A stretch of 44,357 nt of DNA, taken from NCBI RefSeq assembly GCF_001517915.1, contig NZ_LOQI01000007.1:1-44357 (forward strand), given 5' to 3'. The position numbers and the translations under genes are program-made. The notes under the pieces were generated by a model. That model did no database searches, was not told where the DNA came from, and saw nothing but the letters and a program-made list of their open reading frames with translations. The stretch is from Oceanivirga salmonicida. GTDB lineage: Bacteria; Fusobacteriota; Fusobacteriia; Fusobacteriales; Leptotrichiaceae. This document shows, in pieces, positions 1-44,357 of this stretch; position 1 is the first letter of the stretch; every line of letters starts with the position of its first letter.

Positions 1-113
1 AAAAAAGGAATGAAAAAATAATTTAAAAAAATATTTTTTTAAAATTAAATAAAATAAATAATTAGAATTTTGATTATTTAATTTTTTTTTATAAAAAAAA
101 AAGAGAAAAAGAC

Positions 114-146
114 GTGACTTTTATAGGGGGGGGGGGGGTATATAAT
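114..146 (+). promoter_or_regulatory. Candidate phase-variable promoter of the sorbitol operon
   Basis: A perfect TATAAT lies at 141-146, about 24 bases before the gutM start. The best -35-like hexamer upstream is GTGACT at 114-119, which matches TTGACA at four of six positions. The two are 21 bases apart, and 13 of those bases are an uninterrupted G run. Loss of four G would give the optimal 17-base spacing. The -10 call is strong; the -35 call and any switching are inferred. Confidence 0.55.
126..138 (+). repeat. Homopolymeric G13 tract
   Basis: Thirteen consecutive G lie in otherwise extremely AT-rich DNA, and no comparable G or C run occurs elsewhere in the window. Poly-G tracts of this length are known to mutate by slipped-strand mispairing. 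The exact length is the least reliable part of any assembly and may also vary within a culture. Confidence 0.9.
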
Positions 147-169
147 ACTATAAAATAGAAAGGAGATAA

Positions 170-604
170 ATGAATATTATAACTATAATAATATTATTAC
201 TAATTTCTTTTATTTTGCAATATATTTTTACATTTATGCAAATAAAAAATTTTAATATATTTTATTCAAAATTACGAAAAAATGGGAAAGTAGCCATTGG
301 TAAAAAAAAAGGTGGATTTAGAGCAGGAGCCATAGTTATGTTTTCATTAAATTCCAATAATGAAATATTAGACGGGGCATATATGCAAGGAGTTACTGTA
401 TTAGCGAGATTTAAAAAAATTGATATTTTTAATGGCACTAAAATAATTTGTATTACAAAAGAAATGTGTTTAAATAAAAAATTGTCTTTATCACTGACAG
501 AAGCTATTTTGGATAGTGTTGAAACATTTAAAAAAGTTAATTGTGGTGAAGAAATACCATTGCCAAAAAGTTTATTTGGTAAAATTATTGAAAAAATAAA
601 ATAA
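170..604 (+). CDS. gutM: GutM-type glucitol operon accessory/activator protein
   Basis: This 144-residue protein resembles the GutM family, which accompanies glucitol PTS operons and is described in enteric bacteria as a transcriptional activator. It has an N-terminal hydrophobic segment at about residues 3-24, then a soluble part with the family-like KKGGFRAGAIVMF stretch at about 46-58. The start is supported by AAGGAG at 159-164. It is the first gene of the operon, 18 bases before the EIIC gene, so its expression would depend directly on the G-tract promoter. Identification rests on family resemblance plus context. The membrane-anchor appearance is typical of the family, and its mechanism here is unknown. 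Confidence 0.8.
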   Translation: MNIITIIILLLISFILQYIFTFMQIKNFNIFYSKLRKNGKVAIGKKKGGFRAGAIVMFSLNSNNEILDGAYMQGVTVLARFKKIDIFNGTKIICITKEMCLNKKLSLSLTEAILDSVETFKKVNCGEEIPLPKSLFGKIIEKIK

Positions 605-622
605 AATATATAAGGAGGAAAT

Positions 623-1165
623 ATGGAAACACTAGTATCATTAGCATCAAGTTTTAATGGATTATTTGAAACAGGTGGAAATGTTTTCATAAGTTGGGTA
701 GTAGGAATTATACCTAAAGTATTATTGTTGTTAGTATTTATGAATACTTTAATAGCACTTATAGGACCAAAAAAAATTAATACATTTGCCCAAATATGTT
801 CAAAAAATGTAATATTAGCATACGGAATATTACCATTTTTAGCAGCATTTATGTTAGCAAATCCTATGGCATTGTCTATGGGTAAATTTTTACCTGAAAG
901 AATGAAACCTAGTTATTATGCATCAGCAAGTTATCATTGTCATACAAATAGTGGGGTATTTCCACATATAAATGTGGGAGAAATATTTATCTATTTGGGT
1001 ATAGCAACTGGCGTTGAACAATTAGGATTAAATATAACACCATTAGCTATTAGATATTTATTAGTTGGTTTAGTAATGAATTTTTTTGCTGGTTGGATTA
1101 CAGACTTTACGACTAAAATTGTTATGAAACAACAAAATATAATATTAAAAAATACACTTAAATAA
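623..1165 (+). CDS. srlA: PTS glucitol/sorbitol transporter EIIC subunit
   Basis: This is an integral membrane subunit that carries hexitol across the inner membrane while EIIB phosphorylates it. The 180 residues are close to the usual length of about 185. Hydrophobic segments are visible at about residues 22-44, 65-82, 113-131 and 138-160, with the family-typical SGVFPHIN stretch near 110-117. AAGGAGG at 612-618 supports the ATG start. It sits between gutM and the EIIB gene, in the classical order EIIC, EIIB, EIIA. Nothing looks truncated. Confidence 0.9.
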   Translation: METLVSLASSFNGLFETGGNVFISWVVGIIPKVLLLLVFMNTLIALIGPKKINTFAQICSKNVILAYGILPFLAAFMLANPMALSMGKFLPERMKPSYYASASYHCHTNSGVFPHINVGEIFIYLGIATGVEQLGLNITPLAIRYLLVGLVMNFFAGWITDFTTKIVMKQQNIILKNTLK

Positions 1166-1178
1166 TTAGGAGGGAGTT

Positions 1179-2180
1179 ATGTTTAAAACGATAAAAATTG
1201 AAAAAGGACATGGTGGATTTGGAGGGCCCTTATTTGTAACGCCAACTAAGGAAAAAAATAAATTAGTTTATATAACTGGAGGTGGAGCAGAACCTGAAAT
1301 AGTTGAAAAAATAGTTGAATTGACATCATGTATAGCAGTAAATGGTTTTAAAACATCAGTACCAGATTCTGAAATTTTTTTAGTTATTATTGACTGTGGG
1401 GGAACTTTAAGATGTGGAATATATCCTCAAAAAAGAATACCTACCGTAAATATTATGCCAATAGGACCAAGTGGACCATTATCAATACACATTAAAGAAG
1501 ACATTTATGTTTCAGGTGTTGGATTAGAACAAATAAATTCAGTAGATGAAGATTATGAAATAGAAAAAGAAAAAGTAGAAGAAAAAAATAAAAAAGAATT
1601 TAAATATTCAGCAGATAAAAAAGTTTCGGAAACAATTGCAAAAAATTCAAAATCTTCTATTATACAAAAAATAGGTATGGGAACTGGTAGAGTAGTAAAT
1701 ATATTTTATCAGGCTGGAAGAGATGCAGTTCAATCAATGATAACAACAATATTACCATTTATGGCATTTGTTGCTATGTTAATAGGAGTAATACAAGGTT
1801 CAGGATTTGGTAATTGGTTTGCTTCATTATTAACACCACTTGCTGGGAATATATACGGTTTAATAATACTAGGATTTGTATGCTCTATACCATTTTTATC
1901 TGCATTACTAGGACCTGGTGCTGTTATAGCACAAATTATAGGAACATTAATCGGAGTTGAAATAGGTAAGGGGAATATAGCACCAAGTTTAGCATTACCA
2001 GCTTTATTTGCAATTAATACTCAATGTGCTTGTGATTTTATACCTGTTGGATTAGGTTTAGCAGAAGCTGAACCAGAAACAGTTGAAGTTGGAGTTGTTT
2101 CAGTTCTTTATTCAAGATTTTTAATAGGTGTGCCAAGAGTAATAGTTGCATGGATAGCAAGTATAGGATTATATAGTTAA
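1179..2180 (+). CDS. srlE: PTS glucitol/sorbitol transporter EIIB(C) subunit
   Basis: The 333-residue EIIB subunit transfers phosphate from EIIA to the incoming sorbitol. An N-terminal cytoplasmic EIIB domain (about 1-120) contains [10 protein letters not shown], with Cys73 as the expected phosphocysteine. A charged linker rich in Lys and Glu (about 130-155) leads to a C-terminal membrane domain (about 190-333). Length agrees with the family (about 320-340). AGGAGG precedes the start. In contrast to the EIIA partner two genes on, the phosphorylation site is intact, so selection on the transport step appears to persist. Confidence 0.92.
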
Positions 2181-2202
2181 AATTATAAAATTAGGAGACT
2201 AA

Positions 2203-2562
2203 ATGATAATTTATGAAAATGTTGTAAAAAAAATAGGAAATTTTGTAGATGAGTTTGGAGCAGACACTATTATTTTTTTTGGTGATGGTGTGCCTGATAC
2301 ATTAGCAGATTATTGTTATATAATTGATATAAAATCTACAACAAGTAGAATTGTTGCAGGAGATATTATATATATTGGTGATGATGATTATAAAATATTG
2401 CAAATTGGAGAAGTTGCTGAAAAAAATTTAGTTAATTTGGGGCATTTAACAATTAATTTTACAGGAGATATAAGTAATCTTTTATCTGGAAATATAGTAG
2501 TTGATAAAAAATTTAATAAAAATATTGTAATAGGAACAAAAATAAAAATAATTAGAAAGTAG
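2203..2562 (+). CDS. srlB: PTS glucitol/sorbitol EIIA-like protein lacking the active-site histidine
   Basis: The 119 residues have the right size and fold signature for EIIA-Gut, which passes phosphate from HPr to EIIB. The conserved GEVAEKNLVNLGHLTINF segment (about 70-87) makes the family assignment secure. In E. coli SrlB the phosphorylated residue is His43 in the context EYCFIHC. The ungapped equivalent here is DYCYIID, with Ile41 in place of His (codon att at 2323-2325). The only histidine left is in the LGH motif, which E. coli also has and which is not the phosphorylation site. Frame and start (AGGAG upstream) are intact. It may be inactive, regulatory, or complemented in trans. Confidence 0.85.
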   Translation: MIIYENVVKKIGNFVDEFGADTIIFFGDGVPDTLADYCYIIDIKSTTSRIVAGDIIYIGDDDYKILQIGEVAEKNLVNLGHLTINFTGDISNLLSGNIVVDKKFNKNIVIGTKIKIIRK

Positions 2563-2568
2563 AAAAAA

Positions 2569-3378
2569 ATGAATTGGTTAAATTTAAAAGATAAAATAGT
2601 GTTAGTTACTGGTGGAGCATCAGGAATAGGAAAAGCTATAGTAGAAGAATATTTAAGACAAGGATGTAATGTTATAGTAAATGATATTTCTGAAAAACCA
2701 GAATTTAAAGGTGAAAATCAGGAAAACTTGTTATATGTTAAAGGAGATGTTTCAGTAAAAAAAGATGTTGAAAATGTAGTAGATAAAGCAGTTAAAAAAT
2801 ATTCGAAAATAGATATTTTAGTTAACAATGCTGGAATTAATATTCCTAGATTATTAGTTGATACTAAATATCCAGGAAGTCAATATGAATTAGATGAAGT
2901 TATTTATAATAAAATAATGGATATAAATGTCAAAGGAATTTTTCTTATGACACAGTCTGTAGCAAGAATTATGACGGCTAATAATTCTGGTGTTATAGTT
3001 AATGTTTCTTCTGAATGTGGAATGGAAGGTTCAGAAGGTCAAGGAATTTATGCAGCAAGTAAAAATGCAATGAATTCTTTAACAAGAACTTGGTGTAAAG
3101 AATTAGGGAAATATGGAGTAAGAGTTGTCGGTATAGCACCAGGAATAATTGAAGCAACTGGATTAAGAACTCTAACTTATGAAGAGGCATTGGCATATAC
3201 TAGAGGAATTATTGTTGATAAAATTAGAAAAGGCTATGAGAGTACAACAACCACTCCATTAGGTAGAGTTGGAAAATTAAGTGAAATAGCAGATACAGTA
3301 GTTTATTTATCTAGTGAAAGAGCAAGCTACATACATGGAACTACATGTAATGTTGCTGGTGGAAAGACAAGAGGTTAG
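2569..3378 (+). CDS. gutF: Sorbitol-6-phosphate 2-dehydrogenase (SDR family)
   Basis: It oxidises sorbitol-6-phosphate to fructose-6-phosphate with NAD+. The 269-residue protein has the Rossmann glycine motif TGGASGIG at 14-21, NNAG at 86-89, Ser147/148 and the catalytic pair Tyr161/Lys165 in YAASK. The long C-terminal stretch EATGLRTLTYEEALAYTRG and the ending NVAGGKTRG closely resemble lactic-acid-bacterial sorbitol-6-P dehydrogenases, which makes substrate assignment more specific than for a generic SDR. It is the last gene of the operon, only six bases after the EIIA stop. It has a poor ribosome site, so it is probably translationally coupled. Confidence 0.88.
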   Translation: MNWLNLKDKIVLVTGGASGIGKAIVEEYLRQGCNVIVNDISEKPEFKGENQENLLYVKGDVSVKKDVENVVDKAVKKYSKIDILVNNAGINIPRLLVDTKYPGSQYELDEVIYNKIMDINVKGIFLMTQSVARIMTANNSGVIVNVSSECGMEGSEGQGIYAASKNAMNSLTRTWCKELGKYGVRVVGIAPGIIEATGLRTLTYEEALAYTRGIIVDKIRKGYESTTTTPLGRVGKLSEIADTVVYLSSERASYIHGTTCNVAGGKTRG

Positions 3379-3406
3379 AGTATAACAAATTATACGAAAA
3401 AAGAAT

Positions 3407-3434
3407 CGAGTAAAAAAAATTTTACTCGTTTTTT
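3407..3434 (+). terminator. Rho-independent terminator of the sorbitol operon
   Basis: Perfect 9-bp stem CGAGTAAAA (3407-3415) and TTTTACTCG (3420-3428) around an AAAA loop, followed by a T6 run. It lies 29 bases after the dehydrogenase stop. Confidence 0.9.
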
Positions 3435-3504
3435 ATTTGTTTTTAATATTTTGATAAAATGATTAATAAATTATCAAAAAAAATATAATTTTTATCAACA
3501 AGAA

Positions 3505-3528
3505 ATAAGTGATTAATATTACACTTAT
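3505..3528. promoter_or_regulatory. Possible Crp/Fnr-family binding site
   Basis: ATAAGTG (3505-3511) and CACTTAT (3522-3528) form a perfect 7-bp inverted repeat. Within it, AGTGA-N6-TTACA matches eight of ten positions of the CRP-type core TGTGA-N6-TCACA. It is about 155 bases upstream of the -35 element, far for classical activation. Speculative. Confidence 0.25.
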
Positions 3529-3570
3529 ATGTATAAAACTATATTGTTAGTTTATGTTAAAAAAATTTAA

Positions 3571-3589
3571 ATGTTAATTAAGTTAACAT
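3571..3589. promoter_or_regulatory. Palindrome upstream of the aga-type operon promoter
   Basis: ATGTTAA-TTAAG-TTAACAT is a perfect 7-bp inverted repeat with a 5-base centre, 95 bases before the -35 element. A related half-site TATGTTAA lies at about 3553-3560. The bound protein, if any, is unknown. Confidence 0.35.
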
Positions 3590-3683
3590 ATTATTTAAAA
3601 TGACTTTGAAATTATCTTGAAAAATTTCTGTATCAAAGTATAATATTTAATAATCAGATATAAATAAAAAAAGTTTAGAAGTA

Positions 3684-3712
3684 TTGACAAAATTATAAAA
3701 TCAAGCTATCTT
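3684..3712 (+). promoter_or_regulatory. Sigma-70-type promoter of the aga-type operon
   Basis: Consensus TTGACA at 3684-3689, a 17-base spacer, then TATCTT at 3707-3712. The expected transcription start is about 3719, directly at the edge of the operator palindrome. Confidence 0.85.
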
Positions 3713-3719
3713 ATATTGG

Positions 3720-3733
3720 GTGGTATCTACCAC
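3720..3733. promoter_or_regulatory. GntR/HutC-type operator
   Basis: GTGGTA-TC-TACCAC is a perfect 14-base palindrome just after the -10 element and before the ribosome site AAGGAGG (3738-3744). GntR-family sugar regulators such as NagR/DasR bind dyads of the form TGGTNNNNACCA, which this matches. A repressor here would block transcription initiation. The regulator gene is not in the window. Confidence 0.65.
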
Positions 3734-3749
3734 TTTGAAGGAGGATTTA

Positions 3750-4898
3750 ATGAAAATTTTAGGGATTGATGAAGAGATATTAAAGCAAACAAATTCTTAT
3801 AATACAGCATATGAAATTTGTTCGCAACCCAATATATGGAAAACTCTATTTGAAGAGTTTAAGACAAAGGAAGAAAATATAAAACATTTTTTTAATGAAA
3901 TTGGTTTAAATGAAGAGTTTGATATTATTTTTACAGGTGCAGGAAGTTCTGAATATGTTGGTAATATATTAGAACCACTACTTAATAGTAAGGGAGAATA
4001 CAATTTTAGATCAGTAGCAACTACTGATATAGTTAATAATCCTACTATGTATTTTAAAAAGAATAAAAAAACTTTATTAGTTTCTTTCGCAAGATCAGGA
4101 AATTCTCCTGAAAGTGTTGCGAGTGTTGATTTGGCTAATGAATTAATTGATGAAGTTTATCATTTGTTTATAACTTGCAATAAGGATGGAGAACTTGCAA
4201 GTAGAAGTAAAATTGAAAAAAATACTTTCCTATATATTATGCCTGATGGGACAAATGATAAAGGGTTTGCAATGACAAGTAGTTTTAGTTCTATGCTATT
4301 ATTTGGAATTTTAATATTTTACACTACTGATAATATACTTGATAGTATAGAAACTGCGAAAATAGAATTAGAATCTAAACTTGAAGTAATGAAAGAGTTA
4401 GCAAATAAAAAACATGAAAGAATAATAGTATTGGGTTCAGGGCATTTTAAAGGTTTATCTCAAGAATTAACTTTAAAAGTATTAGAATTAGCAGCAGGTA
4501 AAGCAGTCGCCAAATTTGATACTACTTTAGGATTTAGACATGGACCAAAAGCAATACTAAATGATAAAACAATAGTTTTCTTATGTAATTCTGTAAACGA
4601 GTATGCAAGAAAATATGATTTAGGATTATATGAAGAAATGTATAATGAAAAAGTAGTTGACATGTTAGTTTCATATAGTATAACACCAGTTAAAATATCT
4701 AATGTATCTAATTTATGTATACATCCTGAAAATGTAAAAACAGTAAATGAAGTTACTGCAATATTAACTTATTTAATATATGGTCAAATGTATGCATTTT
4801 TCAAATCACAAAGTTATGGATTAACAACAGATAATCCATTTCCAACAGGTGAAGTAAATAGAGTAGTAAAAAAATTTGAAATTCATAAGTTTAAGTAG
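3750..4898 (+). CDS. agaS: AgaS-family sugar-phosphate isomerase (two SIS domains)
   Basis: AgaS-type enzymes convert galactosamine-6-phosphate to tagatose-6-phosphate with loss of ammonia, or interconvert related ketoses and aldoses. The 382-residue protein carries two SIS domains, recognisable by GAGSSEYVG (near residue 65) and SFARSGNSPESVAS (near 115) in the first and GSGHFKGLSQE (near 235) in the second. The ATG at 3750 is chosen because AAGGAGG ends six bases upstream; the in-frame GTG at 3720 lies inside the operator and would start before any ribosome site. It is the first gene of the operon, followed ten bases later by the aldolase. Exact substrate is inferred from neighbours. Confidence 0.85.
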   Translation: MKILGIDEEILKQTNSYNTAYEICSQPNIWKTLFEEFKTKEENIKHFFNEIGLNEEFDIIFTGAGSSEYVGNILEPLLNSKGEYNFRSVATTDIVNNPTMYFKKNKKTLLVSFARSGNSPESVASVDLANELIDEVYHLFITCNKDGELASRSKIEKNTFLYIMPDGTNDKGFAMTSSFSSMLLFGILIFYTTDNILDSIETAKIELESKLEVMKELANKKHERIIVLGSGHFKGLSQELTLKVLELAAGKAVAKFDTTLGFRHGPKAILNDKTIVFLCNSVNEYARKYDLGLYEEMYNEKVVDMLVSYSITPVKISNVSNLCIHPENVKTVNEVTAILTYLIYGQMYAFFKSQSYGLTTDNPFPTGEVNRVVKKFEIHKFK

Positions 4899-4907
4899 GA
4901 GGTACAG

Positions 4908-5885
4908 ATGAAAATTTCAGAGAACAAATATAAATTTTTAGAAAAATTATCTAGTAAAGATGGTTTAATAGGGGCGTTGGCTATAGACCAAAGAGGATCA
5001 ATTAAAAAGATGATAGGGGCTCATATTGAAGGAGAAGTAAGTGCTGAAAAAATAGAAGATTACAAGAAATTAGTTTCTTCTAATTTAACTAAGTACTCAA
5101 CTTCTATACTTTTAGATCCTGAGTATGGATTACCTGCAACTAGAGTAAGAGATAAAGAATGTGGTTTATTGCTAGCATATGAAAAAACAGGTTATGATGC
5201 AACTAAAAAAGGAAGATTACCAGATATACTAGATGAATGGTCAGTAAGAAGATTAAAAGAGCAAGGAGCAGATGCTATTAAATTCTTACTATACTATGAT
5301 ATAGATAGTGAAAAAGAAATAAATGAGAAAAAACATATATTTGTTGAAAGATTAGGAAGCGAATGTATGGGAGAAAATATACCATTTTTCTTAGAAATAG
5401 TTTCATATTCAGAAAAAGGATTAACAGGTAAAGAATATGCAAAAGTTAGACCTAGAAAAGTAATAGAAGCAATGAAAGAATTTTCTAAGGCAAGATATAA
5501 TGTAGATGTTTTAAAAGTAGAAATACCAGTAGATATGAATTTTGTTGAAGGTTATGGACAAGAAGTTGTTTATAACAAAGAAGAAGCAAAAGCATTCTAT
5601 TTAGAACAATCAAATTCAACTGATTTACCATATATATTCCTAAGTGGCGGGGTAAGTATGGATTTATTTAAAAAATCATTAGAATTAGCATATGAATCAA
5701 AAGCTAAATTTAATGGAGTATTATGTGGAAGAGCAACTTGGAAAGATTCTATAAAACCTTATGCAAGTAATGGTGAAAAAGCATGTATAGATTTCTTAAA
5801 TACAGAATGTAAAGAAAATATTGAAGGCTTAAATGAAGTTCTAGTAAGAACTGCGACATCTTGGAAATATAAATTAGAAAAATAG
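4908..5885 (+). CDS. lacD: Tagatose-1,6-bisphosphate aldolase, class I
   Basis: It cleaves tagatose-1,6-bisphosphate into dihydroxyacetone phosphate and glyceraldehyde-3-phosphate. The 325 residues match the LacD family in length and motifs: AIDQRGSIKKM near 25-35, LLDPEYGLPA near 64-73, and LKVEIPVD with Lys203 as the expected Schiff-base lysine. SGGVSMDLF near 246-254 would bind phosphate. AGGAGG precedes the start. LacD-type aldolases also accept fructose-1,6-bisphosphate to some degree. Position between agaS and the PTS genes supports a galactosamine or galactitol-like route rather than the lactose pathway, since no lacA, lacB or lacC is present here. Confidence 0.88.
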   Translation: MKISENKYKFLEKLSSKDGLIGALAIDQRGSIKKMIGAHIEGEVSAEKIEDYKKLVSSNLTKYSTSILLDPEYGLPATRVRDKECGLLLAYEKTGYDATKKGRLPDILDEWSVRRLKEQGADAIKFLLYYDIDSEKEINEKKHIFVERLGSECMGENIPFFLEIVSYSEKGLTGKEYAKVRPRKVIEAMKEFSKARYNVDVLKVEIPVDMNFVEGYGQEVVYNKEEAKAFYLEQSNSTDLPYIFLSGGVSMDLFKKSLELAYESKAKFNGVLCGRATWKDSIKPYASNGEKACIDFLNTECKENIEGLNEVLVRTATSWKYKLEK

Positions 5886-5896
5886 GAGGTAATGTT

Positions 5897-6370
5897 ATGG
5901 CAAATATTTTAGCAGCAAGAATAGACAATAGACTTGTTCATGGACAAGTTGGTATGACATGGGTTAATAGTATAGGGGCAAATTTGATTTTAGTTGCTAA
6001 TGACAAAGCAGCTAATGATCCAGTACAACAAAGTTTGATGGATATGGTAGTTCCAGCAGGAATTGACACAAGATATTTTACTATTGAAAAAACTGCGGCA
6101 GTAATACATAAAGCGGCAGATAGACAAAAAATCTTATTAGTATGCCAAACACCACAAGATGTTTTAGCATTAACTGAAAAAGGATTAGTAGTTCCTGAAT
6201 GGATAGTTGGAAACATGCATTTTGCAGAAGGAAAAAAACAAATAACGCCAACTGTATCTGTTGATGAAGAAGATATAAAAACATTTAAAAAAATATCTGA
6301 ATTTGGAGTGAAACTTACCGTAAAGGGAGTTCCTACTGATTTAGGTAAAGATATAATGAAGTTATTATAG
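5897..6370 (+). CDS. agaV: Mannose-family PTS EIIB (GalNAc/galactosamine type)
   Basis: This cytoplasmic EIIB subunit takes phosphate from EIIA onto His15, visible in RIDNRLVHGQV at residues 8-18, and passes it to sugar at the membrane. The 157 residues fit the family. The segment VGNMHFAEGKKQITPTVSV resembles N-acetylgalactosamine-type (AgaV/AgaB) sequences. The ribosome site TAGGAGGT overlaps the end of lacD. EIIB, EIIC, EIID and EIIA follow in order with tight spacing, so a complete permease is encoded. Confidence 0.88.
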   Translation: MANILAARIDNRLVHGQVGMTWVNSIGANLILVANDKAANDPVQQSLMDMVVPAGIDTRYFTIEKTAAVIHKAADRQKILLVCQTPQDVLALTEKGLVVPEWIVGNMHFAEGKKQITPTVSVDEEDIKTFKKISEFGVKLTVKGVPTDLGKDIMKLL

Positions 6371-6385
6371 AGGGGAGATATTTTT

Positions 6386-7147
6386 ATGTTTATTAAAGCA
6401 TTATTAATTGCTATTTATGCAGGTATAGCTGGAATTGAACAATTTGATGGATTGCAATCACTTCATAGACCTATAATAGCAGGGCTTGTAATTGGATTAA
6501 TTTTAGGAGATTTACAAAAAGGGCTAATTGTTGGAGGAAGTGTTGAATTAATATTTATGGGATTAGTTCCATTAGCAGGTGCTCAACCACCTAACATTGT
6601 TGTTGGGGGAGTAATGGGTATTTCTTTAGCATTATTAACAGGAATAGATGCAAAAGAAGCAATAGCTGTAGTAGTACCATTAGCATTAATAGGGCAAATT
6701 ATAGTTACATTAATGTTTGCACTATATTCAGGAATGATGAGTTATGGAGATAAATGTGCTGATGATGCAAATACTGGTGGAATTAATTTTATAATTTTAT
6801 TACAATTAATGATTAGATTTGTATTATTTGGTGGAGTTTCATTCTTATTCGTTTATTATGGTGCTGAACCAGTTAAAAATTTAATATCTGCATTACCAGA
6901 ATGGTTAGTTCATGGATTTGGTGTAGCTGGTGGAATGATGCCTGCAATAGGGTTTGCATTATTATTAAATATAATGTTAAAAAAAGAATACTTTGGTTTC
7001 TTAATTGTTGGTTACATATTAGCGGCATACTTAAAATTAGATTTAGTTGCTATAACATTAGCAGGACTTTCAATAGCACTCTATGATTATTATTCAAATA
7101 CTGGAAAAGTAGTAGCAACGAGAGGAGATGAAGAAGATGGAATCTAA
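6386..7147 (+). CDS. agaW: Mannose-family PTS EIIC
   Basis: This integral membrane subunit, 253 residues, forms the sugar channel together with EIID. Hydrophobic segments run from about 3-20, 30-48, 66-86, 94-114, 138-156, 170-190 and 206-230. The N-terminal pattern YAGIAGIEQFDG and the conserved GLVIGLILGDLQKGLIVGGSVELIFMG-type region (about 31-57) are hallmarks of the EIIC of this family. AGGGGAGA precedes the start. The 3' end overlaps the EIID reading frame, which suggests coupled translation of the two membrane subunits. Confidence 0.88.
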   Translation: MFIKALLIAIYAGIAGIEQFDGLQSLHRPIIAGLVIGLILGDLQKGLIVGGSVELIFMGLVPLAGAQPPNIVVGGVMGISLALLTGIDAKEAIAVVVPLALIGQIIVTLMFALYSGMMSYGDKCADDANTGGINFIILLQLMIRFVLFGGVSFLFVYYGAEPVKNLISALPEWLVHGFGVAGGMMPAIGFALLLNIMLKKEYFGFLIVGYILAAYLKLDLVAITLAGLSIALYDYYSNTGKVVATRGDEEDGI

Positions 7148-7949
7148 TAAATATATAAATAGAGAAGTAAAAAAAGTCATAACATCTTCTTTACTAAAGA
7201 AAATGGCAATTCGTTCATTTTACTGTCAAGCAGCATTTAATTTTGAAAGAATGCAAGCAGCAGGTTGGTTATTTAGTTTATTACCAGGTTTAAATGCAAT
7301 TCATACTGATAAAGAAGATTTGAAAAAATCAATGAAAATGCACATGGAATTTTTTAACACTCATCCGTTATTAATTACTTTCATATTAGGTTTAGTAATA
7401 GCAATGGAAGAAAATAAAGAAGATATTGATACAATAAGAGCAATAAAAGTCTCAACTATGGGTCCTATGGGTGGTATAGGAGATTCATTATTCTGGTTAA
7501 CATTCTTATCAATAGCATCAGGATTAGGAGCATCATTTGCTTTGCAAGGTTCAATAATGGGACCAATAATATTTATAGTATTATTTAATGTTATGCAATT
7601 TTCATTAAAATTTGGTCTAATGTTCTATGGTTATAAAACGGGTGTTAGATCAATAACTACATTAAAAGAAAATACTGAAAGATTTACTAAGGCAATTAGT
7701 ATCTTAGGATTAACAGTAGTTGGTGCAATGATAGCAACATTTATTAATCTAGTAGTTACAGTTACAATACCTGCTGGTGAGGCAACTGTTGAATTACAAA
7801 AAGCATTTGATGGAGTTATGCCAAGATTATTACCAGTATGTTACACATTCTTAATGTTATACTTAATTAGAAAAAATGTTTCTGCAACTATACTAGTATT
7901 CTTAACTTTAGCAATAGGAATACTTGGAGCATTAGTAGGAGTTCTTTAA
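7137..7949 (+). CDS. agaE: Mannose-family PTS EIID
   Basis: This is the second membrane subunit of the permease, 270 residues from the chosen start. Typical motifs are SFYCQAAFNFERMQAAGW near residues 28-45 and STMGPMGGIGDSLFW near 107-121. The ATG at 7137 is preferred because AGAGGAG (7121-7127) is nine bases upstream; an in-frame ATG at 7128 directly abuts that site and is unlikely. It overlaps the EIIC gene by 11 bases. C-terminal hydrophobic segments (about 168-190 and 222-270) anchor it in the inner membrane. Confidence 0.87.
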   Translation: MESNKYINREVKKVITSSLLKKMAIRSFYCQAAFNFERMQAAGWLFSLLPGLNAIHTDKEDLKKSMKMHMEFFNTHPLLITFILGLVIAMEENKEDIDTIRAIKVSTMGPMGGIGDSLFWLTFLSIASGLGASFALQGSIMGPIIFIVLFNVMQFSLKFGLMFYGYKTGVRSITTLKENTERFTKAISILGLTVVGAMIATFINLVVTVTIPAGEATVELQKAFDGVMPRLLPVCYTFLMLYLIRKNVSATILVFLTLAIGILGALVGVL

Positions 7950-7950
7950 T

Positions 7951-8388
7951 ATGGTATCAATATTATTAACAGGACATGGTAAAGTGTCATCAGGTATATT
8001 TGAAACATTAAAAATGTTATTTGGAGTAAATGAAAATATAAAATATATTGATTTTATTGAAGAAGAAACATCTGAAAATTTAAAAATAAAGATTAAAAAT
8101 CAAATAGATGAATTTTTAGAAAATACTGATGGAGTAATATGTTTAACTGATATTAAAGGAGGAACACCATTTAAAATTTGTTCAGAAATTTCTTTGGAAT
8201 TGTCTGGAAAAGTATCGGTAATATCTGGAACAAATGTTCCAATGCTAATGATGTTAGCATCTGAAATGGAAGATATATCTTTAATTGAAGCAGTTGAAAT
8301 AGCTTTAAAAACTGGTAAATCTGAAATTGAAGAATTTAAATTAGTAATGCGTAATTCAAATAATGATGATTTAGAAGATGGAATTTAG
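7951..8388 (+). CDS. agaF: Mannose-family PTS EIIA
   Basis: This cytoplasmic EIIA domain of 145 residues accepts phosphate from HPr at His9 in LLTGHGKVSSG. DIKGGTPFKICSE near 69-81 is the second family signature. It starts one base after the EIID stop and ends the operon just before a strong terminator, which closes a complete four-subunit PTS. It belongs to a different EIIA family from the glucitol EIIA at 2203-2562, so it is not an obvious replacement for that protein's missing histidine. Confidence 0.88.
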   Translation: MVSILLTGHGKVSSGIFETLKMLFGVNENIKYIDFIEEETSENLKIKIKNQIDEFLENTDGVICLTDIKGGTPFKICSEISLELSGKVSVISGTNVPMLMMLASEMEDISLIEAVEIALKTGKSEIEEFKLVMRNSNNDDLEDGI

Positions 8389-8398
8389 AGATATGATG

Positions 8399-8436
8399 AA
8401 ATACTTTTGAAACTTTTGTTTTGAAAGTATTTTTAT
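8399..8436 (+). terminator. Terminator of the aga-type operon
   Basis: AAATACTTTTGAAAC (8399-8413) pairs with GTTTTGAAAGTATTT (8418-8432) over 15 positions including two G-U pairs, with a TTTT loop and a T-rich tail. It starts ten bases after the EIIA stop. Confidence 0.85.
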
Positions 8437-8460
8437 TATATAATTCAAAAATTATTTAAA

Positions 8461-8489
8461 TTGAAACTTATCATAATAAATGGTATAGT
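8461..8489 (+). promoter_or_regulatory. Promoter of rdgB and following genes
   Basis: TTGAAA at 8461-8466, a 17-base spacer and TATAGT at 8484-8489, giving a leader of about 30 bases before the rdgB start. Confidence 0.75.
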
Positions 8490-8524
8490 ATAGGTAGTAT
8501 ATTTAATAAAATAAGAGGTGTGAT

Positions 8525-9100
8525 ATGAGAGAAATAATATTAGCAACTTCTAATAAGGGAAAATTAGAAGAATTCAATGAAATGGCTAAAAAATTAAATG
8601 TTAAGTTCGTAACCATAGATATGCCTTATATAGAAGAAAATGGTATAAATTTTGAAGAAAATTCATATATAAAGGCTAAAACTATATCTGAATATACTAA
8701 TAAAGTAGTATTAGCAGATGATTCTGGGTTAGAAGTAGAAGCATTAGATAATAAACCAGGTGTACATACAGCAAGATACATGAATCATTTACCTGAATAT
8801 AAAGATAGATGTGAGGCATTGATTAAAGAAGTAGATAAAACTAATGGTAAAAATAGGAATGCAAAATTTGTATGTGTTTTAACACTAGTATTTCCTGATG
8901 GAAGATATTATCATTTTAGGGGAGAGACTAAGGGATTAATTACAAAAAAATTAGAAGGAACTAATGGGCATGGTTATGACCCTGTGTTTTATAGTTTTGA
9001 TTTAAAAAAGACTTTTGGTATGGCAAGCATAGAAGAGAAAGATAGTGTTAGTCATAGAGCAAGAGCATTTGAAAAATTTAAGGAATTTATAAATGACTAA
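8525..9100 (+). CDS. rdgB: Non-canonical purine NTP pyrophosphatase (RdgB/HAM1)
   Basis: It hydrolyses ITP, dITP and XTP to monophosphates and so keeps deaminated purines out of nucleic acids. The 191 residues carry the family motifs in order: ATSNKGKLEEF at 7-17, FEENSYIKAK near 42-51, LADDSGLEV near 64-72, GHGYDPVFY near 147-155 and the C-terminal SHRARAFEKF. AGAGGTG provides the ribosome site. Its last eight bases overlap recG, so the two are translationally coupled. The neighbourhood is genome maintenance. Confidence 0.93.
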   Translation: MREIILATSNKGKLEEFNEMAKKLNVKFVTIDMPYIEENGINFEENSYIKAKTISEYTNKVVLADDSGLEVEALDNKPGVHTARYMNHLPEYKDRCEALIKEVDKTNGKNRNAKFVCVLTLVFPDGRYYHFRGETKGLITKKLEGTNGHGYDPVFYSFDLKKTFGMASIEEKDSVSHRARAFEKFKEFIND

Positions 9101-11159
9101 ATATGATGCTTTATTTCAAGATTTAGAGAATATAAAATTAAAAGGATTAACAACAGTAACTATTAAAAATTTAAAAAATTTAAATATATATAATTTATAT
9201 GATTTATTTTACTATTTTCCAAGAGCATATGAAAATAGTGCCGTGTATAAAAAAATAATTAATACTTATGACGGAGAAACAGCTATAGTAAAAGGTAAAA
9301 TAATAAGTATAAATAGGAGATATTTAGCTAAAAATAGATTAATGGTTACTGCAATTTTATCAGATGAAACAGGTTTTATTGAACTTATTTGGTTTAACAA
9401 TAAATATGTTTATTCTAATATAGTGGTGGGAACAGATTTAATAGTTACTGCTAAGATAAAAAAAGCGGCTAGAATACAAATGATAAATCCAAGTTATAAA
9501 AAAAGTGCTGATATATCGACATTAAATTCTAGTGTTAATTTAGAACCTATTTATCCTCTAACTAAGGGAATAAATCAAAAAAAATTAAGAGATTTAATAA
9601 AGAATGCAATAGATAAGTATGGAGTATTATTACAAGAAAATATACCCCTAGATTTTTTATATAACAACAAAATTATGTCTAGAACAAAATCAATAACTAA
9701 TATACACTTTCCAGAAAATAGCATAGCACTGGATTTAGCCATAAGAAGATTTACATATGAAGAAATTATGGTCCTAGAAATGGGTATTTTAAAAAATAAA
9801 TATTTAATTGATAAGAATAATAAACATTTATACTTTACAAATGATAACAAAATGTTAGTAAAAAAATATATAGCAAGTCTTAATTATGAACTTACAAATT
9901 CGCAAAAAAAAGTAATAACTACTATATACAATGAAATAAAAAAAGGAAAAATAATAAATAGACTTATACAAGGAGATGTAGGTTCAGGTAAGACGGTTGT
10001 AGCGATGATTATAATGCTATATATGGCTGAAAATAATTATCAGACGGCTATGATGGCTCCAACTGAAATATTAGCTACACAGCACTATAATAATGTGCAA
10101 GAGAATTTTAAAAATTTAGAAATTAGAGTAAAACTATTAACTAGTTCAGTTAAGGGTAAAAAAAGAGAAAAATTATTATCAGATATTGCTAATGGAGAAG
10201 TAGATATAGTAATAGGAACACATTCATTGATAGAAACAAATGTAATATTTAAAAGTTTAGCACTTACTGTAATTGATGAACAACATAGATTTGGTGTAGA
10301 GCAAAGAAATGCATTAAGAGAAAAATCTAATATTTCAAATATGATATTTATGAGTGCAACTCCTATACCTAGATCATTAGCATTAACTATTTATGGCGAT
10401 TTAGATATAAGTACAATAAATGAAATGCCAAAAGGTAGACAAAAAGTAATTACAAAATATATTAAAACTGATGAGCAAAAAGAAAAAATGTATGAGTTTA
10501 TAGATAAAAAATTATCTGATGGTCAACAAGTATACATAGTGGCACCATTAATTGAAAAAAGTGAAAAATTAAAAATGGTTTCAGTGCTAGAATTATATGA
10601 TGAAATAAAAGAAAAATTTAGTAAATACAATGTAGGATTATTACACGGTAAATTAAAAAACAAAGATAAAGAAACAGTAATGAATGATTTTAAAGAACAT
10701 AAGATAAATATATTAGTTTCTACAACAGTTATAGAAGTGGGTGTTGACGTGCCTAATTCAAATATTATGTTGATTAAAAGTGCTGAAAGATTTGGCTTAT
10801 CATCACTTCATCAATTAAGGGGACGTGTTGGTCGTGGAGACAAAAAAGCATATTGTTTTTTAGAATCAACAACTACAAATGAAGTATCTGAGAAAAGATT
10901 AGAAATATTAGAAAATGAAACAGATGGTTTTAAAATTGCAGAAGAAGATTTAAAATTAAGAAATTCAGGGGAAATATTTGGACTTAAACAAAGTGGAATT
11001 TCAGATTTAGTATTGCTAGATATAGTAAAAAATATTAAAGAAATAGAACAAGTAAAAGAATTTGTTAAAAAATATTTAGAAGAACATAATGGTAAAATAA
11101 ATAATGAATATCTAATAAAAGATATTAAAAATAAGCAAGATAATAAACATAAAGAATAG
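9093..11159 (+). CDS. recG: ATP-dependent DNA helicase RecG
   Basis: RecG remodels stalled replication forks and branch-migrates Holliday junctions. The 688-residue protein has an N-terminal wedge/OB region (about 60-150), Walker A in GDVGSGKTVV near 295, the DEQH box in DEQHRFGVEQR near 395, the SATPIPRSLA motif III near 422 and the C-terminal helicase half with QLRGRVGRG near 575. Length is typical of the family. It starts inside the rdgB stop region. The lysine-rich C-terminal tail precedes a small lipoprotein gene after ten bases. Confidence 0.95.
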   Translation: MTKYDALFQDLENIKLKGLTTVTIKNLKNLNIYNLYDLFYYFPRAYENSAVYKKIINTYDGETAIVKGKIISINRRYLAKNRLMVTAILSDETGFIELIWFNNKYVYSNIVVGTDLIVTAKIKKAARIQMINPSYKKSADISTLNSSVNLEPIYPLTKGINQKKLRDLIKNAIDKYGVLLQENIPLDFLYNNKIMSRTKSITNIHFPENSIALDLAIRRFTYEEIMVLEMGILKNKYLIDKNNKHLYFTNDNKMLVKKYIASLNYELTNSQKKVITTIYNEIKKGKIINRLIQGDVGSGKTVVAMIIMLYMAENNYQTAMMAPTEILATQHYNNVQENFKNLEIRVKLLTSSVKGKKREKLLSDIANGEVDIVIGTHSLIETNVIFKSLALTVIDEQHRFGVEQRNALREKSNISNMIFMSATPIPRSLALTIYGDLDISTINEMPKGRQKVITKYIKTDEQKEKMYEFIDKKLSDGQQVYIVAPLIEKSEKLKMVSVLELYDEIKEKFSKYNVGLLHGKLKNKDKETVMNDFKEHKINILVSTTVIEVGVDVPNSNIMLIKSAERFGLSSLHQLRGRVGRGDKKAYCFLESTTTNEVSEKRLEILENETDGFKIAEEDLKLRNSGEIFGLKQSGISDLVLLDIVKNIKEIEQVKEFVKKYLEEHNGKINNEYLIKDIKNKQDNKHKE

Positions 11160-11169
11160 AGGAAACACG

Positions 11170-11391
11170 ATGAAGAATTTGTTAATATTAACAGTATTAT
11201 TAATAACATCTTGCAAAATAGTGCAACATGAAGTAAAAAAAGCAAATTCAAATGAGAATGTTAAAATGAATATTAAAATAAGGAAAATGAATAGAAAATT
11301 TGATCATAATATAGAAAAAATAGAATTAAAAGAAGATAAAATAATTACACCATATTCAGATTATCTGTATGTTTCTTATGATTTAATGTAA
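11170..11391 (+). CDS. Small putative lipoprotein, unknown function
   Basis: This 73-residue protein has a short signal peptide and a lipobox LITSC, so Cys15 would be lipidated. The mature part is about 58 residues, charged and without a known domain. GAGGA precedes the ATG. It is followed after 13 bases by another lipoprotein gene; both contain an MNR..KxLD/KFD-like stretch (KMNRKFD here, GMNRISKKLD there), so they may be diverged duplicates. I do not recognise a family. The small size lowers certainty, but signal, lipobox and ribosome site together favour a real gene. Confidence 0.6.
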   Translation: MKNLLILTVLLITSCKIVQHEVKKANSNENVKMNIKIRKMNRKFDHNIEKIELKEDKIITPYSDYLYVSYDLM

Positions 11392-11404
11392 AAAAAAGGA
11401 GAGA

Positions 11405-11761
11405 ATGATGAAAAAAGTATTAGTGGTAGTATTAGCAATGTTTACGTTTGTTTCTTGTAATACAATAGGGCATAGAGAATTAAGCGAAGTTAAGCAAAAA
11501 AATATGGGTATTATGTTAGATGGCATGAATCGTATTTCAAAAAAACTAGATTTAAAAAATGAAAAAGAAAAATTTAAAATTGAAGAATATATTTTGTATA
11601 CATTAGCAAATATTTCAAATAATGATGAAGATAGAATACAATTTTTAACAGAGACTGAAAAAAGAATAGAAAGCAAAATGGAAGAAGTTCAAAGAAAATT
11701 GACATTAGAAGAAGCTAAAAAAATTATGTTTGATTTATATATAAATAGAGAAAAGAAATGA
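11405..11761 (+). CDS. Putative lipoprotein, unknown function
   Basis: The 118 residues begin with a clear signal peptide and the lipobox FVSC (Cys19 from the first Met). The mature region is helical and strongly charged, with likely coiled-coil character at about 75-115. The alternative ATG at 11408 is equally plausible given AAAGGAGAG upstream. It is paired with the shorter lipoprotein gene before it and lies in front of the proS promoter region. No known domain is seen. Envelope localisation is well supported; function is not. Confidence 0.7.
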   Translation: MMKKVLVVVLAMFTFVSCNTIGHRELSEVKQKNMGIMLDGMNRISKKLDLKNEKEKFKIEEYILYTLANISNNDEDRIQFLTETEKRIESKMEEVQRKLTLEEAKKIMFDLYINREKK

Positions 11762-11792
11762 AAAAAAACTTAAAAAAACTTTAAAATAATGA

Positions 11793-11798
11793 TATAAT
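11793..11798 (+). promoter_or_regulatory. -10 element ahead of proS
   Basis: TATAAT 32 bases upstream of the proS start, in the gap after the lipoprotein genes. No good -35 hexamer stands out in the A/T-rich sequence before it. Confidence 0.5.
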
Positions 11799-11829
11799 AT
11801 AAGATAATCAAAAAAAATTAGGAGGAACA

Positions 11830-13545
11830 ATGAGATTTTCAAACTTATTGATAAAAACATACAAGGAAAGTCCAAAAGAGGCTGAAGCGATAAATCATAA
11901 ATTAATGTTGAGAGCATCTATGATTAAACAAATTTCTAGGGGGAATTATACGTATTTACCACTCGGTCTAAAAGTACTAAAAAAAATTGAAAATATAGTA
12001 AGAGAAGAAATGAATAAGGCTGGTGCTAATGAACTTCTTATGCCTATAATGCAACCTTCTGATTTATGGATTGAATCAGGTAGATTTAATGACTATGGGC
12101 CTGAACTTATGAGATTTAAAGATAGAAATCAAAGAGATTTTGTATTAGGACCAACACATGAAGAAGTTTCAGTTGCAATATTCAAAGATATGATAAATTC
12201 ATATAAAGAATTACCTATAAACATGTACCAAATACAAACTAAGTTTAGAGATGAAATGAGACCAAGATTTGGACTTATGCGTGGTAGAGAATTTATAATG
12301 AAAGATGCATATAGTTATCACTTAACACAAGATAGTTTAGATGCTGAATATGAGAATATGAAACAAACATATATTAATATATTTAATAGATGCGGACTTA
12401 ATTTTAGACCTGTTGAAGCAGATACGGGTTCTATAGGTGGTGCTGAAAGTCATGAATTTATGGTTTTAGCAAGTGCAGGTGAAGATGATATACTTTATTC
12501 AGATACAAGTGATTATGCAGCAAATGTAGAAAAAGCAAGAAGTATAATTGAATTAGAACAAGTCAAAGAAGAACCTAAGAAAATGGAGTTAGTGGAAACT
12601 CCTAATGTAAAAACTATTGAAGCATTATCTAATTTTTTAGATATTCCTAAAACTAAGACAGTAAAATCTTTATTATTTAAAGGAGATATTAAAGGCAAAA
12701 TTAAATATTTCATGGCTTTAATTAGGGGAGATTTAGACGTTAATATTATAAAAGTAAAAAACGCTTTTGGTTTAAGTGTGGAATTAGAATTAGTAGATGA
12801 AAAAGATTTAGAATTATTAAATATAGTAAAAGGGTATATGGGACCAACTAATGATATGCCTAAAGAAATTCAAATAGTTATGGATGAAAGTGTTAAATAT
12901 CTTTATAACTTTGTTATAGGGGGAAATAAAGAGAATTATCACTATATTAATACTAATTTAAGTGATATCAGATATGATGTAGTAGCAGATATTAGAACAG
13001 CAAGAGAAGGCGATATATCACCAGATGGTAAAGGAAAACTAAAAATTGCTAGAGGTATTGAAGTAGGGCATATATTTAAACTAGGTGATAAATATAGTAA
13101 GGCTATGGATGCAAAAGTATTAGATGAAAATGGTAGATTACAAACTGTAATTATGGGTTGTTATGGTATAGGTGTATCAAGAATAGCAGCTGCAGCAATA
13201 GAACAATTTAATGATGAAAACGGAATAATATGGCCAGTATCTATTGCACCATATACAGTAGATATTATAGCAACTAATATAAATAATGAAGAAATTTTAA
13301 CTAAATCTGAACAAATATATAAAAATTTATTAGATAATAATATAGATGCAATATTTGATGATAGAAAAGAAAAGGCAGGATTTAAATTTAAAGATGCTGA
13401 TTTAATAGGAATACCAATTAAAATTGTGGTTGGAAATAAAATAAGTGAAGGTATAGTTGAAGTTAAAAGTAGAAAAACTAATGAAAGCAAAGAAGTAAGT
13501 TTAGATAAGGTGTTAGATACGGTAAAAATTATGCTTGGAGAATAA
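11830..13545 (+). CDS. proS: Prolyl-tRNA synthetase
   Basis: It charges tRNA-Pro. The 571-residue length is that of the bacterial type with an editing insertion. Class II motifs are visible: motif 2 in TKFRDEMRPRFGLMRGREF (about 136-154) and motif 3 in MGCYGIGVSRIAAAA (about 441-455). An INS editing domain lies between about 225 and 400, including TVKSLLFKG. The anticodon-binding domain is C-terminal (about 470-565). AGGAGG ends five bases before the start, and murE follows after three bases. Nothing suggests truncation. Confidence 0.95.
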   Translation: MRFSNLLIKTYKESPKEAEAINHKLMLRASMIKQISRGNYTYLPLGLKVLKKIENIVREEMNKAGANELLMPIMQPSDLWIESGRFNDYGPELMRFKDRNQRDFVLGPTHEEVSVAIFKDMINSYKELPINMYQIQTKFRDEMRPRFGLMRGREFIMKDAYSYHLTQDSLDAEYENMKQTYINIFNRCGLNFRPVEADTGSIGGAESHEFMVLASAGEDDILYSDTSDYAANVEKARSIIELEQVKEEPKKMELVETPNVKTIEALSNFLDIPKTKTVKSLLFKGDIKGKIKYFMALIRGDLDVNIIKVKNAFGLSVELELVDEKDLELLNIVKGYMGPTNDMPKEIQIVMDESVKYLYNFVIGGNKENYHYINTNLSDIRYDVVADIRTAREGDISPDGKGKLKIARGIEVGHIFKLGDKYSKAMDAKVLDENGRLQTVIMGCYGIGVSRIAAAAIEQFNDENGIIWPVSIAPYTVDIIATNINNEEILTKSEQIYKNLLDNNIDAIFDDRKEKAGFKFKDADLIGIPIKIVVGNKISEGIVEVKSRKTNESKEVSLDKVLDTVKIMLGE

Positions 13546-13548
13546 AAA

Positions 13549-14982
13549 ATGTTTGAAAATATAAAATATGAAGTGTTAAAAAAATTGTATGAAGATATAT
13601 ATACTGGTATAGAATATGATTCTAGAAAAATAAAAAAAGGAAATATTTTTGTTGCTATGAAAGGTAGCATAGTAGATGGTAAAAATTATATATCAAATGC
13701 TATTGAAAAAGGTGCTAGTATAGTATTAGTAGATGATAAAAATATAGATATATCTAAATACAATGTTAATATATATTATGTGGAAAATTTAAGAAACAAT
13801 TTAGGAAAAATTGCTGCTAATATATATAATCATCCAGAAAAAAATCTAAAAATATTAGGTATTACTGGAACTAATGGTAAAACAACAACAACATATATAC
13901 TAGAAAATATATTGCCAAATAGTTCAAGAATAGGAACTACAAATTATAGAATTTTAGATGAGTATTATAATGCAAATAATACTACACCTGAATCACTTGA
14001 TTTAATCAAATTAATGGCTAAATCAGTAGAAAAAAAGGTAGAGTATTTTATAATGGAAGTTAGTTCACATGCTTTATCAATGGGGCGTGTAGATATGTTA
14101 AAATTTGATGGTGCAATATTTACAAATTTATCACAAGACCATTTAGATTATCACAAAACACTTGATGAATATTTTAATGCGAAATGTAGGATTATAGATT
14201 TATTAAAAAAAGATGCCAAGATAAGTATAAATACTGATGATAAATATGTTTCGACTATAAAAGATTTAACTATAAAGGAAAAAAGCATAAGTTTTGGAAT
14301 AGAAACAGGTAAAATTAAAGGAAAAGTTTTAGAGTATACCAATGAATTAATGAAGGTAGAAATAGAATATAATAATAAAAAATATAGATTAGATACTAAA
14401 CTTATGGGGAAACATAATTTATATAACATACTAGGAGTCATAAGTATGCTTACAAATTTAGGTTTAGATATAGAATATATAATTGATAAAATATCAAAAA
14501 TTGATGCTGTGGTTGGAAGATTTGAATTAATACCAAATAATAAGAATTGTAAAATAGTTGTAGATTATGCACATACACCTGATGGTTTAGAAAATGTATT
14601 AAGAACTCTTAAAGAAATAACAAAAGGTAGAGTTATATGTATATTTGGAGCAGGTGGAGATAGGGATAAGACTAAACGACCTATTATGGCTAAAAAAGCA
14701 GCATTGTATTCTGACTATATAATATTAACATCAGATAACCCAAGAACTGAAAATCCTGATGAAATAATTGATAATATAGAGCAAGGCTTAATAGAATTAG
14801 CATATACTAATTATCAAAAAATTACTAAACGAGATGAAGCTATAAAAATGGGAGTTTTAATGCTTAAAGAAAATGACTCTTTAATGATAGCTGGTAAAGG
14901 TCATGAAGATTATCAAATAATAGGAACTAACAAAATACATTTTTCGGATAAGGAAGAAGTATTAAAAAATATAAGGAAGTAG
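13549..14982 (+). CDS. murE: UDP-MurNAc-tripeptide synthetase
   Basis: MurE adds the third amino acid to the peptidoglycan stem peptide in the cytoplasm. The 477 residues contain YDSRKIKKGNIFVA near 22-35, the ATP loop GITGTNGKTTTT near 103-114, VVDYAHTPDGLENVL near 341-355 and DNPR at 396-399. DNPR is the signature of enzymes adding a meso-diaminopimelate-type diamino acid rather than lysine. In Fusobacterium this slot is filled by meso-lanthionine, so either is possible here. It follows proS by three bases and precedes mreC by three, linking envelope genes in one unit. Confidence 0.93.
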   Translation: MFENIKYEVLKKLYEDIYTGIEYDSRKIKKGNIFVAMKGSIVDGKNYISNAIEKGASIVLVDDKNIDISKYNVNIYYVENLRNNLGKIAANIYNHPEKNLKILGITGTNGKTTTTYILENILPNSSRIGTTNYRILDEYYNANNTTPESLDLIKLMAKSVEKKVEYFIMEVSSHALSMGRVDMLKFDGAIFTNLSQDHLDYHKTLDEYFNAKCRIIDLLKKDAKISINTDDKYVSTIKDLTIKEKSISFGIETGKIKGKVLEYTNELMKVEIEYNNKKYRLDTKLMGKHNLYNILGVISMLTNLGLDIEYIIDKISKIDAVVGRFELIPNNKNCKIVVDYAHTPDGLENVLRTLKEITKGRVICIFGAGGDRDKTKRPIMAKKAALYSDYIILTSDNPRTENPDEIIDNIEQGLIELAYTNYQKITKRDEAIKMGVLMLKENDSLMIAGKGHEDYQIIGTNKIHFSDKEEVLKNIRK

Positions 14983-14985
14983 TAT

Positions 14986-15813
14986 ATGAGAAGATATAAT
15001 AAAATAAACGTAAAAAGAATAATAAAAATATTACTTATTATAATTTCTATAATAGTTTTAAAAAAACCTATATTTACTGCTTTTAACTATGTTAAAACAG
15101 GAACAATTCATTTGAATGATAATTTAGTTAATTTTAAATCAATTATATATGATGATATTAAAAACTTTAAAACAAAGATTGATATAGTTTCAAATAGTGC
15201 TGAGTACATAAAAAAAATAGAAGAAAAAGAAAGAAAATATCAAAAACAAGAATTTGATTTGAAAAGATTAAAAAATGTAGTACGGGAAAATTTAGAACTT
15301 AGAAATTTATTAGAAATAAAAAAAGATATTAAGTACGAAACTACAGTAGCAGAAGTTAAATTAGTAGAAGATGCTTATTCAAATGATGTCATGTACATTA
15401 AAAAAGGAAGTAATGACAATATAGAAAATGGACAAATTGTAATATATTCAGGAAGTATGATAGGAATAATTGAAAAAACTTTCCCAACATATTCAAAAGT
15501 TAAATTACTAGTTAATAAGGACACAAAAATAAGTGTTATATTAAATGATAGTTATTTAGGTATATTAAGGGGTAATGGGAATGGAACATTTTCAGTTAAA
15601 AATTATAATACTGATATAAATGATTATAATAATATTAGATTTGAAATAAAAACATCAGGTATAAGTGACTTTATTATAAAAGACATATATATAGGTACTT
15701 ACGGAATAAGAGATATTAAAGAATTTAAGGAAACGAAAGAATTAGTATTTAAACCAGAATATAAATATGCCAATATAAATTTTGTATTAGTGATAAAAGA
15801 GGTGAAAAAATGA
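14986..15813 (+). CDS. mreC: Rod shape-determining protein MreC
   Basis: MreC is an inner-membrane-anchored periplasmic scaffold of the elongasome. The 275-residue protein has an N-terminal basic region and one membrane segment (about 12-32), a coiled coil at about 70-110, then the beta-rich MreC core with VVRENLELRNLLEI, VMYIKKGSNDNIENGQIVI and GIIEKTFPTYSKVKLLVN (about 102-185). It follows murE closely, and its stop overlaps the next gene as ATGA. No mreB or mreD is adjacent, so the operon is not the classical mreBCD. Confidence 0.88.
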   Translation: MRRYNKINVKRIIKILLIIISIIVLKKPIFTAFNYVKTGTIHLNDNLVNFKSIIYDDIKNFKTKIDIVSNSAEYIKKIEEKERKYQKQEFDLKRLKNVVRENLELRNLLEIKKDIKYETTVAEVKLVEDAYSNDVMYIKKGSNDNIENGQIVIYSGSMIGIIEKTFPTYSKVKLLVNKDTKISVILNDSYLGILRGNGNGTFSVKNYNTDINDYNNIRFEIKTSGISDFIIKDIYIGTYGIRDIKEFKETKELVFKPEYKYANINFVLVIKEVKK

Positions 15814-16289
15814 GATTTTTAAAATATGTAATAGTTATTTTCCTAAGTTTGAATTCATTTGCAGTAGATTTTTTTAATAAAGATTTTGCAGCACAAATAG
15901 AAGAAACAGGGAAAAAATATCATAAGAAATATAATATAGATTATAAGAAAAATAAAATTAGAGTAGAAATATTAGAACCTAAGGTAAATAAGGGAGAAAT
16001 ATATACATATACTGATAGTGAAAAGTATGTATATTATCCTAAATTAAAACAAACGGTAAAACAAAGTTATGTAAATGAAGATAATGATATAATATTAGCA
16101 TTAAAAACATTACAAAAAATTGATAAAACTGTAGTAAAAGATGGTAGAAAATATATAGTTGAAAATAAAAAAATAAAGCGTATAGAGTCAGAACTATATA
16201 AAATATATTTTGAATATAAAAATAATAAAATAAGTAGTATAAAATTTGTGAGCGATGAGGAAGAAATAAATTATATATGGAAATATTAA
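15810..16289 (+). CDS. Secreted LolA-like protein
   Basis: The 159-residue protein has a signal peptide (about 1-18, ending FAV) and a mature region whose pattern resembles LolA-type lipoprotein carriers: KIRVEILEPK, then SEKYVYYPKLKQTVKQ near 70-85 (compare the LolA pattern of a Tyr/Trp-rich strand before a LKQ turn), and a C-terminal strand pair IYFEYKNNKISSIKFVSDEEEINYIWKY. This is weaker than a motif-based call, so it is given as LolA-like by fold pattern only. A LolCDE-type exporter lies 2.3 kb downstream in the same cluster, which makes the idea attractive. The gene overlaps mreC and recO. Confidence 0.5.
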   Translation: MRFLKYVIVIFLSLNSFAVDFFNKDFAAQIEETGKKYHKKYNIDYKKNKIRVEILEPKVNKGEIYTYTDSEKYVYYPKLKQTVKQSYVNEDNDIILALKTLQKIDKTVVKDGRKYIVENKKIKRIESELYKIYFEYKNNKISSIKFVSDEEEINYIWKY

Positions 16290-16861
16290 AAGATGAAGCT
16301 TTAGTATTAAAAAGAAAAAATGTAAATGAATCTAATGTGAGTATTTCATTATTTACAAAAAAATATGGTAAAATAAATGCAATAGCATATGGAGTAAGAT
16401 CTACTAATAAAAAAGAAAAAATAAGTCTTAATCCAATTTCATATATAGAATGTGAATTAAAAAAAACAAATGATAACTATATTTTAATGAACTATAATAT
16501 GAAAATAGGGTATAATAAGATATATAGTAATATTGATAAATTGCAAATGGCAATGTATGTTGTATATACTTTAAATAAAATTTTAACATATAGTGTAGTT
16601 GAACATTTATTGTACGATAGAGTAGAAAAAGTATTAAATTATTTAGAAAACATAGATAACAGTTTACTTAAATCAGAAAATTTTAATGATAAATTTTTAA
16701 ACTCATATTTGAAAAAAGTTATGTTAGATATTGGAATATATGATAATAGTATAAATTTTAAAACCTTAAAAAATATAGAAAAATATATTAATGATTATTT
16801 AGGGGTAGATATAGATTATACACAAATAATGATAGGAGTTGGTAGAAATGCAAATAAGTGA
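16277..16861 (+). CDS. recO: DNA repair protein RecO, short form
   Basis: RecO helps load RecA on single-stranded DNA in the RecFOR pathway. The N-terminal OB domain (about 1-78) shows the typical DEALVLKRKNVNESNVSISLFTKKYGKINAIAYGVR start. The rest is the helical domain. At 194 residues it is about 45-60 shorter than usual, and the four-cysteine zinc element of many homologues is absent. It begins inside the end of the LolA-like gene and overlaps the following PTS gene by 14 bases. The Shine-Dalgarno is poor, which suggests coupled translation. Confidence 0.82.
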   Translation: MEILKDEALVLKRKNVNESNVSISLFTKKYGKINAIAYGVRSTNKKEKISLNPISYIECELKKTNDNYILMNYNMKIGYNKIYSNIDKLQMAMYVVYTLNKILTYSVVEHLLYDRVEKVLNYLENIDNSLLKSENFNDKFLNSYLKKVMLDIGIYDNSINFKTLKNIEKYINDYLGVDIDYTQIMIGVGRNANK

Positions 16862-17303
16862 TTACTTAAAATTAGAGGCTATAAATTTAAAATTAGGTTC
16901 TAAAGATAAAAAAAGTATATTAAAAGAACTTTTTTCAGGCTTAGCAAATTGTAATGAAGTAAATGATGCTAAAAAATGTTATGATGATTTACTTGAAAGA
17001 GAGAATTTGGGAAGTACGGGAATAGGAAAAGGTGTTGCCATACCGCATGCTAAAACTAGTGGAGTAGATAAAATAATAATGACAATAGGTATTTCTGAAA
17101 ATCCTATTGAATATAATTCTATTGATAATAAAGAAGTAAAATTATTTTTTATGTTTTTAGCACCAACAAATTTATCACAAGAATATTTAATATTATTAGC
17201 AAAAATTTCAAGATTTATAAAAGAAGAAAAATTTAGAGAAAAATTATTAAATGCTAAAACTAAAGATGAAATTGGAGAAATTTTAAGATTGAAGGAAAGT
17301 TAA
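16848..17303 (+). CDS. ptsN: PtsN/fructose-type PTS EIIA domain protein
   Basis: This free-standing EIIA domain of 151 residues has the phosphorylated His67 in GVAIPHAKT. Stand-alone EIIA domains of this family are usually regulatory (nitrogen PTS) rather than transport subunits. The ATG at 16848 is chosen because TAGGAG lies nine bases upstream; an in-frame TTG at 16839 is too close to that site. No fructose EIIB/EIIC is nearby; its neighbours are recO and nrdR, which supports a regulatory role. No rpoN or HPr kinase gene is visible in the window. Confidence 0.8.
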   Translation: MQISDYLKLEAINLKLGSKDKKSILKELFSGLANCNEVNDAKKCYDDLLERENLGSTGIGKGVAIPHAKTSGVDKIIMTIGISENPIEYNSIDNKEVKLFFMFLAPTNLSQEYLILLAKISRFIKEEKFREKLLNAKTKDEIGEILRLKES

Positions 17304-17304
17304 A

Positions 17305-17763
17305 ATGAGATGTATTTTTTGTAAACATGAGGACACTAATGTTGTAGATTCACGATTAGTAGAAAACAATTCAATAAAAAGAAGAAGAGAATGTAGAGAG
17401 TGTGGTAAGCGATTTAATACTATGGAATCTGCTACTCTTCCTAGTTTATTAGTACTCAAAAAAAATGGAACTACTTCTTTATTTCAAAGAGAAAAAATTT
17501 TTAATGGAATTATAAGGGCCTTCGAAAAAAGAAATTGTGATCATAATAAAATAATTGAATTAGTTGATAAAATTGAGATGCAAATTAGGGAAAATTATAA
17601 AAAAGAAATAAAAAGTTCTGAAATAGGAGATATAATATTAAATAATTTAATAGATATAGATGAAGTAGCCTATGTTAGATTTGCATCTGTGTATAATAAA
17701 TTTGAGAATTTAGATAGCTTTATAGAAATAGTAAATAAATTGAAAGCAGAAAAAGGTAAGTAA
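17305..17763 (+). CDS. nrdR: Transcriptional repressor NrdR
   Basis: NrdR represses ribonucleotide reductase genes in response to dATP/ATP. The 152 residues have the zinc ribbon CxxC...CxxC (Cys3, Cys6, Cys31, Cys34 in CRECGKRF) and an ATP-cone domain (about 48-138). Length and layout match the family exactly. The start lies one base after the ptsN stop. No ribonucleotide reductase gene occurs in the window, so its targets are elsewhere. Confidence 0.95.
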   Translation: MRCIFCKHEDTNVVDSRLVENNSIKRRRECRECGKRFNTMESATLPSLLVLKKNGTTSLFQREKIFNGIIRAFEKRNCDHNKIIELVDKIEMQIRENYKKEIKSSEIGDIILNNLIDIDEVAYVRFASVYNKFENLDSFIEIVNKLKAEKGK

Positions 17764-17764
17764 T

Positions 17765-18133
17765 ATGCAAAAAAATATATATAAAATTATTTTTCTTTTA
17801 GTAATGATTTTCTTAATAATTAGTATTTTAAGACCAATACCTGCTAGAAGGGCTAAAATTGCCTATCAAAAAGAACAAACTAAAATATTAGAAGAAAAAT
17901 TAAAAGAAGAAAAGAAAATAAATGAAAAATTAAAACAAGAAATAGAAGATACAAAAAAAATAAGTCATATTGAAAAAATATCTAGAAATAATTTGAAAAT
18001 GTCTAAGGATGGAGAAAAATTATATAAATTTATAGATGATAATGACAATAAAGAAGAAAATCAAGAAAAAGATAAAAATCAAGAAAAAAATGAAGATGAA
18101 AAAGAAATAAAAAAAGAAAAGGAGAATAAATAA
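17765..18133 (+). CDS. FtsB/DivIC-like septum formation protein
   Basis: The 122-residue protein has one N-terminal membrane segment (about 6-22), a coiled coil at about 34-66 (EEKLKEEKKINEKLKQEIED) and the conserved tail pattern IEKISRNNLKMSKDGEKLYKF near 70-90, which is typical of the FtsB/DivIC family that joins FtsL and FtsQ at the division site. The last 30 residues are a low-complexity Glu/Lys/Asn tail. It starts one base after nrdR. The assignment is structural, so the exact orthologue is not certain. Confidence 0.75.
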   Translation: MQKNIYKIIFLLVMIFLIISILRPIPARRAKIAYQKEQTKILEEKLKEEKKINEKLKQEIEDTKKISHIEKISRNNLKMSKDGEKLYKFIDDNDNKEENQEKDKNQEKNEDEKEIKKEKENK

Positions 18134-18604
18134 TTGAATAAAATAGAGCAATTTTTTGAAAAATTGAAAACAAATAATATAACAGAAATTCAAGACAAAT
18201 ATATTTTTACAATATCAAAAAGTTATTACTTAAAAGTTTTTTTGTTTATATTAATAATAAGTATTAATATATTATATACAGTAAGAAATATACACAGTCT
18301 AAATATTATTGTAGTGATTTTATTGCTTTTTATAAGTTCATATGTAATTTATTCAATATACACAGTTCTTACTTATAAGTTAATCATAGAAAATAAAAAA
18401 CTTATATTTGAAAAAAATGTAATTGATTTAACGAAAGTAGACAGTTTAAAAATAGTAATGGCTAGAATTGGTGGAACTAAATTTGATAGTTGTTTAGAAT
18501 TAATTTCAGAAAAGAAAAAATATATTATAAGATTAAACTTAAATAAAAGTATTGATTTTGTAACAATAATATCAAAAATTTCTGGCAAAAAAGTAGAAAA
18601 ATAG
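18134..18604 (+). CDS. Membrane protein with two TM segments and a PH-like tail
   Basis: I do not recognise a named family. The 156-residue protein has two adjacent hydrophobic segments (about 33-50 and 55-78) followed by a beta-rich cytoplasmic part (KLIIENKKLIFEKNVIDLTKVDSLKI, then a strand pair and a final helix), resembling small bacterial PH-domain membrane proteins. It starts with TTG directly after the previous stop; AAAGGAG at 18119-18125 is correctly spaced, so the TTG is credible. It lies seven bases before the LolCE-type permease gene. Confidence 0.6.
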   Translation: MNKIEQFFEKLKTNNITEIQDKYIFTISKSYYLKVFLFILIISINILYTVRNIHSLNIIVVILLLFISSYVIYSIYTVLTYKLIIENKKLIFEKNVIDLTKVDSLKIVMARIGGTKFDSCLELISEKKKYIIRLNLNKSIDFVTIISKISGKKVEK

Positions 18605-18611
18605 GAGTAAT

Positions 18612-19760
18612 ATGGTAGAATTATTTATTGCATACAGGCATATAAAAGAAAGAAAATTTCAAACTATAATTTCTATTACGGCTATTTCATTAGCCTTAGT
18701 AGTTTTTATAACATCACTTGCAGTTTCAGGTGGTTTAACTAAAAATACACTTAATTCATTACTTTCACTTAATCCACATTTAACAGTTAAATATATAGAT
18801 CAAAGTGAGAATGAATATGAAAATACAATTTCTAATATTAATGACAGTGAAATAATTAATAAAACTGCAGCTATTGATATACAAGGTTTTATTAAATATG
18901 ATGGACAAAATATAATACCTTTAATAAAAGCAACTGATATTGGAAGTTTAAATGTTAATATAGAAGATGGGAATTTATTAAGTTCGGATTTAGATACAGT
19001 AGTTATAGGAGAAGAACTTAGAAAATCAATAGGTGCTAATATAGGAGATAATATTAATGTATTATCACTTAAAGGAAAAGAAATAAGATTAAGATTAGTC
19101 GCAACATTTAAAACAGGTTTTTTACCTTATGATAGTAATTTAGTAATAGTTCCATTAGAAGTTGGTAAAATATTAAATGAAGTTGGAAATAAAATAACAT
19201 CAATAAATATTAATGTTAAAAATCCTAGTGATATAACTAAATTAGATAAACTTAAAAATGAAATAATATTAAAAGATTCAAATTTATATGCATACACTTG
19301 GGCTGATGAAAATTCTAATTTATTATCAGCTATAAGAATAGAAAAGTTTATTTTGATAACTATACTAAGTTTTTTATTTATCATAGCAAGTTTTGTTGTT
19401 GCAGTAATATTAAATATATCTGTTAGAGAAAAAACTAATGATATAGGTATATTAAAAGCATTTGGTTATACTAAACAAAATATAATGAAAATCTTTTTAT
19501 TTGAAGGTATATTTGTTGCAATATCCGGTATAGTTGTATCTATGATACTAAGTCCTATTGCTATAAAAGGATTATCACTATTATCAGAAACCATTTTAGG
19601 TAATACATATTATCTATCAAAATTACCTATAGATATAAAACTAAGTGAAGTATTAATAATTTATTTAGTTTCGCTAGTATTAGTGTTTTTAGCTTCTATA
19701 ATACCAGCAAGAAATGCTGCTAAATTAGATACAACACAAGCTATTAAATTTAATTTATAG
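18612..19760 (+). CDS. LolC/LolE-type ABC permease
   Basis: The 382-residue MacB/FtsX-superfamily permease likely extracts lipoproteins from the inner membrane together with the ATPase encoded next. The layout is right: an N-terminal membrane helix (about 20-42) after FIAYRHIKERKFQTIIS, a large periplasmic domain (about 45-235) and three C-terminal membrane segments (about 245-270, 295-320, 345-370) including DIGILKAFGYTKQNIMKIF. Only one permease gene is present, so the complex would be a homodimer (LolF-like) rather than LolC plus LolE. A MacB-type export role is the alternative. Confidence 0.8.
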   Translation: MVELFIAYRHIKERKFQTIISITAISLALVVFITSLAVSGGLTKNTLNSLLSLNPHLTVKYIDQSENEYENTISNINDSEIINKTAAIDIQGFIKYDGQNIIPLIKATDIGSLNVNIEDGNLLSSDLDTVVIGEELRKSIGANIGDNINVLSLKGKEIRLRLVATFKTGFLPYDSNLVIVPLEVGKILNEVGNKITSININVKNPSDITKLDKLKNEIILKDSNLYAYTWADENSNLLSAIRIEKFILITILSFLFIIASFVVAVILNISVREKTNDIGILKAFGYTKQNIMKIFLFEGIFVAISGIVVSMILSPIAIKGLSLLSETILGNTYYLSKLPIDIKLSEVLIIYLVSLVLVFLASIIPARNAAKLDTTQAIKFNL

Positions 19761-19768
19761 GAGTAAAT

Positions 19769-20404
19769 ATGGAAATTTTAAGATTAGAAAATTTAACTAA
19801 AATTTATGAAACAAAAGTAGAAAAAATAAAAATATTAGATAATATAAATTTTGTAGTGAATGATGGAGATTTAATATCTATACAGGGAAAATCTGGTAGT
19901 GGTAAATCTACTTTATTAAATATTTTAGGCTTGCTTGATACACAATATCAGGGTAAAATAATATTAGAAGGAACAAGATCAGAAAATATTGGTTTTGTCT
20001 TTCAATTTCATCATTTGTTGCCAGAATTTACTGCTATTGAAAATGTTGCTATGCCAGCACTTAGAAATAGTAAAGATAAAAATAAAGTATATGAACATGC
20101 CAAAGAATTGTTAGGTTTAGTTGGTTTAGGAGATAGATTAGATTTTTATCCTAGTGAATTATCAGGTGGACAAAAGCAAAGAGTGGCTATTGCAAGAGCC
20201 TTAATAAATAATCCTAAAATTATTTTAGCAGATGAACCAACTGGTAATTTAGATACTGAGAATAGTATTAACATTAATGAGTTGTTTTTAAAAATAAATA
20301 AGGAAAAAAATAAGGCTATAATAATAGTTACCCACAGTATTGAATTGGCTAATATAGCAAATAAGAAGTATATGCTTAAAAATGCTAAATTAGTTAGTAT
20401 ATAG
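19769..20404 (+). CDS. lolD: LolD-type ABC transporter ATPase
   Basis: This ATPase drives the adjacent permease. The 211 residues contain Walker A GKSGSGKST near 42-50, the LolD-characteristic Q-loop region FQFHHLLPEFTA near 76-87, signature LSGGQKQR near 130-137 and Walker B IILADEPTGNLD near 150-161. QFHHLLPEFTA is nearly the same as in proteobacterial LolD, the best evidence that this is a lipoprotein-releasing system and not a generic MacB pair. AGGAG precedes the start, eight bases after the permease stop. Confidence 0.85.
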   Translation: MEILRLENLTKIYETKVEKIKILDNINFVVNDGDLISIQGKSGSGKSTLLNILGLLDTQYQGKIILEGTRSENIGFVFQFHHLLPEFTAIENVAMPALRNSKDKNKVYEHAKELLGLVGLGDRLDFYPSELSGGQKQRVAIARALINNPKIILADEPTGNLDTENSININELFLKINKEKNKAIIIVTHSIELANIANKKYMLKNAKLVSI

Positions 20405-20413
20405 GAGGTTATT

Positions 20414-20716
20414 ATGAAGTTTATTATCAGTGGGAAGCATTTAGATTTGACAGAAGCAATTAAAAATTATGCAGAAGAAAAATTATCTAAGGTTGAAAAA
20501 TATACCGAAGATATTAATAAAATGGACGTTCAAATTGAAGTAGAAAAAACAAAAACAGAAGGAACATTACATAAAGCAAGTGCAACTTTATATATTTTAG
20601 GTAAGACAATTAGAATAGAAGAGATAGATAAAGATATGTATACAGCAATAGATTTATTAGCTGATAAATTAACTAGACAAGTTAGAAAACATTTAGAAAA
20701 AAAGCAAAATAAATAA
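20414..20716 (+). CDS. hpf: Ribosome hibernation-promoting factor, short form
   Basis: HPF binds the 30S decoding region and idles ribosomes in stationary phase. At 100 residues this is the short form, lacking the C-terminal dimerisation domain common in Firmicutes. The beta-alpha fold shows FIISGKHLDLTEAIKNYAEEKLSKVEKY at the start and IRIEEIDKDMYTAIDLLADKLTRQVRKH near 66-93. TAGGAGG supports the start. It closes the long cluster just before a strong terminator. Confidence 0.9.
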   Translation: MKFIISGKHLDLTEAIKNYAEEKLSKVEKYTEDINKMDVQIEVEKTKTEGTLHKASATLYILGKTIRIEEIDKDMYTAIDLLADKLTRQVRKHLEKKQNK

Positions 20717-20720
20717 TTTA

Positions 20721-20746
20721 AAAGAACCCTTTAGGGGTTCTTTTTT
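20721..20746 (+). terminator. Terminator after hpf
   Basis: AAAGAACCC (20721-20729) and GGGTTCTTT (20735-20743) form a 9-bp stem that runs into a T6 stretch, four bases after the hpf stop. Confidence 0.92.
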
Positions 20747-20768
20747 GAAAGAAATTTAAAAAAAATCA

Positions 20769-20797
20769 TTTACTAATAGCGATATTAAGGGTATAAT
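20769..20797 (+). promoter_or_regulatory. Promoter of the 5'-nucleotidase gene
   Basis: TTTACT (20769-20774), a 17-base spacer and TATAAT (20792-20797), about 45 bases before the start, which has AGGAGG at 20830-20835. Confidence 0.7.
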
Positions 20798-20841
20798 AAT
20801 AGAGTATTAATATAATATAAATAAAAATAGGAGGTTATTTT

Positions 20842-22623
20842 ATGTCAAAAAAATTAATTTTTGCTATATCAGCATTAGTATCTGCAACTTTATTTGCATC
20901 TAAACCTATAGCACTAAATTTAATTCACATTAACGATCATCATTCACATTTAGAACCATCAGTTGTTAATATGAAAATAGATGGTGTTAAAACTAAGGTT
21001 AAAATAGGTGGTTATCCTGAAATGGTTGGGATAATAAAAGAATTAAAGAAAACAAAAACTAATCCCATAGTATTACATGCAGGTGATGCTATTACAGGAA
21101 CTCTGTATTTTACTTTATTCGGTGGGTCAGCAGATGCTGATTTAATGAATGTAACTGGTTTAGATTATTTCACACTAGGAAATCATGAATTTGATGCTGG
21201 TAATGAAGGATTAAAAAAATTCTTAGACTATTTAAAAGTCCCTACAATATCTGCTAATGTAAATCCTGATAAAGGTAGTATATTAGAAAATTATTGGAAA
21301 CCTTATGCTATTAAAGAAATAGATGGAGAAAAAATAGGAATTATAGGATTAGATGTAGTTAAAAAAACTGTAAATTCTTCTAGTCCAGGTAAAGATATTA
21401 AATTTGTTGATGAAATAGAAGCAAGTGAAAAATATGTTAAAGAATTACAAGCAATGGGTATAGATAAAATTATATTATTATCTCATGCAGGAGCAGAAAA
21501 GAATTTTGAAATTGCTCAAAAAGTTTCAGGAATAGACGTAATAATTACAGGAGATACACATTATTTATTTGGTAATGATTCTCTTAGAGAATTAGGTTTA
21601 CCTGTTAAAAGTGAATACCCAACTGTATTTAGAAGCCCTAGTAATGAGCCAGTTGTAGTAGTTGAAGCGTGGTCTTATTCACAAATAGTAGGGGATTTAG
21701 AAGTTCAATTTAATGAAGATGGATTAATAACTAAAATTAAAGCACAACCATTAATCCCCTATCATACAAATTATTTTGAAAGAAAAGATAATAATGGTAA
21801 AAAATATAATCCTAAAGGAAAAGAATTACAAGCAATCTTAAATAAATTAGATGGTAATCCATACTTTGTTAGAGCGAAAGCAGATAAAGTAGCGGCTGAA
21901 ATACTTTCTAAATATGAAAAACAAAAGAAATCATTAGGTGGTGAAGTTGTAGGTAAATTAGTTGGAGAATCAATGCCAGGTGGTTCAGAAAATAGAATAC
22001 CTAATAAAGATAATCCAAAAGGTTCAGTTGCAACTAGATTTATCGCTGAAACTATGTTAACACAAATGAGAAGTTTTGGAGAAAATGCACATATAGATTT
22101 AACTATACAAAATTCTGGTGGAGTTAGAGCAAATATAGAACCAGGTGTAATGACATATAATGACGCATATACTATATTACCATTTGGAAATACTTTAGTT
22201 TTAATGAAATTAACAGGTGCTGAAATTAAACAAGTACTAGAAGATGCTATAGATTTTGCATCAACTAATTCAACAGGAGCATTCCCATATGGAGCAGGTA
22301 TAAGATATGAAGCAAATCAATATAAAGATGCAAATGGTAAAAGATTAGTAAAAGTTGAAATACAAGATGCTAAGACTGGTGCGTGGAGTTTAATAGATGA
22401 AAGTAAAGAATATGTAGTAGGAACTAATGCATATATAGCTGGTGGAAAAGATGGATATGCTACTTTCGGAAAAATATTTAAAGAAAGAGGAGCAGAAGAT
22501 ACATTCTTACCTGATGCTGAAAGTTTAATTAAATTTATGAAATTAAATCCTGAATTTAAAACTTATTCAGATTCTAATGTAATATTCCATTATGATGCAA
22601 AAAATCCTATTAATAAAAAATAG
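20842..22623 (+). CDS. Secreted 5'-nucleotidase (UshA-type metallophosphoesterase)
   Basis: It hydrolyses extracytoplasmic nucleotides to salvageable nucleosides; NAD or UDP-sugar hydrolysis is also possible in this family. The 593-residue protein starts with a signal peptide (about 1-19, LFAS). The N-terminal metallophosphoesterase domain shows HINDHHSHLEP, HAGDAITGTLYF, GNHEFDAGNEG, LLSHAGAEKN and ITGDTHYLF. The C-terminal 5'-nucleotidase domain shows NSGGVRANIEPG and YTILPFGNTLVLMKLTGAEI near 430-465, then AGGKDGYATF. No lipobox or sorting signal is seen, so a periplasmic location is expected. It is transcribed alone between two terminators. Confidence 0.9.
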   Translation: MSKKLIFAISALVSATLFASKPIALNLIHINDHHSHLEPSVVNMKIDGVKTKVKIGGYPEMVGIIKELKKTKTNPIVLHAGDAITGTLYFTLFGGSADADLMNVTGLDYFTLGNHEFDAGNEGLKKFLDYLKVPTISANVNPDKGSILENYWKPYAIKEIDGEKIGIIGLDVVKKTVNSSSPGKDIKFVDEIEASEKYVKELQAMGIDKIILLSHAGAEKNFEIAQKVSGIDVIITGDTHYLFGNDSLRELGLPVKSEYPTVFRSPSNEPVVVVEAWSYSQIVGDLEVQFNEDGLITKIKAQPLIPYHTNYFERKDNNGKKYNPKGKELQAILNKLDGNPYFVRAKADKVAAEILSKYEKQKKSLGGEVVGKLVGESMPGGSENRIPNKDNPKGSVATRFIAETMLTQMRSFGENAHIDLTIQNSGGVRANIEPGVMTYNDAYTILPFGNTLVLMKLTGAEIKQVLEDAIDFASTNSTGAFPYGAGIRYEANQYKDANGKRLVKVEIQDAKTGAWSLIDESKEYVVGTNAYIAGGKDGYATFGKIFKERGAEDTFLPDAESLIKFMKLNPEFKTYSDSNVIFHYDAKNPINKK

Positions 22624-22630
22624 ACTATAT

Positions 22631-22662
22631 AAAAACTAAGCCTTAAAAAGCTTAGTTTTTTT
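22631..22662. terminator. Bidirectional terminator between the nucleotidase and hemW
   Basis: AAAAACTAAGC (22631-22641) and GCTTAGTTTTT (22650-22660) make an 11-bp stem with an 8-base loop. A T7 run serves the plus strand and an A5 run the minus strand. It separates two converging genes and abuts the hemW stop. Confidence 0.9.
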
Positions 22663-23755
22663 AGTCCATAAGTTCTATGCAAACTGTGTCTGCTAATAAT
22701 AACCCTTTTCTAGTTAAGAGTACTTTTTGATTAATTATTTGTAATAAACCTCTTTTAATTAATTTATCTATAATTTCTTTTTTATCTTCTGCTATATCAA
22801 TACCTTTATTCAATAATCTAAGGCTTAATATATATTTTAAATTTTTTCTTTCTTTTTCATCAACTATTTCAATTGTAGTTTCATTTACTGGAACAATTCC
22901 CTTATCTAGCATTTCATAGTATGTTTTTAGTTTTTTTATTTTTTCAAATCTTTTATCATCATAATAACTAGAAGCACTTATACCTACTCCAATAAATTCT
23001 TTGTTTTCCCAATATTTAACGTTATGTCTACCGTATAATTTATTTTTTGCAAAACTAGAAACTTCATAATGTTCATAACCCATTTCTTTTAATCTTTCAA
23101 TAATTCTTAAGAACATTTTAGTCTCTAATTCTTCACTAAGAGCCATTATTTTTTTCTCTTTAAGTAATTTATAAAATTTTGATTTCTTTTCCCAAATAAG
23201 TGAATATATGGAAATGTGTTCAGGGTTTAATTTTTCTATCATATCTAAGTCATGTTCTAATATTTCAAGAGTTTGTGTAGGTACTGCAAAAATTAAATCA
23301 AGTGATATATTATCAAAACCGGCTTTTCTAGCATCATAATATGTTTTTATACCATCAGCATTATTATGTTCTCTATTCATAAGTTTTAGTATATCATCAT
23401 TAAAACTTTGTATACCTATACTAAGTCTATTAACACCTAATTTTTTTAATTCGTTTAGTTTATCTAAGTTCATATTAGTTGGATTTAATTCCAAAGTAAT
23501 TTCTGCATCTTTTGTATAATTTAAAGTTGAAATTATACTTTTAATATTTTCTATACCTAAAACAGAAGGAGTTCCTCCACCAAAATATACTGTATCATAT
23601 GTATACTTTGGGTATAGATTTATCTCTTTTTTTATATAATCTACATATCTATCGTATTCTCTTGCCATATTAGTCAGTATGTAAAAATCACAATAAGAAC
23701 ATTTCCTATTGCAAAAGGGTATGTGTATGTATATGGCATCTATGTTTTTTTTCAT
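22661..23755 (-). CDS. hemW: HemW-type radical SAM protein
   Basis: HemW is a heme chaperone of the radical SAM superfamily, often mislabelled as oxygen-independent coproporphyrinogen oxidase. The 364-residue protein has the cluster motif CNRKCSYC with Cys15, Cys19 and Cys22, YFGGGTPS near 58-65, and GIQSFNDDILKLMNREHN near 118-135. It starts directly with the IHIPFC pattern and lacks the N-terminal extension of true HemN. AAAGGA supports the start. It lies just downstream of the tRNA terminator on the same strand with no separate promoter that I can see. Confidence 0.88.
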   Translation of the reverse strand: MKKNIDAIYIHIPFCNRKCSYCDFYILTNMAREYDRYVDYIKKEINLYPKYTYDTVYFGGGTPSVLGIENIKSIISTLNYTKDAEITLELNPTNMNLDKLNELKKLGVNRLSIGIQSFNDDILKLMNREHNNADGIKTYYDARKAGFDNISLDLIFAVPTQTLEILEHDLDMIEKLNPEHISIYSLIWEKKSKFYKLLKEKKIMALSEELETKMFLRIIERLKEMGYEHYEVSSFAKNKLYGRHNVKYWENKEFIGVGISASSYYDDKRFEKIKKLKTYYEMLDKGIVPVNETTIEIVDEKERKNLKYILSLRLLNKGIDIAEDKKEIIDKLIKRGLLQIINQKVLLTRKGLLLADTVCIELMD

Positions 23756-23781
23756 TGCTATATTCCTTTCGTAGTTATTAT

Positions 23782-23804
23782 AAAAAAAAAGCTAGTATCT
23801 AGCT
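23782..23804 (-). terminator. Terminator of the tRNA operon
   Basis: On the minus strand AGCTAG-ATA-CTAGCT is followed by nine T. It lies ten bases after the tRNA-Phe 3' end and about 27 bases before hemW. Confidence 0.88.
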
Positions 23805-23814
23805 AATAATTTAA

Positions 23815-23890
23815 TGGTGCCCAGACACGGAATCGAACCATGGACACAAGGAGCTTCAATCCTTTGCTCTACCAACTGAGCTATCTGGGC
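23815..23890 (-). tRNA. tRNA-Phe (anticodon GAA)
   Basis: A full cloverleaf reads on the minus strand: acceptor GCCCAGA paired with TCTGGGC, D-arm AGCTCAGTTGGTAGAGC, anticodon stem AAGGA/TCCTT with loop TTGAAGC, T-arm with GGTTCGATTCC, and an encoded CCA end. Confidence 0.97.
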
Positions 23891-23902
23891 ATATATATTT
23901 AT

Positions 23903-23979
23903 TGGCGGAAGTGACGAGACTCGAACTCGCGACATCTTGCGTGACAGGCAAGCACTCTAACCATCTGAGCTACACCTCC
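23903..23979 (-). tRNA. tRNA-Asp (anticodon GTC)
   Basis: On the minus strand the acceptor GGAGGTG pairs with CACTTCC (one G-U), the anticodon stem TTGCC/GGCAA region encloses the loop with GTC, the T-arm contains GAGTTCGAGTCTC, the discriminator is G, and CCA is encoded. It is 77 bases and the middle gene of the operon. Confidence 0.96.
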
Positions 23980-23986
23980 AAATTAA

Positions 23987-24062
23987 TGGTGGTCACAACT
24001 GGGCTCGAACCAGTGACCCCCTGCTTGTAAGGCAGGTGCTCTCCCAACTGAGCTATGCGACC
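23987..24062 (-). tRNA. tRNA-Val (anticodon TAC)
   Basis: On the minus strand the acceptor GGTCGCA pairs with TGTGACC (one G-U), the anticodon arm CTGCC-TTACAAG-CAG carries TAC, the T-arm contains GGTTCGAGCCC, and CCA is encoded. It is the first gene of the Val-Asp-Phe unit. Confidence 0.96.
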
Positions 24063-24071
24063 AACAAATGA

Positions 24072-24101
24072 ATTTTACTACAAAATTAATATAGTTGTCA
24101 A
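24072..24101 (-). promoter_or_regulatory. Promoter of the tRNA operon
   Basis: On the minus strand a perfect TTGACA (24096-24101) is followed after 18 bases by TAAAAT (24072-24077), ten bases before the tRNA-Val 5' end. Confidence 0.8.
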
Positions 24102-24165
24102 GTGTTTTCATGAATTTATCAAAATTTTATAAATTTTAATAAATGTGGTAAATATTTGTATTTTT

Positions 24166-24174
24166 TGCTATAAT
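24166..24174 (+). promoter_or_regulatory. Extended -10 promoter of the ABC transporter operon
   Basis: TGCTATAAT is a perfect extended -10 element, 44 bases before the lipoprotein start. The -35 region is poor, as is common for extended -10 promoters. Confidence 0.65.
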
Positions 24175-24218
24175 TAACTTAGAAAATTAATTATTTAATT
24201 AAGAGAGGAAAGATAGCT

Positions 24219-25607
24219 ATGAAAAAAATTATTATGTGCTTATTTATGGTATTAGCAGTATCATGCGGGAGTAAAACTTCAACTATACAAAATTCAGAGA
24301 TTAAAACAGCAATAAAGGTTGATATAGATAGTATTAATCCATATAAGATGGTTTCAGCACCAACTAAGGAGATTATGTATAATGTTTATGAAGGTCTATT
24401 AATGCCAAAAGAAGATGGAACATTAAGACCTGCTATAGCAAAAGAATATAGTATAGATAAAGATGGGAAAACATATTCATTTATCATTAGAGATAATGTA
24501 TATTTTCATAATGGAGAAAAATTAACCATAAAAGACGTAATATTTTCTTTAAATAAAATTAAAGAATTAAAATATCAGAAAGAATTTAATAATATAGTAT
24601 CAATTAATGAAACTAAAAATCCATTAGAAGTAAATATAGTTTTAAAAGAACCTGATTCTTCATTTATATATAGTTTAACAACACCTATAATATCTGAAAA
24701 AACATATGATGATTTAGATAAAATAGAAAACGGAACAGGACCTTATTTTGTAAAAAAATATACAAGAGAACATAAATTAATTCTTAATAAGTTTGATAAA
24801 TACTATGGAGATAAAGCAAATATAGAAGTAGTGGATATAGATATAATACCTAATGTAGAAACTATATTTTTAAATTTCATAAGTAATAAATACAATTTTT
24901 TAGGTTCAGTTGATACTAAAAGATTAGATGATATAAAAGATAAAAAGATTATAACTTACCCTGAGAATATGTTATTTATCATGGGTATAAATAATAAGAA
25001 ATTTAATTTAGAATTAAGAAAATCAATAGTATCTGCTATAGATAAGAAACAAATAATAGAAAAAGCAACAAATAACTATGCAATAGAATTAAAAAGTTTA
25101 AAAACTAATGTTGATAAAGAATTAGTAAAAGATTTAACATTAGATTTAAAAATACCATCTAATTACAAGATATATTTAGATACTGCACAAGTTATTAAAG
25201 AGCAATTATCTAAACATGGTATAAAAGTTAATATAATACCACAAGAATTTGCAACTTGGTTAAAAGATGTATATACTGATAGAAATTATGATATTACACT
25301 TATAGCTTTATCGGGTAAATTAGATAAAGATTCAGTATATAGAAGATTTACAAGTGATTATAAAAGAAACTTTTTAAATTATAGTAATAATGAATATGAT
25401 GAACTTATAATGCTTGCTAAAAAGACATTTGATATAAATAAGAGAGATGAATTGTATGAAAAAGCATATGAAATATTGATAAATGATTATGCTAGTGCCT
25501 TTATAATGGATCCTAAGATAGCAGTTGCTATGGACAAAAATATTACAGGATATACTACTTATACAATACCATATGTTGATTTTGCAAAATTAAAATTTGG
25601 AGAATAA
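24219..25607 (+). CDS. Peptide/nickel-type ABC transporter substrate-binding lipoprotein
   Basis: This solute-binding protein of family 5 has 462 residues. Its signal peptide ends in lipobox AVSC (Cys16), so it is a lipoprotein. The family pattern DSINPYKMVSAPTKEIMYNVYEGLL near 37-61 and SFIIRDNVYFHNGEKLTIKDVIFSLNKI near 88-115 is clear. It is somewhat shorter than typical oligopeptide binders (about 500-540). AGAGAGGAAAG precedes the start. Two permeases and an ATPase follow directly. The ligand cannot be told from the sequence; peptides are the default and metals an alternative. Confidence 0.87.
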   Translation: MKKIIMCLFMVLAVSCGSKTSTIQNSEIKTAIKVDIDSINPYKMVSAPTKEIMYNVYEGLLMPKEDGTLRPAIAKEYSIDKDGKTYSFIIRDNVYFHNGEKLTIKDVIFSLNKIKELKYQKEFNNIVSINETKNPLEVNIVLKEPDSSFIYSLTTPIISEKTYDDLDKIENGTGPYFVKKYTREHKLILNKFDKYYGDKANIEVVDIDIIPNVETIFLNFISNKYNFLGSVDTKRLDDIKDKKIITYPENMLFIMGINNKKFNLELRKSIVSAIDKKQIIEKATNNYAIELKSLKTNVDKELVKDLTLDLKIPSNYKIYLDTAQVIKEQLSKHGIKVNIIPQEFATWLKDVYTDRNYDITLIALSGKLDKDSVYRRFTSDYKRNFLNYSNNEYDELIMLAKKTFDINKRDELYEKAYEILINDYASAFIMDPKIAVAMDKNITGYTTYTIPYVDFAKLKFGE

Positions 25608-25608
25608 A

Positions 25609-26529
25609 ATGTATTTTATAAAAAAAATATTAAAGGGAATTTTTAGTATATATATAATATCAACTATATCTTTTTTCATAATATCACTTATACCAGGTGA
25701 TCCTGCAACAGCTATATTAGGTGTTGATGCAACTTATGAACAAATATTAGAATTTAGAAGTAATTTTGGCTTAGATGAGCCAATTTTACTTAGATATATA
25801 CATTGGCTAAAAAATGTAATCATGGGTGATTTTGGTATGTCTTATAGATATGATATGCCCGTAAAAGATTTAGTTTTAGAAACATTACCTTTGACTATAT
25901 TAGTTAGCATAATTTCACTTTTAATAATTTTTTTCGTTTCAGTTATATTGTCGTTTTATATAAACAGTATAAAAAATAAAAAAATAAAAAAAATATTTGA
26001 AATTATTTTAAATATAAGTATAGCAGTTCCAACATTTTGGTTAGGCATAATATTTATATTTATATTTTCAGTAATATTGAATCTATTTATTACTTCATAT
26101 AATGGGACATTTGTTTCTCTTATATTACCCTGTATAATAATTTCAATACCACAGATTGCGTTTATAACTTTAAATATAAAAGCAAATCTTTACACAGAAA
26201 CTAGATTAGATTATGTTAAATTTCTATATTCAAATGGAATGAATAAGAGAATATTAAATATGTATATTCTAAAAAATGCCATACTTACAACTATACCATT
26301 ATTTGGGTTAATAATTTTGGAATTAATTACAGGTATAGTAATAGTAGAACAAATATTTTCGATTCCAGGTATAGGAAGACTTTTATTAACATCTATTGCA
26401 ACAAGAGATATTAAATTATTACAAGCTTTAATAATTTATACATCCTTAGTTGTAATAATAATAAATTTAATTATTGATTTACTATATGTTAGCCTTGATA
26501 AGAGAATAAGGTTAGGTGTTAATAAATGA
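25609..26529 (+). CDS. ABC transporter permease, DppB type
   Basis: This inner-membrane permease of 306 residues has the DppB/OppB layout: a first membrane segment at about 8-28, ISLIPGDPATAILG near 24-37, the LDEPILLRYIHWLKNVIMGDFGMSY block near 50-72, and five further segments. The EAA-like loop is near LDYVKFLYSNGMNKRI. The ATG at 25609 is preferred over an in-frame TTG at 25597 because GGAG (25599-25602) sits six bases before it. The next permease overlaps by four bases. Confidence 0.88.
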   Translation: MYFIKKILKGIFSIYIISTISFFIISLIPGDPATAILGVDATYEQILEFRSNFGLDEPILLRYIHWLKNVIMGDFGMSYRYDMPVKDLVLETLPLTILVSIISLLIIFFVSVILSFYINSIKNKKIKKIFEIILNISIAVPTFWLGIIFIFIFSVILNLFITSYNGTFVSLILPCIIISIPQIAFITLNIKANLYTETRLDYVKFLYSNGMNKRILNMYILKNAILTTIPLFGLIILELITGIVIVEQIFSIPGIGRLLLTSIATRDIKLLQALIIYTSLVVIIINLIIDLLYVSLDKRIRLGVNK

Positions 26530-27302
26530 GAAAATATGTAAAATATATAGTGATATTTTTTATCCTAGTATTATTTATTAAAAATCCATATGATATTAAT
26601 TCTGAATTTTTACAAAGATCTAGTCTAAGTAATTTAATGGGAACTGATGATTTAGGTAGAGATATATATACTAGACTATTATTGGGAACTTTTAATACTG
26701 TATTAATATCAGCAATTTCAATAGGTTTGTGTACAATAATTGGGAATATTATAGGGTTTTTATCGGGGTATTTTGGTGGAATAATTGATTATGTTTTTCA
26801 AATGTTAGTAGAAATCATATTATCAATTCCATCAATATTAATTGCAGTTACAGTGGTAGTAATAATACAAAAACCACAAATATCATTAATAATCTCTATG
26901 ATAATTATGTATTTACCACTTGTGATTAATTATGCAAGGGGACTAGTAATTAAAGAAAAAGATAAAAACTATGTAATTGCTGCAAAAACATATGGAGTTA
27001 AAAATATTAGAATAATTGTTAAGCATATATTTCCTAATGTAAAAAAATATGTTTTAACAAATTTGGGAATAAATTTTTCCAAAGGAATATTGACGGAAGC
27101 AGGCCTTGGTTTTCTAGGAATAGGTTTAGATCCATCTATACCAACTCTTGGAAATATGTTAAATGCATCTAGATCGTATTTTATAAAAGCACCATGGTTT
27201 ACATTATTTCCAGGTATCATAATAATAGTAATAGTATATTATGCAAATAAATTTTCTAAGGGTAAAGGTAGTATAAAGAATGGTAAAAGAATTAGAAATT
27301 AA
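26526..27302 (+). CDS. ABC transporter permease, DppC type
   Basis: This is the second permease, 258 residues. NLMGTDDLGRDIYTRLLLGTFNTVLISAI near 36-64 is the standard DppC/OppC block, and EAGLGFLGIGLDPSIPTLGNML near 192-213 is the conserved C-terminal one. It lacks much of the usual N-terminal tail. The start forms an ATGA overlap with the upstream permease, and its 3' end overlaps the ATPase gene by 23 bases. It partners the DppB-type subunit as a heterodimer. Confidence 0.87.
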   Translation: MRKYVKYIVIFFILVLFIKNPYDINSEFLQRSSLSNLMGTDDLGRDIYTRLLLGTFNTVLISAISIGLCTIIGNIIGFLSGYFGGIIDYVFQMLVEIILSIPSILIAVTVVVIIQKPQISLIISMIIMYLPLVINYARGLVIKEKDKNYVIAAKTYGVKNIRIIVKHIFPNVKKYVLTNLGINFSKGILTEAGLGFLGIGLDPSIPTLGNMLNASRSYFIKAPWFTLFPGIIIIVIVYYANKFSKGKGSIKNGKRIRN

Positions 27303-28014
27303 AAAATTAAATGTACATATTGATGGAGAACATTTATTAAAAAATATAGATATGGAAGTTTATGAAAATGAAGTTGTGGGAATATTAGGAGAATCTGGTT
27401 CTGGCAAAACTTTGACAGTTAAATATATATTAGGTATATTACCTGAAAGAAGTGAAATAAAAGTTGAAAAATTTAAATTAAACGATAAGGTAGGAGTGGT
27501 ATTCCAAAATGCTTTTACACTATTAAATCCAACAGTTAAAATAGGGAAACAGTTAAAGCATTTATATTATTCACACTATAAAACCTATAACGGTTTTGAG
27601 AAAAGAATACAAAATTTATTTGATAAAGTTGGATTATTTGATACTAAAAAATATCTTGATAAATATACATTTGAAGCTAGTGGTGGAGAAAATCAAAGAA
27701 TTGCAATAGCAGCAGCCTTAGTTTCTGACCCAGAGATATTTATAGCAGATGAAATCACAACAGCATTAGATACTGAAAGTAAATTAGAAGTTATAAACTT
27801 GTTAAAAAAGATTAAAGAGAATAAGAAATCTATAATTTTTATAACTCATGAGATAAATCTTATGAAAAAATTTGTAGATAGAATATATGTAATGTATAAA
27901 GGTGAGATTATAGAGAGTGATACGACCGATAATATATTTACTAACCCAAAACATCCATATACTAGAAAATTAATAGAATTAGAAAATAAATATTATAGTG
28001 AAATTGATGAATAA
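27280..28014 (+). CDS. ABC transporter ATPase of the peptide/nickel type
   Basis: This is the ATPase of the preceding permeases, 244 residues. Walker A GESGSGKTLT near 36-45, a signature that reads ASGGENQR instead of LSGGQ-type near 142-149, and Walker B FIADEITTALD near 161-171 are visible. Family 5 importers usually have two ATPases (DppD and DppF, each about 320 residues with a C-terminal four-cysteine or oligopeptide extension). Here only one is encoded and it is short, ending soon after THEINLM and NPKHPYTRKLIE. It may work as a homodimer or borrow a partner. Confidence 0.82.
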   Translation: MVKELEIKKLNVHIDGEHLLKNIDMEVYENEVVGILGESGSGKTLTVKYILGILPERSEIKVEKFKLNDKVGVVFQNAFTLLNPTVKIGKQLKHLYYSHYKTYNGFEKRIQNLFDKVGLFDTKKYLDKYTFEASGGENQRIAIAAALVSDPEIFIADEITTALDTESKLEVINLLKKIKENKKSIIFITHEINLMKKFVDRIYVMYKGEIIESDTTDNIFTNPKHPYTRKLIELENKYYSEIDE

Positions 28015-29955
28015 GTGAAAGTGATAAATAGAATGGAAAAATATTTTAATAAAATGGAAAAAGATTTTCTTTTTGAAAATAGGCAAGGACAAAAAGAAAT
28101 GTCTGAAATAGTAGAAGATGCTATAAATAATAATAAACATATACTAATAGAAGCAGGAACAGGTATAGGTAAAACAATGGCATATTTAATGCCAAGTATT
28201 TTATATGCAAAAAAAAATAAACAAAGAGTATTAATATCTACTAACACAATAAATTTACAAGAACAATTATTAAATAAAGATTTACCCTTATTAGAAAAAA
28301 TTATAGACCAACCAATAGAATATGCTATTGTAAAAGGTCGTTCTAACTTTGTTTGTGGTAATAGATTACTAAAAAATTCTGACAATGAAGAGTTGATAAA
28401 TTGGTATAAAAATACTAAAACAGGAGATAAATCAGAAATAGATTTTAGTATAACTAATGAGCAGTGGCTTAGTGTATGTAGTGATATTGATTATTGTACA
28501 CAATATCAATGTTCTAAAACTAATAACTGTTTTTTTTACAAATCTAGAAGAAGTTTACAAAGTAAAGAAGTATTAATAGTTAATCATTCTTTGCTATTTT
28601 CTTCATTTGAATTTGAGCATATGTTACCTGAATATGATATTTTAATTCTAGATGAAGCACACAAACTAGAAAACGTTGCAAGATCGTATTTTGAAGTTAA
28701 AATTAATTCCAAAGATATATTTTTAAATATAGGCTTATTACACAACAAAAAGACTAACAAAGGTGTATTGACTAGGCTAATTAACGAATTGACGAATTTA
28801 GGGGCAAATAAAGAGCAACTAGAAGATATAAAAATTGATTTCAGTGATGTCATAAACAGTATATATGATATATATCTATTATTAAGTAATAATTTAATAA
28901 GCATACTATTAAATAATAATAGTTATAATATAAGAAAAAATAAAATAGAAAAAGAATTAGATAAATATTATGAATATATAGATAGATTAAAATCAAAATT
29001 AGTAATTTTAATAAAGCTTGAAAACAAGATTGAAAATATGCTTGATATATACATAGTAAGCGATGAAGTAAAATCAAGTTTTTATATGTTATATGCTAAA
29101 ATAAAAGAAAATTTAGAAAAATTATTTGAGATACAAAAAAATAACGAAGAAGATTATGTTAATTGGTTTCAATATAATTCAAATACAGCAGAGTTAAGTA
29201 TAGTATCAACACCAATAGATATATCTAATCAATTTGAAAGCATATTTAAAGGAATAAGTGTTGTAATGACTTCTGCAACTTTAAAAGTAAACGATAGTTT
29301 TGATTTTATAAAATCAAGACTAGGATTAAATAATTTTGAATTTTATAGTGTAAATTCACCTTTTGACTATGATAAGAATATGAGAATAGGAATATCAACT
29401 AATAATTTCAATCCTAATAGCAATGATTATATGGAATATGTAATTGATTTTTTAAATAAATATTTAGAAAAAAATAATGAAGGAACTTTTATACTTTGTA
29501 CTTCATATAAACAAGTTGAACAAATTTATGCTAAACTTGATTTAGAACATTTCAATATATTAAAGCAAGGGACTATGTCTAGAAATAATTTGATTGAAAA
29601 TTTTAAAATTAATAAAAAGTCTATATTGATAGGGACTGATAGTTTTTGGGAAGGTGTAGACGTAAAAGGAGAAAAATTAAAAAGTGTTGTTATAGTAAAA
29701 CTTCCATTTATATCTCCTGATGACCCAATAATTGAAGCAATAACTGAAAATATGTCTAAGCATAATATAAATGCTTTTATGAATTACCAGTTACCTTTAA
29801 TGATAATTAAGTTAAAACAAGGTATAGGTAGACTTATAAGAAGTAAGCAAGATAGTGGAGACATAATAATATTAGATAATAGAGTATATACTAAACGATA
29901 TGGAAAAAATATTATAAATTCATTACCTAGTAAAAACATATTAAAAATAAAATAA
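28015..29955 (+). CDS. dinG: DinG/Rad3-type superfamily 2 helicase
   Basis: The 646-residue DNA helicase is probably iron-sulphur dependent. Walker A AGTGIGKT is at 47-54, DEAH in ILDEAHKLENVA near 212-222, and SATLKV plus GIGRLIRS mark the later helicase motifs. Between Walker A and DEAH a cysteine set (FVCGN, then SVCSDIDYCTQYQCSKTNNC) fits the Fe-S domain. The start is uncertain: GTG at 28015 abuts the previous stop and lacks a clear ribosome site; ATG at 28033 is an alternative. There is no exonuclease domain, so it is DinG-like rather than the fused Bacillus form. Confidence 0.83.
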   Translation: MKVINRMEKYFNKMEKDFLFENRQGQKEMSEIVEDAINNNKHILIEAGTGIGKTMAYLMPSILYAKKNKQRVLISTNTINLQEQLLNKDLPLLEKIIDQPIEYAIVKGRSNFVCGNRLLKNSDNEELINWYKNTKTGDKSEIDFSITNEQWLSVCSDIDYCTQYQCSKTNNCFFYKSRRSLQSKEVLIVNHSLLFSSFEFEHMLPEYDILILDEAHKLENVARSYFEVKINSKDIFLNIGLLHNKKTNKGVLTRLINELTNLGANKEQLEDIKIDFSDVINSIYDIYLLLSNNLISILLNNNSYNIRKNKIEKELDKYYEYIDRLKSKLVILIKLENKIENMLDIYIVSDEVKSSFYMLYAKIKENLEKLFEIQKNNEEDYVNWFQYNSNTAELSIVSTPIDISNQFESIFKGISVVMTSATLKVNDSFDFIKSRLGLNNFEFYSVNSPFDYDKNMRIGISTNNFNPNSNDYMEYVIDFLNKYLEKNNEGTFILCTSYKQVEQIYAKLDLEHFNILKQGTMSRNNLIENFKINKKSILIGTDSFWEGVDVKGEKLKSVVIVKLPFISPDDPIIEAITENMSKHNINAFMNYQLPLMIIKLKQGIGRLIRSKQDSGDIIILDNRVYTKRYGKNIINSLPSKNILKIK

Positions 29956-29993
29956 GATAGAGAAAAATGCCCAAGAATAGAAAAATAAAAAAT

Positions 29994-30022
29994 TTGAAAT
30001 ATATGACTATTTATAATATAAT
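29994..30022 (+). promoter_or_regulatory. Promoter of tamB-bamA with repeated -10 units
   Basis: TTGAAA at 29994-29999 and, after 17 bases, TATAAT at 30017-30022. The -10 lies in a run of three overlapping TATAAT units with a 5-base period (30012-30027), so copy-number change would shift the spacing. Confidence 0.65.
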
Positions 30023-30055
30023 ATAATGTAATTAAAAATAAAAAAGAGTGATAAA

Positions 30056-33000
30056 ATGAAAAAATTGAAATATATAATACCGTTAATATTAATAACACTA
30101 ATCACTTCTACATATTATACGATAAAGTATAATATAACAGAAATTACTAATTTTGTCGTGAAAGATTTAGTGAAATTAAATATTGATGCAGGTAAAATAG
30201 AATTAAATGGTTTTAATATTGATTTAAATGACGTAGTAGTTAATGAATTAGACGGAACAAAAGTTGGAACTATTAAAAAAGCAACATTAAGATTTAATCC
30301 TTTACTAATAACAAGAATAGGTAGCGTAGACGTTTACGGTGCTAATTTTGATATTATACAAAATAAAGATGGAAAATTTAATGTAGATAATATACTTCCA
30401 AAAACTAATATAAAGCGTAAAAAAAGAAGAAATTCTAATTTAGGAAATGTATATTTACATGATTCTAAAATTAGATATATTAGTAAAAAATTTGATAAAG
30501 AAATAGAAGAAATTGTTGAAAATGTAAATGGGAAAATTAATTTATTATCAGGTATAGGTTATGATATAAATGTAGAAGGTCTTACTAAAAATGGTGTTAT
30601 AGGCGTAAGACTTAGAAAAGAGAATAAGTATCTTAAATTAAATTTTAAAGATTATAAGGCTCGTGATGAATTTTTACAATATGTACCCATTGATTTTATT
30701 AAATCCGGTTTAGCAACATTAAATGGTACATTGGAAATATATAAAAAAAATCAGGAAAATAAAATTAAATCTGATTTAGATATATCAGTTGATAGTGCTT
30801 ATTATAAAGATTTTGACAAAGAAATTAAAGATATTAATGCTAAATTAGTAGTAAAAGATAAAAAAATAGATATTATAGCCGATGCTAGGGTAGATAATAA
30901 ACCAGTTAAATTAACATTAAATACAGTTTTAAATGATAATATGAAATTAAAATTAGATATAGAAGATATTTCATTTTACACTTTAAAAAAATATAAATTA
31001 TTAGATAAAATTAATGTTGATATTGATGGAAATGTTAGTGGAAGTATAGATACTTTATTTACTTTTAAAGATAAAAAAATAAAATTAGAAAAATATAATT
31101 TAGATATTAAATCAGATAGTTTAAATGTATTTGGTAATGATTTAAAAGACGTTAAATTAACGCTAGATGAAAAAAATATTTTATTAACCAGTAAATTAGA
31201 TGATATAGAAATAAAACTTAAATCTAATGAATATGACATAGAAAAGCAAATGGTCAAGTTGCATATAGATGCAACTAATGTCCCAGTAGTTGAAGAAATT
31301 AATGCCGATATAGAATATAATGATAAAAAAATATTTGCTAAGTTATCTAATAATGATAATAGTATCAGTATAAATGGTACTACCGATGCTAATTCTAATC
31401 ATGACTATGATATAGTTGCAAAACTTAAAGAATATGGAAATATAAATGCTAAGGTAGTAGGTAAATCAGATAAAATAGACGTTGAATTTAAAACAAATTC
31501 AGAGTATTTTTATAAAGTTGTAGATATACATAATTTGCAAACCGAAGGTGTAATTAAAGATATATTAGGTGAAAGAAAATTAAATGCAAAAGTTCAAGCA
31601 GATGAAGTTTGGTTAAATTATCAAAGACTAGTTAATGTGAAAGCAGATATTGAATATGCTGATAATAAAATAAATATAAATAATATAAAAAATGAATTTT
31701 TAGATGCAACTGCTAGATATGATTTAGATGATAAGTTAATATACTTTGATGCTAAATTAAAAAACTATATGCTGTATACTACTTCAAAGAAATTAGATAT
31801 TAATGTTATGGCTAGTAATTTAGCGTTAAGTGGAAGTACAGATTTAAAAAATATTAATGCTACTGGTACTCTTAAAAACTCAGATATATATTTAGATGGT
31901 AAAAAAATAGGGGTTATTAAGTCAGACGTATTAATTGAAAATGAAAATTTAAAATTAAATGCTATTTTAAATGAGAGTAAATTATTAGTAAATTATAATA
32001 TAAAAGCTAAATATTTAGATGCTAAAATGGTAATAGACCAAGAATTATCTAAAATTAAAAAATTTGATGAATTAAACGCAGTACTTAAAAGTGATATAAA
32101 TATTAAAGGAAAACTTGATAATTTATATGGAGATATGACATTAAGGCTTAAAAATATTAAATATAATAACAAAAGTATGCCTGAATTTAGTATAAAATCT
32201 AAATTTAAAGATATTGATATATTAGAAGAAAATAAAAAAGGTAAAATTGATATAGAAAAATTTCAACTTATAAAGGATGGTAAGAGTATATACTCAACTA
32301 ATTTATACATTGATTTAGAAAATTTAAACATGAATTTAGACTTAGATTCAAAAAATGTAGATTTATCTCAATTTTCTCCTGATTTATTAGGAAATGTAGA
32401 ATTAAATGCATATTTGAGGGGTAATTTAAAAGATTATTTTGGAGAAGTAATAATTAACTCTAGGGAAATAAATATTCTAGAGAATAAATTTAAAAATTTA
32501 GCATTATCTATACAAGTTAATAATAAAGGTATAAATATAGGACAAGGTTATGTTGAATATGAAAAAAATCCTTTAATAGTAGATGGTTATTTATTATACA
32601 CACCATTAGATTATAACTTTAAGGTACTTGCAAAAGATTTTGATTTAGGTTTTTTAAAACTTAATAAAAATGTAAAAGAAGCAAGTGGTATAGCGGACGT
32701 AGATTTAATTGCCAGTAACGGTAATGTAAAAGGGGATATTAAACTTAATAATTTAAGATTATTAACAACTGATATAGACATAGAAAGAGCCAATATAGAT
32801 ATAGGCTTACTTAATAAAAATGTTAAAATAAATGAATTTAGCACAAATTTAAATGGCGGAAGAATAGAATTGACAGGTAATTTTATGTTCCCAGTACTAG
32901 ATGAAAATTTTATAAATAACAAAAAATTAAAATTAAATGATTTCAATCTTAAATTAATGTCAAGAAATGTTGTACTTAAAAATAATAAAAATAATGTTAA

Positions 33001-33997
33001 ATTTAATACAAGTCTGACATTAAACGAGAAAAAATTATTAGGAAAAGTTGAAATATTAGGTGGTTACTTAAATGATATAAATGCCTTTGAAACAAAGAAT
33101 AAAAATAAAAAATCAAATTATTTTGTTACAATTATTCAAGAAATAGTATATAATATAATGAGAGAATATAAAGTTAAAGTAGATTTAAATATTAAGAAAC
33201 CTATTTTAGTTGATATTCCTAATTATATCTTAATAAAAGATATAGGTGGTAAAGTAGTAGGGAATTTAGATATAGAGTATTATAGAAATAAAGCATATGT
33301 AAATGGAATTTTAAATGTAGATAATGGATCATTTGATTTTAACAAAAATCATTTTAGAGTAGATAGATTGAAGGTTGAATTTGATAGAACAGACGTTAAA
33401 TTAAACCCATCAATTGACTTAAAAGCAGCAACAAATATAAATAATGAGAATATAGAATTATCTATTAATTCAAAATTAAGTGATATATTTATAAACTTTA
33501 AATCTGAAAACTCTAGGTCAAGAGAAGAAATAATTAATTTATTGACTCTTAATGGAAAAAATATTGATAGTGGTAAAGATGCATTTAATTTTGCAGCTAA
33601 AACTGCCATAAATCAATTAGTTAGTACATTTACTAACCCTATAGCTCAAAAGTTAGGGTTTACAAAATTTGAAATAAATGCAGGCGGTTTAAACGGTAAG
33701 GAATTTACAATAGGTAATTTAAGAAACGCTTCTGCTAATTTCTATTTACAAGGTTTAATATATAAAAATATATATTGGAACTTGAAAACTAACATACCAT
33801 TTGACACAAGAAATAATGCAATAGATTATGATATAGGTTTATCATATGATATAAAAGAAAATGTTAACGCTAATTTTGGTGTTAAATTAGATTCAAAAGT
33901 AAAAGGTATTAAAGATATTGATTTTTATACTGGGGTAAGCTTTAAAAGAAAATTTAATCATATTTCAGATATCTTTAATAGGAAAGGAAAAAAATGA
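30056..33997 (+). CDS. tamB: TamB-like AsmA-family envelope protein
   Basis: The 1313-residue protein is anchored by an N-terminal membrane segment (about 5-22) and has a very long beta-rich periplasmic region made of repeating short strands. TamB-type proteins form lipid-conducting bridges between inner and outer membranes and also aid outer-membrane protein assembly. The C-terminal DUF490-like region is recognisable (about 1040-1313), with GGKVVGNLDIEYYRNKAYVNG, LKVEFDRTDVKLNPSIDL and SREEIINLLTLNG. It overlaps bamA by four bases, a common pairing in bacteria that lack a separate TamA. Length is as expected (about 1250-1500). Confidence 0.88.
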   Translation: MKKLKYIIPLILITLITSTYYTIKYNITEITNFVVKDLVKLNIDAGKIELNGFNIDLNDVVVNELDGTKVGTIKKATLRFNPLLITRIGSVDVYGANFDIIQNKDGKFNVDNILPKTNIKRKKRRNSNLGNVYLHDSKIRYISKKFDKEIEEIVENVNGKINLLSGIGYDINVEGLTKNGVIGVRLRKENKYLKLNFKDYKARDEFLQYVPIDFIKSGLATLNGTLEIYKKNQENKIKSDLDISVDSAYYKDFDKEIKDINAKLVVKDKKIDIIADARVDNKPVKLTLNTVLNDNMKLKLDIEDISFYTLKKYKLLDKINVDIDGNVSGSIDTLFTFKDKKIKLEKYNLDIKSDSLNVFGNDLKDVKLTLDEKNILLTSKLDDIEIKLKSNEYDIEKQMVKLHIDATNVPVVEEINADIEYNDKKIFAKLSNNDNSISINGTTDANSNHDYDIVAKLKEYGNINAKVVGKSDKIDVEFKTNSEYFYKVVDIHNLQTEGVIKDILGERKLNAKVQADEVWLNYQRLVNVKADIEYADNKININNIKNEFLDATARYDLDDKLIYFDAKLKNYMLYTTSKKLDINVMASNLALSGSTDLKNINATGTLKNSDIYLDGKKIGVIKSDVLIENENLKLNAILNESKLLVNYNIKAKYLDAKMVIDQELSKIKKFDELNAVLKSDINIKGKLDNLYGDMTLRLKNIKYNNKSMPEFSIKSKFKDIDILEENKKGKIDIEKFQLIKDGKSIYSTNLYIDLENLNMNLDLDSKNVDLSQFSPDLLGNVELNAYLRGNLKDYFGEVIINSREINILENKFKNLALSIQVNNKGINIGQGYVEYEKNPLIVDGYLLYTPLDYNFKVLAKDFDLGFLKLNKNVKEASGIADVDLIASNGNVKGDIKLNNLRLLTTDIDIERANIDIGLLNKNVKINEFSTNLNGGRIELTGNFMFPVLDENFINNKKLKLNDFNLKLMSRNVVLKNNKNNVKFNTSLTLNEKKLLGKVEILGGYLNDINAFETKNKNKKSNYFVTIIQEIVYNIMREYKVKVDLNIKKPILVDIPNYILIKDIGGKVVGNLDIEYYRNKAYVNGILNVDNGSFDFNKNHFRVDRLKVEFDRTDVKLNPSIDLKAATNINNENIELSINSKLSDIFINFKSENSRSREEIINLLTLNGKNIDSGKDAFNFAAKTAINQLVSTFTNPIAQKLGFTKFEINAGGLNGKEFTIGNLRNASANFYLQGLIYKNIYWNLKTNIPFDTRNNAIDYDIGLSYDIKENVNANFGVKLDSKVKGIKDIDFYTGVSFKRKFNHISDIFNRKGKK

Positions 33998-36096
33998 GAA
34001 AAAATTTACAAAAAGTAATGTTATTAGTTTCATTATTTATAACGGCTAATGTTATGGCTGAAAATACTGATATACTTACTCAAAATGCTAATACTAATCA
34101 AAGAGTTAATGTATATGTTAATAATATTAGTGTAGCAGGGAATAGAAATGTAGATTTATCAGAAATAATAAAACAAAGCAATATAAAAAGAGGAGATTTA
34201 TTTGATCCTGAAAAAATAAAAGAACTTATGAATAAAATTATAGAAACAGGGTATTTCCAAACAATAACTCCTGATGTTAAAACTAATTTGGAAAATAAAA
34301 GTGTAGATATAGTTTTAAATGTTAAAGAAAATCCAGTTTTAAATAGTGTAACTTTAAAAGGTGTAACAGTATTTGACGTGGAAGAATTAAAAAAATCGTT
34401 AGGATTAGAAAAGGGTAGATTATTTAATTACTATTTTGTTGACCCACAAAGAAGTCCAATTTTAGAAGCATACTTTAAAGCAGGTGTAATAGCACCATTT
34501 ATAGCAAGTTCAAATTTAGATGAAAATAATAACTTAGTTATAGAAATATCAGAAGGGACATTAACTAAAATTAATTATCTTAAATCTACTGTTAGAGAAG
34601 ATAATGTTAGATTTTTAGAAAGTGATTTTAAATTAAAAACACAACCTTTTGTATTTGAAAGAAATGAAAATATAAAATTAGGAAATATTTTAACATTAGA
34701 TGGTGTTACACAATTAAAAAATAATTTAGCAAGAACAGGATTATTTGACGTTATAGATCCAAGACTAGAAATAGACCCAACTAATACAAAAAATAGAATA
34801 TTAAACATAGTTGTTGATGAGAGAAGAACAGCTTCAATCAATGCACAACTTAGTTATTCAAAACAATCTGGTTTAGTTGGAGAAGTTGGAATATCAGATA
34901 AAAACTTTTTAGGAACACAACAAGACGTTGGTTTAAGTGCTTCGTTTTCAACAGGTGGAAGTTATCAATTTGCATTAAATTACTATAATCCATGGATAAA
35001 AAATACGGACCAAGTACAAGCGGGAGCATCATTATTCTTAAAAAGAGAAAAATCTACTAAAAAGGATTTAGAAAGAGATGAAAAAATAGATGGTAATATC
35101 CTATATTCACCATTTGCAAACTTAATAAGACCTGCAAATGAATATACATTTGGTTTAGATTTTAGTATAGGTAAAAGAGTGTATAAAGATATATATTTAA
35201 GTGCAAAACCTAAATTGTATTATAACACAGCTAAAACTAAACATGGTTTAAAAATAGGAGAATCAGTATTATTAGGTACAGGTTTAGTATTTAACTATGA
35301 TACAAGAGATGACGTTTTCTTACCTAAAAATGGTATAAACGTAGTTGCAACATTTGAGGCTAATGGTATTTTAAAAGATAATCATTTAACACCATTTGGA
35401 TTAAGTAAAGCATATGAAGACTTGAAAAAAGAGCAAGATAATTCTGGTTTAACACCACATATTAAAGATAAGAAATTAACACCAGAAGGTAAAGTATTAG
35501 CTGAAGAGAAAGCTCTTGCTCATAAAAAGGATTTTGAACAAAAAATAGATGGTTATAGAAAGAACTCAGGATTAGGTAAGAAAACAGTATTTAGACCAAG
35601 ATTCTATGGTTCATTTAATTTAGACGCATTGTTCTATAAATCAATAATTAAAGATAAAAATTCATTCGCATTTAAATATAACCTAGGTCTTGCAACAAAT
35701 TCAACACCATCTAATTCATTGTTTGTAACAGATAATTATGGTAAAACATTAAGAGGTTATAACGAATCAGCAAGAACTAATTTTATAACTTCAGTTACAG
35801 CAGAAAATAGATTCTATATTAATAAATACTTACAAGCAGTTTTCTTTGCAGATGCAGGTATATATGCAGAACAAAAAACTGGTGCAGATAAATTTGATAA
35901 TAATGGTTATCAAAAATATGAAACAATAGGTGAAGTATTTAAAGGATTTAAATCTCATATTAAATCAGACGTGGGTGCTGGTATAAGAATAAATACTCCT
36001 TTGGGATTAATAAGATTAGATTACGGAGTACCATTAATAAATAAAGGTGAACAAAAAGGTGGAAAAATCACATTTGGATTTGGACATACATTTTAG
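33994..36096 (+). CDS. bamA: Outer membrane protein assembly factor BamA (Omp85)
   Basis: This is the central barrel of outer-membrane protein insertion. It has 700 residues, with a signal peptide (about 1-22, VMAEN), several POTRA domains (about 30-275, including GNRNVDLSEIIKQSNIKRGDLFDPEKI) and a C-terminal beta barrel (about 285-700) ending in Phe, with LRGYNESARTNF near 586-597 as the conserved family loop. An unusual charged insertion lies in the barrel at about residues 459-530. AGGAAAGGA precedes the ATG, which overlaps tamB. No second Omp85 gene is in the window. Confidence 0.92.
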   Translation: MRKNLQKVMLLVSLFITANVMAENTDILTQNANTNQRVNVYVNNISVAGNRNVDLSEIIKQSNIKRGDLFDPEKIKELMNKIIETGYFQTITPDVKTNLENKSVDIVLNVKENPVLNSVTLKGVTVFDVEELKKSLGLEKGRLFNYYFVDPQRSPILEAYFKAGVIAPFIASSNLDENNNLVIEISEGTLTKINYLKSTVREDNVRFLESDFKLKTQPFVFERNENIKLGNILTLDGVTQLKNNLARTGLFDVIDPRLEIDPTNTKNRILNIVVDERRTASINAQLSYSKQSGLVGEVGISDKNFLGTQQDVGLSASFSTGGSYQFALNYYNPWIKNTDQVQAGASLFLKREKSTKKDLERDEKIDGNILYSPFANLIRPANEYTFGLDFSIGKRVYKDIYLSAKPKLYYNTAKTKHGLKIGESVLLGTGLVFNYDTRDDVFLPKNGINVVATFEANGILKDNHLTPFGLSKAYEDLKKEQDNSGLTPHIKDKKLTPEGKVLAEEKALAHKKDFEQKIDGYRKNSGLGKKTVFRPRFYGSFNLDALFYKSIIKDKNSFAFKYNLGLATNSTPSNSLFVTDNYGKTLRGYNESARTNFITSVTAENRFYINKYLQAVFFADAGIYAEQKTGADKFDNNGYQKYETIGEVFKGFKSHIKSDVGAGIRINTPLGLIRLDYGVPLINKGEQKGGKITFGFGHTF

Positions 36097-36098
36097 TT

Positions 36099-36121
36099 AA
36101 AGACTAGTCTAACTAGTCTTT
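36099..36121 (+). terminator. Hairpin after bamA
   Basis: AAAGACTAGT (36099-36108) and ACTAGTCTTT (36112-36121) make a perfect 10-bp stem with a CTA loop, but only a short T-poor tail follows. It may be a weak terminator or a 3' end stabiliser. The next ribosome site begins within ten bases. Confidence 0.65.
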
Positions 36122-36137
36122 ATTTATGGAGAAAAAA

Positions 36138-37004
36138 ATGAAATCAAGAATAATAATAGGAACAAGCAAAAATGTAAGATTTGCTATAGCAGATACTAGT
36201 TCAATAGTTAAAAATGCTAAGAAATATAGTGATTATAACGAAATGTTTTTAACATCAGAAATAGCATTGTTAAACATTGCATCTATATTATCTATGAATA
36301 TAAAAAGTGATTCTGGTAAAATAGCATTGGTATTAAAAGCTGATGGTATGTTAGGTAATGCTAAAGCATTAGCAAAATATGATGGTAGAGTTATAGCAAA
36401 TTGTAATTTAGATCAAAATGATATAATAAAAATAAATAATGTAAAAAATATAGATGAATTTAAGTCTTTATATAAAATAGGTAAAGGAACTATATTAGTA
36501 GAAACTAATTTAGGTTTAAAAACGCCATATATTACTGGTTTAGAAATAAATGAAGATGAAACAATAGAAGAAGTATTTGAAAAATATTATAAAAATTCTG
36601 AACAATTAAAAACAATAATTAAAACTAGTATTAAATTCAATGATAATAATGAATTTGATAAAAGCGGAGCATTAATTATACAGTTATTACCTAATTCAGA
36701 TGAAAATATATTTGATAAATATGAAGAAAAAATGAAAATGATATATAATTTAACAGAATTATTAGCACATGATTTTACATTGGAAAAAGTAGCAGATTTA
36801 ATATTTGAGAATATAGAAGAATATAATATATTAGAAACTAAAAATTTAGAGTTTGCCTGTGAATGTAATAAAGAAAATTTTAAAAATTTAGTATTAAATA
36901 ATCTAGAAAAAAAAGAAATTAACGAAATATTATCTGAAGAAGGTTATGTAGAAACAGTATGTGGCTTTTGTAATAGAGTATATAGATTTGAGGATTTTAG
37001 TTAG
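36138..37004 (+). CDS. hslO: Redox-regulated chaperone Hsp33
   Basis: Hsp33 binds unfolding proteins when oxidised. The 288 residues from the chosen start show the N-terminal core (RIIIGTSKNVRFAIADTSSIV, then VLKADGMLGNAKALAKYDGRV) and the C-terminal zinc switch CEC...CGFC with Cys241, Cys243, Cys275 and Cys278. The ATG at 36138 is preferred because GGAG (36128-36131) is six bases upstream; the ATG at 36126 overlaps that site. It follows the bamA hairpin closely and starts the next gene group. Confidence 0.92.
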   Translation: MKSRIIIGTSKNVRFAIADTSSIVKNAKKYSDYNEMFLTSEIALLNIASILSMNIKSDSGKIALVLKADGMLGNAKALAKYDGRVIANCNLDQNDIIKINNVKNIDEFKSLYKIGKGTILVETNLGLKTPYITGLEINEDETIEEVFEKYYKNSEQLKTIIKTSIKFNDNNEFDKSGALIIQLLPNSDENIFDKYEEKMKMIYNLTELLAHDFTLEKVADLIFENIEEYNILETKNLEFACECNKENFKNLVLNNLEKKEINEILSEEGYVETVCGFCNRVYRFEDFS

Positions 37005-37012
37005 GAGATTTT

Positions 37013-37477
37013 ATGGATACAGCAATTTACGATAAATGTAATGGTGTAAATATTATAAAAATAAGTGGTAAGGCTACTATGAAAAATGTAACTAGTATAG
37101 AAAAAATACTAGATGAAAGTGATAAAACGCCTATATTAGATTTTACAGAAACTACATATTTAGATAGTACATTTTTAGGTCTTATTGCTAAATACACTAT
37201 GATATTTAAGAAAAAAAATGATGAGTATTTGAATTTATTAAAGCCTAATAAAGAAATAATAAATATATTAAAGCAAACAGGAATACTTAAATTTTTAATA
37301 ATACTAGATGAAGAAATTCTAATTGAAGGTAAAAAGATACAAAATTTACCTGCTAATCCAAAGCAAATATTAGAATTACACGAAACTTTAATGAATTTAA
37401 ATGAAGAAAATAAAAAGACTTTTGCGAGTGTAGTTGAGCAAATGAAGAAAGTTGTAGGGAATAAAGATGATGAATAA
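37013..37477 (+). CDS. STAS-domain protein
   Basis: The 154-residue protein has an N-terminal STAS domain (about 1-100) of the anti-sigma-factor-antagonist type. The usual phosphorylation serine is present as Ser52 in TTYLDSTFLGLI. About 50 residues of helical extension follow (KQILELHETLMNLNEENKKTF and on), which is not standard for SpoIIAA-type proteins. No anti-sigma kinase or sigma factor gene is nearby. It could bind an unlinked RsbW-like kinase or serve another partner-switching role. GGAG precedes the start, eight bases after hslO. Confidence 0.75.
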   Translation: MDTAIYDKCNGVNIIKISGKATMKNVTSIEKILDESDKTPILDFTETTYLDSTFLGLIAKYTMIFKKKNDEYLNLLKPNKEIINILKQTGILKFLIILDEEILIEGKKIQNLPANPKQILELHETLMNLNEENKKTFASVVEQMKKVVGNKDDE

Positions 37478-38186
37478 TTTAAACAAGATAAGATATAGAA
37501 TAGAATATTTAGATTTAAAATACCCATATTTAAAATTTATACCATTAATAATCATATTATTAAGTTTATTTATAGACAGAAATGACATAATACTTAGTAT
37601 ATTTAGAGTAACAGCATTTTTTATAGCAGTGGTTTTACACGAAATAGCACACGGTATAGTTGCTTATTATTTAGGAGATAATACTGCTAAAAATGCAGGG
37701 AGACTTACTTTAAATCCAATAAAACATTTTGATTTAGAAGGTCTATTATTACCTGCAATGTTACTTTTATTTGGTTCGCCAATTATTATCGGAAGTGCAA
37801 AACCAGTGCCAGTTAATTACTATAATTTAAAACTAAAAAAATTAGGAATATTTCTTGTTAGCATAGCAGGAGTAGCAACCAATTTTTTATTGGTAATTAC
37901 CGCACTACTATTGTATAAATTTATATTTATAGTATATGTTAGAATATTTTTAATAGAATTTATTATAATTAATATAGTATTAGGAGTATTTAATTTAGTT
38001 CCTATACCACCGTTAGATGGTAGTAGAATATTAAGATTAATAGTACCAAGAGATTTTAAATATGCATTAGATAGAATAGAAGCTAACCCTTTTATATCAT
38101 TCTTTCTTATTATGTTACTTATATATTCTAATATACTAAGAAGTGTATATACATATGTTTTTGGATTATTGTCATGGATATTGTAG
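37467..38186 (+). CDS. M50-family site-2-type membrane protease
   Basis: This is a small intramembrane zinc metalloprotease with 239 residues and five or so hydrophobic segments. The zinc site HEIAH is at 58-62 (His58, Glu59, His62), and the third ligand is in NLVPIPPLDGSRIL near 171-184 (Asp of LDG). It belongs to the short YwhC/FtsH-independent group without a PDZ domain, so it is not RseP. ATG at 37467 and 37470 are both possible. It overlaps the STAS gene by 11 bases and the next gene by 13. Confidence 0.85.
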   Translation: MMNNLNKIRYRIEYLDLKYPYLKFIPLIIILLSLFIDRNDIILSIFRVTAFFIAVVLHEIAHGIVAYYLGDNTAKNAGRLTLNPIKHFDLEGLLLPAMLLLFGSPIIIGSAKPVPVNYYNLKLKKLGIFLVSIAGVATNFLLVITALLLYKFIFIVYVRIFLIEFIIINIVLGVFNLVPIPPLDGSRILRLIVPRDFKYALDRIEANPFISFFLIMLLIYSNILRSVYTYVFGLLSWIL

Positions 38187-38752
38187 TAGGTAGTACTAAA
38201 ATAGAATTTATAGAAAAAAAATCAAAATTTATAGGTTATATTAAAGGTGTTAAAACTAAGCAAGAAGCCATAGATTTCATTGAGCATATTAAAGAAAAGC
38301 ATAAAGATGCAACACATAATGTACCAGTATATAGAATAGTAGAAAATGGTCAAGAATATTTTAAATATGACGATGATGGAGAACCGCAAAATACAGCAGC
38401 AAAACCTATGGCTGATATTTTTGAAAGAAAAAAAATATATAACTTTGCGATTGTTGCTACCAGATATTTTGGAGGCATAAAATTAGGTGCAGGTGGACTT
38501 ATTAGAAACTATGCAAGAGTTGCAAAAGAATTGTTTGAAGTTTGTAAAATAGAAGAATATATAGAAAAATACACCGTTATAATCAATTTTGATTATACCA
38601 AACAAAATATAGTTGATAAAATAATAAATGATGAAAACATAGAAATAATAGAAAAAAGTTATTTAGAAAAAATAAATTTTAAATTAAAATTAACAAAAAA
38701 ACAAATAAAAAAATTTGAAAATATCAAAAATGTTGATATAATAAGATTGTAA
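38174..38752 (+). CDS. IMPACT/YigZ-family protein
   Basis: The 192-residue protein has the IMPACT N-terminal domain (about 8-115): EFIEKKSKFIGYIKGVKTKQEA, then KHKDATHNVPVYRI, DDDGEPQNTAAKPM and ATRYFGGIKLGAGGLIRNYARV. The C-terminal part (about 130-192) is the usual EF-G-IV-like DUF1949 fold. Bacterial YigZ has been linked to ribosome-associated or proteolytic roles, but its function is unsettled. It starts within the end of the protease gene. Confidence 0.9.
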   Translation: MDIVVGSTKIEFIEKKSKFIGYIKGVKTKQEAIDFIEHIKEKHKDATHNVPVYRIVENGQEYFKYDDDGEPQNTAAKPMADIFERKKIYNFAIVATRYFGGIKLGAGGLIRNYARVAKELFEVCKIEEYIEKYTVIINFDYTKQNIVDKIINDENIEIIEKSYLEKINFKLKLTKKQIKKFENIKNVDIIRL

Positions 38753-38786
38753 GATATTTTTTTGTTAAATGAAAGTAGGAAAAAAT

Positions 38787-40109
38787 ATGAGTCAAATAGT
38801 TGCAATAGTTGGTAGACCTAATGTTGGAAAATCAACACTATTTAATAAATTAGTAGGAGATAGAGTTTCTATTGTTGATAATGTACCAGGTGTTACCAGA
38901 GATAGGCTATACAGAAGTATTGACTGGTTAGGTAAAGATTTTGTGTTGGTAGATACAGGTGGATTAGAGCCTAGGAATAATGACTTTTTAATGAGTAAAA
39001 TTAAAGAACAAGCACAAGTTGCTATTGATGAAGCCAATGTTATTATATTTTTAGTAGATGGTAAAGTAGGAATTACAGGATTAGATGAAGAAATAGCAGA
39101 AATACTTAGAAAACAAGATAAAAAAGTAGTAGTAGCAGTAAATAAAATAGATAACTACATTAAAGATAAAGATAATGTTTTGGAATTTTATGCACTTGGT
39201 TTTGAAACAATAGTAGGAATATCTGCAGAGCATAAAACTAACTTAGGAGATTTATTAGACGAAGTAGTCGAAAAATTTGAAAATGATAAATACGATAATG
39301 TAGATGAAGGTCTAAAGATTGCTGTACTAGGTAGACCAAATGCTGGAAAATCTTCTTTAATAAATAAGATATTAAATAAAGAAAGAAATATAGTAAGTGA
39401 TATTGCAGGAACTACAAGAGATTCAATAGATACTAATTTTAGATATAAAGAAACAGCTTATACTTTAATAGATACAGCAGGAATAAGAAGAAAATCAAAA
39501 ATAGAAGATAGTATAGAATATTATAGTGTTCTTCGTGCAGTTAAGGCTATAGATAGAGCAGATGTCTGTGTACTTATGTTGGACTCATTAGAACTTATTA
39601 CTGAGCAAGATAAAAGAGTAGCAGGACTTATACATGAAGCTAGAAAACCAATAATTATTGCAATAAATAAATGGGATTTAGTTGAAAAAGATAATAATTC
39701 AGTAAAAGAATATGTTGAAAAAGTAAAATCAGAAGTACCATTTTTAAATTATGCACCAATAGTTACTATATCTGCCTTAACAGGTAAAAGAATTTTTGAT
39801 ATAATAGATATGGTTAAAGAAATTAATGAAGAATATAATAAGAAAATAACAACGGGAATACTTAACCAAGTATTAGCAGATATGATGGCACAAAATCCTG
39901 TTCCTACAAGAAAAGGTCGTGCTGTTAAGATAAATTATGCAACACAGGTTGGAGTACAACCACCTAGATTTGTATTTTTCTCAAATAATCCTGAATTAGT
40001 TCACTTTTCTTATCAAAGATATATTGAAAATAAGTTAAGAGAATATTTTGGGTTTGTAGGTTGTCCTATTGATTTAATATTTAATAAAAAGAATGAAAGT
40101 AATAAATAA
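38787..40109 (+). CDS. der: Ribosome assembly GTPase Der (EngA)
   Basis: Der is an essential double GTPase for 50S subunit maturation. From the ATG at 38787 it has 440 residues: first G domain with GRPNVGKS at 9-16 and DTGGLE, second with GRPNAGKSS near 182-190 and DTAGIRRKSKIEDSIEYYS, then a KH-like C-terminal domain (about 350-440) with RKGRAVKINYATQVGVQPPRFVFF. The later ATG is chosen because AGTAGGA lies just before it; the ATG at 38769 would add six residues not typical of Der. It overlaps dtd by one base. Confidence 0.95.
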   Translation: MSQIVAIVGRPNVGKSTLFNKLVGDRVSIVDNVPGVTRDRLYRSIDWLGKDFVLVDTGGLEPRNNDFLMSKIKEQAQVAIDEANVIIFLVDGKVGITGLDEEIAEILRKQDKKVVVAVNKIDNYIKDKDNVLEFYALGFETIVGISAEHKTNLGDLLDEVVEKFENDKYDNVDEGLKIAVLGRPNAGKSSLINKILNKERNIVSDIAGTTRDSIDTNFRYKETAYTLIDTAGIRRKSKIEDSIEYYSVLRAVKAIDRADVCVLMLDSLELITEQDKRVAGLIHEARKPIIIAINKWDLVEKDNNSVKEYVEKVKSEVPFLNYAPIVTISALTGKRIFDIIDMVKEINEEYNKKITTGILNQVLADMMAQNPVPTRKGRAVKINYATQVGVQPPRFVFFSNNPELVHFSYQRYIENKLREYFGFVGCPIDLIFNKKNESNK

Positions 40110-40546
40110 TGAAGTTATTAATACAAAGAGTTAGTTTTGCTAACATTACAATAAATAGTGATATTGAGAAGAAAATGGAATATGGCTTATTAGTATATTT
40201 AGGTATAAAAAAAGATGATGATTATACTAATATAGATAAGGCAATTAATAAACTACTTAAATTAAGATTTTTTGAAAATGAAGAAGGAAAATTAAAGAAA
40301 AATATAAAAGATATTAATGGAAGTATTATGGTAGTGTCTAGTTTTTCTTTATATGCCAAAGCGGATAAAGGAACTACGCTTAGTTTTGATGATAGTGCAA
40401 ACCATGAATTGGCACAAAAAATTTATGATAAATTTGTAGAAAATTTAAAAATAGAGTATGATAAGGTAGTAACAGGTAAATTTAAAAGTGACATGGATAT
40501 TATTTCTAATGCAACAGGTCCTGTTAATGTAATATTAGAATTTTAA
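40109..40546 (+). CDS. dtd: D-aminoacyl-tRNA deacylase with altered motifs
   Basis: DTD removes D-amino acids (and glycine mischarged on tRNA-Ala) from tRNA. The 145 residues match the family in length and overall pattern: IQRVSFANI at the start, LVYLGIKKDD, KLLKLRFFENEEGK and the C-terminal GPV region. Two normally strict motifs differ: SQFTL reads SSFSL (about 77-81) and the NxGPVT motif reads NATGPVN (about 134-140). The cis Gly-Pro pair is kept. Activity is likely but altered chemistry or specificity cannot be excluded. TAATG overlap with der. Confidence 0.88.
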   Translation: MKLLIQRVSFANITINSDIEKKMEYGLLVYLGIKKDDDYTNIDKAINKLLKLRFFENEEGKLKKNIKDINGSIMVVSSFSLYAKADKGTTLSFDDSANHELAQKIYDKFVENLKIEYDKVVTGKFKSDMDIISNATGPVNVILEF

Positions 40547-40557
40547 AAGGAGGTTAT

Positions 40558-41187
40558 ATGATAAGAAGTAGACTGAATAAATTTGCATATATTTTATTGT
40601 TATTAAACTTCACATTGGTAAGAGCAGATATTAGTCAAAATGAAGTTGATATAAAAATAGATGCAGCAAGTGCAGATTTAGAAAATTTAGAAAATGTAGA
40701 ATTGGAAAATTATGATAGTGAATATGTACATGATGAAGAATATATACAAGTAAAATCAGAAGAATTAAGACAAAGTTTAGATAATGATTATGAACAAATT
40801 GATAATATTATATTATTTGATAAATTAAGTTCATCTTTTGAAGAATGGAAAGGTGTCAAATATAAGTGGGGTGGAGATTCACACAATGGAATTGATTGTT
40901 CTGCTTTAACAAGAAGAGTTTATAGAAAAGTATTTGAATATGAACTACCAAGAGTAAGTATTGATCAAGTAAAAAATGGCAAAAGAATAACAAATAAAAA
41001 TGAATTAAAACCAGGAGATATACTATTTTTCAGACCAAGAAATAGAGTAAATCATGTTGCTATATATCTAGGTAATTCATTATTTATAAATGCTTCATCT
41101 TCAAAGGGAGTTATATTATCAAGTTTAAATAATTCATATTGGAAAAAATACTATAAATATGGAGTAAGAGTAGATGCTGCAAGATAA
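40558..41187 (+). CDS. Secreted NlpC/P60-family hydrolase
   Basis: This is a peptidoglycan endopeptidase, probably cutting stem peptides. The 209-residue protein has a signal peptide (about 1-23, LVRA), an acidic linker of about 60 residues rich in Glu, Asp and Asn, and the NlpC/P60 domain (about 92-209) with Cys114 in GIDCSALTRRVY and His167 in VNHVAIYLG. The third polar residue is probably Asn in INASSSKGV. AAGGAGG precedes the start. It overlaps tatD by 14 bases. Confidence 0.87.
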   Translation: MIRSRLNKFAYILLLLNFTLVRADISQNEVDIKIDAASADLENLENVELENYDSEYVHDEEYIQVKSEELRQSLDNDYEQIDNIILFDKLSSSFEEWKGVKYKWGGDSHNGIDCSALTRRVYRKVFEYELPRVSIDQVKNGKRITNKNELKPGDILFFRPRNRVNHVAIYLGNSLFINASSSKGVILSSLNNSYWKKYYKYGVRVDAAR

Positions 41188-41956
41188 AAATAGAAAATTA
41201 GTCGATGCACATTGTCATTTAAATGATAGTAAATATGATACAGATATACATGATATAATAGAAAATATAAATGAAAATATGGAATTTGTAGTTTGTTCGG
41301 GTTGGGATTATGATAGTTCATTAGAAGCAATAAAGTTTGCTAATGAGAATGCAAAAATTTATGCTTCTATTGGTTTTCACCCAACCGATATATCTACTAT
41401 GACAGATGAAAAATTAAGCCATTTAGAGAAATTGGCTAGAACTAATCCTAAGATAGTAGGTATAGGTGAAATAGGTCTTGATTATCATTGGATGACTGAC
41501 CCAAAAGACATTCAGATTGCTGGCTTTATAAGACAAATAGAAATGGTAAGAAAATTAAATAAGGCAATAGTCATACACACAAGAGATGCAATAGAAGATA
41601 CTATAAATATATTGAAAAAATATAATGACGTTGGTGGAATATTACATTGTTATCCAGGTACATATGAACAAGTAAAAGATATACTAGATAGATATTATGT
41701 AAGTGTCGGTGGAGTTTTAACATTTAAAAATAATAGAAAAACCAGTGAAATGGTATCTAAAATTCCATTAGATAGAATAGTCTTGGAAACAGATAGCCCT
41801 TATTTAACACCAGAGCCATATAGAGGTAAAAGAAATAATCCAATATTTACTGAATATGTTGCAAAAAAAATTGCAGATATTAAGGGGATAAGTTATGAAG
41901 AAGTTGTAGAAACTACAACTATTAATGCATATAAAGGGTATAAATTATGGAAATAG
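41174..41956 (+). CDS. tatD: TatD-family metal-dependent DNase
   Basis: The 260-residue TIM-barrel hydrolase has the metal site HCH (His13, His15), GIGEIGLDYHW near 94-104, IHTRDA near 133-138, ILHCYPG near 155-161 and ETDSPYLTPEP near 203-213. TatD/YcfH proteins are nucleases with 3'-5' exonuclease activity linked to repair. The start lies within the end of the NlpC/P60 gene; the end overlaps acpS by ten bases. All ligands are present. Confidence 0.92.
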   Translation: MLQDKNRKLVDAHCHLNDSKYDTDIHDIIENINENMEFVVCSGWDYDSSLEAIKFANENAKIYASIGFHPTDISTMTDEKLSHLEKLARTNPKIVGIGEIGLDYHWMTDPKDIQIAGFIRQIEMVRKLNKAIVIHTRDAIEDTINILKKYNDVGGILHCYPGTYEQVKDILDRYYVSVGGVLTFKNNRKTSEMVSKIPLDRIVLETDSPYLTPEPYRGKRNNPIFTEYVAKKIADIKGISYEEVVETTTINAYKGYKLWK

Positions 41957-42285
41957 GAGTAGATATAGTTTCTGTTGAAAGAATAAAAAAAGCTTTATCT
42001 AAAGATGGCTTTAGAGAAAAAATTTATACTGAAAATGAAATAAAATATTGTGAAAGTAGAAAAAATAAATTTGAATCTTATGCATGTAGATTTGCAGCAA
42101 AAGAAGCCTTTTCAAAAGCGATGGGTACAGGTTTTAGAGGAAATTTTAATTTTCTAGATATAGAAATAAAAAATAATGATATGGGTAAACCATATATAAA
42201 ATATAAACAACATAAAGTTAAACTTAGCATATCACATGAAAAAGATTATGCTATCGCAACAGTATTACTAGAAGAGGAGCTTTAA
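41947..42285 (+). CDS. acpS: Holo-[acyl-carrier-protein] synthase
   Basis: AcpS transfers the phosphopantetheine arm from CoA to acyl carrier protein. The 112-residue enzyme shows GVDIVSVERIKK at 4-15 (metal-binding Asp6), RFAAKEAFSKAMGTG near 48-62 and LSISHEKDYAIATVLL at the end. Length is typical, about 115-125 residues. The gene overlaps tatD and then brnQ by one base (TAATG). Confidence 0.94.
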   Translation: MEIGVDIVSVERIKKALSKDGFREKIYTENEIKYCESRKNKFESYACRFAAKEAFSKAMGTGFRGNFNFLDIEIKNNDMGKPYIKYKQHKVKLSISHEKDYAIATVLLEEEL

Positions 42286-43523
42286 TGAAAGATACAAAAA
42301 GAGTTTTAATATTAGGTTTTGCATTGTTTGCTATGTTCTTTGGTGCGGGTAATGTACTTTTACCAAGTGCCATAGGTTTAAGAGTTGGAGAGCATCTCTT
42401 ATTAGCAACAATAGGTTTTGTAATTACAGGGGTAGGACTACCTTTAGTTGGATTATTAGTCGTATTTAAAAATAAAGGGAATTATCTAACTTTATTTGAT
42501 CCTATGGGTAAAATGTTTAGTAAGATTTTTTTACTACTAGCCTTTTTATCAATAGGACCAATAATCGCTATACCAAGAACAGCTGCAACTACATTTGAAA
42601 TGGGAATATACCCTATTTTCCCTAGTGTAAATGCAACTATTGTAACAGGAATATTTTTTGTATTATGTATACTTTTTTGTATAAATAAGGCAAAAGTATT
42701 AGATGAAATAGGTAAAATATTAACTCCCTTATTATTAATAACTTTAATAATATTAATAGTATTAGGAATATTTAATAAAGACACAGTAGTTAATCCAGTA
42801 ACAGTAAAAAATGTTTTTACTTTTTCATTTTTAGAAGGGTATAATACATTAGATGCAATAGCAGCTATAATATTTGGACAGTTAATATACAAAGCTGTTA
42901 AAAATGAAAAAAATGCTATGAAATTATCTATTAAAGCTTCATTTATAGCATTAATAGGATTGATGGGAGTTTATGCAGGACTTATGTATTTAGGAAATAC
43001 AGTAAATATACCTAATGCCATTCAATATGACAGAACAGAATATACTATAAAAATAACAGAAGTTTTACTTGGAAATTATGGTAAAATTATATTAGGAATA
43101 ATAACTTCATTAGCATGTCTTACAACAGCTATTGGACTTATAGCATCTGTTAGTGAATTTTTTGAAGAATTGTTAAACGAAAAAATTGATTATAAGATAA
43201 TTGTAATCGTAATATCTACTATTTCTTTTATAATCTCACAATTAAAAGTAGATATAATAATAAAATTAGCAGGTCCGATATTAAATGTATTTTACCCAGT
43301 ACTTATTGTATTAATTGGACTTACAATATTTAAGGGTAGACTAATAACTGATAGGGTTATATTTTACACAACATATACAACATTAACAATTGCTATTATA
43401 GATCAAATAATGGCTAACACATTGCCACTTAGTCAAATAGGAATGGCTTGGCTTGTCCCTACGGTTATCGTATTAATGATTAGTATATTAGTAAAAGAGT
43501 TTAAATATGGATATAAAAGTTGA
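42285..43523 (+). CDS. brnQ: Branched-chain amino acid:cation symporter BrnQ
   Basis: BrnQ takes up leucine, isoleucine and valine with sodium or protons. The 412-residue inner-membrane protein has about twelve hydrophobic segments and the family start FALFAMFFGAGNVLLPSAIG near 13-32, followed by GPIIAIPRTAATTFEMGI near 91-108. The ribosome site GAGGAG lies inside the end of acpS. The TetR-type regulator gene overlaps its 3' end by 17 bases, so the regulator may control this transporter or the whole unit. Confidence 0.92.
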   Translation: MKDTKRVLILGFALFAMFFGAGNVLLPSAIGLRVGEHLLLATIGFVITGVGLPLVGLLVVFKNKGNYLTLFDPMGKMFSKIFLLLAFLSIGPIIAIPRTAATTFEMGIYPIFPSVNATIVTGIFFVLCILFCINKAKVLDEIGKILTPLLLITLIILIVLGIFNKDTVVNPVTVKNVFTFSFLEGYNTLDAIAAIIFGQLIYKAVKNEKNAMKLSIKASFIALIGLMGVYAGLMYLGNTVNIPNAIQYDRTEYTIKITEVLLGNYGKIILGIITSLACLTTAIGLIASVSEFFEELLNEKIDYKIIVIVISTISFIISQLKVDIIIKLAGPILNVFYPVLIVLIGLTIFKGRLITDRVIFYTTYTTLTIAIIDQIMANTLPLSQIGMAWLVPTVIVLMISILVKEFKYGYKS

Positions 43524-44091
43524 GAAAAAAAAGCAAGACGTTATAAAAAAGAGTGCTAAATTATTTTATTATCAAGGTTATGTAAATACAGGTATTAGTG
43601 AAATATTAAAAGAATGTAAAATACCTAAAGGGTCATTTTATTACTATTTTAAAAATAAAGAAGATTTATTAGTACAAGTAATTGATTACCATTCTGATAA
43701 TTTAATTAAATTTTTTGATGCTGTTGTTGATGATTTATCAAGTGTAAAGTTAAAACTATTTTTCAATAAGTATTTTAATAGTATAATAGATAATGATTAT
43801 CATGGTGGTAGCCTTTTAGGTAATATTGCTATAGAAATGTCAGATATAAACGAAGATGTAAGAAAAGAAGTATTAAAAAACTATAAAAAAATTGAATTAA
43901 GACTTACCTTATTTTTAGAAATGTTAAAAAAAATTAATTCAAGATATGAGCATATTAATTCAGAAAAAGTTTCAAAAATTTTACTTAATCAAATGGAAGG
44001 AACTATGCTAAAGTTAAAGTTAAATAAAGACAAAAGCGAAATAGACGTTTTTTTTGAATTGTTTGATTATATAATGTATAACGAAGAATAA
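43507..44091 (+). CDS. TetR-family transcriptional regulator
   Basis: The 194-residue protein has an N-terminal TetR DNA-binding domain (about 10-56): KSAKLFYYQGYVNTGISEILKECKIPKGSFYYYFKNKEDLL is the classic helix-turn-helix pattern. The C-terminal ligand domain (about 75-190) shows GGSLLGNIAIEMSD near 99-112, as in TetR proteins that sense small hydrophobic or quinone-like ligands (YcdC/AcrR-like tail). The ligand is unknown. It is the last gene of the cluster; its start lies within brnQ. No palindromic operator is evident in the sequence just before it, so its target is probably elsewhere. Confidence 0.88.
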   Translation: MDIKVEKKKQDVIKKSAKLFYYQGYVNTGISEILKECKIPKGSFYYYFKNKEDLLVQVIDYHSDNLIKFFDAVVDDLSSVKLKLFFNKYFNSIIDNDYHGGSLLGNIAIEMSDINEDVRKEVLKNYKKIELRLTLFLEMLKKINSRYEHINSEKVSKILLNQMEGTMLKLKLNKDKSEIDVFFELFDYIMYNEE

Positions 44092-44122
44092 AAAAATAAT
44101 GTGTTTATGTGAAAGCACACTT

Positions 44123-44176
44123 AAAATGACCCCTAAAATGGCTTGAAATAAAAGTTCAAATTAGGAGTCGTTTTTT
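44123..44176 (+). terminator. Large terminator-like hairpin
   Basis: AAAATGACCCCTAA (44123-44136) pairs with TTAGGAGTCGTTTT (44161-44174) over 14 positions with one mismatch and one G-U. An inner stem TTGAA/TTCAA (44143-44147 / 44155-44159) caps it, and T6 follows. It can end tetR transcription. Confidence 0.75.
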
Positions 44177-44292
44177 GTTATGTATAATTTAAGACGATTT
44201 AATAATGGAATATATTTTTTGATAGATATTTTAGCAGTAGAATAACTAATTTTTAAAATATTATTAAAGAAATAATTCGTGAATATAATTTT
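44161..44292 (-). pseudogene. Minus-strand reading-frame remnant, 43 codons
   Basis: The minus strand is open for 43 codons from just after an in-frame stop (44293-44295) to a TAA at 44161-44163. The peptide ends YIPLLNRLKLYITKNDS and contains ISYSTAKISIKKY, which looks like a helix-turn-helix rather than random AT-rich translation. No start codon or ribosome site is seen. It may be the 3' end of a degraded transposase or regulator gene. Weak evidence; the window ends 65 bases further on. Confidence 0.25.
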
Positions 44293-44357
44293 TTAACTAT
44301 TTAAGTTTTTTAGACATAAATTATCATTTTCTTTAATTATATTTATAATGTATTTAT

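Follow-up and report, generated by a model that had tools for sequence, protein, structure and literature searches.

The sorbitol operon of Oceanivirga salmonicida starts from a promoter in which an uninterrupted run of 13 guanines (G13) lies between a -35-like hexamer and the -10 hexamer, and this run is likely to act as a slipped-strand, promoter-spacer phase-variation switch of the operon. The tract was found in the window, by which we mean the whole stretch of 44,357 nucleotides that was analysed (25% G+C) and which forms the start of contig C7. The promoter stands directly 5' of five intact genes that span positions 170 to 3378 and begin with an ATG at 170. The features of the region are given below.

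114 to 119, plus strand: -35-like hexamer GTGACT, four of six consensus positions, TTGACT in the homologous promoter of contig C58 (from the sequence and an alignment with C58)
120 to 125, plus strand: TTTATA, an alternative weak -35, four of six positions, spacer 15 at G13 (from the sequence and a spacing table)
126 to 138, plus strand: G13 mononucleotide repeat in the promoter spacer (from the sequence)
141 to 146, plus strand: -10 hexamer TATAAT, perfect (from the sequence)
161 to 165, plus strand: AGGAG, Shine-Dalgarno sequence of gutM, perfect (from the sequence)
170 to 604, plus strand: gutM, glucitol operon activator protein (PF06923, E 1.9e-30)
623 to 1165, plus strand: srlA, sorbitol PTS EIIC (PF03608; TIGR00821 and NF049923 above cut-off)
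1179 to 2180, plus strand: srlE, sorbitol PTS EIIBC (PF03612/PF07663; TIGR00825 above cut-off)
2203 to 2562, plus strand: srlB, sorbitol PTS EIIA (PF03829 above cut-off)
2569 to 3378, plus strand: sorbitol-6-phosphate dehydrogenase, SDR family (NF004817, 397.7 bits against a cut-off of 304)
3407 to 3428, plus strand: bidirectional intrinsic terminator that ends the sorbitol operon

A first-pass annotation of this DNA had placed 13 G between a perfect TATAAT and a -35-like hexamer at a spacing of 21, and the sequence confirms this layout: TTTATA, the tract and a TA dinucleotide separate GTGACT from TATAAT. Its description of GTGACT as the only reasonable -35 was slightly overstated, because TTTATA matches the consensus equally well at a spacing of 15. 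The GTGACT register itself is supported by the TTGACT found at the equivalent place in the C58 promoter. Transcription is expected to start about 7 nucleotides 3' of the -10 hexamer. Tracts of G9, G10 and G11 would set the spacer to 17, 18 and 19. The earlier proposal that G9 gives a spacing of 17 holds, while its best range of G8 to G10 shifts to a likely G9 to G11, as the spacers of relatives centre on 17 to 19. Two properties that define promoter-spacer phase variation of the porA type are present: the homopolymer between the -35 and the -10 is pure, and a change of a few G carries the spacing through the optimum of 16-18 (19) bp.

In the proposed mechanism, slipped-strand mispairing at replication would add G to the tract or remove them in living populations, and each gain or loss would alter the spacing between GTGACT and TATAAT that the main sigma factor meets. 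Transcription of gutM, srlA, srlE, srlB and the sorbitol-6-phosphate dehydrogenase gene would then rise or fall in a heritable and reversible manner. Alleles of G9 to G11 are predicted to be ON. The assembled G13 allele is probably OFF or low, because its spacer of 21 lies at the limit of what was observed, and relatives cluster at 17 to 19. Cells would in this way randomly gain and lose the use of sorbitol. The next operon encodes an AgaS-like isomerase, a tagatose-bisphosphate aldolase and a sorbose/mannose-type PTS, and comes with a promoter-like site of its own that lacks a tract (TTGACA-17-TATCTT). Because of this separate promoter-like site and the terminator at 3407 to 3428, control by the switch would be limited to the five sorbitol genes. 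Loss of mismatch repair as a cause of hypermutability is not supported, since MutS1 is intact in the genome. G runs of such length slip in bacteria proficient in mismatch repair too.

Apart from G13, no G run in the window exceeds five nucleotides. Matches to G8 numbered six, against a mean of 0.05 in shuffles, and under a first-order model 7e-4 runs of at least 13 are expected genome-wide on both strands. The genome of O. salmonicida AVG2115T has been described as 1,769,081 bp with 25.4% G+C (PMC5093955), and the assembly used here has 1,768,580 bases in 247 contigs. It holds seven G runs of at least 8 nucleotides, all 11 to 14 long and none of 8 to 10; the other runs examined measured 6 or 7. 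Five of the seven sit between a -35 and a TATAAT-like -10, which suggests that the sorbitol promoter is one of several spacer-switch promoters in this genome.

Window promoter (contig C7): GTGACT-21-TATAAT, G13
C14 promoter: TTGACA-18-TATAAT
C47 promoter: TTGACT-17-TAAAAT
C58 promoter: TTGACT-18-TATAAT, G12
C72 promoter: TTGACT-17-TATAAT

The sixth run, on contig C1 (from C1:28043), lies in a degenerate version of the same -35/G-run/-10 layout, 5' of a gene with an in-frame stop at codon 43 that we take to be DinB/ClbS-like. The seventh is of another kind. It is a G11 on the minus strand (near C5:8960-8970), with a TATAAT on one side and, on the other, the ATG of the gene for a 32-residue peptide, MGHRRTEISNSTTAPIILLEDEILELLLSINL. 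Genes for a YcaO protein and for an ABC transporter follow, which makes this a candidate locus for a modified peptide (RiPP) that has a slippage tract of its own. On contig C6 (1491-1520 of the extracted locus), TTGACA-18-TATAAT surrounds an interrupted tract, GGGGGAGGGGGGG, 5' of a YadA-like trimeric autotransporter adhesin, and this promoter is probably a locked form of the same spacer switch.

The sorbitol tract is 125 bp from the contig end, and the C47 and C72 tracts are likewise close to contig ends. Such positions would fit an assembly or sequencing artefact in a homopolymer or near a contig end, an explanation that we consider extremely improbable: the AVG2115 assembly was made from 300-bp MiSeq reads at >90x (PMC5093955), and the same promoter architecture recurs in independent genomes, some of them near-complete at one to three contigs. 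The exact length of 13 could be the consensus of a mixture.

TTGAC followed after 1-9 bases by G8 or more was found in 10 of 33 Leptotrichiaceae genomes, and the full arrangement of TTGAC, G8 or more and TATAAT occurs at 67 sites in 12 of 98 Fusobacteriota genomes. Reversed-pattern controls gave zero in both searches. Three genomes of one Streptobacillus-like genus carry 12-22 sites each. The search for the full arrangement permitted spacers of 8-27, and all 67 sites have spacers of 15-21, with 56 at 17-19. Over all sites taken together, the non-G flanks are shorter where the tracts are longer (Spearman -0.35, p 0.0035; permutation p 1e-4), a pattern expected from selection on total spacing. 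This compensation arises between genera; inside the Streptobacillus-like genus by itself it does not reach significance (p 0.15). Tract length differs in 12 of 14 promoter pairs with flanks at least 86% identical, although the pairs are not all independent. Examples include G10 and G11 in two species with essentially identical flanks, G9 and G11 for two copies inside one genome, and G14 and G13 for the C47 and C72 paralogs of O. salmonicida. Such differences show change on an evolutionary time scale and not inside a single culture. The earlier suggestion of a spacer-tract phase-variation switch is thus strongly supported by recurrence with zero control hits, by spacing near the sigma-70 optimum and by near-identical promoters with unequal tracts. 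Three Leptotrichiaceae genomes (G004, G007 and G013) have 13, 9 and 6 G runs of at least 8, few of them in promoter spacers, and other slippage loci, perhaps in coding frames, may exist there.

G runs are able to form unusual DNA structures, and the tract might in principle be a fixed structural or regulator-binding element (a G-quadruplex, a stretch of A-form DNA or an operator) whose length is not a switch. We judge this very unlikely. Sites differ in tract length (8 to 14), as do near-identical promoters, yet total spacing remains close to 18, and the genes downstream are unrelated, which argues against a single operator. Single-strand folding gave marginal stems only (z about -2 to -2.7) and no significant fold, and the first 9.2 kb of the window contain no known RNA family.

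Two features of the sorbitol promoter count against the switch: its -35 is weak, and a TA insertion beside the -10 lengthens the spacer. The promoter could, because of these, be decaying. It may be a relic, formerly phase variable, in which the first T of TTGACT has gone and the TA has been acquired; the tract would still slip, the promoter would rarely or never work, and the operon would be silent or read from an upstream promoter beyond the contig edge. Its -35 match of 4/6 compares with 5/6 or 6/6 at C14, C47, C58 and C72, its spacer of 21 falls at the end of the range seen in the family, the C1 site demonstrates that such promoters do decay in O. salmonicida, and the contig starts at base 1 with upstream sequence beyond it. 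The five genes are intact, however, the TATAAT and the Shine-Dalgarno sequence are perfect, and loss of 2-4 G would bring back a spacing of 17-19. An uninterrupted G13 is itself unlikely to persist without use. Taken as a whole, decay together with a silent or otherwise driven operon seems unlikely to us, and we favour a working length switch.

The operon that this switch would control was annotated from family profiles as a genuine sorbitol PTS operon, as first proposed, since EIIC, EIIBC, EIIA and sorbitol-6-phosphate dehydrogenase are encoded together. Like other gut/srl PTS operons it has the order gutM-EIIC-EIIBC-EIIA-sorbitol-6-phosphate dehydrogenase, with 51-83% identity to Peptostreptococcus russellii. 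The highest value is that of EIIC. Marker genes of the sorbitol operon and of the C58 operon were not found in the genome of a genus-mate (rated 92% complete). With no match in the genus-mate and an EIIC this similar to that of P. russellii, the sorbitol operon was probably acquired horizontally. Among plasmids, matches to srlA reach about 68% identity at best and come mainly from Ligilactobacillus.

What sets this operon apart from gut/srl operons with GutR and GutM is the lack of a gutR ortholog and the poly-G promoter that stands 5' of gutM instead. GutR, a PRD-domain activator, is encoded in 69 of 80 related gut loci, and just upstream of gutM in 61 of the 75 with enough upstream sequence. 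The GutR proteins of related loci score 102-1346 bits against a Gemella protein. The best PRD protein of the O. salmonicida genome reaches 89, and this score excludes any PRD regulator of the organism as GutR. An ortholog is absent from the assembly (rated 99.98% complete), although the gene immediately upstream of gutM is cut off by the contig end; contigs C100 and C94, considered as carriers of an upstream gutR, do not overlap the window start. The arrangement of a GutR-activated operon, with gutR beside gutM or elsewhere in the genome, was therefore not found. GutM remains and could modulate expression of the operon, and the poly-G promoter seems to stand in for GutR.

A second catabolic operon has the promoter most like that of the sorbitol genes. 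The C58 operon (6379-10364 of the extracted locus) encodes CoA-transferase subunits, a short-chain fatty acid transporter and a thiolase, for acetoacetate/fatty acid use. The promoter piece from TATAATACTATAAA to AGAAAGGAGA scores above all 2000 shuffles; the likeness of the upstream half is marginal only (p 0.04), while that of the downstream half is beyond the shuffles, and the segment from the -10 to the Shine-Dalgarno sequence is closely alike in both promoters. This suggests promoter copying between the two operons. Among the loci examined in other family members, no poly-G was found 5' of CoA-transferase or gut genes.

These two metabolic operons are outliers, as the targets in relatives are mostly surface proteins. 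YadA head repeats were found in nine of 40 first downstream genes, and among the products of the others are autotransporter, pertactin-like, DUF285 and glycosyltransferase proteins. Of 51 N-termini, 46 look signal- or membrane-like under a crude rule based on hydrophobicity. Separately, genomes G003 and G046 have spacer promoters with G14 and G11 and near-identical flanks 5' of genes for short peptides whose leader is of the double-glycine type, MKITELNEVELMTIDGG; bacteriocin-like peptides may thus be phase variable as well. It is conceivable, and we would place it just short of probable, that a surface-protein switch was put on horizontally acquired catabolic operons, with random bet-hedging over carbon sources replacing activation in response to an inducer.

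A homopolymer also underlies the reversible loss of carbon-source use in Mycobacterium tuberculosis, where the gene affected is glpK. There the repeat shifts the coding frame, whereas in O. salmonicida it would set promoter spacing. In Neisseria meningitidis, porA, opc and fetA have homopolymers between the -10 and the -35 whose length changes alter spacing and transcription (PMC2791445). There, as in O. salmonicida, the homopolymer in this spacer is one of G or C. The present case differs in that the organism belongs to the Fusobacteriota, the target is a sugar PTS operon and not a surface antigen, and the switch is proposed here from sequence comparison; the case also differs in its genome-wide scale in Leptotrichiaceae and its use on catabolic operons. 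For Leptotrichiaceae, Streptobacillus and Fusobacterium, a search of literature that included few subscription journals found no relevant work on phase variation. The mechanism, being of the porA type, is already known; what appears to be undescribed is a sugar operon as its target and its spread across the family Leptotrichiaceae.

If the switch operates as proposed, a repeat in a promoter spacer would make carbon-source use in O. salmonicida a stochastic and heritable trait of the population. This would be unusual, because such promoter switches have been described mainly for surface antigens. Sorbitol tests of this organism would be predicted to be inconsistent. The arrangement would also suggest how acquired operons get wired in without their regulator, and the Leptotrichiaceae, including the Streptobacillus-like genomes, would carry a large and apparently undescribed set of phase-variable promoters.
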